The position numbers and the translations under genes were made by a program. From a virus: DNA of 49,176 nucleotides. The notes below the pieces were generated by a model. That model did not search any database. It was not told the origin of the DNA and was given only the letters and a program-made list of their open reading frames with translations. The number at the start of each line of letters is the position of its first letter. Positions within the stretch are counted from its first letter, which is position 1. Positions 1 to 49,176 of this stretch are shown piece after piece. The stretch is taken from positions 1-49,176 of IMG/VR virus record IMGVR_UViG_3300018080_002664; one strand, given 5' to 3'.

Positions 1-2
1 AT

Positions 3-80
3 GCTGTTTGGATAATATCAGTGGTATATATAGAACATTCTGATTTATTAAATGAAGGATATGATAATGAAATACATTAA
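3..80 (+). CDS. 3' end of a small ORF cut by the window edge
   Basis: An open frame runs from the first bases to a TAA and ends in residues LLNEGYDNEIH. It overlaps the next gene by 14 nt, the tight packing seen in the rest of this operon. If the window is circular, the frame continues from an ATG at 49155 preceded by AAAGG, giving a 33-residue protein with a hydrophobic stretch (VWIISVVYI). No family is recognised. An open frame this short could also arise by chance. Confidence 0.35.
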   Translation, partial: AVWIISVVYIEHSDLLNEGYDNEIH

Positions 81-579
81 ATGTCCAATCTGTAAAGGTA
101 ATTCTATCAGATTTGATAATTCTAGACAATCCATACCTTGTAAAAAATGTAAAGGATTAGGTATAATTAAAAGAAATTTTAATTTTAAAGATAATCGACC
201 TGTAATTGCTTTTGATTTTGATGCTGTAATAGCTAGTTATAAAAGACCCTTTAAATACAATAAATTAGGAACACCTGTATACGAAATTATAAATACAATA
301 AATTATTTTAAAGAAAAAGGATGTTATATTTTAATTTTTACTGGTAGACAATGTACTCCGAAATTCGTACAATGGTTAAAAAAATATAAAGTTTCTTATG
401 ACGGAATTAATACTAATATTAAAACGCATATAAATGCTTCTCGATTTAAACCTTATTATGACGTATTGGTAGATGATAAAGCTTTAAATTTTGATTGGAA
501 ACATAATAGGAAATCCGAAGTAAAGTTAAAAAAAGAAATCGAAAATATTTTAGAACAAGGTTTTGAAGGAAAGGAATAA
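67..579 (+). CDS. HAD-superfamily phosphatase with N-terminal zinc ribbon
   Basis: The N-terminus carries a DnaJ-like zinc knuckle (CPIC at residues 6-9, CKKC at 25-28). A HAD hydrolase core follows: motif I DFDAV near residue 50, a motif II-like IFTGR and a motif IV-like VDDKA. HAD enzymes of this size usually remove phosphate from small molecules or nucleic acid ends. The start at 67 is chosen because AAGGAT lies 7 nt upstream; an in-frame ATG at 52 has no such site. It heads the sulfation operon, so dephosphorylation of a nucleotide by-product such as PAP is conceivable, but nothing in the sequence shows the substrate. Confidence 0.75.
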   Translation: MKYIKCPICKGNSIRFDNSRQSIPCKKCKGLGIIKRNFNFKDNRPVIAFDFDAVIASYKRPFKYNKLGTPVYEIINTINYFKEKGCYILIFTGRQCTPKFVQWLKKYKVSYDGINTNIKTHINASRFKPYYDVLVDDKALNFDWKHNRKSEVKLKKEIENILEQGFEGKE

Positions 580-580
580 T

Positions 581-952
581 ATGAAAAAAGAACATAAAAT
601 TTACGAATTTGTAATAGGTCGTTTTCAATGTCTCCCCCCACATGACGGACACCTGGAGCTTATAAGAACAGTTTTAAAAGAAGGAAAAAATGTTTGTATA
701 GCTTTACGAGAAGCAGACTGTACTGAAAAAAATCCTTATACCTTCCAGGAACGTCATAGAGCCTTTATGAAAATATTTTCTCATGAAGTAGCAGAAGGAA
801 CAGTTAAAATTATTAAGATACCCGATATAGATAACGTAGTTTATGGTCGTACTCCAGGATGGGGTATACGAGAAGTACGTTTATCAAAAGATTTAGAATC
901 TATCAGCGGAACTGAAATGAGAAAGAAAAACGAGGAAAAAAATAATGCGTAA
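581..952 (+). CDS. small nucleotidyltransferase, possible minimal ATP-sulfurylase-like enzyme
   Basis: A 123-residue HxGH-type nucleotidyltransferase. PPHDGH (residues 19-24) matches the alpha-phosphate binding HxGH motif and ISGTEMR (108-114) matches the C-terminal motif. NMN adenylyltransferases usually have ISSTxxR there, whereas ATP sulfurylases have ISGTxxR, and the next gene is an APS kinase. Making adenylylsulfate is therefore an attractive inference. The protein is far shorter than Sat/CysN and resembles NadM/NadR in length, so an NMN or other adenylyltransferase role remains possible. The start at 581 has AAAGGA 7 nt upstream; an earlier in-frame ATG at 563 lies inside the previous gene without a good site. 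Confidence 0.7.
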   Translation: MKKEHKIYEFVIGRFQCLPPHDGHLELIRTVLKEGKNVCIALREADCTEKNPYTFQERHRAFMKIFSHEVAEGTVKIIKIPDIDNVVYGRTPGWGIREVRLSKDLESISGTEMRKKNEEKNNA

Positions 953-1655
953 TTTTAGACATTTAAAACTAGGACTTTTAACCTGGAAGGCGATAATTTA
1001 TAGAATAATTTCAGTATTAATTTTTATATTATTATTTGGACGTAAATTTGCTTTGTTAGCAGGTGCGGTGTCTATTGTAATTTATTATATTTATGATTGG
1101 ATATTCCATAAATTTTTCAGGATTTCAAAAGATAAAGGATTTGTCTTATGGTTTACAGGACTCCCTTGTTCTGGAAAATCTACAATAGCAGATGCTCTCG
1201 TTCCTATTTTACAAAAAGAAGGGATTAAAGTTGAAAGACTAGATGGAGATGTTGTTCGTAAAGGTAAATTAAGCGATGACTTAGGATTTTCTAAAGAAGA
1301 TAGAGATAAAAATATTAATAGAATAAATTTTGTAAGTGGATTACTTTCTAGAAATGGAATAGCAGTATTATCTTCTTTTGTTTCTCCTTATAGAGAAACT
1401 AGGAGTAAAATTCGTGAAAATGTAACTAATTTTATAGAAATACATGTAATGGCTTCTCCTAAAAAATGTGCAGAAAGAGATGTAAAGGGTATGTGGGCGA
1501 AAGCCAAAATAGGAGAAATCAAAGGCTTTACTGGTTATGACGCTCCTTATGAATACCCTATTAACCCTGAAATAACCTGTAATACAAATAAAGAAACTTT
1601 AGAACAAAGTGTTAATAAAATATTTCAATATTTAAGGAGATATAAATATATATGA
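945..1655 (+). CDS. cysC: membrane-anchored adenylylsulfate (APS) kinase
   Basis: APS kinase phosphorylates APS to PAPS, the sulfate donor of sulfotransferases. The kinase half is complete: Walker A GLPCSGKST (72-80), LDGD (99-102), SPYRETR (147-153) and the lid-like GFTGYDAPYEYP (194-205). The first 60 residues hold two hydrophobic segments with RHLK, TWK and YYIYD-type features of the DUF2061 membrane domain, so the kinase probably sits at the inner face of the membrane. It overlaps the upstream nucleotidyltransferase by 8 nt and the next sulfotransferase by 4 nt, which implies translational coupling. The kinase assignment is firm; DUF2061 is from pattern memory. Confidence 0.92.
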   Translation: MRNFRHLKLGLLTWKAIIYRIISVLIFILLFGRKFALLAGAVSIVIYYIYDWIFHKFFRISKDKGFVLWFTGLPCSGKSTIADALVPILQKEGIKVERLDGDVVRKGKLSDDLGFSKEDRDKNINRINFVSGLLSRNGIAVLSSFVSPYRETRSKIRENVTNFIEIHVMASPKKCAERDVKGMWAKAKIGEIKGFTGYDAPYEYPINPEITCNTNKETLEQSVNKIFQYLRRYKYI

Positions 1656-2407
1656 GAATAACTTTGCCAGATTTTATTATTCCAGGTGCTATGAAAGCAG
1701 GTACTACAGGTTTGTATTGGACTTTATGTAAAGAACATCCTAATATAGGCTATCCTGAAGTAAAAGAACTTACATTTTTTGATAATCATTGGAAAAAAAA
1801 TCTTAATTGGTATGCTAATCATTTTAAACATGTTAAAGAAGGTCAAATAACAGGAGAAAGCAGTCCTAGTTATTTAGTAAGACCTTATGCTATCGAAAGA
1901 ATGAAAAAGATTTTACCAGGAGCAAAAATCATCGTTATGCTTAGAAATCCTGTTGATAGGAGTTTTTCTCAATTTAAACATTATGTTAAAAATAGCAGGA
2001 GATTTGACCATTGTATAGGTTTAACAGAAAATTTTGAAGAATTCTTAGAACAATATGCCAATCCTCCGTATGATAAAAGATTACATTGGATGGGAATAGG
2101 TTTATTAGAACGAAGTATTTATTTACCTCAAATAAAAGAACTGTTAAAGCATTATAATAAACGTCAAATTATGATAATTAAAAGTGAAGACTATTTTAGA
2201 AATCCATTAAAAGTATGTAATCAGGTTTGTCGTTTTTTAAAAATTAAACCTTTTAAAAATATAAAAAAAGTTAGGAATTATAATAAATCTACTTTAAACA
2301 TAAAATTTAAAAAAGAAACCAGGGAAAAATTAAAAAATTATTTTAAACCCTATAATAAAAAATTATACGAATTTTTAAAAAGGGATTTTGGATGGGAAAA
2401 AATATAA
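1652..2407 (+). CDS. PAPS-dependent sulfotransferase 1
   Basis: A 251-residue sulfotransferase of the heparan-sulfate/NodH-like fold. The PAPS 5'-phosphosulfate loop is GAMKAGTT (12-19), and the 3'-phosphate site is RNPVDRSFSQF (98-108). GESSPSYL near residue 68 fits the central helix of the family. It would move sulfate from PAPS to a hydroxyl, most likely on a sugar given the neighbouring glycosyltransferases. It overlaps cysC by ATGA and shares a 37-bp identical DNA segment with the next gene, pointing to tandem duplication or gene conversion. Confidence 0.9.
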   Translation: MRITLPDFIIPGAMKAGTTGLYWTLCKEHPNIGYPEVKELTFFDNHWKKNLNWYANHFKHVKEGQITGESSPSYLVRPYAIERMKKILPGAKIIVMLRNPVDRSFSQFKHYVKNSRRFDHCIGLTENFEEFLEQYANPPYDKRLHWMGIGLLERSIYLPQIKELLKHYNKRQIMIIKSEDYFRNPLKVCNQVCRFLKIKPFKNIKKVRNYNKSTLNIKFKKETREKLKNYFKPYNKKLYEFLKRDFGWEKI

Positions 2408-3123
2408 TGAATCAATTACCAAATTTTATGATTATAGGTGGAATGAGATGTGGCACTACAGTTTTATATAAAATATTAAAAAAACATCCTGAAATTTCTT
2501 TTTCAAAAACTAAAGAACCCCATTTCTTTGATTTAGATAAAAGATATCTCAAAGGGGTAAAATTCTATAAAGAATATTTTAACATAGCATCTCAAGCAAT
2601 AGGAGAAGCAACCGCTTCTTATTTAAGAAGGTACAATAAAGTACCGAAAAGAATTAAACAAATTTTACCAAAACTTAAAGTTATTATTATGCTTAGAAAT
2701 CCTGTTGATAGGAGTTTTTCTCATTATTTCTTTCATCAACAATTCAAAAAGAAAATAAAACAAAAACAATGTATATACGATTCTATAGAAGATATGATAG
2801 CAAAAACAGGTTTTGATAGTAATGTGTTTAAAGATAGTCTATATTATTTTCAATTACAAGAATGGTTTAAATATTTTCCTAAAAGTCAAGTATTAATTGT
2901 CAAATCAGAAGATTTTTTTAAGTCTCCTCAACTAACAATACGTAAAATATTAAAATTTCTTAAAGTTAAAGTATTAAATTTAAATTTAGAGGTTGACAAA
3001 ATAAACACAATTACAAAAAATAGGAAATTAAAGAAACATACTAGAAAAATTATGAAAAACTATTTTACAAAATTTAATACTAAATTACATAGTTTAATAA
3101 ATAGGGATTTAAGGTGGGAATGA
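2407..3123 (+). CDS. PAPS-dependent sulfotransferase 2
   Basis: Closely related in plan to the preceding gene: 5'-PSB loop GGMRCGTT near the N-terminus, KEPHFFD, GEATASYL, and RNPVDRSFSHYF as the 3'-phosphate site. The ATG at 2407 overlaps the upstream TAA as TAATG, the coupling used across this phage; an in-frame ATG at 2392 would add five residues. Divergence outside the cofactor motifs suggests a different acceptor position from sulfotransferase 1. Confidence 0.88.
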   Translation: MNQLPNFMIIGGMRCGTTVLYKILKKHPEISFSKTKEPHFFDLDKRYLKGVKFYKEYFNIASQAIGEATASYLRRYNKVPKRIKQILPKLKVIIMLRNPVDRSFSHYFFHQQFKKKIKQKQCIYDSIEDMIAKTGFDSNVFKDSLYYFQLQEWFKYFPKSQVLIVKSEDFFKSPQLTIRKILKFLKVKVLNLNLEVDKINTITKNRKLKKHTRKIMKNYFTKFNTKLHSLINRDLRWE

Positions 3124-3124
3124 T

Positions 3125-3694
3125 ATGAATAAATTGTTTTTTATTATAGGTATGAGACGTTCAGGCACAAGTATTTTACGAAAAATTGTTATGCGAAATT
3201 CTCAAGTTAAAAATATAGAATTTGAACCTAATGAATTACTAGAGATTACTGAAAGAATAGATATTCCTAGATATAGAAATATTCCATTTTTTAAAAATAC
3301 ATTAGAACGATTTAAAGAACATAGTGATAAATACTATGGGGCAAAACTTGCATTAAATCCTGGTATAGAGGCTATGAGATGGTTAAATTTGCCTTTTAAA
3401 TTCCCTAATGCTAAATTTATTTTTATAAGAAGAACTCCAAAAAGCACTTATAATTCATGGATTAATATAGAAACTTCTAAAAGGGGACTCTGTAGTTATC
3501 AAATGTATTTAGATTGGTGGACTCATATTAATGTTTCTTTTTTAAATTTTGAGAAATCTAAAAGATGTATTATTGATTATGAAAAGCTGATTAAAAATCC
3601 TGATATTGAAATGTTTAAAATTTGGAAGTTTTTAAAAGTTCCGAGAATATATAATTTAAAAAACATGATTAAAACACCTAAATATGGATGCTAA
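3125..3694 (+). CDS. sulfotransferase-like protein 3 (short)
   Basis: The N-terminal loop GMRRSGTS matches a PAPS phosphosulfate-binding loop, and FIFIRRTPKSTYNSW matches the strand and helix carrying the 3'-phosphate ligands. At 189 residues it is shorter than its two neighbours and more divergent, with an aromatic-rich middle (MYLDWWTHINVSF). It starts 1 nt after the upstream stop. A P-loop nucleotide-binding protein of another kind cannot be excluded, but a third sulfotransferase in the same operon is the simplest reading. Confidence 0.78.
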   Translation: MNKLFFIIGMRRSGTSILRKIVMRNSQVKNIEFEPNELLEITERIDIPRYRNIPFFKNTLERFKEHSDKYYGAKLALNPGIEAMRWLNLPFKFPNAKFIFIRRTPKSTYNSWINIETSKRGLCSYQMYLDWWTHINVSFLNFEKSKRCIIDYEKLIKNPDIEMFKIWKFLKVPRIYNLKNMIKTPKYGC

Positions 3695-3695
3695 T

Positions 3696-6338
3696 ATGGA
3701 AAAGAAATTGAATATAGCGTATTTTTATAATAGACCTGGATGGGCTTTTGAATTTGAGGCTATAAATTATAAAAAATTTAGTTCTCATAATGTAATTATT
3801 ATGTTAGAAAGCGATTTTGATAACCTGGATTATAATATAGATGTCGCAGTTTTACCTAGTTGTTTACATTATAATCTTATAATAAATCAACAAAGATTAG
3901 AAGATTTAAGAAAAAAGAAGATAAAATTAGTAGTTCAATGTAATAGTCATAAAGAACTCGATTATGATGTTCCTAATGCAGATTTGATAATACCAAGTTC
4001 TAAAAAATTATATATAGAACTTATCAAAAAATATCCTAAAACAAAAGTATCTTATCAACCTCACTTTGTAGATACAAATTTTTTCAAGCCAGAATATAAC
4101 TATAATAACTTTACCGTAGGATGGGTCGGAGATTTAAAAAATCCTTTTAAAAGGTCTCACCTTATAAATCAGATTAAATATCCTATAAAAATAAAAAGTG
4201 ATTTTTTGAAAAGCCAAAAAGAAAATGTATTACAACAAGACATGCCTAGTTATTATAATACCATAGATGTTTTACTTGTATTAAGCGAATCAGAAGGCAC
4301 TCCTATGCCTCTATTAGAAGCTTTAAGTTGTGGAAAAATAGTTATAACTACTGATGTAGGAATTGCTAGAGAATTTTTACATCCTTTTTATATTATAAAC
4401 GCCAGAAATGAAAACGAAATAGTAAAACAAGTAAATGATAAATTAGATTATTTAAAAAATCATGTTAATTTACAAAAAAATGCTTCGAAAAAGTTTGTGA
4501 AAATAATAGAAAAAAGATTTGATTGGAAAAATAACGTTAGAAAACTAGATACTCTATATTCATCTTTGAATAACAAAAAAACAATCCCTCAAGTATTTTA
4601 TAGTCCTGAACCTAATCATTGTTATTTACAAGAGTTATCAAAACATATAAATATTAAATTTGAAAATAATATAGCTAAAATTAAGGATATAAGTTATCCT
4701 GTAATATTATGGAATCCTTATGGATATTTAGTAGCTCCTAAATTACATTGGAAAAAAGATATTTATGAATATAGAAGAAGACAAGGAAAAGCTACTTATA
4801 TTTTAGAAAGAGGAGCTTTACCTTCTTCAATTTTTCTAGACCGTTGGGGTTTTTTGGCAAATAGTCAATCATATCAATCTGAAAAATGGGATAAACCTTT
4901 ATCAGAGAAAGAAAAAAAATTAGTTATTAAATATATAAAAAATTTTATATCCAGTGATACTACATTAGAACCTCAAAATAATAATAGAATATCTAGAGCC
5001 GAATTTTATAAATCTTTAGATTTGGCTTCTAATCACAAAATTGTTTTTGTCCCTATGCAAGTATGTAAAGATACCGTAATACAATTATTCGGTGGATGGA
5101 TAGGAAAAATGGAAAATCTAGAACCTCTATTACGTCAAATTGCAATAGAAAATCCTAAAATAACTTTCTTAGTTAAAAATCATCCAGTAGAAAGAAATTA
5201 TAAAGTAAGTGCTTCAAAGAACATAAAAATAGTGGATAACTATCACTATAAAGATTGTATAGCATATTCAGATGCTATATTAACTATTAATTCTAGTGTA
5301 GGATTACAGGCTCTTATGTGGTCAAAAACTGTAATTACATTAGGTAAGTGCTTTTATAATTTTCCTTTATTAACAAAAAAAGCTAACAGTAAAGAAGAAA
5401 TAGTAAAATATATTAAACAAAATTCAAGTCCTATTACAGAAAAAGTCAGAAGATTAATTTTTTATTTGAGATTTATGTTTTATTCTTATTGCGAAATGGA
5501 AAAAACAGGAAATAACGCTAGTAAACCTTTAGTTATGAAAAATGTAAGGTACGAACATAAAAATACAGGTTATTTAGAAGGCAAATTCGAACCTGAAGCA
5601 ATAATAAAAGATTATAAATCTACAGAAACAATATCGGTTTTAATCCCTGCTTTTAACAGAGAAAAATGGGTAGAACAATCTTTAAGAAGTATATTAAATC
5701 AAACATATAAAGATTTAGATATTATAATTTATGATGATGGAAGTACCGATAATACTTTAAATATTTGTAAAAAACTAGCAGAAGAAGATAATAGAATAAG
5801 AATAATAGAGGGCAAAGAAAATAAAGGAGTTGCCGAAGCTAGAAATATATTGCTTAATAATTGTCAGACCAAATATGCAGTATGGCATGATACTGATGAC
5901 TTTTCTAATATTAGAAGAATAGAATTGCAGTATGAAGAAATGAAAAAGAAAGAAAGACTAATTTTCGGTACTTGGGATAATTTATCTTATCATCCTGGAG
6001 AATGGAAAGAAGAACCTAAAATACAGACTAGACCGAAACCAAGACCAAAAGGATTTGCTACTCTCATGTTTCCAGTAAAAAAAGAAATAAATTTTGACCC
6101 TAATAAAAAATTAGGAGGGGAAGATTGGGATTGGATAGAAAAAATGAGGAGACGTTATCATGAAATATTAATTCCTCAAAGGGTTTATTATATAAACTTC
6201 CATTTAGATAAAATTGGTCAATGGAAAAAAGTATTAACTCAATTTCCAGGTATAGACATGACTAAAATGAGTTATCAAGAAATGCAAGAATTTTATAGGA
6301 AACATACAGGAAAGGATATTAAAGATGGGGAAGAATAA
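3696..6338 (+). CDS. three-domain glycosyltransferase (GT-B + KpsS/C-like + GT2)
   Basis: About 880 residues with three sugar-transfer modules. Residues 1-290 form a GT-B domain like GT4 (SESEGTPMPLLEALSCG near 205). Residues 300-605 look like a capsule synthesis domain of the KpsS/KpsC beta-Kdo transferase kind (FLVKNHPVE and TINSSVGLQALMW). Residues 625-860 are a GT2 transferase (SVLIPAFNREKWVEQSL, YDDGSTD and HDTDDFSN as DXD region). Such a fusion would build a short oligosaccharide. The start at 3696 follows the upstream stop directly; an ATG at 3684 is possible. It is flanked by sulfotransferases and another transferase, so the product is a likely sulfation acceptor. Confidence 0.85.
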   Translation: MEKKLNIAYFYNRPGWAFEFEAINYKKFSSHNVIIMLESDFDNLDYNIDVAVLPSCLHYNLIINQQRLEDLRKKKIKLVVQCNSHKELDYDVPNADLIIPSSKKLYIELIKKYPKTKVSYQPHFVDTNFFKPEYNYNNFTVGWVGDLKNPFKRSHLINQIKYPIKIKSDFLKSQKENVLQQDMPSYYNTIDVLLVLSESEGTPMPLLEALSCGKIVITTDVGIAREFLHPFYIINARNENEIVKQVNDKLDYLKNHVNLQKNASKKFVKIIEKRFDWKNNVRKLDTLYSSLNNKKTIPQVFYSPEPNHCYLQELSKHINIKFENNIAKIKDISYPVILWNPYGYLVAPKLHWKKDIYEYRRRQGKATYILERGALPSSIFLDRWGFLANSQSYQSEKWDKPLSEKEKKLVIKYIKNFISSDTTLEPQNNNRISRAEFYKSLDLASNHKIVFVPMQVCKDTVIQLFGGWIGKMENLEPLLRQIAIENPKITFLVKNHPVERNYKVSASKNIKIVDNYHYKDCIAYSDAILTINSSVGLQALMWSKTVITLGKCFYNFPLLTKKANSKEEIVKYIKQNSSPITEKVRRLIFYLRFMFYSYCEMEKTGNNASKPLVMKNVRYEHKNTGYLEGKFEPEAIIKDYKSTETISVLIPAFNREKWVEQSLRSILNQTYKDLDIIIYDDGSTDNTLNICKKLAEEDNRIRIIEGKENKGVAEARNILLNNCQTKYAVWHDTDDFSNIRRIELQYEEMKKKERLIFGTWDNLSYHPGEWKEEPKIQTRPKPRPKGFATLMFPVKKEINFDPNKKLGGEDWDWIEKMRRRYHEILIPQRVYYINFHLDKIGQWKKVLTQFPGIDMTKMSYQEMQEFYRKHTGKDIKDGEE

Positions 6339-6969
6339 GAAAAAACCTCTAGTTTATATTTCATATGCGACTAAAGATACTCCCTACGTAGACGAACTTA
6401 ACACTCATCTATTGCCGACTTTGAAAAAATTTGATTTAAATTATGATATAGAATACCCTGCAAATAGAGGAAATTGGCAAGCGAATACAGGATATAAATC
6501 AGAATTTATTTTAAAAATGTTAGAAAAACATAAAAGACCTGTAATATTTTTAGATGCCGATGCCGAAATATGGAAATATCCTGGATTATTTGAAAATATT
6601 TCTAATAAATACGATTTGGGTGTTCATATATTAGATTGGGGTTGGGTTTGGCATAAAAAACATATAAACAAAAAAGAACTTTTATCTGGAACTATGTATA
6701 TTCCTTATAAAGAGAAAACCCTAGAGATAATTAAAGAATGGATAATAGAAGTTAAAGATAATTCATCTCAATGGGAACAAAGAGTATTGCATAATGTAGT
6801 AGATAATCATCCTGAATTATATATTTTTCATTTGCCTTTTGAATATATAACCTTTCCTAATCATAAAAACGAACTACCTCTTCATGCGGTAAAAAAAGAA
6901 GATGTGGTTATATATCATACACAGGCAAGTAGGAGATTAAAAAATTGGAGAGCTAATGAAAACAGGTAA
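6325..6969 (+). CDS. DXD-containing nucleotide-diphospho-sugar transferase
   Basis: A 214-residue GT-A-type protein. FLDADAEIWKYP is a DXD metal and sugar-nucleotide site in the style of the nucleotide-diphospho-sugar transferase family, and SGTMYIPY plus NHPELYIFHLP fit its C-terminal half. It overlaps the large glycosyltransferase by 14 nt, with AAGGAT 8 nt before the start. Probably adds one residue to the same glycan; donor and acceptor are unknown. Confidence 0.72.
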   Translation: MGKNKKKPLVYISYATKDTPYVDELNTHLLPTLKKFDLNYDIEYPANRGNWQANTGYKSEFILKMLEKHKRPVIFLDADAEIWKYPGLFENISNKYDLGVHILDWGWVWHKKHINKKELLSGTMYIPYKEKTLEIIKEWIIEVKDNSSQWEQRVLHNVVDNHPELYIFHLPFEYITFPNHKNELPLHAVKKEDVVIYHTQASRRLKNWRANENR

Positions 6970-7423
6970 TATAATGTTAATTCATAGTAAATATGACCCT
7001 ATAGCTTGGCTCATACGTAAGATTACAAAATCTTATTGGAATCATGTGGCATGGGTTGTTCATCATGACACTCTTTTAGAAGCTACTGCTAGTAGGATTG
7101 GACTGTCTCCTATAGGTAAATATTTAAATTGGAAATACGATTTTTGTTTTATAAAACTTAAAAATATTTCAGAAGAAAAGTTACAACAAGCTATCAGTTA
7201 TGCTTTACAATTTCAAACTAAAAGACATTATATTTCATATTTGAAATTATTAATAAAATATTATCTTGCTGAAAATAAAGTTCCTATAATGGGCTTTACT
7301 TGTAGTAATTTTATTGCTAGAGGTTTAGAAACTATAAATTATTATTTTATCAATCCCAAATTTAAAAGTCCTTATTTTATAACTCCAAAGGACATAGCGG
7401 AATCGAAAAACGAGCATGTTTAA
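6956..7423 (+). CDS. permuted NlpC/P60-like (YiiX/LRAT-type) papain-like hydrolase
   Basis: A 155-residue protein with a histidine early (SYWNHVAWVV, about residue 30) and a cysteine late (GFTCSNFIARG, about residue 120). This is the order found in circularly permuted NlpC/P60 proteins such as YiiX and LRAT. These act as amidases or acyltransferases on lipids or peptides. No signal peptide is evident. It sits within the glycan operon and overlaps its neighbour by 14 nt, so it could trim or transfer a group on the glycoconjugate. A role in lysis is possible but not supported by location. Confidence 0.62.
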   Translation: MKTGNIMLIHSKYDPIAWLIRKITKSYWNHVAWVVHHDTLLEATASRIGLSPIGKYLNWKYDFCFIKLKNISEEKLQQAISYALQFQTKRHYISYLKLLIKYYLAENKVPIMGFTCSNFIARGLETINYYFINPKFKSPYFITPKDIAESKNEHV

Positions 7424-7424
7424 A

Positions 7425-8120
7425 ATGAATAAACAAATTATAATTATTGGCGGAGGAACAAGTATTAGAGAAGGGATTCAAAAAAGACTTTGGGTTAAAT
7501 TAAATAATAAATATGTTGTAGGTTTAAATTACTCTTATAAATACTTCTCTAATCCTACTTTTCAATCTTTCGTTGATAACGATTTCTACAATGAGAACGT
7601 AAAAGATTTATCTAAATTACCTTTGATTATAGGAAATAAAAAAACACTTAAAAAGAAATTACCTAATACAATCTTACTTCCTTCCATATCAAAGTATTAT
7701 GAAGATATTAAACATGGAGTTTATAAGGCTTCTTTAGTCGGTTTATGGGCTTTATCTTTAGTAATATATTTAGCGGAAGAAGGAGATAAAATTTATTTAT
7801 TAGGTTATGATTACGGAGAAGATAAAAGATTTAAAGGTCAGAAAATAATAACTCATTTTTATCAAGGCGATATTAAACATAGAGGAATAGGAAAAATAAA
7901 TTATTATAGTGCTAATAATAGAGCTGAAAAAGATTTTGGTTGTTATAGAAACGTTAAAAAAGTTAAGATATTTAATGTATCAAAGATAAGTAAAATTCCA
8001 GAAACCATTTTTCCACAGCTCACGTATGAAGAATTTTTTAAACAATTAAAGAATAAAGAATATAATCAAGATATATTAAGAACTCAAATTAAAAATAAGC
8101 TCAAATGGGTGAAGGAGTAA
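7425..8120 (+). CDS. DUF115/MptE-like or CstII-like glycan protein
   Basis: The start IIIIGGGTSIREG is a nucleotide-binding glycine loop, and a central YKASLVGLWALSLVIYLA followed by KIYLLGYDYGED is typical of the DUF115/MptE-like fold, which is related to CstII-type sialyltransferases. Members are often found in glycan and flagellin-glycosylation loci and in phage genomes. It would probably act on a nucleotide-activated sugar. It is the last enzyme of the operon. The start is uncertain between 7416 and 7425, as neither has a clear ribosome site. Confidence 0.6.
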   Translation: MNKQIIIIGGGTSIREGIQKRLWVKLNNKYVVGLNYSYKYFSNPTFQSFVDNDFYNENVKDLSKLPLIIGNKKTLKKKLPNTILLPSISKYYEDIKHGVYKASLVGLWALSLVIYLAEEGDKIYLLGYDYGEDKRFKGQKIITHFYQGDIKHRGIGKINYYSANNRAEKDFGCYRNVKKVKIFNVSKISKIPETIFPQLTYEEFFKQLKNKEYNQDILRTQIKNKLKWVKE

Positions 8121-8122
8121 TC

Positions 8123-8194
8123 ATGAAAAAATGTAGTGATAGTAAAACAGACACTTTATATTATATTCAAAAAGAAACTAAGGAGAAATTATGA
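8123..8194 (+). CDS. 23-residue mini-protein
   Basis: A short ORF preceded by GAAGGAG and ending in ATGA overlap with the next start, so it is placed like a real coupled gene. The sequence has one cysteine and resembles the start of small zinc-binding phage proteins in which the second CxxC has been lost. It may be a remnant or a translational coupler for the next gene. Confidence 0.4.
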   Translation: MKKCSDSKTDTLYYIQKETKEKL

Positions 8195-8415
8195 AATGTA
8201 AAAAATGTAATAAAGACGTAACTGCTCTTATAAACAGTCTCTGCTCGGAATGTTTTAGCGTCCAATCTTCAACTCCTTCCACAGTAACGTTCAATTATGA
8301 ATGTCCTACTTGCTCTGGTCGTTTTAACGAACCTGCGTACAGCCCTTTACCTGGAACATTCCGAACCGCCTACTGTCCGTTTTGCGGACAAGTTATGATG
8401 GGATTAAATAAATGA
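8191..8415 (+). CDS. double zinc-ribbon protein
   Basis: A 74-residue protein with four CxxC knuckles: CKKC and CSEC at the N-terminus, CPTC and CPFC at the C-terminus. Each pair forms a rubredoxin-like zinc ribbon. AAGGAG lies 7-8 nt upstream and both ends overlap neighbours by ATGA. Function is unknown; such ribbons bind nucleic acid or protein partners. Confidence 0.75.
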   Translation: MKCKKCNKDVTALINSLCSECFSVQSSTPSTVTFNYECPTCSGRFNEPAYSPLPGTFRTAYCPFCGQVMMGLNK

Positions 8416-8504
8416 AAGAAAAAACGTTATGTCCTCACTGCTGTTGTATGACTAAAACTAAAAATAAAAGATGTACCCAGTGTTATAAATTAAAGGAGAA
8501 ATAA
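8412..8504 (+). CDS. 30-residue zinc-knuckle mini-protein
   Basis: The ATG overlaps the upstream TGA. The protein has CPHC(CC) and CTQC, enough for a single four-cysteine zinc site. Its end contains AAAGGAG, which serves as ribosome site of the next ORF, so its reading is tied to downstream translation. No function assigned. Confidence 0.5.
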   Translation: MKEKTLCPHCCCMTKTKNKRCTQCYKLKEK

Positions 8505-8507
8505 AAA

Positions 8508-8675
8508 ATGCCATTATTTCGAGTTTCTTTCCAAAAAACCTTTTACGTAGACGTTCAAGCGGTAAGCGAAGACGAAGCCGAGTTTAAGGTAATGAACGGA
8601 GAATATAACAAAAACGAAGAAAACATGCTTGAAAAAGAGGTTACAGACGTTGATTTAAGCCCCGAAGACGAGTAA
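8508..8675 (+). CDS. DpnD/PcfM-like small acidic protein
   Basis: A 55-residue ORF with AAAGGAG 9 nt upstream. The pattern RVSFQKTFYVDVQAVSEDEA resembles the DpnD/PcfM-like family: a short beta-hairpin followed by a sequence of the type V-x-A-x-S-x-x-E-A. The C-terminus is acidic. These small proteins occur widely on phages and plasmids and have no established role. Confidence 0.6.
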   Translation: MPLFRVSFQKTFYVDVQAVSEDEAEFKVMNGEYNKNEENMLEKEVTDVDLSPEDE

Positions 8676-8701
8676 GGGTAGGTAAAAAGGGTCAAATACG
8701 T

Positions 8702-8726
8702 AAAAAAAGCCTCGTTAAGAGAGGCT
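8702..8726 (-). terminator. intrinsic terminator for the minus-strand tail operon
   Basis: Read on the minus strand, AGCCTC and GAGGCT form a 6-bp stem with a 7-nt loop followed by TTTTTTT. It lies about 270 nt beyond the last tail gene and inside the end of the plus-strand arm, so it would stop late transcription before it runs deep into the opposing operon. On the plus strand there is no T-tract after the stem. Confidence 0.75.
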
Positions 8727-8743
8727 CAGAAGGGTAAAACACT

Positions 8744-8875
8744 ATGAATAATAGGTATATATGTATGAATTGTAAGAGTAAGTTTATGGAATGGCACGAA
8801 ACGTGTCCATACTGTAAGGGAACATTAGTGTGTGAGATAGTACGTCCAGAGAAGGACGAAGATGAGAAAGAATGA
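8744..8875 (+). CDS. 43-residue zinc-ribbon protein
   Basis: CMNC and CPYC make one zinc ribbon, followed by an acidic tail (EKDEDEKE). AAGGG stands about 9 nt before the ATG. It lies just beyond the minus-strand terminator stem and belongs to the run of mini zinc proteins that closes the plus-strand arm. No specific function. Confidence 0.55.
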   Translation: MNNRYICMNCKSKFMEWHETCPYCKGTLVCEIVRPEKDEDEKE

Positions 8876-8930
8876 GTTGTTTGTAGTAACGATGATAATT
8901 TATCTTACATTAGGTATGATAATACTGTGA
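8862..8930 (+). CDS. 22-residue single-span membrane peptide
   Basis: AAGGA lies 5-6 nt before the ATG, which overlaps the upstream gene by 14 nt. After MRKNE the sequence is almost wholly hydrophobic and would span a membrane once. It is the last ORF before the convergent junction. Possibly a small holin-like or signalling peptide, but chance cannot be excluded at this length. Confidence 0.3.
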   Translation: MRKNELFVVTMIIYLTLGMIIL

Positions 8931-8995
8931 ACGTTGACAACGTAACGTAGAGGGGGAGAGAGACGTAAGAAAAGGGCGACGGAACGGAAGGAAAA

Positions 8996-10159
8996 TTAAC
9001 CCCACTTAGGAACTCCTAGTTCCTTATCTAAAGCACCTGTCAATTTCATCACAGCATAATCATAACCATAATAAATAGTATAACTATCAACCAATGAATA
9101 TATTAAAGGATAAGTATGTTGATATTCTGATATATCTCCTGTAGTTTCTCCAACCTTTGTACCATCATAAGCATCGTTGGGATAAGTCTCTGATTCATAA
9201 TATTCTATTTTATAGCCTCCAACTCCTCCTCTAGTAACTGTACCTCCGCTTCCTTCATATTCTTCTGTAAATATTCTTTCTTGACTAGAAGCTCTACCAT
9301 ATCTAATTATATCAGAAGGTGGGTTTAAATTTGGGGCTGATTTTGAAATGGAAAAAGAGGATTCTGGATATTGATTTTTAAAAGAATCTGGTACTGAATA
9401 TGTATAGTGGTCGGTATCCGTTTTATAATAGTCAGTAACAGTACCAACTGCTTTATGATATTGCAAGCCCCATTTCCAGACACCTTCTTCTTCATCATAT
9501 CCTAAATCGTTTGTCCATGTACCTGCATTTACCCAATTCCAACCATCTATATTTCTAGGACTAGTGACTACATTAGAATCAGAGGCAATATCTTCGTCTA
9601 TAGTAATAGATGGAAGAGCTATGATACCAAAATGATGACGAGCATCTTCTATATGAATATTTTTTATTCGTCCATGATAATTAGTTAAATCAGAATCAAC
9701 CCAATCTGTTTGATATGTTCCCATCCATTTATTTGTATAATTAAAAAAACCAGCCCATCCTACTTTTGCCCGATTTAAAATTAATTGAATCGCATCTCGG
9801 ATTTCTTGAATATGACCTTTATGAAATCTCACTATATCGCCTGGAGTTATAGTGGAGAATTGAATTTTTTGTGCAGTGGGGATGCCATAATAAGTCTGCA
9901 TTTCATCCCATTTATCCTGTAATTCTATGACATAGCTATTAGTTATTCTAGCTAATTTTTTAAAATTTGGAATATAATCTTCTTCACCTTCATGATTTAT
10001 CCAATTCCATGTAACACCGCCATCTGTAGATTCTAAAGTATATTTTGTTCCTGATTTTGTGGTAATTGGGTCATGTTCAAAAAGATTACTTAGAGTGTTG
10101 CCCTCTTCATCAAGGGTATATGTATTATAACAAAAAGGACATTTATATAGAATAGCCAT
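8996..10159 (-). CDS. tail fibre-like protein with N-terminal zinc knuckle
   Basis: A 387-residue protein and last gene of the late operon. It begins with CPFC in YKCPFCYNTYTLD, then a helical section (FHKGHIQEIRDAIQLILNRA) typical of phage fibre and baseplate proteins, then a glycine, serine and tyrosine-rich beta part. Its place directly after the tail hub and a coiled-coil protein argues for a distal tail appendage. No enzyme motif is seen. Confidence 0.6.
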   Translation of the reverse strand: MAILYKCPFCYNTYTLDEEGNTLSNLFEHDPITTKSGTKYTLESTDGGVTWNWINHEGEEDYIPNFKKLARITNSYVIELQDKWDEMQTYYGIPTAQKIQFSTITPGDIVRFHKGHIQEIRDAIQLILNRAKVGWAGFFNYTNKWMGTYQTDWVDSDLTNYHGRIKNIHIEDARHHFGIIALPSITIDEDIASDSNVVTSPRNIDGWNWVNAGTWTNDLGYDEEEGVWKWGLQYHKAVGTVTDYYKTDTDHYTYSVPDSFKNQYPESSFSISKSAPNLNPPSDIIRYGRASSQERIFTEEYEGSGGTVTRGGVGGYKIEYYESETYPNDAYDGTKVGETTGDISEYQHTYPLIYSLVDSYTIYYGYDYAVMKLTGALDKELGVPKWG

Positions 10160-10162
10160 AGT

Positions 10163-10897
10163 TTACTCCTGTGAAGGGTCTTCGGCAAATACAGCATAAA
10201 ATCTCCAAACACTACTATCGTCATCCCAAACAACACTGCTCTTGCTATCATCTTCAGTATCTAATAATACAGATTTCATCTCTGTTTCTCCATCTTCAGC
10301 TTTCATAATTTCTCCAGTGTCGGGGTCTTTTCTTATAAGGTAGGTATTTTCTACATCAATATATTTTCCACCAGCTACCCATTTTTGAGTAACTGCATCA
10401 AATTCAATATCAAGATTTCCTATTTTAGGTACAAATTCACTTTGCCCGTCTTCTGTTTTCTTTTCTACTGTTTTAATTTTAGGAGTATTGACCCAGTATT
10501 GCTGACAATGCTTATTTAAAATATTTCCATCTTCATCAATAATATTATCATTTTCATCTGTTTCATATTCAACCAATTCTACAGTATGTATATCTAAAGC
10601 TCCGCCTGCATATCTAGAATGACCATGTTTATTATATCCTTTTGTAGGGGCATCTGGTTGTGCTCCATATGCAGGAATTTTTAATTCTGAATCATTCCAG
10701 GGTAGACTACCACCTTGAGTTCCACCTAATCCACTACCAGGTTCAACTGGTCTATTTTGACTATTGCTTCTAGTTGCACCTACTTTTGAATATGGGGTTG
10801 GGTTTTTATCTTCTAGATTTTTAGATAAATCTGAAAGTTTAGATTGTAATGCCATTACTTGTTCTTTTAATATTCTTACTTCTTCATTAAGTGTCAT
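10163..10897 (-). CDS. coiled-coil tail-tip protein, acidic
   Basis: The first 30 residues form heptads (VRILKEQVMALQSKLSDLSK), suggesting trimerisation, followed by a proline and glycine-rich linker and a strongly acidic part with DENDNIIDEDGNI, which could bind calcium. It sits between the tail hub and the terminal fibre-like gene with 3 and 15 nt gaps. Probably a minor structural or fibre-assembly protein; no named family. Confidence 0.5.
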   Translation of the reverse strand: MTLNEEVRILKEQVMALQSKLSDLSKNLEDKNPTPYSKVGATRSNSQNRPVEPGSGLGGTQGGSLPWNDSELKIPAYGAQPDAPTKGYNKHGHSRYAGGALDIHTVELVEYETDENDNIIDEDGNILNKHCQQYWVNTPKIKTVEKKTEDGQSEFVPKIGNLDIEFDAVTQKWVAGGKYIDVENTYLIRKDPDTGEIMKAEDGETEMKSVLLDTEDDSKSSVVWDDDSSVWRFYAVFAEDPSQE

Positions 10898-10912
10898 TAT
10901 TTATTTCCTTCC

Positions 10913-13900
10913 TTACTCTCCATGACTAGGAATTGATACTGTTCTATTATATACTTGCCCATTTTTTAATTGTATATTTACTTGAAAATCTGATATATTA
11001 TAAGTCATTGATTGAATATTTAAAGCACTGTCAGTTACTCCATCTATATTTATTCTATTTGATAAATTTATTCCATAGGCAACTACAGCGTCCAAAGTTA
11101 AATTAATAGACCCTGCTACTTCTTTATAAGCACTATTACTTAACTGCCAATAGGCTAAATCTTGAGCATAATATGTGTCATTCCAAGATGGAACAACTAC
11201 AGTGTTTCCATCTGCATCTTTATATCTACCTCCATATTGTATTGATAAATTGGTCAATTGTAATTGGTCAATAACTGTAACTGAATAAGACCCGACCTTA
11301 TCAGTAAAAAACATTAATGGGTTAGAAATATCTGATTCAGGGTCATCTGCATCGTCTTCTGTATTTGAATAATATTGTTTTTTCCAAAGTTTTAAAGTTA
11401 TTTCTGGAGCACGGACACGTTCTATTTCTCCATATTCATTTTTTTCGAATAGATATATAGGCTCGTTAAAAATAAGTTTTCCATTGTCATAGTCTATAGT
11501 GAATCCCTCTGTTAATATACCTTCTTCTACAGATGCCTCCCACCAAAGACTAAAAGGAATAAGTATCTCTACTTGAGGAGGATACCTATCTGTCCAAGAA
11601 GCAGTTTCGTCTTCTAAAAATCTCAAATTATATTTTTTAAATACATCTTTATATAAATCATTTTGGTCACTTGGATGATAATCCCATCCATATCCATCAG
11701 AATCTATAGAATCTTTAGATAATTTTTCATAATCTTCATCCCAATCAGGTAAGGCTTGTAATTGATAATATTCATATATATAAGAAGGATATTCTTTTGT
11801 TCCACCTGTGTCATTAAATCTACGAATAACACGGTCTCCCATTTGAACTCTTAATTTATTTACAATATTTCTGACATTATCTTTAAATTGATGATTTAGA
11901 ACTTGATATAATCCTAAATTAGTGCCGATTGATTGTTCTTCTAGTTCTATAATAGAACCAGACCCTGCTTTCCATAATTTTCTAGTTTCTGTTTCATCAT
12001 AATACCAAGCATAGTTACCGCAATTTTGAATTAAATTTGTTAAAGCGTCTGATGTACCAGTTCCGAATAGATTCATTGTTTCTGGAATAAAATAACCTAT
12101 ACCTGGATTCCAACCTATACCAGTTGATAAAGCGTCTGATATTCTATAATAATATTTTTCTTTATTATCTCTAGGTTTATGCCCAACAAAGAAATAAACC
12201 TTATTTCTATTATTTTTCCAATACTTATCATTACAGTTTATTTTTATAGCTTCTGGAGAGCTTGCAGGGGTGATTTCTGTAATATAACCTTTATATAATA
12301 ACCAGTTATGATAATATATTTGAACAACAGCTTCCATAGCTGGTTTAGTAGAGTCATAGGCTCTACCGAGTTCAAAACTTGCAGTATGAGAACCATTAAC
12401 AATTTTTGTAATAGTTATACTGTCTACATCTATATCGGTTTGCTCTATACTGTCAATATAAACTTTTACATATTCTTTACCTAAAGATTGAAAACCTGCA
12501 TCTCCAGGTATTTGATAATCTGCTAGAACTCTAACATCATTTTCCATATTATAAGTACTTTGTGCATATGTTCTAACATCATTATCAACATCTGATAAGT
12601 TATCATTGACAACTCCAACTACATTTGCTAGATAAGAAAAAGACCGAGTTGCTATATTAATTTTCTGGTCTATATCTATTTCTTCTTCTTTTACAGTTCG
12701 TATTTTTTGAGTAATATCTTTTCTCACTGTTAATATTAATTCAAAATTATCACTTAATGAAAAAGAATCTTCTTCCTCTTCTCTGGTTGTCAAAGAATCA
12801 TCTCTTAATAATGTTATTTGGTCATCTAGCAATACAGGTATGAAGTTAATATCATAACCCATATAAGTCTCATAAGTTGGATTTCCACTAAAAGCACATG
12901 GAGATGATGTTCCTATCAAATAATTGTCATTTGAAGGATTTAAAAATTCAGGGTCAGAAGTTATAGAATGAGTACCTGCACTTACCCCATCTACAGTTGT
13001 TGTACAATTATGATAATCGTTATAATCTACATCAAATGAAATAGTAGAAGAATCGTTATAGATACCTTTATTCCAATTAGATATTATGTTATTATGTACA
13101 TAGGCTGTGCCAGAACCATCTGCATTATCAAAAAATATTCCTTCGCTAGAACCAGAACCTATTAGAGTATTATTTATAATTTCAATATTTCCATTATAAT
13201 CGTAACTTCCCCCTACTTTAATTGCTTCGGCAGTTGTATCATAAATCAAATTATATTTTGTAGATATAGTTGAATTTAAGCCCCATGCAAAATAAATCCC
13301 AATATTAACATCATGTATAATATTTTCTTCTATAGTTATATCGGTATCTCCATAAGGTTCTATTCCTGAACCAGTACAGTGTTTTATAGTGGTGTTTTTT
13401 ATTTCTGGAATATGCCTTAATGCTGATACTCCCCCTTGCCCGCCATATTCAACTATGGCATTGTGAATATAAGAACTTTTAGCTGTAAATACATTACCAT
13501 CATTTATATATTCCCAATCTCCTTTTGCAGGATTTCCACCGTAAAGAGACAGTTTTTTTGCAGAAGTAAATAAAACAGGATTTGAGGCAGTGCCATCAAC
13601 ATGAATTCCTCCTCCATTTGACATAACTGTGATTCTAGTACCATCTTCAAAATAAATTTCACAACCTGCTTCAACAGTGACAATAGCTCCGTTTGCTATT
13701 CCTACATTAGCTGTGATTCCATGAGGATTATCTTCTGCCTTCCAGGTTTCATTAGAAGATATTGTACCTTCATGATAAGTTTTGAAAAATCTAATTCTAT
13801 CTTCAAATATTAAAGTATCGTTTCCTCTATATATTTCTTTAGTTGGACTTACTACAATTGCATCTGAGATAGTTACAGTATCTGCACCTTCGAAAGCCTG

Positions 13901-14482
13901 AGCTTCAGGTGCTCCTGGAGTCAAATTCATATTTTCTACATATCCACTACGAGAAGTAGTTCCTCCAACTCCATAGACATAGCCAGCTTGTAAATATCTA
14001 TAATCAGTAGTATTGTCAACATTAGCAACTGATAAATGCCTAATTTCATTTGTATCACTTTCTCTATCACTTGAAGAAGTGTATACTTTTGCTTCTAATG
14101 TAGTTCCAGTTCTCCATAGTTTAACATAATAAGTTGTACCTGCACTTAAAGCTGTAAAATCAAAATCACTATGAGCAGAAACATGGTCTCCAAGAAACAA
14201 TCCATTTGCATATAATAAAAAATATAAGCCAGACATGCCTCCTACAAATGTACCAGTTACATTAGTTAATCCCCATATACCAACAACATGCCCTGCGTTA
14301 TCATCTCTCTGAAATTCAAACCAATGTTCAAAATCTCCAGAAAAATAATCAACGCCAAAATCTTTATAGACATAAGAACTGTCTGAATTTGGTAAATTAG
14401 TGAAAGTATTTCTTGTGGATGTTTGAGACCAATATCCGTTAGAATCTACTTCAGAATATGTAGTAAAATCCTCATATGCCAT
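10913..14482 (-). CDS. tail hub protein fused to a beta-helix domain
   Basis: About 1189 residues in three parts. Residues 1-190 are a beta-sandwich. Residues 230-540 are a right-handed parallel beta-helix with repeats such as NTTIKHCTGSGIEPYG and IEIINNTLIGSG, as in pectate-lyase-like tailspikes. Residues 650-1189 look like a siphoviral tail hub (SITITKIVNGSHTASFELG, then YYRISDAL and a TDSALNIQSMTYNISDF ending). Hubs are normally about 500-600 residues, so this one carries a large receptor-binding or enzymatic insertion at its N-terminus. The ATG at 14482 has AAAGGG 10 nt upstream; a TTG at 14491 is too close to that site. Confidence 0.72.
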   Translation of the reverse strand: MAYEDFTTYSEVDSNGYWSQTSTRNTFTNLPNSDSSYVYKDFGVDYFSGDFEHWFEFQRDDNAGHVVGIWGLTNVTGTFVGGMSGLYFLLYANGLFLGDHVSAHSDFDFTALSAGTTYYVKLWRTGTTLEAKVYTSSSDRESDTNEIRHLSVANVDNTTDYRYLQAGYVYGVGGTTSRSGYVENMNLTPGAPEAQAFEGADTVTISDAIVVSPTKEIYRGNDTLIFEDRIRFFKTYHEGTISSNETWKAEDNPHGITANVGIANGAIVTVEAGCEIYFEDGTRITVMSNGGGIHVDGTASNPVLFTSAKKLSLYGGNPAKGDWEYINDGNVFTAKSSYIHNAIVEYGGQGGVSALRHIPEIKNTTIKHCTGSGIEPYGDTDITIEENIIHDVNIGIYFAWGLNSTISTKYNLIYDTTAEAIKVGGSYDYNGNIEIINNTLIGSGSSEGIFFDNADGSGTAYVHNNIISNWNKGIYNDSSTISFDVDYNDYHNCTTTVDGVSAGTHSITSDPEFLNPSNDNYLIGTSSPCAFSGNPTYETYMGYDINFIPVLLDDQITLLRDDSLTTREEEEDSFSLSDNFELILTVRKDITQKIRTVKEEEIDIDQKINIATRSFSYLANVVGVVNDNLSDVDNDVRTYAQSTYNMENDVRVLADYQIPGDAGFQSLGKEYVKVYIDSIEQTDIDVDSITITKIVNGSHTASFELGRAYDSTKPAMEAVVQIYYHNWLLYKGYITEITPASSPEAIKINCNDKYWKNNRNKVYFFVGHKPRDNKEKYYYRISDALSTGIGWNPGIGYFIPETMNLFGTGTSDALTNLIQNCGNYAWYYDETETRKLWKAGSGSIIELEEQSIGTNLGLYQVLNHQFKDNVRNIVNKLRVQMGDRVIRRFNDTGGTKEYPSYIYEYYQLQALPDWDEDYEKLSKDSIDSDGYGWDYHPSDQNDLYKDVFKKYNLRFLEDETASWTDRYPPQVEILIPFSLWWEASVEEGILTEGFTIDYDNGKLIFNEPIYLFEKNEYGEIERVRAPEITLKLWKKQYYSNTEDDADDPESDISNPLMFFTDKVGSYSVTVIDQLQLTNLSIQYGGRYKDADGNTVVVPSWNDTYYAQDLAYWQLSNSAYKEVAGSINLTLDAVVAYGINLSNRINIDGVTDSALNIQSMTYNISDFQVNIQLKNGQVYNRTVSIPSHGE

Positions 14483-14506
14483 ACTTAGCAATCCCTTTCT
14501 AAAAAA

Positions 14507-14971
14507 TTAAGAAGATACAGTAATTGTTATCTTAATATATAAATCAGTATCTGCATCTACTTCTTTTGCTGTAAATACAAATCTATCAAGCATTGTAGAA
14601 CCTGATTCTGTGTTACTATCGAATAGTCCAGCTTCAGTAATATTATAACTTTCTCCAGAATTAAAAGAAAAGGTTTTTTCAAATACCGCTTTATAACTAG
14701 CTTCATATGATTTAGAAGCTAAAGCCCTAGTAACTTCTGTTTCTAAAGAAGTATCTGTAGCGGTTGCTGAAGTAGTTCCTGTTCCAATTGCTATAGACTG
14801 AAACTCATTTAAACCAGATACAAGACCTCCGATTAATTTTGCAACATGCTCTTTACCACTATTCACTATCAAATTTTTTAAGTTTTGTCTATCTATAACT
14901 TTCCCATTCTTTTTCCTTCTCTCGATAACAACAGTTCCTGTCAATTTAAGGAAACTTTTATTTGAATTCAT
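14507..14971 (-). CDS. tail-tip/baseplate-associated protein
   Basis: A 154-residue protein with the motif IAIGTGTTSATATDTSLETE followed by VTRAL, a pattern common in phage tail proteins that begin LKLTGTVVIERRKKNG. Mostly beta-strand, no cysteine. It lies just upstream of the hub with 15 nt between. Likely a structural part of the tail tip. Confidence 0.6.
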   Translation of the reverse strand: MNSNKSFLKLTGTVVIERRKKNGKVIDRQNLKNLIVNSGKEHVAKLIGGLVSGLNEFQSIAIGTGTTSATATDTSLETEVTRALASKSYEASYKAVFEKTFSFNSGESYNITEAGLFDSNTESGSTMLDRFVFTAKEVDADTDLYIKITITVSS

Positions 14972-14983
14972 GTTATCCTCCTT

Positions 14984-15391
14984 TTATCCGACCCATCCAG
15001 TAGGATTGAGTCCTATAATTTTTTTATCTGTTTCATTATATACAATTTTTGTTATATCTTTTAAAGTAAAATTAGATTTTATCTTATTTCTTAAAGGAAT
15101 CTTATAAACAGTAACTTTTTTATTTTTTTTACCCATAAGATATACAAATTGTAATTGAGCCATTCCTGCATTTTTGCCATTTAAATCTGTAACTGCTTCT
15201 ATCATATGATAATATTTATCAAAATCTTTTATAGACAAATAATTACCATCGGGTAATCTATATAAAATCCTTTTAATTTTTTTTCGTGGAATTTCACGCC
15301 ATTTTGTATCAAAATAACTATTACCTCCAAAAAATCTAGAATTATCTTCAAATGTAACTATAAATAAACTTGGTAATATTCTCGAAATCAT
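14984..15391 (-). CDS. conserved phage tail-region protein
   Basis: A 135-residue basic protein. The stretch DTKWREIPRKKIKRILYRLP, then DKYYHMIEAVTDLNGKN and a final GLNPTGWVG, looks like a recurrent phage family of unknown function. It sits between a zinc mini-protein and the baseplate-type gene. It could be a tail assembly factor; no catalytic residues are evident. Confidence 0.6.
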   Translation of the reverse strand: MISRILPSLFIVTFEDNSRFFGGNSYFDTKWREIPRKKIKRILYRLPDGNYLSIKDFDKYYHMIEAVTDLNGKNAGMAQLQFVYLMGKKNKKVTVYKIPLRNKIKSNFTLKDITKIVYNETDKKIIGLNPTGWVG

Positions 15392-15401
15392 TTTTATCTC
15401 C

Positions 15402-15581
15402 TTACTTTTTTGTTATATTTCCTATCCCAAAATAACCTGCTTTAATACGTGATTTTCTATCACATTCCTTACTATCACACAACATCTCATGACGATTTTG
15501 AATTAATCTAAATCTATCAGCTTTTTTTCCACAATATGTACATTTTTTATTATGAAAAAAAGATTTATATTTTCTTTTCAT
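15402..15581 (-). CDS. 59-residue zinc-finger protein
   Basis: AAGGAG lies 6 nt before the ATG. CTYCGKKADRFRLIQN, then C and CDRK, give a CxxC with a CxxxxC pair, a small treble-clef-like zinc site. It fills the gap between two tail genes and is co-oriented with them. Function unknown. Confidence 0.65.
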   Translation of the reverse strand: MKRKYKSFFHNKKCTYCGKKADRFRLIQNRHEMLCDSKECDRKSRIKAGYFGIGNITKK

Positions 15582-15591
15582 TGATTACTCC

Positions 15592-16260
15592 TTAATTCCA
15601 TGTATATCGAACTGTTAATACAAACGTTTCTATAAACGGAGTAGAATACGCCTGTGGAATTACTATCTTAATATTTGCATATAACTCCTGAGTCGTTTGT
15701 CCACTTGGCACATCACCTAATGCCCCATTTCCAGCGTTTAATTCAATAATTCTAGCAGAAGCATCTCCAGCTATAGGTGTCCCTGCCCAATCAACGCCAG
15801 GAAGTGCGTCAGTAGTACATACAGCTTTTACCATAGAATCAGCAGGTGTCCCTGCTCCTAAAACATTTTTAGCATATGTATTGTGATTTTCATCATCCCA
15901 TGCTTCTAGTTGGGGTTCAGATGCTGTCGCTCCATCAAATGAAAAAGCAAAAACATACCTCTTATTTTCTCCCATACCTAGAATTTCATGAGTATAATAT
16001 GCCCCACCTACATTATGACTATAATCCATCAATAAACATTTCGAGATTTGTTTGTCGTCGTCATTGTCTATTATGGTAGAAGCTTCATTCAATTCTGAAG
16101 GCGTAGGTTCTGAAGTCATTAAATCTTTAACAGTAGTGCTTCCTTCAGTCCAAATCAAATAATCATTATCCAAATCCAGAGTAATATAATCTGCTGGAGT
16201 TGTCTGATAAGTAACATCAGCGTCTACATAATTTACTCTGACTGATAAATTTGTACTCAT
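15592..16260 (-). CDS. minor tail protein, unrecognised
   Basis: A 222-residue, acidic, beta-rich protein (PADYITLDLDNDYLIWTEG; FIETFVLTVRYTWN at the C-terminus). Position between the distal-tail-like protein and the tip genes indicates a virion component. The base composition is slightly richer in G and C than its neighbours, which fits strong expression. No family is recognised. Confidence 0.6.
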   Translation of the reverse strand: MSTNLSVRVNYVDADVTYQTTPADYITLDLDNDYLIWTEGSTTVKDLMTSEPTPSELNEASTIIDNDDDKQISKCLLMDYSHNVGGAYYTHEILGMGENKRYVFAFSFDGATASEPQLEAWDDENHNTYAKNVLGAGTPADSMVKAVCTTDALPGVDWAGTPIAGDASARIIELNAGNGALGDVPSGQTTQELYANIKIVIPQAYSTPFIETFVLTVRYTWN

Positions 16261-16293
16261 ATTATTTCTCCTTTAATATTTTAATTTTTATCT

Positions 16294-16719
16294 TTAGTAA
16301 GCCAATACTAAAAATTCTACCTGATATTCTTGTTTCCCAGTTCTCAAACTTCTAGGAAATCTTATCTCACTTATTCTACGTACAGTATAAGTCCAATCTG
16401 TTATCCAACTAACTCCTTCTAAATGTTTCATCGTTAGAGTAGCTACATCTGTAGTAAGATTATTTTTAAGAGTTGTCATAGCGGTTGTTAATGAAGCATA
16501 ACCATCTGATTCGAATAAATTTCCTCTTATTGTTATGGTTTGGCTTTCTTTGCCACCAGGAATAATGATACTACCATCTCCTCTAGTTCCTTTTATAATT
16601 GTAGCTTTCATTCCTTCTTTAGGGTCAGTTATATGAAATACATGGGGTAAATCATAATCTGGATTTCCACTACCAGACACTGAAAAATTTATTTTTACTG
16701 TATAATTAGAATAACTCAT
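16294..16719 (-). CDS. distal tail-like protein
   Basis: A 141-residue beta-rich protein directly after the tape measure, where distal tail proteins lie in siphophages. Features such as IIIPGGKESQTITIRG and TGKQEYQVEFLVLAY fit the fold of tail-tube-like ring proteins. Likely forms the ring joining tail tube and tip. Assignment rests mainly on order and predicted strand content. Confidence 0.55.
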   Translation of the reverse strand: MSYSNYTVKINFSVSGSGNPDYDLPHVFHITDPKEGMKATIIKGTRGDGSIIIPGGKESQTITIRGNLFESDGYASLTTAMTTLKNNLTTDVATLTMKHLEGVSWITDWTYTVRRISEIRFPRSLRTGKQEYQVEFLVLAY

Positions 16720-16731
16720 AGACTTTCTCCT

Positions 16732-19290
16732 TTATATTAATCTCCTGATTCGCTCAACAAATTTTTTCTGAAATTCCTCGTTATTTAACAAAGCTTCTTT
16801 TAATTGATTACCTGCTTCTTCGGCTACATTTTCTAGGGCGTTATCAGGTAAGTTAATTTCTACGTTATCAATCTTAGTTCCTAAATCTACATTTTGGTCA
16901 ATAGCGATTCTATCTTGTATAGTTTTTCCTACAGTACCTATTCCACCAGCAGTTGTAAAAACTCTTTCCCATTCCTGTTTAAATTCATTTAAACGTTCTC
17001 TTGCTTCTATCATCCAGTTATCCCAAAAAGGAGTAGTTAAATCTGGAGTTTTTAATAGATTTCTTAACTGGTCTACAGGTAACTCTGCAAGTCCTCCTTG
17101 TGCAGGTGTAGGCAAGTTGAACATTTGCCTGATTATTTCTCCAATTGCCTGTTGTCCCTGCTGTGAAAAATGACTAAAATATTCATCTATAACTCTTTGG
17201 TCAAACATATCTTCTTTATATTTTTTAGCTAATTCTTCAGGAGATAATTGACGTAATTCCATTAATCTACGTAATCTTGTTCTCTCAAATTCGTCTGCCT
17301 GTTTATATTTTTGATACAGACTTGTAGCAGTCTGTAATTCTTTTTGTTTTTCTTGTAATAAAGATACTTGTTGTTGCTGTCTTAATCTTGTTAATTGAAG
17401 CATAAATTCAGCTTGACCCATTTGCTCTTTATCTAATTGTAACTGTCTAATTTTTATTTCTAAAATTTGAGATTCAGAAGCTCCCATTGTTTTTAATAAG
17501 TCTAAAGCTGTAGTTCTCACATTAGAAATAATTTCTTGTCTATATTTGGTTTGAGCTTCTAAAAGTTCGTTTTGTAACTTTAATCTCTCAATTTGCTCAT
17601 CTTCTTGAGTCATATTTTCAGCTAAAATATCTAATTGGTCTAATTTATATCTAGCGATATCTTTTTCATGAGCCCCAAGAATTTTCATTATTTTAACTTG
17701 GCTTTTTAAATTTTCTTTTTGTGTTTTTAATTTATCCGTTCTAATTGTTGATAAAGGTATTAGTTCTTTTTCTGCTTTTAAATATTTTTCTTTTTCTTTA
17801 TTTTGTGTTTCTAATTCTTTTCTTGCTTTTTCATTTTCTTCTCTATATTCTTTCCAGGTAGTTGTTAAATCTTGAGCTTTAAGTTCATTAACAATATCTC
17901 TTATAGTACCAAATGCTTGTGTCATCTTTTCAGGATTTAATAAATTCATAGGGTTTAAATAAGTCAGCAATTCGGGGAGTTTTTTTCCTATAGTTTCCAT
18001 CATAAGAACCGATTCTGATAATTTAGTAAAATAAAAACCTATTGCATCTCCAAGAAATCTTATCACTCCTCTAGAATTAATTAACACTTCGTTTATAATT
18101 TTTAAAGTTTCTGCAAATGAATTTCCACTTGTAGCTCCTGTAATAAAATCATTTCCCAATACCGCTAAAATACTTTTTAAACGACTAGCTTGAGCAGAAA
18201 CAGTATTCATTCTTATTTCTTGCATTTTTTCTGCAAATCCTTCTGCATTAATACCTGCAAGTTCTAAAGATTCATTCCATTCTTCAAAACTCTCTAACAA
18301 TAAACGAATTGGAACAGCTCCTCTAGTAGCAAAAACATCTTGAATAGCTTGACTTTGTTTCGCTGATAGTTTAGTTCCTGTATTTAATGCACTATGAATT
18401 TGCTTCATAACACCTAAAAAATTAATAGGTTTATTCTCATCGAAAGTAATTCCTAAAATAGAAGCTAAATTTTCCGCATTTTTAGTTAATTGTAAAATAG
18501 CCCTACCTGTTAATCTTCCAGTTCTACCTGACCTTAAAAGTCTAGTATTTAAAAATCCTAAAGTAGTTGTTAAGTCTAAAAAACTATCTGATAATCCAGA
18601 AGTATACGGAGCGAGTTTTTCATAACTAGCAATTAATTCAGATAATTGTACGTCTTGAGTAGCATAAGTATAAGCTAAAGTATCTGAAATATGTTCAAAT
18701 TTTTCGGCATCTGTAGTTAAATCTGTCATAGCTTTACCCATAGTATTAAAAACACCAGCTACAGCTCTTGTAGTTTCTTTAAGAGAATTTCCTGTTCCTA
18801 CTGCAAGTGCAACCGCAGGTGAAAAAGCTTCTAAAGCTTGGTTTGCATCTAAATTAGCAGTTTTTAAAAAATAAAACCCTTCTGCCAATTCTTCAATACC
18901 TAAACGAGAATTTATAGCGGTATCTAAAATTACACTTTTAATAACTGCCATATCTCGGTCTATTTCACTAGACGTTCCTTGCATAACGGTGCGTATTCTT
19001 GCTAATTGTTCTTCAAATTGAATGTTACTTCTTATAACGTCTCCTATAGTACGTATAATACCCATAAAAACTGAACGTAATAACAACCATACAGGAATAG
19101 TTACTAAAGCTCTTTTGGCAAGATTGCCCATTACACTACCAAAGTCCTTAGTAGTTTTAGCTGTTTTACCCATTGTTTTTCGAGTTTTATTAATTTCTCT
19201 TTCCATTTTTTGAAGACCTGTAAGTACAGCTTTGTCTCCTTTTAAAGTGGCTAGAAAAGAGATTAAATATTGTCTTGCTTCATTTGCCAT
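16732..19290 (-). CDS. tail tape measure protein
   Basis: 852 residues, by size and place the tape measure that sets tail length. The N-terminus is helical (MEREINKTRKTMGKTAKTTK), followed by a hydrophobic segment around residues 57-80 (RALVTIPVWLLLRSVFMGII), a conserved TMP core with NSLKETTRAVAGVFNTMG, and long Lys/Glu/Gln-rich coiled coils from about 440 to 700. At roughly 1.5 angstrom per residue the tail would be near 125 nm. It follows the tail chaperone pair directly. Confidence 0.9.
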   Translation of the reverse strand: MANEARQYLISFLATLKGDKAVLTGLQKMEREINKTRKTMGKTAKTTKDFGSVMGNLAKRALVTIPVWLLLRSVFMGIIRTIGDVIRSNIQFEEQLARIRTVMQGTSSEIDRDMAVIKSVILDTAINSRLGIEELAEGFYFLKTANLDANQALEAFSPAVALAVGTGNSLKETTRAVAGVFNTMGKAMTDLTTDAEKFEHISDTLAYTYATQDVQLSELIASYEKLAPYTSGLSDSFLDLTTTLGFLNTRLLRSGRTGRLTGRAILQLTKNAENLASILGITFDENKPINFLGVMKQIHSALNTGTKLSAKQSQAIQDVFATRGAVPIRLLLESFEEWNESLELAGINAEGFAEKMQEIRMNTVSAQASRLKSILAVLGNDFITGATSGNSFAETLKIINEVLINSRGVIRFLGDAIGFYFTKLSESVLMMETIGKKLPELLTYLNPMNLLNPEKMTQAFGTIRDIVNELKAQDLTTTWKEYREENEKARKELETQNKEKEKYLKAEKELIPLSTIRTDKLKTQKENLKSQVKIMKILGAHEKDIARYKLDQLDILAENMTQEDEQIERLKLQNELLEAQTKYRQEIISNVRTTALDLLKTMGASESQILEIKIRQLQLDKEQMGQAEFMLQLTRLRQQQQVSLLQEKQKELQTATSLYQKYKQADEFERTRLRRLMELRQLSPEELAKKYKEDMFDQRVIDEYFSHFSQQGQQAIGEIIRQMFNLPTPAQGGLAELPVDQLRNLLKTPDLTTPFWDNWMIEARERLNEFKQEWERVFTTAGGIGTVGKTIQDRIAIDQNVDLGTKIDNVEINLPDNALENVAEEAGNQLKEALLNNEEFQKKFVERIRRLI

Positions 19291-19656
19291 TTACTTTACC
19301 TTCTTCCTATGAAAAACCATACGAGGAATATTAGATTCATTATCTATTTGTCTTTTATTATTTTTAGTGTCGGTTTTTTCTTGTTTTTCTTTGTTCTTTT
19401 TAGTACTTCTCCATAAAACATAAGCATCTGTTCTCAATTCATCATTTATAACCTTTTCGCTTATATATGGTTCATTACTTCCTAAATCCCTATATAAACT
19501 AGCATATAACTCTAAATAATATAGAAACATTATTTGAATTTTACTTAAATCCGAATCATTCTCAAATAATTTAATAGTTCCTAATTCTTTAGCCCTATTA
19601 TATAATATTTGCCACTTACTTGATTTAGCTATTTTTCTCAGAGCTTGTAGATTCAT
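19291..19656 (-). CDS. second tail assembly chaperone-type ORF
   Basis: About 121 residues, basic, located between the upstream chaperone-like gene and the tape measure, the place of lambda T or its equivalents. The ATG at 19656 has GGAG 6 nt upstream; another ATG at 19668 is in frame. It overlaps the upstream gene by 32-44 nt in the +1 frame, and the overlap includes a run of five A. It may be translated on its own from the strong site, or also as a frameshift extension. Confidence 0.6.
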   Translation of the reverse strand: MNLQALRKIAKSSKWQILYNRAKELGTIKLFENDSDLSKIQIMFLYYLELYASLYRDLGSNEPYISEKVINDELRTDAYVLWRSTKKNKEKQEKTDTKNNKRQIDNESNIPRMVFHRKKVK

Positions 19657-20287
19657 CGTATTCTCCATATATTAAATTGCTGATATATTCAAAAGTTTTT
19701 GTCATTAAATCATCATCGGTACAGTTCTGAAAGTCTTCGTAAGTATCAAAATATTTTTTCCAGTTATCTTCAGTTTTAACTTCTAAAACTAAATATGTAG
19801 TATAACTATTTACTTTTAACAAAAGTTGGTCTTCTATAGAATGTTGAAGTAAGTCAGTTCTTTCTACATTTATTTCCCACATCTTTTTTCTTATATCAAA
19901 TATTTCATCTTTAATCTTTTTTATAATTTTAATATCTTCTATTTTTACTAACTTCAATAATAAAGCCTCTACTTCTGCTTGCATGTTTTTCATATCGGCT
20001 TCCATCTTCGTTATATCAATACCTTTTTTATTATAAAGTTTTACCCATTCTTTTCTAAAAAGCATACTATCATCTTGAATCAACTGAAGATACATTTTTC
20101 TTTTAAATTCTAAAACTGTTTGACGTTCTGAAAAATTTGGTTTTCTGACTCTAAAAGTTTTTTCTCCAGATTTAAATTCTACAGTATTATTCTTTAAAAT
20201 ACACTCTGATTTCATACTTTGTTCAATGTCATTAAGAACATCTAATTGAGTTTTAATTAATTTTGTTCTTTCTTCTTTATTTTTCAT
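19625..20287 (-). CDS. tail assembly chaperone-like protein
   Basis: A 220-residue helical, acidic protein between the major tail protein and the tape measure, the usual position of gpG-type chaperones that coat the tape measure during tail assembly. It has long helices (INVERTDLLQHSIEDQLLLK) and an acidic serine-rich tail (EYDESTSSEKNS). Its 3' end overlaps the next ORF. Family assignment rests on order. Confidence 0.6.
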   Translation of the reverse strand: MKNKEERTKLIKTQLDVLNDIEQSMKSECILKNNTVEFKSGEKTFRVRKPNFSERQTVLEFKRKMYLQLIQDDSMLFRKEWVKLYNKKGIDITKMEADMKNMQAEVEALLLKLVKIEDIKIIKKIKDEIFDIRKKMWEINVERTDLLQHSIEDQLLLKVNSYTTYLVLEVKTEDNWKKYFDTYEDFQNCTDDDLMTKTFEYISNLIYGEYDESTSSEKNS

Positions 20288-20305
20288 ACTTTTCTCCTTA
20301 CTTTT

Positions 20306-20340
20306 AATAAAAATAGCCAGACTAATCCTGTTGTCTGGCT
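20306..20340 (-). terminator. intrinsic terminator or attenuator inside the tail operon
   Basis: On the minus strand AGCCAGAC pairs perfectly with GTCTGGCT (8 bp, 10-nt loop) and is followed by ATTTTTATT. The stem starts within the last codons of the upstream small gene. Because tape measure and tip genes lie downstream, it probably acts as a partial terminator lowering their expression relative to the major tail protein. Confidence 0.65.
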
Positions 20341-20555
20341 TTAAATTCTAATTTAAATAATTTAGACTGAGCATCTAAAAGTTTTTTTAGATTTCTTGAA
20401 TATTCATAAATAAGTTCTTTGGAAAGAGCTTTGTATAAATTAGGAGTCAAAGCACTCTCTTTATCGAGCACTTCTACTCTTTTACATATTATTCCAACTA
20501 AGGCTCTTGTCTCAATGTCTATAATGTTATATATTTTTTCTTTTTCCATACTCAT
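20322..20555 (-). CDS. small helical protein between major tail protein and chaperone
   Basis: 77 residues, mostly helical, charged (ALSKELIYEYSRNLKKLLDA) and ending in the terminator stem. AAGGAG is 5 nt before the ATG; a second ATG two codons in is also usable. Unknown function; position suggests a tail assembly helper. Confidence 0.55.
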   Translation of the reverse strand: MSMEKEKIYNIIDIETRALVGIICKRVEVLDKESALTPNLYKALSKELIYEYSRNLKKLLDAQSKLFKLEFKARQQD

Positions 20556-20572
20556 ACTCCTTACTATATGGT

Positions 20573-20606
20573 AGAGGAAAGAACCCTTTACAGGATTCTC
20601 TCCTCT
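20573..20606 (-). other. strong 3' hairpin after the major tail gene
   Basis: The minus-strand RNA folds into a 14-bp stem (two G-U pairs) with a 6-nt UGUAAA loop, directly after the stop of the major tail gene. No T-tract follows, so it is more likely a 3' stabiliser or processing element than a terminator. A comparable hairpin follows the capsid gene. Confidence 0.6.
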
Positions 20607-20614
20607 TTAATTAC

Positions 20615-21856
20615 TTATATTCCGATTTTAGAAGTGTCGGCACTGATGATTAAATTCTCTCCTTCGAGAGTATCATCCATCGTAGCATATTCTTGTACCG
20701 TTTGTCCTAATCTTATTTCATTTGGTGTCAACCCTGTCGCTTTGAATCCATATTTAAAAGTATTTTTCGTATTATCAGAAAATACCTTTACAATCAATGT
20801 AATATCATCAGAAAATTCTTCTACATCTATCAAACCAAAATCAGCACTTTGTCCAGCTAAAACTTCTTCTATCGTTAATTCCTCAAGTATTCTACCTAAA
20901 GTTACTGTAACTGTGTTATTAGTTACTCCTCTAGCAACAACATCTTTATTTCCTATTTCTCTAATATCTTCTCTATCAAAACTAACATCTACAGTTACGC
21001 TCTGTAATCTATAAATATAATCGCTTGAAGTAGGTTTTCCACTTCCAGGAACGTAAAGATATATAGATACTGAATCTCCAAGTAATGCAGGCACATCTGT
21101 GTCATTTTCAGTAAATATGACATCAGGGGCAGTTGCTGAAGTATAATATGTTTTTATTACGTCTCCAGACTGAACACTTGTTATAGTTAAAATTTTAGTT
21201 GAATTAGAATAACTATAATCTGTACCAGACGTTAATTCAGAAGAAACACCGCTTCTAACTCTAACTACTCTTTCAATATACTTTCCAGATTCGTTAGGAT
21301 TTTCCGCAGGTGCTTTAGCACTTAAATCTATTTCATTATCAGAACCAGAACCTACTTCATGTCTATTATAGATAAAATATTTGTTAGTACCCTGCCATAC
21401 TTTAGCAGATTCGCCAACAAAATCAAAACTTCTTTCTATAATAGCTTGAGGGTCTGATATAGATACTGAAAATCCAGCTGTTCTTAAAGATGGATATTGC
21501 ACTGTACCTTTAAAAGTACCATCATCATCTTCCAAATACCCACATAAATCAAAATAAGGAGTTTTGAAATCCGATAATGCAATTTCATCTTCCCCTATAT
21601 TTCCTTTAGTAGAAGTATTTACTAATTTCTGCCAAAATTCTATTGACCCATATTCATATTGAGTCAACCTATATGTTACTGTAGGGCTGGTTTGATTATA
21701 ACCAACTGAATCTTGTCTACCTATTTCATTAACTTCTTCCCTATTAAGGGCTACTGTCGGGTCAATAGATTGTGCTCTATCAATTTCCGCAGGAGCTACA
21801 TCTCCATTAATCGGGAATATTCTCGGCTTATAGCCTGAACTGTGTATTAAAGCCAT
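20615..21856 (-). CDS. major tail protein (tail tube)
   Basis: 413 residues, beta-rich, located upstream of the chaperones and tape measure as tail tube proteins are. It has two similar halves of tube type: NEIGRQDSVGYNQTSPTVTY near residue 46 and REIGNKDVVARGVTNNTVTV near residue 298, both followed by strand-rich stretches. It has its own 5' hairpin leader, AAAGGAGG ribosome site and strong 3' hairpin, all consistent with high expression. The duplication suggests two tube-like domains per subunit. Confidence 0.75.
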   Translation of the reverse strand: MALIHSSGYKPRIFPINGDVAPAEIDRAQSIDPTVALNREEVNEIGRQDSVGYNQTSPTVTYRLTQYEYGSIEFWQKLVNTSTKGNIGEDEIALSDFKTPYFDLCGYLEDDDGTFKGTVQYPSLRTAGFSVSISDPQAIIERSFDFVGESAKVWQGTNKYFIYNRHEVGSGSDNEIDLSAKAPAENPNESGKYIERVVRVRSGVSSELTSGTDYSYSNSTKILTITSVQSGDVIKTYYTSATAPDVIFTENDTDVPALLGDSVSIYLYVPGSGKPTSSDYIYRLQSVTVDVSFDREDIREIGNKDVVARGVTNNTVTVTLGRILEELTIEEVLAGQSADFGLIDVEEFSDDITLIVKVFSDNTKNTFKYGFKATGLTPNEIRLGQTVQEYATMDDTLEGENLIISADTSKIGI

Positions 21857-21884
21857 TTTAGTTCCTCCTTTGAACTTTTATGTC

Positions 21885-21909
21885 TAGTTTTCTCTCCTTT
21901 AGAAAACTA
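21885..21909 (-). promoter_or_regulatory. 5' leader stem-loop of the major tail gene
   Basis: TAGTTTTC pairs perfectly with GAAAACTA over 8 bp around a TAAAGGAGA loop, 28 nt before the start codon. The loop holds a decoy Shine-Dalgarno-like AAAGGAG and the true site AAAGGAGG follows. It may be a ribosome standby site or mRNA stabiliser. No consensus promoter was found here. Confidence 0.4.
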
Positions 21910-21943
21910 AAGCTTTTTAACCTTACTCTATTGGTTGACCGTA

Positions 21944-22312
21944 CTATTTATCGTTTTTATGTCTAGTTTCGCATATAGCGTCACGTTTTATTTGTTTACT
22001 TTCTATTCTTTTAATTCCTAAAAAAATTTTATGAATGTCTTCTTTTATTTCTTTTTTAAATTCTTTTTCTTCTTCTTTTATGTCTTTTATAGCTTCTCTA
22101 GTTTCTAAATGAATTTCTTTTTTAAAATCAGTTTCTTGGTCTTTCAATTCTTTAATAGCAAGATTAACGTGATATAAATCATTTGTTAAAATTTTATGAG
22201 CTGTTGCTTTTCCAACTATGAAATTAAATATACTCCATAGTAAAGATAAAAAAGCTATAATTGTAGGAATAAAAAAATACCATTTAGTTAAAATTTCGAG
22301 TTCTAATTTCAT
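21944..22312 (-). CDS. single-span membrane protein with coiled coil
   Basis: 122 residues. A transmembrane helix at residues 12-33 (FFIPTIIAFLSLLWSIFNFI) is followed by a long charged coiled coil and a terminal CETRHKNDK. Small phage membrane proteins with this plan occur in lysis and tail regions, but here it sits between the tail-terminator-like gene and major tail protein. A holin or membrane-tethered assembly factor is possible; unproven. Confidence 0.5.
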   Translation of the reverse strand: MKLELEILTKWYFFIPTIIAFLSLLWSIFNFIVGKATAHKILTNDLYHVNLAIKELKDQETDFKKEIHLETREAIKDIKEEEKEFKKEIKEDIHKIFLGIKRIESKQIKRDAICETRHKNDK

Positions 22313-22806
22313 TAGACTTCCACCTTTCCGATACTAACATTCAATGAAATTAAATGTCTATATCTATCGTGCACATCCAAAGCATCTTTATCTACATCAA
22401 AATCTACTGGAGCATCGTCTATATTTAATACTGTAATTCTTCCATTTGCAGTTTTAGAATGTATACTTCCATTACTAATAACATATTCATAATATAGTAA
22501 TCCTGATTTAACTTTAGAAATTATATAATCTTTTAAATCTAGTCTTTGACCGTCATTTGAAGCAAAGATATCCAATAAAACTTGAGCTTCTCTTCTTGTT
22601 GAATTTCCGCCTATCCCTACTCTAGTATGGTCAGAAGTTCCAACTCTAACACAAACACAAGCGGTTTTATCTTTTTCGCTAAATTGAATTTCTTTAACTT
22701 TACTAAAAGTTTTTACTACTTCAATATTTCCCCAATCATTATTTAGATTAGTTTCTAAAAATTGTATAATTGAAGCTTCCAAGTTACGAGTTATTCTGTA
22801 AGCCAT
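22312..22806 (-). CDS. tail terminator-like protein
   Basis: 164 residues, with an N-terminal helix (ASIIQFLETNLNNDWGNIEV), a glycine-rich loop (VGTSDHTRVGIGGNSTRRE) and C-terminal strands (HLISLNVSIGKVEV). This alpha/beta layout and position just before the tail tube gene fit tail terminator (lambda gpU-like) proteins. It overlaps the next gene by 1 nt. Confidence 0.5.
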   Translation of the reverse strand: MAYRITRNLEASIIQFLETNLNNDWGNIEVVKTFSKVKEIQFSEKDKTACVCVRVGTSDHTRVGIGGNSTRREAQVLLDIFASNDGQRLDLKDYIISKVKSGLLYYEYVISNGSIHSKTANGRITVLNIDDAPVDFDVDKDALDVHDRYRHLISLNVSIGKVEV

Positions 22807-22807
22807 T

Positions 22808-23347
22808 TTATAATCCTTTTCTTAACTTTGCAATTAAAGCAATTATATGTCTATTTGCTCTTCTTCTACCAGCTTGGATATAATTAAGAGGTCTTATAGG
22901 TGATTTAGGGTACATTCCAAATCCTGTACCATCTCTAAAATTAAATTTTTGTACTCCTCCTTTTAAAGCGGAATCTGGTTTAGAACCTTCGAAAGACCCT
23001 GGAACAAAATTTCCATGATTAGGAATATAACGCTGACCTCCAACTGTAGTTCCATAATTAACAACATACCAATATTTAGCGTTACTATTCAAAAGAGAAA
23101 TATTACCAATTCCCCAACCAACAGTAGCAGGGGTACTAATAAAAGGTTCGAAAGTAATATTTTTCTCTAAATTTCCTTTAGCTCCTCTTCTTTTTTTTCT
23201 AGTAGTTATAAAATTTTGTATATACTGCGTTAAAGATTGTCCGATATTAAATATTTCGCTCTGAAAAATAAACCAATCTCTTCTTATGGTTTCTTTCCAT
23301 AGATTTCTAGCATTAAAATTAGGTGTTATTTTTGCAGTTAATTTCAT
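22808..23347 (-). CDS. HK97 gp10-like tail completion protein
   Basis: 179 residues, basic, with an N-terminal amphipathic helix and a central motif WYVVNYGTTVGGQRYIPNHG, then an Arg-rich tail (GRRRANRHIIALIAKLRKGL). HK97 gp10-like neck proteins share the Y-V-x-x-G-T pattern. It lies between connector and tail-terminator-type genes. Confidence 0.55.
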   Translation of the reverse strand: MKLTAKITPNFNARNLWKETIRRDWFIFQSEIFNIGQSLTQYIQNFITTRKKRRGAKGNLEKNITFEPFISTPATVGWGIGNISLLNSNAKYWYVVNYGTTVGGQRYIPNHGNFVPGSFEGSKPDSALKGGVQKFNFRDGTGFGMYPKSPIRPLNYIQAGRRRANRHIIALIAKLRKGL

Positions 23348-23350
23348 AAT

Positions 23351-23701
23351 TTATATTTTTTTAATATATACATAAGCTCGTATATATTCTCCTTCTATTC
23401 TATATTGTAGTTTTCCATTTAAAATCCAGCCTTCATAATAATCATCATCTATTTTAATCTTATAAGATAATTTTAAAAGAGTTTCATATTTCTTTTCAAT
23501 TATTATCTCTTTGGCTTTATCCGTTTCTATACCTGGCATTTTCCAATGTATTTTAGAAAAACTCAAATCAGATACTATAGCTTTTATAGGTATTCTATTC
23601 ATTCGAGTGATAGTAACGTTTTTTTCAAAAGGGTCATCTACCGTTTCTAAAGACGGATATAAAAATATATTTTTAGCATGTTCTCTGAATAAAATATCCA
23701 T
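23351..23701 (-). CDS. head-tail connector-like protein
   Basis: 116 residues, beta-rich (RIPIKAIVSDLSFSKIHWKM; ISYKIKIDDDYYEGW would describe its strands). Size and order, just before the gp10-like gene, suggest a head-closure or stopper protein such as lambda FII or SPP1 gp16. No diagnostic motif is visible. Confidence 0.45.
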   Translation of the reverse strand: MDILFREHAKNIFLYPSLETVDDPFEKNVTITRMNRIPIKAIVSDLSFSKIHWKMPGIETDKAKEIIIEKKYETLLKLSYKIKIDDDYYEGWILNGKLQYRIEGEYIRAYVYIKKI

Positions 23702-23704
23702 TAA

Positions 23705-23908
23705 TTACCTCACTAAATTTTGTTTTTTAGCTATATAGAAAATTATTTTGGACAATTTTTTTAATACATTTTTTGCAGATGTTAAATCAGTGACATTATT
23801 GTCTATATAAGTATCTATCTGATTTTCTGTTAAACCACTTAAAAAACTTTGTCTAATTTTATCGGTATTTGTTCTTTGTTCTTCTGTAGTTAATCTTTTT
23901 ATTGACAT
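23705..23908 (-). CDS. 67-residue protein, unrecognised
   Basis: Helical and charged (SIKRLTTEEQRTNTDKIRQS). The start at 23908 follows GGAGG by 6 nt; the longer frame from 23938 lacks a site and overlaps the preceding stop. It lies 3 nt before the connector-like gene. Unknown role. Confidence 0.5.
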   Translation of the reverse strand: MSIKRLTTEEQRTNTDKIRQSFLSGLTENQIDTYIDNNVTDLTSAKNVLKKLSKIIFYIAKKQNLVR

Positions 23909-23912
23909 AATA

Positions 23913-25595
23913 TTACCTCCATGACATTCCAGTACCATGTATTTTACAATTCTTATTATTATGTGTAGTTATTTTATATTCCATTGAGGTTCCAGAGCCT
24001 ATTCCTGAAGATGTTAAGTCTCCGATAGCTTGTAATACTTTAATAGAACTACTGTATGAACCTTCTTCAGTTAAAGTAGCTTGTTTCCACGTTGAACCTC
24101 CGTCTTTAGAGACCCAAGCTTTTAAATCGGTGTTTAAAGTTATCGAATTAACCTCTTCCAGTAATATAGTTAAACGCCCTTCATCGGGTTCTTCGTCTGC
24201 TGTAAAAGAATCGGAAATTAAAGTATATCCAGTTGCATTTGCGTAAGCGTAAATTTCATCTATATAAACAGTATTAGCTGAATCTGCATCTGTTATTTTA
24301 ATAATAAATTTATCTATAGCGTCTTTATTTGCATTTGATATCCCAGAAATATCCCATAATTTTTCTTCCCATGTGTTAGCTGAAGAAATAGTTATATTGT
24401 AAGTGGAAGTTGTTCCTCCGCTATCATGAATCTGAGCTTGTAAATTTGTACCTGTTCTTGAAGCCCTTATTTGAAATTTTAAAGTATCTCTGTTTGATAA
24501 ATCCAAAGGGCTAGAATAATTTTTAGTAATATAATCATTTAACGAGTTAGTTTGACTGGCTTCTATTTTTAAAGCATAAGTGCCTTGTTGTTTGATGGTG
24601 TCCTCTGAAAATGTTAATAAATCAGAATCTCCAGAATCTAATCCATGTCTAGTTGTAGGTACTGTAATAGTATCTGTTTTTCCTGATACAGGAGTAGCTG
24701 AAAAAACATTTGACTTGATAATTCTTAATTCATCAATATAACCGTCAAAATATTGAGTAGGTGCTCCATGAGCTCCTATATATAAACTTCCAGATAAATT
24801 AGTAGTGCTACTATCTTGAGTATAACTTTCCTGGTCTCCATCTATATAAATAGCATACTCGTCAGCTACTTTTACTAAAGCTATATGATGCCAATCGGTG
24901 TCTGTTATTTCACTATCGCTATACACTATACCAATGATATAACTTCCAGTATATACATAAAAACCTATTCCACTTCCGTCATTATAAAATAAAGACCAGC
25001 TATTTCCTCCTGACTCTCTCTGTTGAATATAACAATGAGCATCAGTAGGTAAAGTATTAAATTTAGCCCAAAAATCTATTGTCCAGTTATCGGAATTTGA
25101 GGCTACTAAATCCCAATCTGCGGAATCTGGAATTGAAAGATAATCACTATCTCCGTCAACTAATAAAGAACTACTTCCCCATTTATAACCTCCAGTGCTA
25201 ATTTGTGCTGTATTATGAGCTGTAATACTAGAATGTCTATTAGTAGCATCTACAATTCCATTAGCACTATCGAAATGTAATAATAGAACGGTATCTCCAG
25301 ATGCTTGAGTATTGGTTAAATATCCTACTTGAGAATCACCATCGCTAGAATATTCCATATTATCAATACTTGTAGTATCTCCTTCTCCTAAACTGTAATA
25401 ATCATCAGTAGCGTTGTATAATAAATTAACAGAACTTCCAGTATCTACTCCTGTTTGGTCTTCATATTCATCAACAATACCATCAACCATATTTTGAACT
25501 GAAATAGAATCTCCAATTGCAATACGAAAAGAGTTTACAGCATCATTCATAATTAAATTATTATAATCGTTTCCTTCTAATTTTCCAAATTTCAT
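23913..25595 (-). CDS. LamG/concanavalin-like virion surface protein
   Basis: 560 residues. Residues 105-300 form a LamG-type jelly roll: LLHFDSANGIVDATNRHS, WTIDFWAKFNTLP, DTDWHHIALVKVADEYAIYI and FDGYIDELRI. A second beta-sandwich follows around 330-450. The last about 30 residues repeat the tip of the small ORF at 28218, with 72 bp identical DNA. LamG domains bind glycans, so this is probably a fibre or decoration protein that contacts the host surface. Confidence 0.7.
   Translation of the reverse strand: MKFGKLEGNDYNNLIMNDAVNSFRIAIGDSISVQNMVDGIVDEYEDQTGVDTGSSVNLLYNATDDYYSLGEGDTTSIDNMEYSSDGDSQVGYLTNTQASGDTVLLLHFDSANGIVDATNRHSSITAHNTAQISTGGYKWGSSSLLVDGDSDYLSIPDSADWDLVASNSDNWTIDFWAKFNTLPTDAHCYIQQRESGGNSWSLFYNDGSGIGFYVYTGSYIIGIVYSDSEITDTDWHHIALVKVADEYAIYIDGDQESYTQDSSTTNLSGSLYIGAHGAPTQYFDGYIDELRIIKSNVFSATPVSGKTDTITVPTTRHGLDSGDSDLLTFSEDTIKQQGTYALKIEASQTNSLNDYITKNYSSPLDLSNRDTLKFQIRASRTGTNLQAQIHDSGGTTSTYNITISSANTWEEKLWDISGISNANKDAIDKFIIKITDADSANTVYIDEIYAYANATGYTLISDSFTADEEPDEGRLTILLEEVNSITLNTDLKAWVSKDGGSTWKQATLTEEGSYSSSIKVLQAIGDLTSSGIGSGTSMEYKITTHNNKNCKIHGTGMSWR
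23934..24005 (-). repeat. 72-bp exact repeat, copy 1
   Basis: Encodes the GSGTSMEYKITTHN tip of the 560-residue LamG protein. Every base matches the copy at 28239-28310, 4.3 kb away in the same orientation. Flanks differ at once on both sides. An exact match of this length points to recent duplication or gene conversion, and gives a site for homologous recombination that would loop out the fibre gene between. Confidence 0.95.
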
Positions 25596-25606
25596 TTATT
25601 TACTCC

Positions 25607-28201
25607 TTATGAAATAATTACTACGTTCCATGTTCCTGTTAATGTTCCAAATCCAGATAAATCTACATATAAACTATTAGCATTTACTAATTCTATGTCA
25701 TCTGGAATTATCATTTTATCTTCATTGTTATATATTTGTACTACTACATATTTTTGATTTAAACTATGGGTCACAGTTAAAATTCCAGCACTAGAAAGAG
25801 TTGCATTTGTAAAATTTGTTCTATAAGAATTTGCACTTCCTGAAGCTGAAATAGTTATTTTCTGAGGGTCAGTTCCCGAATTTGTTGTAATTGCTATCCC
25901 ACTTCCAGCTTCAATTTCTAAACTTTCTACTCCGTCTGGTATTAAAGTGTCACTACCGTCTACTACCAAATTTTTCCAATGACTTCCTATAGATATCTTA
26001 GCAATTCCTCCGCTAAGTTCTGTAACAACTAATCCAGAATCTTGGTCTATCTGTATTTCAGATACATTATTAATAGTAGGATTCCCATCTACTTCTTTTA
26101 CTGTTAAAGAACCTCCAGAACCAAAATCTTGATAACTAGACCCATCATTACTAAATCTCCATTTATTTAAATTAGTGTCGTATTTAATTCCTGGTTGTGT
26201 ACCTGATTGTCCTATTTCCGCTGTTAAAGTTTTATCAGTATCGTTACTGTCTCCTATGCCAAAAGAATTTTGATTAGTGCCAGTATCGGTGTTTTGAGCG
26301 TGTTTTTTGTCTACAGCATCATCTATATTTTCTGCACTTGAACTAATTCCTAAATCTCCTAAATCTACACTATGAGGATTATCAGTTCTTACATCATGGT
26401 CTCCATCGCTAATTAAATCTAACTGTGCTTTATTAGTATGTTCGTGTTTTTTGTCTACAGCATCTTTTACATCTGATGCCGAAGCTGAATTTCCAGCTCC
26501 GTCATCTATAGTTTCGGCTTTATCTACTATACCGTCTTCGTCTATGTCGTAAGTACTTTTAAGCATATCACCAGAACCAGTTCCTGCTTCGATATCATTC
26601 CACGTACTTCCGTTATTTGATAATTGCCAAGCGTTAGTATCTTTATTATACCTAATAGCAGGTTGTGTGCCTGATTGTCCTATATTTGCTTCTAAAAGTT
26701 TATGAGCTCCTTCAGTACCATCTCCGATAGAGAAAGTGTCTTGATTAGTTCCAGTGTCAGTATTTTGTGTGTGTTTTTTATCAACTGCATCTGAAACATC
26801 AGAAACAGCTAATCCTGAATCATCTGGCAATCCATTAGCATCGGCATCTATTAAATTATTTTCCGTTATCGTAGAAGTATGGTCATCAGAGGAATCTATA
26901 GCATGTTGTCTGCTGTGTTTTTTTGATACTGCATCTGAAATATCTGTGTTAGTTTGGTCATATGTATCTAATAAAGCTTTATTGTCGTGAGTATGGCTAT
27001 CGTCTACAGCTTGTCTAACTTCTGAAGCTGTAGATTTATTAACATCTCCACTTGTACCATCATTTAGAGCTTCGGCTTCGTCTACAATTCCATCATCATC
27101 TTGGTCGTATGTAGTCTTTAACATATCTCCAAATCCACCGCCAGATAAAGCATCATCTACATATTTTTTAGTAGCTGGTTCATAATCTGCATCTGGAGTA
27201 AAAGGGTCGGTATTATCTTTTGCTAAATAATCGCTGTCATGGTCATGAACTGCATCTGCATAATCACTGTCTTTATGTCCTGAATCTTGAATATCTCCAG
27301 AAGCATCTATAGAAACAAAATTATTTTCTACTCCTCCTCCTATTTTAGTAGCTTTACCAGGAATAGTAGTATCTAAAGCAGTTCTTAATTCAGACGCACT
27401 TGTTTCGTTTCCTCCACCTTCATCTAATTTAGTATCAGTATTTTGTGTATGTTTTTTATCAACTGCGTCTTTGACATTTCCAGCAGAAACTTGGTCAACT
27501 GTTCCAAATGCCAAATAAGTGTCTTTATTTTGTTCATGAATATTACTATGATTATAAGTGTCTGTATGGTCTGAATTTAAAATTTCTTTACTATCAGAAC
27601 TGTCATAATAATAAAGTTTATTGTCACCGCTGTCAATCCAAACTCCTAGTTGTCCAGACCCCATAGGATTAATCGCTTGAGTATTTAATACTAAACCTGT
27701 GGGGTCTATTAAACCATCTACTGTTAATTTACCTGCAAAATAACCATCTTTAAATTTTTTGCTAGAACTTCCTAAATCTATGTCATTATTGGTAGTAGGA
27801 AGTATTTTTCCGTCTTCTATTATAAATTGTTCTGTTCCTGCAATATCAAATCTAATTTTATCTTCGTCTGAAGATTCTTCTACTTGAATTTTAGTATCTC
27901 CATCAGTGTCTTTTATTTCAGTTCCACCTGGAATAGTTTCGGCTTTCCATTTACCACTGGCAGAATCGTAAATAAGAGCTTGTCCATCTGTAGGAGTTCC
28001 AGAATCAAAATCCACATCATTTAAATCTTCTATATTTGAAACAGTACCTCCTCCTGAACCTTGAGCTACCCAAGTAAATTTACCTGTAGATTCGTCATAA
28101 GAAGGGATATAATTATTTACTAAAGCATTTGTAGCATCTAAATCATCTGGTCTTACAGATGCTATTTGACTATATCTTATCCTTGTATTTCTTTCTGTCA
28201 T
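25607..28201 (-). CDS. large repeat-containing tail fibre
   Basis: 864 residues, low-complexity and repetitive. The unit around DAVDKKHTQNTDT recurs at least five times, and QSGTQPAIRYNKDTNAW occurs twice in variant form. Two canonical EF-hand loops, DQDDDGIVDEAE and DIDEDGIVDKAE, follow GDMLK, implying calcium-stabilised fibre shafts. The N-terminus has IEDLNDVDFDSGTPTDGQ, shared with the beta-helix protein at 36072. The C-terminus is beta-rich. Likely a long trimeric fibre. Confidence 0.75.
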   Translation of the reverse strand: MTERNTRIRYSQIASVRPDDLDATNALVNNYIPSYDESTGKFTWVAQGSGGGTVSNIEDLNDVDFDSGTPTDGQALIYDSASGKWKAETIPGGTEIKDTDGDTKIQVEESSDEDKIRFDIAGTEQFIIEDGKILPTTNNDIDLGSSSKKFKDGYFAGKLTVDGLIDPTGLVLNTQAINPMGSGQLGVWIDSGDNKLYYYDSSDSKEILNSDHTDTYNHSNIHEQNKDTYLAFGTVDQVSAGNVKDAVDKKHTQNTDTKLDEGGGNETSASELRTALDTTIPGKATKIGGGVENNFVSIDASGDIQDSGHKDSDYADAVHDHDSDYLAKDNTDPFTPDADYEPATKKYVDDALSGGGFGDMLKTTYDQDDDGIVDEAEALNDGTSGDVNKSTASEVRQAVDDSHTHDNKALLDTYDQTNTDISDAVSKKHSRQHAIDSSDDHTSTITENNLIDADANGLPDDSGLAVSDVSDAVDKKHTQNTDTGTNQDTFSIGDGTEGAHKLLEANIGQSGTQPAIRYNKDTNAWQLSNNGSTWNDIEAGTGSGDMLKSTYDIDEDGIVDKAETIDDGAGNSASASDVKDAVDKKHEHTNKAQLDLISDGDHDVRTDNPHSVDLGDLGISSSAENIDDAVDKKHAQNTDTGTNQNSFGIGDSNDTDKTLTAEIGQSGTQPGIKYDTNLNKWRFSNDGSSYQDFGSGGSLTVKEVDGNPTINNVSEIQIDQDSGLVVTELSGGIAKISIGSHWKNLVVDGSDTLIPDGVESLEIEAGSGIAITTNSGTDPQKITISASGSANSYRTNFTNATLSSAGILTVTHSLNQKYVVVQIYNNEDKMIIPDDIELVNANSLYVDLSGFGTLTGTWNVVIIS

Positions 28202-28217
28202 TATATTATCCTTTTAT

Positions 28218-28430
28218 TTAATCCCAAAGTTCTCCTACACCATGTATTTTACAATTCTTATTATTATGTGTAGTTATTTTATATTCCATTGAGGTTCCAG
28301 AGCCTATTCCATGTTGAGTTAAACTTCCATTAATAGCAATATTAAAAGCATTTAATAGAATATTATCTACTAATTGGTCTATTTTAGACGCTTCTAAATT
28401 TCCTAAAATATTAACATTCCCTTTTCTCAT
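28218..28430 (-). CDS. small protein sharing the LamG fibre tip
   Basis: 70 residues. The N-terminal half is helical and unique; the C-terminal 24 residues are identical to those near the end of the 560-residue protein. It overlaps the upstream zinc protein by TAATG. It may assemble into the same structure, or be the remnant of a fibre gene whose middle was lost by recombination. Confidence 0.6.
   Translation of the reverse strand: MRKGNVNILGNLEASKIDQLVDNILLNAFNIAINGSLTQHGIGSGTSMEYKITTHNNKNCKIHGVGELWD
28239..28310 (-). repeat. 72-bp exact repeat, copy 2
   Basis: Second copy of the repeat at 23934-24005, in the same orientation and inside the 70-residue ORF. The identity stops sharply on both sides. 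Confidence 0.95.
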
Positions 28431-28606
28431 TAGACCGCCTTTATATTAAATTTTAAAATATAATTTTTTCCACAATTTTTACATTGTAAATTATATTTAT
28501 CTACTGAATTTATAAAATCATTATTTACTTTTTTCTTCAAAGGCATTGCATAAAAAGATTTTTTATTACATATTTTACATTTAAAATTAATTGTTGCTTT
28601 TATCAT
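28430..28606 (-). CDS. 58-residue zinc-ribbon protein
   Basis: CKIC and CKNC knuckles about 30 residues apart form a zinc ribbon, with a basic linker between (PLKKKVNNDF). The start overlaps the upstream coiled-coil gene by 20 nt and the stop overlaps the next start as TAATG. Unknown function. Confidence 0.6.
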   Translation of the reverse strand: MIKATINFKCKICNKKSFYAMPLKKKVNNDFINSVDKYNLQCKNCGKNYILKFNIKAV

Positions 28607-28907
28607 TTGGCTTTTCTTCCTTTTGTTTTGTAATAGTAAAAACCCCTTGAATAGTAATTATAGCCCCTTCTAATTTTAAAATTTGGTTTTCTGTAATTTT
28701 TATTTTTTCTTTAAGATTCTTTACAAGTTCTATACCTTTTTCTCTTTCGGCTAAAACATATTTTAATTTAGCTTGTAATACGTCTCTTAAAATTATATTG
28801 TCTTTTTCTCTTACTTTACTCATTTTTTCTAAAGTTTTATCCATCTTCTTTTTCTTTTCTGTAGAAATTCTTTTGCTATTTTTGCCTTTTAATTTTCTCT
28901 TACTCAT
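28587..28907 (-). CDS. basic coiled-coil protein
   Basis: 106 residues, lysine-rich N-terminus (KRKLKGKNSKRISTEKKKK) then a helical heptad region to residue 95. No domain recognised. It lies between the decoration-like gene and fibre genes. Could be a fibre assembly factor or a DNA-binding head protein. Confidence 0.45.
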   Translation of the reverse strand: MSKRKLKGKNSKRISTEKKKKMDKTLEKMSKVREKDNIILRDVLQAKLKYVLAEREKGIELVKNLKEKIKITENQILKLEGAIITIQGVFTITKQKEEKPNDKSNN

Positions 28908-28964
28908 TTAATTCTCCTATATAATTTTAGTTTATGTGCTATTGGGTTTTTAAATTAGCTTAAA

Positions 28965-29624
28965 TTAAGCGTTTGCAACGTAGTGAATCAAAAGAATATC
29001 TCCTGATTCAGGAGCAGTTGCGAAGCTAACAGTAGTACCACTTAAAGTGTAGTCTTTACCAGAACCTTCTTCCTGTAAAAGACCGTTCAAGAAAACTTGA
29101 ACAGAATTTACTACAGGAGTACTATCAAGAGTAAAATCAGTAGTTCCACCATCGCAATTAGCAGACTCATTTTCAACTTTCAAATCTGTATTTGCTACAG
29201 CATCAGTTGAAGTCTTGCTAGTCCATTCTAGATAACCAGAATCGTTCCATGTTAAAACATAACCATCCTGTTCAGCATTATTTATCGCTAACTTTCCAAC
29301 TTCAACAGCTTCATCAGCTAATTGAGTAGTATCTACTCCTCCATCTACTATGTTAAGACTACCAGAACCGAACTCTATAGTAGTACCGTCAACTTCACTT
29401 GTCTTTACATAATCTTCAGTTAATTTACCATCTTCAATAGAACCTGCTAACATAGCATTAGTAATTCCTAACGCTTTAACTCTTAACGAATCACTATTAA
29501 TTTCTATAGAAGAATCATCAACTTGAATGTCCATGATGTCTCCATCCGAACCATTCCTAGCTAAACCAGCACCAAAAAAGGCATCTTTTATTTGTAATCC
29601 ACGAATACTTGTGTTCAAAGCCAT
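28965..29624 (-). CDS. fibre- or decoration-type virion protein
   Basis: 219 residues with collar-like motifs (GLQIKDAFFGAGLARNGSDG; LRVKALGITNAML; VEVGKLAINNAEQDGYVLTW) and a C-terminal beta-domain (VQVFLNGLLQEEGSGKDYTL) found at the ends of many phage fibres. The codons are richer in G and C than around it, as in the capsid gene, which fits high expression. Possibly a head fibre, since it lies in the connector region. Confidence 0.6.
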   Translation of the reverse strand: MALNTSIRGLQIKDAFFGAGLARNGSDGDIMDIQVDDSSIEINSDSLRVKALGITNAMLAGSIEDGKLTEDYVKTSEVDGTTIEFGSGSLNIVDGGVDTTQLADEAVEVGKLAINNAEQDGYVLTWNDSGYLEWTSKTSTDAVANTDLKVENESANCDGGTTDFTLDSTPVVNSVQVFLNGLLQEEGSGKDYTLSGTTVSFATAPESGDILLIHYVANA

Positions 29625-29759
29625 AATTTTTATTCCTCCTTCTTACTCGAATTTTCAAGTCCAGAAGTCATTTCATTTTCAATTCCTATTGGAATATTTT
29701 TTTCACATTTGACCCTGTGAAACACATAAACTAAAGCATTTCAAAGTTCAAGTGTCGTA

Positions 29760-30059
29760 TTATTTTTTATTTTTATATCCTGAACCTCCGCAAAACGGAC
29801 ATTCAGAATAACCTTGTCTAATTTTTGCTTTACAATCGCATTTCTCTATAATTTTATCATCAACCATTTGTTTATATAATTTTTTTAAGTTTTTATAAAA
29901 AAAGTCCATTGTTTGTTTCTTGAAATATTTATAATCAGGGGTTTTTTTTCCTAATTTAAATTCTCCTAAATCTAAAATTTTTTTCATAGTAGAAAGACTG
30001 TTAAGAAAAATTGTTTTAGCTAACTGCAATTTCATGGAGGTCTCCTTATTCTTTGACAT
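29760..30059 (-). CDS. basic protein with DnaJ-like zinc finger
   Basis: 99 residues: helical and lysine-rich, then CDC and CPFCGGSGYK at the end, a half DnaJ-type zinc finger. Overlaps the preceding gene by 14 nt. Role unknown. Confidence 0.55.
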   Translation of the reverse strand: MSKNKETSMKLQLAKTIFLNSLSTMKKILDLGEFKLGKKTPDYKYFKKQTMDFFYKNLKKLYKQMVDDKIIEKCDCKAKIRQGYSECPFCGGSGYKNKK

Positions 30060-30387
30060 AACAAATCTCTATTTCATCTTCTGTTAAAGTGTTAATAGGA
30101 AACGAAAATTCTTTACTTGAATGAATAGTAATATTTTTCTCTTTAATACCGTTTATAAATACCTGTAAAGTAGCACTTCTATAATTATATTGGGCTTGAA
30201 ATCTTTTTGAAGTTAATCTAGTTGGAACTTCATTAAAGACAAAATAATTTATAAAACCTGCTAATATCCAATCTCTATTATCTATAATATCTATAGTATT
30301 AATATTAACACTAATTAATTCTTCTTCTACAAATTCAACTTCAATTCTTTCTTTCTCTGTAAGAGTAGCTTCTAAGTATTGTCTCAT
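30046..30387 (-). CDS. beta-rich virion protein, unrecognised
   Basis: 113 residues with strand pattern and VFINGIKEKNITIHSSKEFS near the C-terminus, resembling short Ig-like modules that end phage fibres. Located in the connector cluster. No family assigned. Confidence 0.5.
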   Translation of the reverse strand: MRQYLEATLTEKERIEVEFVEEELISVNINTIDIIDNRDWILAGFINYFVFNEVPTRLTSKRFQAQYNYRSATLQVFINGIKEKNITIHSSKEFSFPINTLTEDEIEICYVKE

Positions 30388-30388
30388 T

Positions 30389-30751
30389 TTAATCTCTAGC
30401 CTTTCTTACTGTATCTTCAAATTCCATTCTACCATGAACTAAAACATCTTCATTTCCTTCATCGTCTTTATAATCAACAGAATAATAATAAGTGCCTACT
30501 CTATCCATCTCACTAGCAGTGAAGGTTATAAGGGATTCTCCATTTGTAGGGTCGCTATGAATAGTTATTTTTTTGTCTATAACTGCATCATTATCTTTAT
30601 CATTCATATTGGCTTTTAAAGTAAAATATAAAGTCCAATCTGTAATATCAATAGCAACTCCATCTTTTTTTATTTTAATTTTATAAGCTTGAGTAGCTCG
30701 TCTATATCTTCTAATATTTTTCCATTTTTGGTCGGTTTGAGGTTTACTCAT
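30389..30751 (-). CDS. BppU-like beta-sandwich protein
   Basis: 120 residues. IDITDWTLYFTLKANMNDKD, followed by a DKKITIH strand and a GTYYYSVDYKDDEG hairpin, resembles the N-terminal Ig-like domain of lactococcal baseplate upper protein. In many phages a free copy of this domain lies in the head-tail region. Structural role inferred. Confidence 0.55.
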   Translation of the reverse strand: MSKPQTDQKWKNIRRYRRATQAYKIKIKKDGVAIDITDWTLYFTLKANMNDKDNDAVIDKKITIHSDPTNGESLITFTASEMDRVGTYYYSVDYKDDEGNEDVLVHGRMEFEDTVRKARD

Positions 30752-30762
30752 ATCTTTTCTCC

Positions 30763-31353
30763 TTAATTATTATCATCACTCAAATATGTTATGATATCGT
30801 TAATTCCAAGACCCATCTGGAATCTAGAAATTATCTTCTGTATTTTTTCTTCTTTTGAAATTTGTTTTGGATATTTAACAGTTATATTTGGCAATCTGTA
30901 TTCTGAATAATTTGGTTTTATAATTATACTAGCGATAATAGCTATCAAATCTCTAGTTTTATTGTCAGGATGGGGTCTTATATTATCTGCATCGGTATCT
31001 ACTTCGTAATCGTCTTCTCCATAAGAAAAGATACTTAACCATACAATAGCTCCTATAATATATTTATCCAATTCATTCTGCGAATATTTATTATAATTAT
31101 AATCTACCTCTATTTTATCTCCTAGTGTTAATTGACTACCCGAATTTAAGTTAATAGTAATTTTATTTGTAGTAGAATCATAAGAATATTCATTAGAAGT
31201 TATTTCAACTCCATTTCTTAGGACTTTTGTTATAGTTGAAATATGAGGTTCTGCCAATGTAAAAATATTGGATTGTTCGTATTCTTGTACTTCAATTCCC
31301 TCTTCTCCAAAATCTTCTACCAAAGCTCTTATTTTAGTTCTAATAGTCTCCAT
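30763..31353 (-). CDS. head-tail connector/adaptor-like protein
   Basis: 196 residues. Its N-terminus is helical, its middle beta-rich with KVLRNGVEITSNEYSYDSTT, and its end helical. Position two genes after the capsid matches adaptor proteins that bind the portal. Adjoins the preceding gene with a 1-nt overlap. Confidence 0.5.
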   Translation of the reverse strand: METIRTKIRALVEDFGEEGIEVQEYEQSNIFTLAEPHISTITKVLRNGVEITSNEYSYDSTTNKITINLNSGSQLTLGDKIEVDYNYNKYSQNELDKYIIGAIVWLSIFSYGEDDYEVDTDADNIRPHPDNKTRDLIAIIASIIIKPNYSEYRLPNITVKYPKQISKEEKIQKIISRFQMGLGINDIITYLSDDNN

Positions 31354-31790
31354 TATCTTGCTCCTCTATATTTTTTAACAAGTAATATTTCTTTGCCTCT
31401 ATCTCCTTTAAATATAAAACCGTTTTTCTTTAAAATGTCGTTTACAGGATTATTCTTTTTTATTTTTATATATAAATCCGTTTTAATTTTCCATAATAAG
31501 ACTTTAATTAATTTATCAGCAGAGGGTAAATCTTTAAATAATAATTTTAAATATTTTCTTTCAACTTTATCTGACCATCCTGTAACAAAAGCAATACCTA
31601 CATCTTCTCCGAAAACAATTTTATCCCCTTTTTTTAGAGCCTCAAATAATAAATGAGAGTTTTCTTTTATAAATAATCTTAAATTAGATTGAGTAATATA
31701 AAAGTCACAATACTCATCTATATACTCTCGTAATATAGATTCAATTATGTTTACTTGTTTTTTGGATATTTGAGTTCCAAAGGTTATCAT
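31353..31790 (-). CDS. GNAT-fold-like protein next to capsid gene
   Basis: 145 residues. The C-terminal half reads like the end of a GNAT acyltransferase: a strand, IKKNNPVNDILKKNGFIFKG, then a terminal strand. The acetyl-CoA binding loop Q/RxxGxG/A is not evident, so it may be a degenerate member with a structural role. Such genes recur beside phage capsid genes. No catalytic claim is made. Confidence 0.5.
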   Translation of the reverse strand: MITFGTQISKKQVNIIESILREYIDEYCDFYITQSNLRLFIKENSHLLFEALKKGDKIVFGEDVGIAFVTGWSDKVERKYLKLLFKDLPSADKLIKVLLWKIKTDLYIKIKKNNPVNDILKKNGFIFKGDRGKEILLVKKYRGAR

Positions 31791-31822
31791 TCTACCCTCT
31801 TTCTTTATTTTTTATGGATTGA

Positions 31823-31852
31823 GGAAGACTTTGGGAAAACCCAAAGCCTCCC
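31823..31852 (-). other. strong 3' hairpin after the major capsid gene
   Basis: The minus-strand RNA forms a 13-bp stem (with G-U pairs) closed by a UUUU tetraloop just after the capsid stop. No T-tract follows. It is the counterpart of the hairpin after the major tail gene and probably protects or punctuates the abundant capsid message. Confidence 0.65.
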
Positions 31853-31865
31853 CCAAATATCTATG

Positions 31866-32831
31866 TTAAACTATCGCAGTAGCGTCACATGTAACAATCA
31901 TTTTCGGATTAGGAATAGCGAATATTACGCTTTCATAACCGAGAACTGAGAACCCTAGTACGTTAGATGAAGTACCACTGAAATCTACTATTTCAGGAGT
32001 CTGACCTACCATAACAGCTCTCTGAACTTTATCAACATCTGCACCCATTAATCTTGCGATTTCAGGGGATATTTTGCGACGAACAAACCATACTGGCTTG
32101 CCTTCTGCTACTCTTGAGTTTTTACCAAGCAATATCATATGATTAGTATTGAGAAGAACTTCCTCGCCACCACCATCAGTACTTTCAACTTTACCAAATA
32201 TTTTAACTATTTTAACCCCAAGTTCTCGGAGTTTTGTAGTTAGAGTTACGTGATAGTTAAAAGTACTAGCGTTATCTTTATCATAAGTATCTATGGCTTC
32301 TTTTACAGCAGAACCACAAAGAAGTACATAGTTGTCACCATAATCTTCAACCAGATGCTTCATACCCATAATAGCATCATAAAGGTCTTCAGCAGACCCT
32401 GCGGTATAAGACTGCACACTAGCATTACCAGGAGTGTTAGTTCCAGCTTCTATACCATCAAGTACGAGCTTTAACTCTCTCTTATCCATACCTCTTGTGA
32501 TAGCTTCTTTTTTACGTCCAAGAACTTTCGTATCAGGACTTGCTAACACTGCATCAACGAGCACATATTCTTTTTTGGAATTAAGACCCTGAAAAGATAT
32601 CTCAGTATCTCCCAAAGGACTTCTCTTTACCTGTTTCAACTTACCATCGGTAGTATCTACGACAAGGATAGTGTCCAAGTCAGCATCTACATTGGTATAT
32701 CTCCAAAGCTTTTCGCCTGGTTCAACAGTATCAATGTTACAAATTTCCTGTAGTTCTACAGGAACTGGCAACTGATAATTGATAGGTTCACCTATCAGTT
32801 TTGATATTTCTAAATCAACTCTACGTTCCAT
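31866..32831 (-). CDS. major capsid protein (HK97 fold)
   Basis: 321 residues, following the protease/scaffold gene directly. N-terminal helix, then an E-loop-like segment and spine helix (SAEDLYDAIMGMKHLVEDYG), with a P-domain ending in FSVLGYESVIFAIPNPKM. GC content and codon choice are clearly higher than in flanking genes, as expected for the most expressed protein. The assignment rests on order, size and fold pattern; no crosslinking residues are claimed. Confidence 0.82.
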   Translation of the reverse strand: MERRVDLEISKLIGEPINYQLPVPVELQEICNIDTVEPGEKLWRYTNVDADLDTILVVDTTDGKLKQVKRSPLGDTEISFQGLNSKKEYVLVDAVLASPDTKVLGRKKEAITRGMDKRELKLVLDGIEAGTNTPGNASVQSYTAGSAEDLYDAIMGMKHLVEDYGDNYVLLCGSAVKEAIDTYDKDNASTFNYHVTLTTKLRELGVKIVKIFGKVESTDGGGEEVLLNTNHMILLGKNSRVAEGKPVWFVRRKISPEIARLMGADVDKVQRAVMVGQTPEIVDFSGTSSNVLGFSVLGYESVIFAIPNPKMIVTCDATAIV

Positions 32832-32925
32832 TATTTTACCTCTTTTTGTTTTGTTTTTTGATATTTACACTATTATAATATCTTTTAGTGTGGGCTATAT
32901 CTTTGCCTATATATTTAATTTATCT

Positions 32926-33951
32926 TTATTCTTTGTTTTTACGTCCAAAAGCTATATCATCAATTTCTCTTCGTTTCTTATCATAATATTCAGGTGTTCT
33001 TTTTTTAGAGCCTACTATCTCAGATGCGGTGTCTTTAGTTTTATTTTCTTTCGCTTTTTCTATTGATAATCGAGCTCTTTCAAATTTATCATCATTTAAT
33101 ATTTCTTCATCAGTCAAATAATTTTTACCTATAACTTTCTGTCTTTCTAGAATTTTCTTAGCATTTGATTTATAAAACTTAATCTTTTTATCTGCTTTTT
33201 TCTTAGCTTTTTCCAATTCTTTTTCCAATTTAGTTTTTATATCGTTATGTAATTTTATCACTTTTTTAACTCTTCCCCTTAAAAGCACTTCTGTTTTAGA
33301 GGATTTTTCTTTGATAACTTTAGTTTCTTTCCTTAATTTCTTTATTTTACCTTTAAATTTTTTAACTGCTTTTTGATATCTAGTTAATATAGTAGACATC
33401 TTTAATTCTTTAGCTCTACGTATCAGTTTCTTTTTAACATTGTCCGTTTTAACTCCAAGTCTAGTTAAAGTTTTTTGAACTTTCTTTTGACTTAATCTTG
33501 CTAAAGCTTTTCGAACACGTAGTTTATTATCCATAGGAAACATTCTAAGTTTTCTAATGTTTCCTGTTTTTTTATTCTTAATCTTTTTTACTTCTGCAAA
33601 TAAACTATCAGGAATAGCTTTTCTTTGTTTTGTTGTTAAAGTTTTTGATTTTCCTGGTTGTCCTGTTCCTGGTCTTTCTTTTCTTCTCATCTGAGCACCA
33701 CATTTTGGACATTTTAAATCTTTACAGTGAGAATCTGAGCTTTTAGAAAAATTACATTTTATACATTCACAATTAAATTTCCCACTTTTTTCTATATCTT
33801 TACCTTCTAATACTTCTATCAATTTTCCGCTGTATTCTATTTCTACAGAAGATTTTTTAGTATTACTCTGAGATTCTTTCAGTCTCACAGAAATTATCTT
33901 TAAATTTTGTTTTTCTGTAGATTTTTCAAAATCATGTTTATCTTTTTTCAT
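32926..33951 (-). CDS. nested in-frame scaffold ORF inside the protease gene
   Basis: Within the 730-residue frame, Met390 is preceded by AAAGGAG with 8-nt spacing. Starting there gives a 341-residue product with one zinc ribbon and the coiled-coil tail but no protease domain. This is the arrangement of lambda C/Nu3, where the scaffold is made from an internal start. The site is seen directly; its use is inferred. Confidence 0.5.
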   Translation of the reverse strand: MKKDKHDFEKSTEKQNLKIISVRLKESQSNTKKSSVEIEYSGKLIEVLEGKDIEKSGKFNCECIKCNFSKSSDSHCKDLKCPKCGAQMRRKERPGTGQPGKSKTLTTKQRKAIPDSLFAEVKKIKNKKTGNIRKLRMFPMDNKLRVRKALARLSQKKVQKTLTRLGVKTDNVKKKLIRRAKELKMSTILTRYQKAVKKFKGKIKKLRKETKVIKEKSSKTEVLLRGRVKKVIKLHNDIKTKLEKELEKAKKKADKKIKFYKSNAKKILERQKVIGKNYLTDEEILNDDKFERARLSIEKAKENKTKDTASEIVGSKKRTPEYYDKKRREIDDIAFGRKNKE

Positions 33952-35118
33952 TTTTGGTTCTCCTTTATCTGAAGATTTAACAGGGTCTTTATCTATATTC
34001 TCTTCTATTTTTGATATCTTTTTATTACTTTCTTTATAATTGTCATATTCGAAATTCAATCCGCATTTCGGACATTTTAAAGTTCTGACGTTCATATCAG
34101 AAATTCCTTCTATTGGAATCCTATAATTACATTGGGGACAATTTGCTGTGCCAGAATAGACAAATCTGGCTTTATAAAGAGGATTGGTATTAGACTGTTT
34201 CTTAAAGTTTATATTATATTCTTTAGAACAGTTCAAACATCTTATTTTACCTTCTTTTTCAGTTCTAGATAAAATTAACCAATTATTAACTTTACAAGAA
34301 GGACAGAGAATTTTAAAATCTTTTATTTGAGGAGGATATTTCATATTCCCTTTACCATCTAAAATAGCAAAACATTTAGGACATTTAATATTAGTTTGCC
34401 CTTCCACAGTCTCAAATTCTTCATTACAATTAGAACATTTAAGTTTTAAAGGAGATATAATAGTAGATTCTCCTGCCACTATTATTTCATCTTCTTTATA
34501 TTTAGAAGCATATACTAATTCTGGTTTGGCTTCTTTTTTGCTTGTTAAAAGTGAGACTTTAGCATCTTTAAATGCTGGAGTGTTTTCATCATCTTCATAA
34601 ATCAAAGCTCCGCCTGCTATTTCCATATTATGAAGTTCATAAGTACCGTCTTTTTTATATTTTCTCTTGTCTTTAGGAGACCATATTTCAAAAGATGTCG
34701 AAAGTTTCTTCTTTTTAAAGAGTTTTTGGGCTTTTTCCCATAAATCTTCATAATAACTTTTATAATATACTCCATAAGCAATAGCTTCGTTTACTTTTTG
34801 TTTGTATCTAAAATCTATATAATGTCCAACAACAAGAGCCCTATCATGGTTTATATTAACAGGTTTTCCTATTATCTGTGGAAGAACCTTTATAAAATCT
34901 TTTTTGGGTAGTATAGCTCCATTGGCATTTGCCTTATCCATAAAGGCATATGTAGTTTTAAAAAATCCCAAATCTCTAGATTTTATATCCATACCTCTTG
35001 CTTTAGCTATCTTTTCTAATTCTGTTCTCTCCCTACCTTCTTCTAATAGAATAGTTTCTGAATTTTCAGTATAATCATTTAAAAACTGTTCTATTGTAAC
35101 ATTATTTAGTTTTTCCAT
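32926..35118 (-). CDS. prohead protease fused to zinc-ribbon array and scaffold
   Basis: 730 residues. The N-terminal part fits phage prohead proteases: GKPVNINHD (His91), VGHYIDFRY and KLSTSFEIW (Ser140/Ser142), then HNMEIAGGALIYED. Residues 228-473 hold four zinc ribbons (CSNC/CPKC, CPSC/CLNC, CPQC/CPKC and CIKC/CPKC), unusual for this family. From about 500 comes the common phage module IPDSLFAEVKKIKN with MFPMDNKLRVRKALARLSQ, then Lys-rich coiled coils like a scaffold. It lies just before the capsid gene. A strong internal ribosome site suggests a second product. Confidence 0.7.
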   Translation of the reverse strand: MEKLNNVTIEQFLNDYTENSETILLEEGRERTELEKIAKARGMDIKSRDLGFFKTTYAFMDKANANGAILPKKDFIKVLPQIIGKPVNINHDRALVVGHYIDFRYKQKVNEAIAYGVYYKSYYEDLWEKAQKLFKKKKLSTSFEIWSPKDKRKYKKDGTYELHNMEIAGGALIYEDDENTPAFKDAKVSLLTSKKEAKPELVYASKYKEDEIIVAGESTIISPLKLKCSNCNEEFETVEGQTNIKCPKCFAILDGKGNMKYPPQIKDFKILCPSCKVNNWLILSRTEKEGKIRCLNCSKEYNINFKKQSNTNPLYKARFVYSGTANCPQCNYRIPIEGISDMNVRTLKCPKCGLNFEYDNYKESNKKISKIEENIDKDPVKSSDKGEPKMKKDKHDFEKSTEKQNLKIISVRLKESQSNTKKSSVEIEYSGKLIEVLEGKDIEKSGKFNCECIKCNFSKSSDSHCKDLKCPKCGAQMRRKERPGTGQPGKSKTLTTKQRKAIPDSLFAEVKKIKNKKTGNIRKLRMFPMDNKLRVRKALARLSQKKVQKTLTRLGVKTDNVKKKLIRRAKELKMSTILTRYQKAVKKFKGKIKKLRKETKVIKEKSSKTEVLLRGRVKKVIKLHNDIKTKLEKELEKAKKKADKKIKFYKSNAKKILERQKVIGKNYLTDEEILNDDKFERARLSIEKAKENKTKDTASEIVGSKKRTPEYYDKKRREIDDIAFGRKNKE

Positions 35119-35134
35119 TATTTTAGTCCTCCTA

Positions 35135-35347
35135 TTATAATTCTTCTATTTGACAAGGTTGTCCTTCTTCATGATAACATTTATGATACCGTTTTATATA
35201 ATTAAGTCCCTCGAAATATGGTTCGTAAATAGAAAGTTTATCTATAGCATCTTGTTTAGATTCTATTTCTATTCTCACAGTTTGGGCTTGTTTTGTAAAT
35301 TCTTCTTCTTCTGTAAGTTGTTCTATAATTTCTAAATATTGCTTCAC
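35135..35347 (-). CDS. 70-residue protein, unrecognised
   Basis: Acidic helical N-terminus (EIIEQLTEEEEFTKQAQTVR) and a cysteine-containing end (CYHEEGQPCQIEEL). It sits between a LamG protein and the protease gene, spaced by 1 and 16 nt. Unknown function; the two cysteines with histidines could bind metal. Confidence 0.5.
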   Translation of the reverse strand: MKQYLEIIEQLTEEEEFTKQAQTVRIEIESKQDAIDKLSIYEPYFEGLNYIKRYHKCYHEEGQPCQIEEL

Positions 35348-35348
35348 T

Positions 35349-36065
35349 TTATAACTCCTGTTGGTATGTTGTTATAATTTCTTGTTCTGTTAATGCTCTA
35401 TTATAAACTTTTACTTCATCTATTTTTCCTTTAAAATAATAACTGTTTTGTTTTCCGATTTGTAAATTTCCAATTACATTAATTATACTTGAAGGAATAT
35501 CTCCTGAAGGGAAAATTAAAGTTTTTTGTATTCCATTAACATATGCTTTCATTCTATTTTCATTTCCAATTAATGTTCCATCATAAACCATTGTAAGATG
35601 AATCCAAGTATTAGCTAATCCTGTAGCAGAAAATCTACCATACCCATTATTAGGTAATGTACAATAAATAGAACCATTACCATCTATCCATAAATGCCAT
35701 CTTATATCACTTACTTGCCATTTACTTACTACTGCCCCATAACAATCAAGCGGAAAATTAACCCAACCCATAATTGTTAATTTGTTTGTAACATCTAAAA
35801 CATTTCCACAATCTACATAATCATCTATACCATCGAAACTTAATCCTTTATTTATTTTTCCATCAGTTTCAACTGCACCATAAATAGTCCCATGATTATT
35901 TAAACCGCTATGGTCTAAAGAAAGATTTATAGTTTTCTCATCCATAGGCAGATAGAGAACACATCCATCTAAATTTTTAGGAACGTATTTTCTCGTTCCT
36001 CCTCTAAGTTTAGAATGAATTGTTCTAGAACCATATTTAACTATTTCTACTAAATTATTCCCCAT
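35349..36065 (-). CDS. LamG-like surface protein
   Basis: 238 residues, almost wholly one concanavalin-like jelly roll: LYLPMDEKTINLSLDHSG, GLSFDGIDDYVDCG, LTIMGWVNFP, NTWIHLTMVYDG, KGKIDEVKVYNRALTEQEI. It follows the classic LamG order of strands. It is likely displayed on the capsid because it lies within the head module, and it may bind carbohydrate. Confidence 0.75.
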   Translation of the reverse strand: MGNNLVEIVKYGSRTIHSKLRGGTRKYVPKNLDGCVLYLPMDEKTINLSLDHSGLNNHGTIYGAVETDGKINKGLSFDGIDDYVDCGNVLDVTNKLTIMGWVNFPLDCYGAVVSKWQVSDIRWHLWIDGNGSIYCTLPNNGYGRFSATGLANTWIHLTMVYDGTLIGNENRMKAYVNGIQKTLIFPSGDIPSSIINVIGNLQIGKQNSYYFKGKIDEVKVYNRALTEQEIITTYQQEL

Positions 36066-36071
36066 TTATAA

Positions 36072-37697
36072 TTACTCCAATGTAATAGAGATAAATCCGT
36101 TAAAATCTCCTGATAAACCACTATCATTCAAAATTTTTATAGAAATATCTTTACCTGCAACTTCTAAAGTATCAAGAGGTTCTCCTTGTGTAAAAGTTAG
36201 ATTTGTAGAGTATTCCTCTTGAGAATCGTCTTCATTATATATTTGTATTTTAGCTCCAGAAACTTGAGTACCACTTTCACTTGATAAACCAGCAGACCAG
36301 ACTTTTATGTCTAAACCAGAAGGTACTGTAAATCTATGTATTTGAATAGATTCTCCATTTGCTAAAGTAGTTGTTGGTAAATTAAATGTATAAACTTTAG
36401 CCCTTGCTTCTAAGGTATCTAAAGCATCTTTTACTGTAGTACCTGTTACAGAAGAATCATTTCTAATATCAGTTGCTCTATTTCCATAATTTTTTAAAGG
36501 TTCTGCTACAACATTTGTAGTAATTTTATCTCCAGAACCGTTAATTACTCCAGCATCATCATCACAACCAGAAGAATCTCCAAACCAATTCCATTTAGCA
36601 TTTAGGTCTCCACCGCCTTGTGCTAAATTCATAATGCCATAATTAGTTGAATTTATAAATTCATTATAATTTACTAAAACATCAGCACTCACAACACCTA
36701 CCTGATTTCGAACTGTAAAACCATTATAATTACTATCAAATATATTATATCTAACTTTTATATTATTAACATTTGTATATATAGCAATTCCACCTTTATC
36801 ACTAGAAGATGCTGTATTATTTCCGTAAAAATAATTATGTTCTATAATAACATTAGCATTATCAGAACTGGCTACTTGAATTGCAGATTGTCTGCAAGTT
36901 CTAATATCATTACCAGACATAATTACATCTTGAATTCCTTCTGCAATTATTCCATTATAGCCTATAGTCCAAATTATATTATTTTTTATTTCGCCTCCTG
37001 TAACATGATAAAACCAAATACCAGAATCAGAAGTTCCATCTACTTTTTCAATATAGTTGTCATTAATATAAACATTAGTATGAGCAACTGTTGGTGTACT
37101 ATTAAAAAGAATGGGGTCGTTACCTGCATCATAAATTCTATTTTTCAAAATATGTAAATTATCAATACTTGTATTTAAGACTTGCACAGCATGGCTATTT
37201 GGAGATTGAAAATCAAATCCAACTATATAAACATCATCTACAGCAATGCCAAAAGTTCCTGTCATAATTACTTGAGAAGTTGTATAATGTCCAGTATGGG
37301 CATAATAAAATACTCCTTGAACAGCAGTAATATTATTACTATAATTTCCTGGTAACACATAAATCATATCTCCTGCACTAACAACCGCATTAGCACTTAA
37401 AATAGTTTTATAAGGTTTATTTAAACTTCCATCTTCAGTATAAGAATCTGACCTACTAGCATCTACATAATAGATTTTTGTTACTGGAATATCTCCTCCT
37501 CCCGAAGAAGGAGTTTCAGCTTTCCATTTTCCAGTTGTATTGTCATAAGTTAAAACTTGTCCATCTGTAGGAGTTCCAGAATCAAAATTGATATCTGATA
37601 AGTCTTCTATATTATCTGGTATAGATAAATTAGAATCATCTAATACTTTCTGAAGTTTTCCTGTATGAGGATTGATTACATATTTATATTTACTCAT
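36072..37697 (-). CDS. right-handed beta-helix virion protein
   Basis: 541 residues. The short N-terminal adaptor IEDLSDINFDSGTPTDGQ is shared with the large fibre. Residues 75-410 are a parallel beta-helix with coils such as NVYINDNYIEKVDG, GEIKNNIIWTIGYNG and NVIIEHNYFYGNN, as in pectate-lyase-like tailspikes. A beta-sandwich closes the protein. It could be a glycan-depolymerising or binding appendage; catalytic acids cannot be picked by eye. Unusual place between portal and protease. Confidence 0.75.
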   Translation of the reverse strand: MSKYKYVINPHTGKLQKVLDDSNLSIPDNIEDLSDINFDSGTPTDGQVLTYDNTTGKWKAETPSSGGGDIPVTKIYYVDASRSDSYTEDGSLNKPYKTILSANAVVSAGDMIYVLPGNYSNNITAVQGVFYYAHTGHYTTSQVIMTGTFGIAVDDVYIVGFDFQSPNSHAVQVLNTSIDNLHILKNRIYDAGNDPILFNSTPTVAHTNVYINDNYIEKVDGTSDSGIWFYHVTGGEIKNNIIWTIGYNGIIAEGIQDVIMSGNDIRTCRQSAIQVASSDNANVIIEHNYFYGNNTASSSDKGGIAIYTNVNNIKVRYNIFDSNYNGFTVRNQVGVVSADVLVNYNEFINSTNYGIMNLAQGGGDLNAKWNWFGDSSGCDDDAGVINGSGDKITTNVVAEPLKNYGNRATDIRNDSSVTGTTVKDALDTLEARAKVYTFNLPTTTLANGESIQIHRFTVPSGLDIKVWSAGLSSESGTQVSGAKIQIYNEDDSQEEYSTNLTFTQGEPLDTLEVAGKDISIKILNDSGLSGDFNGFISITLE

Positions 37698-37708
37698 ATT
37701 TTATTCTC

Positions 37709-37957
37709 CTATGCCAATTCGTCGTACGTGATGTAAGTTAAATTTTGTCTATCTGACCATTTATTATCAGCTTTACCTGCGTTAGCATATCTAAATTCTG
37801 TATCGTCAGATTTTTCTCTCATAATTATAGCCTGTCCTTTAGGATGAATATATAAATAATAATTATATAAAGTTCCACTAACTTCTCCTGATTCGTTTTC
37901 TGCTATATTATGTATCATATATTCTGATAATTCGCTGTCTCTAAATTTTGTGCCCAT
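37709..37957 (-). CDS. 82-residue protein, unrecognised
   Basis: Begins MGTKFRDSELSEYMIHN, then a beta-hairpin region (LYNYYLYIHPKGQAIIMRE), and ends in TYITYDELA. Fits the small proteins found next to portal genes that attach appendages. AAAGGAG precedes the start. No named family. Confidence 0.5.
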   Translation of the reverse strand: MGTKFRDSELSEYMIHNIAENESGEVSGTLYNYYLYIHPKGQAIIMREKSDDTEFRYANAGKADNKWSDRQNLTYITYDELA

Positions 37958-37980
37958 TGGAAACTCCTTTATTAATAAAG

Positions 37981-39696
37981 TTATTTTTTCTTTTCTTTTT
38001 TAAATTCTTTATTTAGCATACTTTTAGTTAAAGTTTTTGGAATTAACTTTCCGTCTTGTCTTTTCTTTTTTCTAACCCAATTTCCTTTTTTGTCTTTACG
38101 AGCGATTTTTTTAATAGCAGACCACGCCACTCTAAAAGCCCTACTTTCAGATTCGTAAGTTTTTAAAGCTTTATTAACAACTGAAAGAAACACTTTTTGC
38201 AAATCTGCTGACATATTCTTTTTTACTCTTTTTGGTAATTGTTTGGTATTATTATAAGGAGCTATTTCTAAATCTCTTTTTTGGCTCATATCAAATTTTT
38301 CTTTATCATCTTTATCTTTTCTCATTGGACTTCCATCATTATTGATGTCCTCATCTTTATTTCTTTTCTCTTCTAAAGGAGAAATATCGTTTTCTTTATT
38401 TTCAGTATAATGAGGGTACATAAGAATTTCTGTTCCATCTTGAAGTTCGTTATCTCTTCTTATTTTTTCAGTTGAATATTCTATTTCTCCAACAAGTTCG
38501 GCATAAGTTTGATTAGATAACTGCCCATGTTTCCAAAGAAGTCTAAGTTCTTGTTTAAATTTATCTGTAATAAGACCTCTCACAGGAGAAGAAGTAACTA
38601 TAAATTCGGAATTGTTATATTTAATTGAAGTTTCATTTCGTTCCATAGCAAGTAACAATACTTGATAGATTAACAATTTAAAATCTTCAACACCTGCTCT
38701 AACTTCTTCAATAAACCCTTTTGGATTAATAACCGCTTCTCTTCTAGTTTCAGATGCACTTTGAACTATATCAATAAAACCCAAACCTCCTAAGATATTT
38801 TTTTCGGCTTGTTCAAAAAGTTTAGGTGTAAACGCAGTAGCTAAATCAGGGATTAAATGTTTTATTTCTTCAGCATAGTCAGTAACTCTCATTTTAGTCT
38901 GAGCGTCTCTACTTGCTCTATGGTCTTTATATTCTCTAAGTAAATCCTGAATATCTTCATAAATAGCTTTATATTCTGCGTCTGTATAAGTTTTACCTGC
39001 ATTAGTTAATTCAGAACTTCCTTTTTTAACTAACATAAGATAAGGAATAACTTCTTCTAATATTTTATTTCCAAATTGTTTTAAAGAATGTATTATCCTA
39101 TAATTATGATAAACTCCTCTTTTTATAAGAAAAGGTACAGGATATTTATCAAACCATCTTCCATAAGGACGTGAGAATATAACTCCAGAATCTAATTTTG
39201 CATTTTCGTTTTCAGTATCTCCTAAATAATAATCGTAACTATCAAGAGTTAACACGTCTTCATCGGATTTTGATTTTGCTTTGACCTCTTTTCCATCAAC
39301 AAAAAACATTCTAGCAGGGAGTTCATATCCATCATAATTCCCCCATTTAGTAATTTTTAAAACAGGAAAAGAAGCTCCTTTCCATCTTTCTTTAAAATAC
39401 TCTTTGGCTAAAGATTTTAATCCAGGGGGAATTTTTCCCTTATAATCTTTATTAACTTGTGTTGACCATCTTTTTAAAATTTTATTTAAATTTTCATTGT
39501 CAGTCTCTATACCATATTCTACCGTAGCACTTTGAACAGCGAAATCAGTAAGACTATCTACTAAACCTGTCACGTCATCTACTAACATTTTATCTATAGC
39601 TTCTGCCTGTTCTTTAAAAGTATCGGGTATAATTATTTTCTTCAAAAATAATGAAAATAGATTATTTAAAAAAACTGTAGAATCTATTGTACTCAT
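37981..39696 (-). CDS. portal protein with C-terminal ChaB-like domain
   Basis: 571 residues, directly after the large terminase with a 1-nt gap, the standard place of the portal. The body has the portal pattern: helical start, KEYFKERWKGASFPVLKI, DSGVIFSRPYGRWF, long stem helices and a crown. Residues 487-546 resemble a ChaB domain: LPKRVKKNMSADLQKVFLSV and RAFRVAWSAIKKI, then GNWV. ChaB-like tails are found on some phage structural proteins and may bind nucleic acid or prohead partners. Confidence 0.78.
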   Translation of the reverse strand: MSTIDSTVFLNNLFSLFLKKIIIPDTFKEQAEAIDKMLVDDVTGLVDSLTDFAVQSATVEYGIETDNENLNKILKRWSTQVNKDYKGKIPPGLKSLAKEYFKERWKGASFPVLKITKWGNYDGYELPARMFFVDGKEVKAKSKSDEDVLTLDSYDYYLGDTENENAKLDSGVIFSRPYGRWFDKYPVPFLIKRGVYHNYRIIHSLKQFGNKILEEVIPYLMLVKKGSSELTNAGKTYTDAEYKAIYEDIQDLLREYKDHRASRDAQTKMRVTDYAEEIKHLIPDLATAFTPKLFEQAEKNILGGLGFIDIVQSASETRREAVINPKGFIEEVRAGVEDFKLLIYQVLLLAMERNETSIKYNNSEFIVTSSPVRGLITDKFKQELRLLWKHGQLSNQTYAELVGEIEYSTEKIRRDNELQDGTEILMYPHYTENKENDISPLEEKRNKDEDINNDGSPMRKDKDDKEKFDMSQKRDLEIAPYNNTKQLPKRVKKNMSADLQKVFLSVVNKALKTYESESRAFRVAWSAIKKIARKDKKGNWVRKKKRQDGKLIPKTLTKSMLNKEFKKEKKK

Positions 39697-39697
39697 C

Positions 39698-41545
39698 TTA
39701 TTCTCCTTCTATCTCTTTAAATTTTTTGGATAAACGTTTTAATTCAGAAACCGCTAATTGTGCTCTTTTAGTGTCTCCTCTAAACGTATAATAATTAGCT
39801 CTTTCTTCTAGTAATTTTTTAATATACCTTATAAATTGAGATTTCTCACATTCTATTTTTAATCCTTCATTTATATTATTTATAATTTCTTTTTTGTTTT
39901 CTCTATCCTCTAATATTCTTCTTTTTATAGAACTGATTCCTAATCCTATTTTACTAAGCATACTTGGAGTAGAATTGAAATCTTTTTTTAGCCATTGTGC
40001 TATAGCTAATACTTTGAAACAGTCAAATAAATGGTCTCCTGTTTCACTAATACAAGCATACATTTTTCTAGTTCCTGAATTCATAGAAACTACAGAACTA
40101 AATTGACTATCAAATTTATGGTCAAAAGGAATATGCAATCTAGATTCATATAGCAAAATTTTTAATCTTTTTATTGCCCATTCGGACATAAATTCTTCTT
40201 TGGTAATCAACTTTCCTTTTTTATCTATAACAGGTTTCCCTTTGTCGTTTTTCTCAAAACCTACAGCCACTTTTTTATTTCCTGCATACCAAACTAAATT
40301 ATCTTTATAACCTCTTTTTTCAAATCGGTCATATAAACCTCTACCACAAGCTTCTCCACAATCAAAACCTAAAATATTTGCTTGAGTTTGTTCAACTAAA
40401 TAATCAAAAATATTGTATTGTTCTTCTTCTGTCATTTTATAAAGAACGATGTTATATAGCCAGTAATAATCATTACCAACCTCAGAAAAAATATTTATAT
40501 CTGAACCTCCGCCCCCATCTCCAATATCACCAACTATAAATATTCTATCGGCATTTTTAGGTCGTTCAACTACTAAAAGACTTTTAAAATTTTGGAATTG
40601 AGTTTTTTTCAACTCAAATCTTTTAATCTTTTTTCTAGTTTGATAACAATCTTCAACTCTTTCCATATCAAATTCAGTAGAAGCGTCTGGTACAATTTCA
40701 CCCTTGACATATATTTTATAATTAAGAGCTTCTTCGCCTCCATAGGTGTCCATTTTATCTTTCTTTTCTTCTTCATCCCAAAATGGATTCACAAATTGAG
40801 GAAGATTAATGATATGTTTTTGATTCTTATTATTTGTAAAAATTTTTCCTATAGGAGAGTATCTCGGAAAGTCAGTCATACCTGCTAATCTATGAATAGC
40901 CCCCAATTCAGATTCACTTTCTGTACGTTTCTTATGAACTTTATCAGTTTCAAAACTTACTTCATCTCCCCAAAATTTTTCAGCATGTATCTGATAAAAT
41001 TGTTCTCCAGGGTTTTTTCCTTTTAAAGTCATATTAACACCCTGTATTTTCCATCCAGTATTTTTATTTGTGAATCTAATTTCTGGTTTGAAAGAACAAT
41101 GATATTTCCAAGTTTTAAAAATAGGATGGAAATCAAACGCTAATTTTACATCGTCAGCTATTCCACGAAGTCTTTTATCGTCTATTGAGTATAAACAACC
41201 CCAAAGTTTATCGTCGTAAATAGATGAGAGAGGGATATCTAATTTCAACGTACATAAACTTTTTCCATATTTCCTTGCTCCGAGATTATAAAGGTCTGCT
41301 ACATTTTTTCGTAATTTAAATTTTGCTTTTTCATTTAAATTATGATGTTTTGCAGTAGCGTCAAAATCTATTAAAGATTCGTGAGATATCATAGGTCTTT
41401 GATAAAACCTAATACTTCCTAGTTGTTCAACATCAAAATCTCCAAGATTGTCAAAGTTCGAAAACAGACATTCAGTCATGCAAATTGGATTACACCAATT
41501 TTCCATAAAAGAAAGTTCTTCTTCTGTAATTTTTTCTATAAGCAT
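39698..41545 (-). CDS. terL: large terminase subunit (TerL)
   Basis: 615 residues: ATPase and nuclease motor for DNA packaging. Walker A GARKYGKS (89-96), Walker B with catalytic acid AEKFWGDE (D194, E195), nuclease aspartates in IFIVGDIGDG (D340), ILGFDCGEACG and HLFDCFKVLAIA. The motif order and spacing are complete. It ends 1 nt before the portal gene. Confidence 0.88.
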   Translation of the reverse strand: MLIEKITEEELSFMENWCNPICMTECLFSNFDNLGDFDVEQLGSIRFYQRPMISHESLIDFDATAKHHNLNEKAKFKLRKNVADLYNLGARKYGKSLCTLKLDIPLSSIYDDKLWGCLYSIDDKRLRGIADDVKLAFDFHPIFKTWKYHCSFKPEIRFTNKNTGWKIQGVNMTLKGKNPGEQFYQIHAEKFWGDEVSFETDKVHKKRTESESELGAIHRLAGMTDFPRYSPIGKIFTNNKNQKHIINLPQFVNPFWDEEEKKDKMDTYGGEEALNYKIYVKGEIVPDASTEFDMERVEDCYQTRKKIKRFELKKTQFQNFKSLLVVERPKNADRIFIVGDIGDGGGGSDINIFSEVGNDYYWLYNIVLYKMTEEEQYNIFDYLVEQTQANILGFDCGEACGRGLYDRFEKRGYKDNLVWYAGNKKVAVGFEKNDKGKPVIDKKGKLITKEEFMSEWAIKRLKILLYESRLHIPFDHKFDSQFSSVVSMNSGTRKMYACISETGDHLFDCFKVLAIAQWLKKDFNSTPSMLSKIGLGISSIKRRILEDRENKKEIINNINEGLKIECEKSQFIRYIKKLLEERANYYTFRGDTKRAQLAVSELKRLSKKFKEIEGE

Positions 41546-41605
41546 AAAAAATTTCTATATTTTTTTGGGGATAACTAATCAGAATATACTACTAGGAGGG
41601 TATCT

Positions 41606-42223
41606 TTAATTAGAAGTATTTTTAAAAATCTTTTCTTCTAACCAATCAATATAATCAGTAGGAACACCTAATATTGTGGAGTGTTCCTTTTTCGTAATCT
41701 TCCCTTTTTTGTAAACTTCCCAAAGAGGTTTGTTTGCTAATATTTTGTCTTCGAAAAATGGAGTTTTATAAGCTTTATATTTGTCTGTCCTTATTTTCAA
41801 GAAATAAAGTTTAGAACAAAAAGGACATACTATTTCTCTACTTGCTTGATTTTTCTCCATCCAATGATTAAACTTCTTTTTCAAATTGTTTAAATGTTTA
41901 AGAGGACTTTCTGTCTTTCTATCTTCGAATAGACCAAGTTTATCTCTTATTTTAAGAGTTTGGTCTTCCATTTCATTTAAACGGTCTAATAAATTTCTTG
42001 GCACTACTTCAGCATCTTTGACTGATTTACTTTTGGAAAGGCTCTCTATTTTCTTTTTAATCCTACCCATTAGCATTTCGTGGAATACTAAAGACTCTAA
42101 AAGTTCTAAATCGTTTAATTTTTCGTAATTATAATTCTTACAATATTTATCAAACTGACGTTTCGCTCTTTTTTTCTCTGTCGAAGTTAAGCCAGCTCCT
42201 TTAAATTTATATTTTTTAGCCAT
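41606..42223 (-). CDS. probable small terminase subunit
   Basis: 205 residues immediately upstream of TerL. Basic, helical N-terminus (TEKKRAKRQFDKYCKNY), a central helical region, one CPFC knuckle and a C-terminal helix-turn-helix-like part (GKITKKEHSTILGVPTDYID). Small terminases recognise packaging sites on the genome. The call depends on order; sequence alone does not prove it. It starts only 38 nt after an intrinsic terminator. Confidence 0.55.
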   Translation of the reverse strand: MAKKYKFKGAGLTSTEKKRAKRQFDKYCKNYNYEKLNDLELLESLVFHEMLMGRIKKKIESLSKSKSVKDAEVVPRNLLDRLNEMEDQTLKIRDKLGLFEDRKTESPLKHLNNLKKKFNHWMEKNQASREIVCPFCSKLYFLKIRTDKYKAYKTPFFEDKILANKPLWEVYKKGKITKKEHSTILGVPTDYIDWLEEKIFKNTSN

Positions 42224-42260
42224 ATATTCCTTACTTGTTGATACTCAAATACTTACAAAT

Positions 42261-42285
42261 AAAAAAACCGCCTAAAAAGGCGGTT
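42261..42285 (-). terminator. intrinsic terminator ahead of the terminase operon
   Basis: On the minus strand AACCGCC and GGCGGTT pair over 7 bp with a 6-nt loop, followed by seven T. It ends about 40 nt before the first structural gene, so late genes lie beyond a strong stop. Readthrough or antitermination would be needed unless an unseen promoter lies in the 38-nt gap. Confidence 0.85.
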
Positions 42286-42377
42286 ATGATATTAATTATA
42301 TACAGAAAGGGTGTGTTCGATATTGAATAAAATTTTAAAAAAACAGATTATCATAGACATATTTCACCCTCTCCTCT
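42262..42377 (-). ncRNA. short promoter-to-terminator transcription unit
   Basis: The promoter at 42384-42412 would start RNA near 42377 and the terminator stops it near 42262, making about 115 nt. The unit also has AGGG placed 6 nt before an ATG (42360) and a 22-residue ORF (MSMIICFFKILFN start) to 42292. It could be a small RNA, a leader peptide attenuator, or both. Confidence 0.45.
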
Positions 42378-42383
42378 ATATAT

Positions 42384-42412
42384 AGTATACCATATAAAAG
42401 GCTTCGTGTCAA
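42384..42412 (-). promoter_or_regulatory. consensus sigma-70 promoter P3
   Basis: Minus strand: TTGACA, 17 nt, TATACT, with TGG just before the -10 (extended -10). The -35 lies in AAACCTTGACAC, a context shared with two other minus-strand promoters here. Drives the short unit before the terminase genes. Confidence 0.85.
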
Positions 42413-42440
42413 GGTTTGGGTGACTTTTTTTTTATTTTTT

Positions 42441-42623
42441 TTATTCGTTCTCTTTTCGAAGTTTCCGTAATTTCTTTTTAATATAATCATTAAGAAGTCG
42501 AACTTCATGAAATTCACAATCTTCGCAAGATATATATTGTTTACATTTTTTTGGAATTTCACAAATTATCCATTTCTTAAAACATTTACAAAAACTCATT
42601 TTTTCAGGTAAATCTGAACACAT
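42441..42623 (-). CDS. 60-residue cysteine-rich protein
   Basis: Six cysteines in CKCFKK, CEIPKKC and CEDCEFH form a likely zinc site. AAAGGAG is 7-8 nt before the ATG, which overlaps the upstream stop as TAATG. It is the last gene before promoter P3. Unknown function. Confidence 0.6.
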   Translation of the reverse strand: MCSDLPEKMSFCKCFKKWIICEIPKKCKQYISCEDCEFHEVRLLNDYIKKKLRKLRKENE

Positions 42624-42778
42624 TATTTATCTCCTTTATTACTATAATCATTGTCTCTTAACATTTTTGCTTTAATGTCTCTGAAAAATTTAACAGTTTT
42701 TCTAGTCTTATCATCTAACTTTAAAGACCTATAAAATTTATTTTTTCCTCTTTTTATATTTATTCGAGCTCCTGCCAT
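42623..42778 (-). CDS. 51-residue basic protein
   Basis: Preceded by AAAGGGAGG with short spacing and linked to the next gene by TAATG. Highly basic (MAGARINIKRGKNKFYRSLK), no cysteine. It overlaps the end of the phosphoesterase gene by 41 nt. Possibly nucleic-acid binding. Confidence 0.5.
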   Translation of the reverse strand: MAGARINIKRGKNKFYRSLKLDDKTRKTVKFFRDIKAKMLRDNDYSNKGDK

Positions 42779-43319
42779 AAGCCTCCCTTTTCCATTTATG
42801 ATATCTTTTCATTAATTCTTCAAATTTAACTGGACGAAAATCCCATACATCCACTCCTACATTGATAGCATCGGTAAAACCAAAATGTGTTTTAATTCTT
42901 TTTATTGCCCATCTATTATGAACATGACCTACAAAATTTATTTTGTAATTAGGGTCTACATGTATGGGATTATGAACTAAATTTATTCTTTTTCTGCCAT
43001 ACCCTATAGTTAATTTTTCTGTTATTGTTTTTAATGAATTATTTCGGTCATGGTTACCTTTTATAAAAATAATTTTACCATTAAGTTTTGATTCGTATTC
43101 TTTGGCTTTAGTAGTAGTGCCTTCTCCTTTTTTAACCCCTTTAGAATTCCGAAAACAAAAATCCCCAATATGAAACACAATATCATCCTGCTTTACTCTT
43201 TCATTCCATCTACAGATAATTTCCGAGTTCATATGCTCTACATCCTTGAAGGGACGTGAGCAATAATGAATTATATTCTCGTGACCCAAATGCAAATCGG
43301 AAGTAAAAAAATAATTCAT
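42738..43319 (-). CDS. calcineurin-like metallophosphoesterase
   Basis: 193 residues with the full motif set: DLHLGH (8-13), GDF, GNHD and GHVHNRW, which bind two metal ions. This compact form hydrolyses phosphodiesters or phosphomonoesters and is frequent in phages. It lies in the early-type region and overlaps small genes on both sides. Substrate unknown; nucleotide turnover is plausible. Confidence 0.85.
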   Translation of the reverse strand: MNYFFTSDLHLGHENIIHYCSRPFKDVEHMNSEIICRWNERVKQDDIVFHIGDFCFRNSKGVKKGEGTTTKAKEYESKLNGKIIFIKGNHDRNNSLKTITEKLTIGYGRKRINLVHNPIHVDPNYKINFVGHVHNRWAIKRIKTHFGFTDAINVGVDVWDFRPVKFEELMKRYHKWKREAYGRSSNKYKKRKK

Positions 43320-43486
43320 ACTTTTTTCTCTCCATAATTATAAAGATAAGTATCTCCATAAGTAAAAGTAATTTCACAATTTTCTTTACGTTCTTTATGC
43401 CTAACTCGATGTCTAGCTATACCTAAGTAATGAAAAGCTTTCTTACAGGTATGACAATAGCAAGTTTTAAGTCTAATTATTTTCAT
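43316..43486 (-). CDS. 56-residue C2H2-type zinc-finger protein
   Basis: CHTCKKAFHYLGIARHRVRH gives C-x2-C-x11-H-x3-H, close to a classical C2H2 finger, with basic residues in the recognition helix. The stop overlaps the phosphoesterase start. Such a small protein could bind DNA or RNA as a regulator. Confidence 0.6.
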   Translation of the reverse strand: MKIIRLKTCYCHTCKKAFHYLGIARHRVRHKERKENCEITFTYGDTYLYNYGEKKV

Positions 43487-43494
43487 TTTGAATT

Positions 43495-43623
43495 TTATTC
43501 CTCATGTTCTTTCGCTACAATTTTTAATATACAATAAATACTACTGTCTTCATTATGAATAATAATATTGCTACCTACTTCTCCTTTTTTAATAGCTTTA
43601 AGAATAGCTGTTTGTTTGTCCAT
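43495..43623 (-). CDS. 42-residue protein, conserved-looking
   Basis: MDKQTAILKAIKKGEVGSNI followed by HNEDSSIYCILKI: a short helix and a beta-hairpin. Its placement, 3 nt after the upstream gene with AAAGGA before the ATG, supports a real gene. No function assigned. Confidence 0.5.
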   Translation of the reverse strand: MDKQTAILKAIKKGEVGSNIIIHNEDSSIYCILKIVAKEHEE

Positions 43624-43625
43624 TA

Positions 43626-44204
43626 TTATTTTTCCTTTAATAAATTATTTAAATAAAATTTAGCACACTCATAAGCTTCTTCATGGCTATCCCATTTTTG
43701 TTTACGCTTCCAAACAACATCTTGATTTCCTATCTTGGCATAATAATGAATTCCATTATTCCATTTTATTATTCGAATATCTTTCTCAGACGTTATAGGA
43801 AAAATTAACTCTTTTCTTTCTATTTCATTCAAAATTTCAAAACTATTATCTATATTTCTAAAAGCGTTATTAGGACTAACCACAAATCTACCTTCTCTTA
43901 AAAATATATTAAAATATCCTTTCATCATATCCGAAAGTAAAAAACAATCATCTACAACAGTTTTTCTTTCTTTTTGACAATAAGACAAGAGGAGTTCTAT
44001 TGTTATCATATCTCCATCTGTTAAATGTCCAAATCTAGTTTTATTCATATTTTTAAGTTTCCAATATTTTTCTACTAGCCCTTTACTTCTAAGATTTATA
44101 AATCTATAAAAAGAATTGGGATTGTCTATGAGTAAATACCATTGTTCATTTAATTTATCTATTTTTGGGTGTATTTTATGTCTGGCATATATAAATTTAA
44201 ACAT
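43626..44204 (-). CDS. 192-residue protein, unrecognised
   Basis: Helical first part, then FNIFLREGRFVVSPNNAFRN, and a C-terminal module IRIIKWNNGIHYYAKIGNQD with KWDSHEEAYECAKFYL, which resembles AP2-like or DUF2188-type strand-strand-helix units that sometimes bind DNA. Overlaps the next upstream ORF by 8 nt. Function unknown. Confidence 0.5.
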   Translation of the reverse strand: MFKFIYARHKIHPKIDKLNEQWYLLIDNPNSFYRFINLRSKGLVEKYWKLKNMNKTRFGHLTDGDMITIELLLSYCQKERKTVVDDCFLLSDMMKGYFNIFLREGRFVVSPNNAFRNIDNSFEILNEIERKELIFPITSEKDIRIIKWNNGIHYYAKIGNQDVVWKRKQKWDSHEEAYECAKFYLNNLLKEK

Positions 44205-44412
44205 GTTTATTTTTTCTCAGTTTTTTATGTATTTTAGATACTTTTGTGACTAGTCCTAGCTTCCATATTTCCATAGCTTCTGTTGCGTCGTAACCAAATT
44301 CAGCACAATCTTTATATATTTCGTCAAGTAACAAATCCCATTTAGGGTCTTCTATCCAGCCTGGGATGTCATTAATGTTGCAATTATCTGGTAAATCGTT
44401 AAAAGATTTCAT
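44197..44412 (-). CDS. 71-residue acidic protein
   Basis: Acidic N-terminus (DLPDNCNINDIPGWIEDPKW) and a basic helical end (KVSKIHKKLRKNKHV). Good AAAGGAG site. Unknown. Confidence 0.5.
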   Translation of the reverse strand: MKSFNDLPDNCNINDIPGWIEDPKWDLLLDEIYKDCAEFGYDATEAMEIWKLGLVTKVSKIHKKLRKNKHV

Positions 44413-44595
44413 TTATTTCTCCTTTAAATATTCTAACTGTTGGATTTCTTTTATTCTTGTATAATATATATCATGTTTCAATTTCCAAAAATACCTATCT
44501 ATGTCAGATAACTCCAAAGGAGAATCTGTAATTCCAGATACCGAATGTATAATATTACTTTCTTCATCTATATATTCTAATTTAAGTATTTTCAT
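44413..44595 (-). CDS. 60-residue protein, unrecognised
   Basis: Short protein starting MKILKLEYIDEESNIIHSV, preceded by AAGGAAAG and abutting the next gene. No domain recognised. Confidence 0.45.
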   Translation of the reverse strand: MKILKLEYIDEESNIIHSVSGITDSPLELSDIDRYFWKLKHDIYYTRIKEIQQLEYLKEK

Positions 44596-44815
44596 TTATA
44601 CTTTCCTTGTAATTTAGAACTATAAAATTACAAAATATACTTATAACAACACATAATCTAATTATTCCTAAATATACAGGTACAGTAAATAAACAATAAT
44701 TCCATGCAATAAAAGAAAGTAAACCTATTGATATATAGATTGTTAAGAAAACCATAAAAAATATTATTATAAAATTATAGAAAAATTTAAAAATATAATT
44801 AAAAATTTTATTCAT
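44582..44815 (-). CDS. two-span small membrane protein
   Basis: 77 residues with two hydrophobic helices (FYNFIIIFFMVFLTIYISIG; and CVVISIFCNFIVL). The ATG at 44815 has AAGGA 5 nt upstream; an in-frame ATG at 44839 overlaps the previous gene. Possible holin or superinfection-exclusion membrane protein; not established. Confidence 0.5.
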   Translation of the reverse strand: MNKIFNYIFKFFYNFIIIFFMVFLTIYISIGLLSFIAWNYCLFTVPVYLGIIRLCVVISIFCNFIVLNYKESINENT

Positions 44816-44828
44816 TTCAGTCCTTAGT

Positions 44829-45113
44829 TTAGTTTTCATTTATTCCACATTCTTTACACATATCCCAAAGTAAACCTATTAGGAAGGGAGCTTCTTCTCC
44901 TTTTTTCTTACTTATTTTTCCAGTTTTAACATCCCTCATTTCTGCATTTATATTTATATCCCAATCTCCTTTTTCTAAATAAGAACAATATCCATTTTCT
45001 TGTTCTGGTTTATCTTTTCTTAAAGACCAATAAGGACATGCTTTTATTTTACCATTTTTTAAACGAGTATAACAATAACATCCTTTGGGAATTAAAGATT
45101 TATCTTTTTTCAT
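44829..45113 (-). CDS. cysteine-rich conserved phage protein
   Basis: 94 residues: GCYCYTRLKNGKIKACPYW, then NGYCSYLEKGDW and a terminal LLWDMCKECGINEN. This pattern recurs in small phage proteins of unknown role and probably forms a zinc or iron-sulfur site. AGGAGG precedes the start. Confidence 0.6.
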   Translation of the reverse strand: MKKDKSLIPKGCYCYTRLKNGKIKACPYWSLRKDKPEQENGYCSYLEKGDWDININAEMRDVKTGKISKKKGEEAPFLIGLLWDMCKECGINEN

Positions 45114-45280
45114 ATCTGCCTCCTATTTTTTAACTCTTCTTCTGAAAATTCTCCTAAAAATTTTTTATCTATAAATATTTTCACGTTCCTGTTATTAGGA
45201 TTTTTAAAGATAGTTATTCTTTTTCTCGCTTTAATTATTTTATTATAAAATTCAATTACATCTTTATGAGCTTGTCTCAT
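45110..45280 (-). CDS. 56-residue basic protein
   Basis: Start placed at 45280, just after the upstream stop, where GTGGGAAAAG lies ahead; a longer frame to 45328 would overlap the preceding gene. Helix then beta-hairpin (RKRITIFKNPNNRNVKIFI). Unknown. Confidence 0.45.
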   Translation of the reverse strand: MRQAHKDVIEFYNKIIKARKRITIFKNPNNRNVKIFIDKKFLGEFSEEELKNRRQI

Positions 45281-45281
45281 T

Positions 45282-45452
45282 TTACTTTTCCCACCACGTT
45301 TTACATTTTCTACAAAAATAACCTTCATATGGAAAATATAGGTCTTTATACCAATACTTAAATCTATGAAACCAATTACAGATAGACCAGAATTTTGGTC
45401 TCTTATTTTTCCATTCTGAATTTGGGTCTTTTATTTTATGCCATTTAACCAT
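45282..45452 (-). CDS. 56-residue Trp/Tyr-rich zinc-knuckle protein
   Basis: Starts MVKWHKIKDP with AGGA 7 nt upstream; the longer frame from 45500 lacks a site. Rich in aromatic residues and ends FCRKCKTWWEK with one CxxC. Unknown function. Confidence 0.45.
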   Translation of the reverse strand: MVKWHKIKDPNSEWKNKRPKFWSICNWFHRFKYWYKDLYFPYEGYFCRKCKTWWEK

Positions 45453-45518
45453 TTTTATTCCTATATTTGAACGGAGGGAGAAATATCTTCTCCCTCTCAT
45501 TCGGGGGTTGGTGATAAA

Positions 45519-45674
45519 TTATCCTTTTATATAATGACCTACTATAACCGTACCTAGCCCTAAAACTGCCAAGATAGCTACAACAGGATTTATCTTTGAT
45601 ACAAAAATAAGACTTACCACTATTCCTAAAACTCCTGAACCCTGAACTATCATTCCTATTTCTTTTCTATTCAT
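45519..45674 (-). CDS. 51-residue two-helix membrane protein, holin candidate
   Basis: TAAGGAGGATAAT precedes the ATG, and promoter P2 lies 40-65 nt upstream, so it is the first gene of that transcript. Two hydrophobic helices (VQGSGVLGIVVSLIFV and VVAILAVLGLGTVIVG) with a short turn fit a class II-type small holin, though other membrane roles are open. No endolysin is adjacent. Confidence 0.55.
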   Translation of the reverse strand: MNRKEIGMIVQGSGVLGIVVSLIFVSKINPVVAILAVLGLGTVIVGHYIKG

Positions 45675-45712
45675 ATTATCCTCCTTATTAATTTTCTTCT
45701 TTTATACTTATA

Positions 45713-45741
45713 ATTATACCATACTTTAAGCTAGGTGTCAA
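45713..45741 (-). promoter_or_regulatory. perfect consensus sigma-70 promoter P2
   Basis: Minus strand TTGACA, 17 nt, TATAAT, with TGG before the -10. Context AAAACCTTGACAC matches promoters P1 and P3. It lies just after the tRNA and starts the second early block. Confidence 0.9.
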
Positions 45742-45763
45742 GGTTTTAATGTTACTTTTTTTA

Positions 45764-45839
45764 TGGTTGTGGGAATTGGATTTGAACCAATACTTCTAGA
45801 GTCAAAGTCTAACGTGCTACCAGATTACACCATCCCACA
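45764..45839 (-). tRNA. tRNA-Gln (anticodon TTG)
   Basis: A complete 76-nt cloverleaf. Acceptor TGTGGGA pairs with TCCCACA. The D-arm is GGTG/GCAC. The anticodon stem TTAGA/TCTAG has loop CTTTGAC, anticodon TTG. The T-arm is ATTGG/CCAAT. Discriminator A and CCA are encoded. It reads CAA codons, the favoured glutamine codon in this AT-rich genome. Confidence 0.93.
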
Positions 45840-45854
45840 TGGAAATGGATATAT

Positions 45855-46766
45855 TTATCCATTATATCTTTGAATAAAGTCAACCAAACTTTTTACAGGC
45901 TCTCCTGTAGCTTTCTGTTTTTCTTCATCGAAAGTAGAATAAGCAATATCTAAATGAATCCATTTGTTAAGATTAGGAACAAATTGTTTTATAAACATAG
46001 CTCCCATAGTAGCACCTGGTTTTGTTTTTTCCCAATTTTTTATTTTTTTCGTCTTAAACTTTTTTTGTAAATAATCCCAAAGAGGTAATCTCCAAGCTAA
46101 TTCTTTTACAGAATCGGCACTATCTAAATATTTTTGTGCTAATTTGTTATTTGGAGAAAAAACTCCAGTTGCTTTATCTCCTATAGCATATCCAACCATT
46201 CCTGTTAAGGTAGCAATAGTAAAAATAACATTGTCTTTATAATTCTCCAAATTGGATAAAGCCTCTGCTAAAATTAATCTACCTTCCGCATCTGTGTCTG
46301 TAATCTCAACTATTTTATCTTTTATTTTTAGATAATCTCCAGGAATAATTTTATTATTATGTATAAAATTAGTACTTACAGGACAATAAGCAATTACATT
46401 CTCTTTTTTCAATTCATTCTTAAAATAAGAAGCAACTGCAAAAGAAGTAGCTAATCCTGACATGTCAATTTTCATATCTGCCATTTTATCTTTTAGATTG
46501 TAGCCCCCTGCGTCAAAAAGAATCCCTTTTCCTACTAAAACAATATCTGACCTTTTAATTGCTTTATGAGTAGAAACTATTTTACAATTTTTATGATATC
46601 CTCCCATTAACTGAATAGCTCCAGTTTTAGAAGTGTCATATTCAAAAACCTCACATTTGAATTCTTTTTTCAAAATAGATATATAATTATCTAAATTAAA
46701 TTTATTGTAAGGATAATCTATTAGCTTTTTACATTTTTTTATATATTTCTGTAAATTTTTACTCAT
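45855..46766 (-). CDS. M17 leucyl aminopeptidase, catalytic domain only
   Basis: 303 residues. M17 aminopeptidases remove N-terminal residues using two metal ions. All key residues are visible: VGKGILFDAGG (K80, D85), K92, MKIDMSG (D101), NKIIPGD, and TDTDAEGRLILAEAL (D159, E161, R163), with the family's late NLNKWIHLDIA segment. The N-terminal non-catalytic domain of PepA (about 170 residues) is missing. GGGGGGAAG stands before the ATG. Unusual in a phage; possible roles are amino-acid recycling or maturation of a protein. Confidence 0.88.
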   Translation of the reverse strand: MSKNLQKYIKKCKKLIDYPYNKFNLDNYISILKKEFKCEVFEYDTSKTGAIQLMGGYHKNCKIVSTHKAIKRSDIVLVGKGILFDAGGYNLKDKMADMKIDMSGLATSFAVASYFKNELKKENVIAYCPVSTNFIHNNKIIPGDYLKIKDKIVEITDTDAEGRLILAEALSNLENYKDNVIFTIATLTGMVGYAIGDKATGVFSPNNKLAQKYLDSADSVKELAWRLPLWDYLQKKFKTKKIKNWEKTKPGATMGAMFIKQFVPNLNKWIHLDIAYSTFDEEKQKATGEPVKSLVDFIQRYNG

Positions 46767-46779
46767 CTTCCCCCCTTAG

Positions 46780-46913
46780 TCATTTGTTACCTCGCTTAAT
46801 TTCTTGAGTTAATGCTTTAATGCTTAATCTTATACATTCGTGCATATCTTCTAAATTTGGGTCAATGTATCTCTTGAGTTGTTTTAATTTTTTTTAGCCT
46901 CTTTATTTGTCAT
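46780..46913 (-). pseudogene. small ORF split at an A8 run: frameshift or slippage
   Basis: From ATG 46913 the frame stops after nine codons (MTNKEAKKN). A -1 shift at the AAAAAAAAT run opens it to 46780, giving about 44 residues ending in DMHECIRLSIKALTQEIK, which looks like a normal small helical phage protein. A AAA AAT fits a -1 slippery heptamer, so this may be programmed frameshifting, a real mutation or a homopolymer sequencing error. Confidence 0.55.
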
Positions 46914-46923
46914 ATCACACCCC

Positions 46924-47070
46924 CTATTTTAGCAACGTTTTTACTTCTTCTATTGTTTTGCATTTATCCACCATAGCTCTTAGCTCGGATAATGGCATAT
47001 CTGCGTCACATTTTGTGCCACAACAATCAGCACTAAAATCCTCTAACACTTTTCTAGCAGTTTTACTCAT
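46924..47070 (-). CDS. 48-residue cysteine-containing helical protein
   Basis: Start at 47070 has AAGGAG 6 nt upstream; the longer frame from 47157 overlaps another gene. Contains DCCGTKCDADMPLSELRAMV and a helical end (TIEEVKTLLK). Possible metal site; unknown. Confidence 0.5.
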   Translation of the reverse strand: MSKTARKVLEDFSADCCGTKCDADMPLSELRAMVDKCKTIEEVKTLLK

Positions 47071-47191
47071 CAAACTCTCCTTCTGGGTTAAAAGCCCACT
47101 CACCACAGCGTAAACAACGTGCATTAGAAAAACAGCCCTTTGGATAATGATGCCCAAACAACTTACATACTATTTTTAATAGCTTACTCAT
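47063..47191 (-). CDS. 42-residue zinc-type mini-protein
   Basis: MSKLLKIVCKLFGHHYPKGC, then CLRCGEWAF: Cys and His residues fit a zinc site. AAGGGGGG precedes the ATG. Overlaps genes on both sides by 8 nt. Confidence 0.5.
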   Translation of the reverse strand: MSKLLKIVCKLFGHHYPKGCFSNARCLRCGEWAFNPEGEFDE

Positions 47192-47603
47192 CTTCCCCCC
47201 TTAGATATTTGCAGATGGCTTTGGCTATTCTATTTCTTGCTTTAAAGTGCAAAGTTACCTTATTCTCTCCTCTAACACCATTTTCAGGGATGAAATCTTT
47301 AAATTTAATAGTCTTTATAAGGTCTGTAAGCTTCCCAACATCAACTCTGTCTTTGAGAGCTTTTAGCTCTTTTTCTACACAATCTCTACAAATCTTACCG
47401 CTCGGGCAACCTCTATTACATCTAGGGCATAACCATACACCAAACTTCATTTCACAAGCTTTCTTCAACTCCTCGTTCTCCTTGCGAAGTTCGTCATTTT
47501 CTTTTAATCTGTAGTCTAAATTTTCCATAGCAAAGTCTTTAAACTTACGAAGTTCTTTGAGTTCTTTTAACACAATTAATATCGGTTTCTCTTGCTCGTT
47601 CAT
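47184..47603 (-). CDS. coiled-coil zinc-finger protein
   Basis: 139 residues. Residues 15-50 form a coiled coil (DELRKENEELKKACEMKFG), then CPRCNRGCPSGKICRDC makes a zinc site, followed by a mixed domain. Dimeric zinc-binding layout suggests a regulator or DNA-binding early protein. AAGGAGG precedes the start. Unknown function. Confidence 0.6.
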   Translation of the reverse strand: MNEQEKPILIVLKELKELRKFKDFAMENLDYRLKENDELRKENEELKKACEMKFGVWLCPRCNRGCPSGKICRDCVEKELKALKDRVDVGKLTDLIKTIKFKDFIPENGVRGENKVTLHFKARNRIAKAICKYLRGEDE

Positions 47604-47768
47604 TTATGCCTCCTTAACCCAAAACTTGTACCACTTGCGTTTGTATTTTTTACATTGAGAAGTGATTGCCTTTCTACCCTTCCCAGAATAATAAGCACTA
47701 TGGTAAGCACAAAAATATTTCCGAGGTATACTCCAAGATAACCATTTACAATTCTTACAATGCCTCAT
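47604..47768 (-). CDS. 54-residue cysteine- and aromatic-rich protein
   Basis: CKNCKWLSW, CAYH and a later Cys form a possible zinc site; rich in Lys and aromatic residues. AAGGAGG lies upstream. A 12-residue micro-ORF with CKKC (47765-47803) precedes it and overlaps its start; its reality is doubtful. Confidence 0.5.
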   Translation of the reverse strand: MRHCKNCKWLSWSIPRKYFCAYHSAYYSGKGRKAITSQCKKYKRKWYKFWVKEA

Positions 47769-47831
47769 TTACCCCTCCTTGTGCATTTTTTGCACTTACT
47801 CATTTAATATAACTTTAATGTTCTTCGCATG

Positions 47832-48035
47832 TTATTCGCAACCTATCCCACAACCATCATGCCAAGCCTCTAACCATTTGTTTTTATCTTTAACACCTTT
47901 TGGTATATGCTTAAAATCTTCTTTCTCTGAGTGTTTCCCAAATCCCCAAGATTCATCACCGAAAGCATGGTTATATCCTTGCCAAAATGCCTCTCTGTAA
48001 ATCCCCTTATAAGGTATATTTTTTATGACAGCCAT
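47832..48035 (-). CDS. RMF/CrpP-like small protein
   Basis: 67 residues, the first gene after promoter P1. The spacing of FWQGYNHAFGD, a P-containing middle and WLEAWHDGCGIG resembles ribosome modulation factor and CrpP-like proteins (GY...A...P...W..GW..G). RMF dimerises ribosomes; phage relatives have no known role. GAAGGAGGGG stands before the ATG. The similarity is by eye only. Confidence 0.5.
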   Translation of the reverse strand: MAVIKNIPYKGIYREAFWQGYNHAFGDESWGFGKHSEKEDFKHIPKGVKDKNKWLEAWHDGCGIGCE

Positions 48036-48147
48036 ACTCCCCTCCTTCGTTTATATTACAATCGTAAACCGTTTAGGTTACACTAACTATTGTCAATTAT
48101 TGTAAAGCTGTTGGGTAAGTTATTGTAAACGCTTTGTAAATATGGTT

Positions 48148-48263
48148 GCCCTGCTTTCACTATGTAGGATTTTACTGTAACTTTGTTCCTACGCATTACT
48201 ACACTCGGAGAATGTCACATTCCGACTGTTACAGACAGTTGCATTAATCGCTACTCACAGGGC
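48148..48263 (-). ncRNA. structured RNA candidate in the P1 leader
   Basis: About 116 nt of minus-strand RNA closed by GCCCTG/CAGGGC and containing three hairpins: ACTGT/ACAGT (48225-48239), CGGAATG/CATTCTCCG (48206-48224) and GTAGGA/TCCTAC (48164-48192), the last with an inner TTAC/GTAA pair. GC content is visibly higher than in the surroundings, as in structured RNAs of AT-rich genomes. It starts about 12 nt after the predicted P1 start. It could be a riboswitch-like leader or a small RNA. No known family recognised. Confidence 0.5.
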
Positions 48264-48281
48264 GTTAAGCTAGTCATTAAA

Positions 48282-48310
48282 AGTATATCATATTAATACG
48301 TTCGTGTCAA
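48282..48310 (-). promoter_or_regulatory. consensus sigma-70 promoter P1
   Basis: Minus strand TTGACA, 17 nt, TATACT with TGA before the -10. The context GTAACCTTGACACGAA matches P3 over the -35 region. Starts the first minus-strand block; transcription would begin near 48275 and give a leader of about 240 nt. Confidence 0.87.
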
Positions 48311-48330
48311 GGTTACCTTACCTATTTTTT

Positions 48331-48405
48331 TCACTCCCACACCGCTCCATTCCATTCCGCCACAAAACCTTCAACCTCTCTTTTTATTACCCAACGTCTT
48401 GCCAA
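48331..48405 (-). CDS. possible 24-residue ORF upstream of P1
   Basis: AAGGGG lies 6 nt before a TTG start, and the frame encodes a balanced peptide (ARRWVIKREVEGFVAEW). It lies upstream of P1, so another promoter would be required. Short and uncertain; included because codon content looks protein-like and the strand is G-rich here as on coding strands. Confidence 0.25.
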   Translation of the reverse strand: MARRWVIKREVEGFVAEWNGAVWE

Positions 48406-48470
48406 TTCCTACCCCTTGTTAGGTAATTATTGTAAACTATTGTAAAGTAACGTTTACTTTTATTGTAAAC

Positions 48471-48542
48471 CCCTATCGGGTATAATTTACTCTATTTAAC
48501 CCCTGTTACGCACCGTAAACGTCCGTTTTATACCCTATCGGG
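48471..48542. repeat. pair of CCCTATCGGG direct repeats
   Basis: CCCTATCGGG occurs at 48471-48480 and 48533-48542, each followed by an ATAAT element (TATAAT or ATAATG). They lie between the iterons and the 17-bp dyads and are 62 bp apart. Likely protein binding sites; no factor known. Confidence 0.5.
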
Positions 48543-48547
48543 ATAAT

Positions 48548-48585
48548 GTACTACGATATAGTACAATTGTACTAAAACATAGTAC
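48548..48585. promoter_or_regulatory. two tandem 17-bp operator-like dyads
   Basis: GTACTA-N5-TAGTAC occurs twice (48548-48564 and 48569-48585), separated by AATT, so the centres are 21 bp apart, two helical turns on the same face. Both arms are perfect in both copies. This is what a cooperative repressor or replication initiator site looks like. It lies between the divergent arms. Confidence 0.75.
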
Positions 48586-48670
48586 ACGTCGCTTAAAATA
48601 ATCAATATTTGCGACATACGACCCCATTTAACGTTATTTTACCTATTTATTAGATATAATTAACGAATTT

Positions 48671-48865
48671 ATGACTAATAATATATTCAGTAGTATTTAC
48701 GTATACGAGGGGAGATTCAAACGTCGTTTTAGCCCCCTGGAAGGGGCTATGAGGGCATTATTTAGGTATTTAGGAGATAAGGGTCGTTTTTGTGATATTT
48801 TCACAAATAAGGACGTTACAGGGGAGTTTTTGAACGGATTACGGAAGGGGACGAAAGGGGCGTAG
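48671..48865 (+). CDS. possible 64-residue ORF, weak support
   Basis: Open frame with a basic protein (GRFKRRFSPLEGAMRALFRY). There is no ribosome site before the ATG, though TATAAT lies at 48655-48660, too close to leave a normal leader. It covers a G-rich segment with hairpins, so the frame may be incidental. Confidence 0.25.
   Translation: MTNNIFSSIYVYEGRFKRRFSPLEGAMRALFRYLGDKGRFCDIFTNKDVTGEFLNGLRKGTKGA
48731..48748. other. hairpin AGCCCC/GGGGCT
   Basis: Six-bp perfect arms with a 6-nt loop in the G-rich right-end segment. No T-tract on either strand, so it is not a clear terminator. It may be part of the control region. Confidence 0.4.
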
Positions 48866-48887
48866 GAACGTGGGTTTGACGTGTTGA

Positions 48888-48906
48888 GGAGGCGGTTTGA
48901 GCCTCC
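48888..48906. other. hairpin GGAGGC/GCCTCC
   Basis: Six-bp perfect GC-rich arms with a 7-nt loop, no T-tract. The 330 bases around it are strongly G-over-C on the plus strand and no convincing gene was found from 48866 to 49154. Confidence 0.45.
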
Positions 48907-49108
48907 GAAATGGAAGGAACGGAAAAAGGGGGGTTTTACGGAAAAAGGAACGTTTTGGGGTGTAAACGTCTCGTTTTGGGTGTTTTTCGGTTGTTTTGGA
49001 CGTAAAAAAAGGTGACAGTAGGGGTTTATATAGGGTAAACGTTAAACTTTGCTAAAAGTGACCCTTGCTTATATTCTGCGTAAGTCATTGAGTATCAATA
49101 ACTATATT

Positions 49109-49133
49109 CGGTTATAATAATAAATTATAGCCG
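49109..49133. promoter_or_regulatory. 25-bp palindrome over a possible -10 box
   Basis: CGGTTATAAT and ATTATAGCCG are 10-bp arms (one G-U equivalent) around AATAA. The left arm holds TATAAT (49113-49118); TTGAGT lies 19 nt upstream, a poor but possible -35. This may be the promoter and operator of the plus-strand operon if the map is circular. Confidence 0.4.
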
Positions 49134-49136
49134 ATA

Positions 49137-49175
49137 ACCTATACAAAGGTATATATGGTCAAATTTTGTATAGGT
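49137..49175. repeat. 11-bp perfect inverted repeat at the window end
   Basis: ACCTATACAAA (49137-49147) and TTTGTATAGGT (49165-49175) are perfectly complementary with a 17-nt loop. The loop holds the ATG at 49155, and AAAGG spans stem and loop. In RNA this would form a hairpin over a translation start; in DNA it could be an operator. Confidence 0.6.
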
Positions 49176-49176
49176 A

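Follow-up and report, generated by a model that had tools for sequence, protein, structure and literature searches.

A putative phage-borne operon for sulfate activation and glycan sulfation, with an NMNAT-type candidate for the APS-forming step

The window analysed here, 49,176 bases long, is a virus record of IMG/VR, a contig of an uncultured phage, which begins with ten open reading frames on the + strand (52-8120) whose neighbours overlap or are separated by a gap of one base. They encode a HAD-like hydrolase, a nucleotidyltransferase (referred to as NT), an APS kinase (CysC), three sulfotransferases, a three-domain glycosyltransferase and three weakly assigned proteins (Table 1). An earlier note on this DNA had described a block of overlapping genes on one strand at 67-8120; strand and overlaps stand, but the block starts at 52. 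Beyond 8120 the contig is made up largely of phage structural genes on the - strand, including those for tape measure, LamG and beta-helix proteins. Since relatives hold additional island genes upstream, the block is probably truncated by the contig start, and the window probably shows the distal end of the island only. The visible operon contains no polymerase, flippase or initiating transferase.

Table 1. Genes of the operon at the start of the window, with the evidence for each assignment.
Feature	Coordinates	Strand	Evidence
HAD-superfamily hydrolase whose N-terminal Cys motif is zinc-ribbon-like; speculatively a PPi or PAP phosphatase	52..579	+	phrog_1238 (79 bits), polynucleotide-kinase PHROGs, weak BT0820-type HAD match
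NT, NMNAT-derived nucleotidyltransferase, candidate APS-forming enzyme	563..952; first ATG 578	+	PF01467, NMNAT-like NCBIfam matches, family alignment A3, homologue model, APS-kinase linkage
APS kinase (CysC) with N-terminal hydrophobic segment, probably membrane	945..1655	+	PF01583, TIGR00455, phmmer 5cb6, motifs
PAPS-dependent sulfotransferase 1	1652..2407	+	PF00685 (63.9 bits); AMKAGTT and LRNPVDRSFS motifs; PDB relatives
PAPS-dependent sulfotransferase 2	2392..3123	+	PF00685 (79.9 bits); 1zrh (E 8e-24)
Sulfotransferase 3, short	3125..3694	+	PF13469 (52.4 bits); weak protein-tyrosine sulfotransferase match
Three-domain glycosyltransferase: GT4-like, Capsule_synth, GT2	3684..6338	+	PF00534, PF05159, PF00535, each over cut-off
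Putative nucleotide-sugar transferase	6325..6969	+	PF03407 (20.4 bits; homologue 22.5; cut-off 22)
YiiX/C92-type permuted papain-like amidase	6956..7423	+	weak PF05708 match, above the cut-off in a homologue
Conserved island protein, possible sialyltransferase-type glycosyltransferase	7416..8120	+	phrog_4603 (E 5e-4)

The APS kinase and the three sulfotransferases, which the earlier note had recognized from their motifs, are borne out by HMM matches above curated cut-offs. The kinase reaches 182 bits with PF01583 (cut-off 21.1) and 202 bits with TIGR00455 (cut-off 138.7), phmmer aligns it to 5cb6 (E 9e-53), and the full APS-kinase motif set is present (DGDxxR, GFSxEDRxxNI, SPY and RDxKGMWAKAxxGxIKxFTGxDxPYE); the kinase has the P-loop as well as the APS-binding and lid motifs. 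Its N-terminal hydrophobic segment is probably a membrane segment, which is DUF2061-like in relatives, the domain scoring over the cut-off in the homologue L036 and slightly below it in L003. The sulfotransferases, in gene order, score 63.9, 79.9 and 38.2 bits with PF00685 (cut-off 22) and 46, 62 and 52 bits with PF13469 (cut-off 27). Read by eye, their PAPS 5'-PSB motifs are AMKAGTTGL, GMRCGTTVL and GMRRSGTSIL, and the 3'-PB motif is LRNPVDRSFS in the first two and IRRTPKSTYNSW in the third. The PDB relatives of sulfotransferase 1 include heparan sulfate 3-O- and N-sulfotransferases, and 1zrh, the match of sulfotransferase 2, is a heparan sulfate 3-O-sulfotransferase; homologues of the short third enzyme, 44-52% identical, are found in the islands of L003, L005 and L006. 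Exact-peptide pattern scans of viral_contigs with sulfotransferase 2, the 7416-8120 protein and a tail-tip protein returned no relatives, which is not evidence of absence, since the records analysed do contain homologues of the tail-tip protein and, in islands, of the 7416-8120 protein.

The 884-aa glycosyltransferase combines Glycos_transf_1 (50 bits), Capsule_synth (65 bits) and Glycos_transf_2 (115 bits), all above cut-off, and its Capsule_synth part is 44% identical to a free-standing protein of L007. Up to five glycosyltransferase-type domains had been proposed for the block; these three are solid, but the other two, at 6325-6969 and 7416-8120, are weak candidates. The former matches Nucleotid_trans slightly under the cut-off while its homologue scores slightly over it, and the gene is kept in the islands of G002, G004 and G005. 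The latter, for which the PHROGs give a weak sialyltransferase match and Pfam gives none, and which lacks a credible relative in the PDB, is 45-52% identical in four related islands. Between them, the C92-type amidase assignment of 6956-7423 comes via a homologue. The HAD hydrolase has homologues in L002, L003 and L007, and a HAD-NT fusion occurs in L002/L004.

NT is a nucleotidyltransferase of the CTP_transf_like/NMNAT type (PF01467, 24.9 bits, cut-off 21). In hhalign comparisons it matches NMNAT at 99.7% (E 1e-26), and the result against ATP sulfurylase (Sat; 16%, 17 columns), not a meaningful match, led us to reject NT as a divergent Sat. A Gly-Arg motif is seen in both when compared by eye (GRxxG in NT, GRDHAG in Sat), and Sat is not among the PDB matches shown for the structure search with the NT model. 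The model, built for the L007 homologue from 20 sequences (it replaced one based on 8, in which the GRxVGW loop was poorly modelled), has a pLDDT of 92.5, adopts the NMNAT/PPAT fold and superposes on 1ej2 with a TMq of 0.73. With archaeal-type NMN adenylyltransferase (NadM, 1ej2) NT shares, besides the fold, the HxGH and ISxTxxR motifs. In the alignment of 20 family members, numbered by the window ORF from its TTG start, GR, both His of HxxH, Arg49, PDI and GRxxG are invariant, HxGH is found in nearly all members and ISxT...R is nearly invariant; alignment A3 displays HxGH, the invariant Arg49, Gly95-Arg96 and ISxTxxR. Fold and profile thus indicate that NT is derived from NMN adenylyltransferases, and it scores below the cut-offs of the NMNAT equivalogs TIGR01527 (26.9 bits, cut-off 181.2) and PRK01153 (37.4 bits, cut-off 127). 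The Trp that is invariant in NMNATs after the third strand is present in 18 of 18 NMNAT-like proteins of Patescibacteria and absent from all 26 NT sequences, in each of which the surrounding segment is deleted. Furthermore, two positions are Arg throughout the 26 NT sequences where the 18 NMNAT-like proteins have Gly and mostly Ser, and these arginines may be sulfate ligands.

Of 17 distinct viral contigs with NT (near-identical ones merged, and G004, whose NT was found later, left out), 16 have an APS-kinase-like gene next to NT, fused to it or at a distance of a few genes, and the lone exception begins at a contig edge. The NT of G004, 72% identical to that of the window, is an island gene as well, at a distance of about 13 kb from the kinase. 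Fusions of the two are frequent and occur in either order, some of the NT-linked kinases are shortened, and a kinase-NT fusion is also present in cultured Stenotrophomonas phages. Cellular NT genes came from two Patescibacteria and three marine MAGs, and each of them adjoins the kinase gene or is fused to it; one marine genome (G017) encodes NT and Sat together. The literature searches turned up no account of NT together with APS kinase.

A survey of 380 Patescibacteria genomes, which are MAGs so that absences may be gaps, identified full-length NT in nine, with the kinase adjacent or fused in all nine, and the kinase beside none of about 20 lower-scoring NMNAT-like hits. Sat over the cut-off was found in 8 of the 380, without overlap with the nine NT genomes. 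An APS kinase of at least 60 bits, a threshold picked after the scores were seen, is present in 20 of the 380 genomes, being fused to Sat in eight, linked to NT in nine, fused to CysN in two (G180 and G344) and alone in one (G078). The CysN-fused kinase of G344 is the short type that pairs with NT; the fusion ties this type to APS, which argues that the short kinase would still act on APS. CysD-type PF01507 matches in the NT genomes are absent or weak (25 bits or less), the latter in frames of about 615 aa unlike CysD. Sulfotransferases (PF00685) are encoded in 23 of the 380 genomes, namely in five of the nine with NT compared with 18 of the 371 others (Fisher p 5.6e-5), and in four of the eight with Sat. 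Since 14 of the 23 have neither NT nor Sat, the sulfotransferase requires neither.

Taken together, we consider it likely that the operon is a phage-carried cassette for sulfate activation and glycan sulfation, leading from sulfate via PAPS to a sulfated glycan. The coupling of activation to sulfation, proposed in the earlier note, is strengthened by the linkage, the fusions and the Patescibacteria comparisons. In the proposed route, NT would adenylylate sulfate (ATP + sulfate → APS + PPi), CysC, probably at the membrane, would phosphorylate APS to PAPS, the glycosyltransferases would assemble or lengthen a glycan chain attached to an acceptor, and the three sulfotransferases would place sulfate on that chain, the operon genes presumably acting jointly on one glycan. 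APS formation is thermodynamically poor unless PPi is removed, so that the linked HAD hydrolase might, speculatively, act as a pyrophosphatase or else clear PAP.

The candidate for an APS-forming enzyme put forward earlier is this nucleotidyltransferase and not a PF01747 ATP sulfurylase, a family without a match in the window record or in 13 other viral records; a match to CysD (PF01507) is likewise lacking from the window record, possibly a fragment. It is probable that NT makes APS, although its kinship with NMNATs, the occurrence of NT with Sat in G017 and the shortening of some NT-linked kinases count against this reading. On balance, and with less confidence than for the cassette as a whole, we favour the view that NMN adenylyltransferases gave rise to a third kind of ATP sulfurylase, the compact NT family. 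It would take the place of Sat or CysDN next to the APS kinase, or in fusion with it, in phages and Patescibacteria, and phages would thereby be equipped to turn sulfate into sulfated glycan on their own. The arrangement resembles Sat-CysC fusions and bifunctional PAPS synthetases (2gks, human PAPSS), in which an adenylyl-transfer domain works together with an APS kinase, or is joined to it, to feed sulfotransferases, but the first domain is here of the NMNAT type, spans about 110-120 residues and does not belong to PF01747, the order varies, and the genes are often separate. Similarly, APS made by the CysD-CysNC complex passes to a CysC that is fused to it or adjoins it, whereas the window operon lacks a GTPase and the NT genomes, where the search for this complex covered CysD, have no CysD-like match with a typical score.

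Nucleotidyltransferases commonly make nucleotide-sugars and many bacteria possess Sat or CysDN, so that NT could instead activate a sugar or phospho-compound for the glycan, with APS coming from the host's own ATP sulfurylase. We regard this as unlikely, given the direct NT-kinase fusions in both orders and in several lineages and the non-overlap of NT and Sat in the 20 Patescibacteria genomes with an APS kinase. Less likely still is that NT and kinase form a pair for NAD salvage, as in NadR, where an NMNAT is joined to a P-loop kinase, with a kinase followed by NMN adenylyl transfer, and lie in a glycan island by chance. By profile and fold NT is an NMNAT relative, and in the cultured Stenotrophomonas phage Bhz60 (L017) the kinase-NT fusion (5148-6324; phrog_10255) is located immediately downstream of a NADAR gene, and NAD chemistry might be suspected from this. 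However, the window kinase exceeds the APS-kinase equivalog cut-off, a kinase of the short, NT-linked type occurs in fusion with CysN elsewhere, and the NT genomes are enriched in sulfotransferases. Moreover, unlike NadM and NadR, NT has lost the NMNAT Trp with its segment, has gained the two invariant arginines and is partnered by a kinase of the APS type.

Viral cysC has usually been assigned to assimilatory sulfate reduction (PMC9789665; PMC12713726), and under that reading the window CysC would be an auxiliary gene supplying PAPS for cysteine synthesis, which we regard as very improbable for this locus. Relatives of the window APS kinase were found at 14 viral loci, and CysH-type PF01507 has no match in 12 of the 14 related viral records, the window included; it is present only in G012 and G013, and PAPS reductase was rejected as the kinase partner on this ground. 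The operon contains three sulfotransferases and glycosyltransferases instead. A sulfotransferase is encoded in nearly all records of at least 50 kb that have this CysC (G002, G004, G005, G006 and G013), and Sat in none of them; G012, a shorter contig with the G013 locus, is without a sulfotransferase. The sulfotransferases in the longer records and the missing CysH in most therefore disfavour the assimilation reading. Many viral cysC genes may, to judge from this locus and its relatives, function in the sulfation of glycans.

The tail module of the window recurs in G002 (89 kb), G004 (104 kb), G005 (54 kb) and G006 (96 kb), and in all four an island lies convergent to it, at the same relative place as in the window. 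These islands contain an APS kinase, NT, one or more sulfotransferases and homologues of the 7416-8120 protein, while the other glycan genes vary. The earlier note had proposed looking for the block in related phages, and a comparable, gene-variable island is indeed present at one site in four diverged contigs, which identifies the island as phage cargo rather than host DNA; judging from these relatives, the genome to which the window belongs probably measures about 90-104 kb and was cut inside the island. Phage islands are often host-derived and the window end cuts this one, but host chromosomal DNA or a chimeric contig is scarcely credible and was rejected in view of the tail-module synteny in independent assemblies. 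A different context is provided by G013, which does not have the tail module of the window and encodes an NT-CysC fusion and, read by eye, what look like sulfotransferases and genes of sialic-acid-type synthesis. Among cultured phages, no close relative was found. The proteins encoded at 37981-39696 and 39698-41545 have no PHROGs match and none in 50,697 phage records, for which reason the lineage looks uncultured; the former (- strand, 571 aa) has a C-terminal ChaB domain and is kept beside the latter in related phages.

Phage glycosyltransferase cassettes serve O-antigen conversion or virion glycosylation, and they share with the island the variable glycosyltransferase genes carried as phage cargo, whereas the window operon adds sulfate activation and three sulfotransferases. 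With respect to the destination of the sulfated product, we slightly prefer the surface of the infected cell over decoration of the virion, since the island gene content varies at one site, as in surface-polysaccharide loci. PAPS-dependent sulfotransferase genes occur in marine and glacier phages, for which the passages cited here report no activating pathway and one of the two papers terms the function unclear (PMC10580990; PMC8290583). Compared with the genes described there, the sulfotransferases of the window are accompanied by an APS kinase, NT and glycosyltransferases. Viral cysC, viewed as an assimilation helper, and phage sulfotransferases without a known function are thereby joined, at this locus and in its relatives, into one sulfation pathway. 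If NT makes APS, sulfate activation could begin with an enzyme other than those known, which would account for how some reduced-genome bacteria that lack Sat could obtain PAPS, and would offer phages new chemistry to alter virions or host surfaces.

Several further features were noted in the window and its relatives. The - strand of the window encodes a protein resembling M17 cytosol aminopeptidases (45855-46766; PF00883, 213 bits), which is unusual for a phage structural region, and near it a single tRNA-Gln (45764-45839, - strand, anticodon ttg). In L006 (15229-16511) island genes beside the sulfotransferases resemble, by eye, a phosphonate pathway (PEP mutase/phosphonopyruvate decarboxylase). 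Scattered in related phages (L003, L005 and L006 and their records, for example L122:18446-19066 and L121:88-777) are repeated small Cys-rich proteins with the pattern KCxxCxKK...RCxxCxxxxHS...KNxxxxG, which are homing-endonuclease-like.
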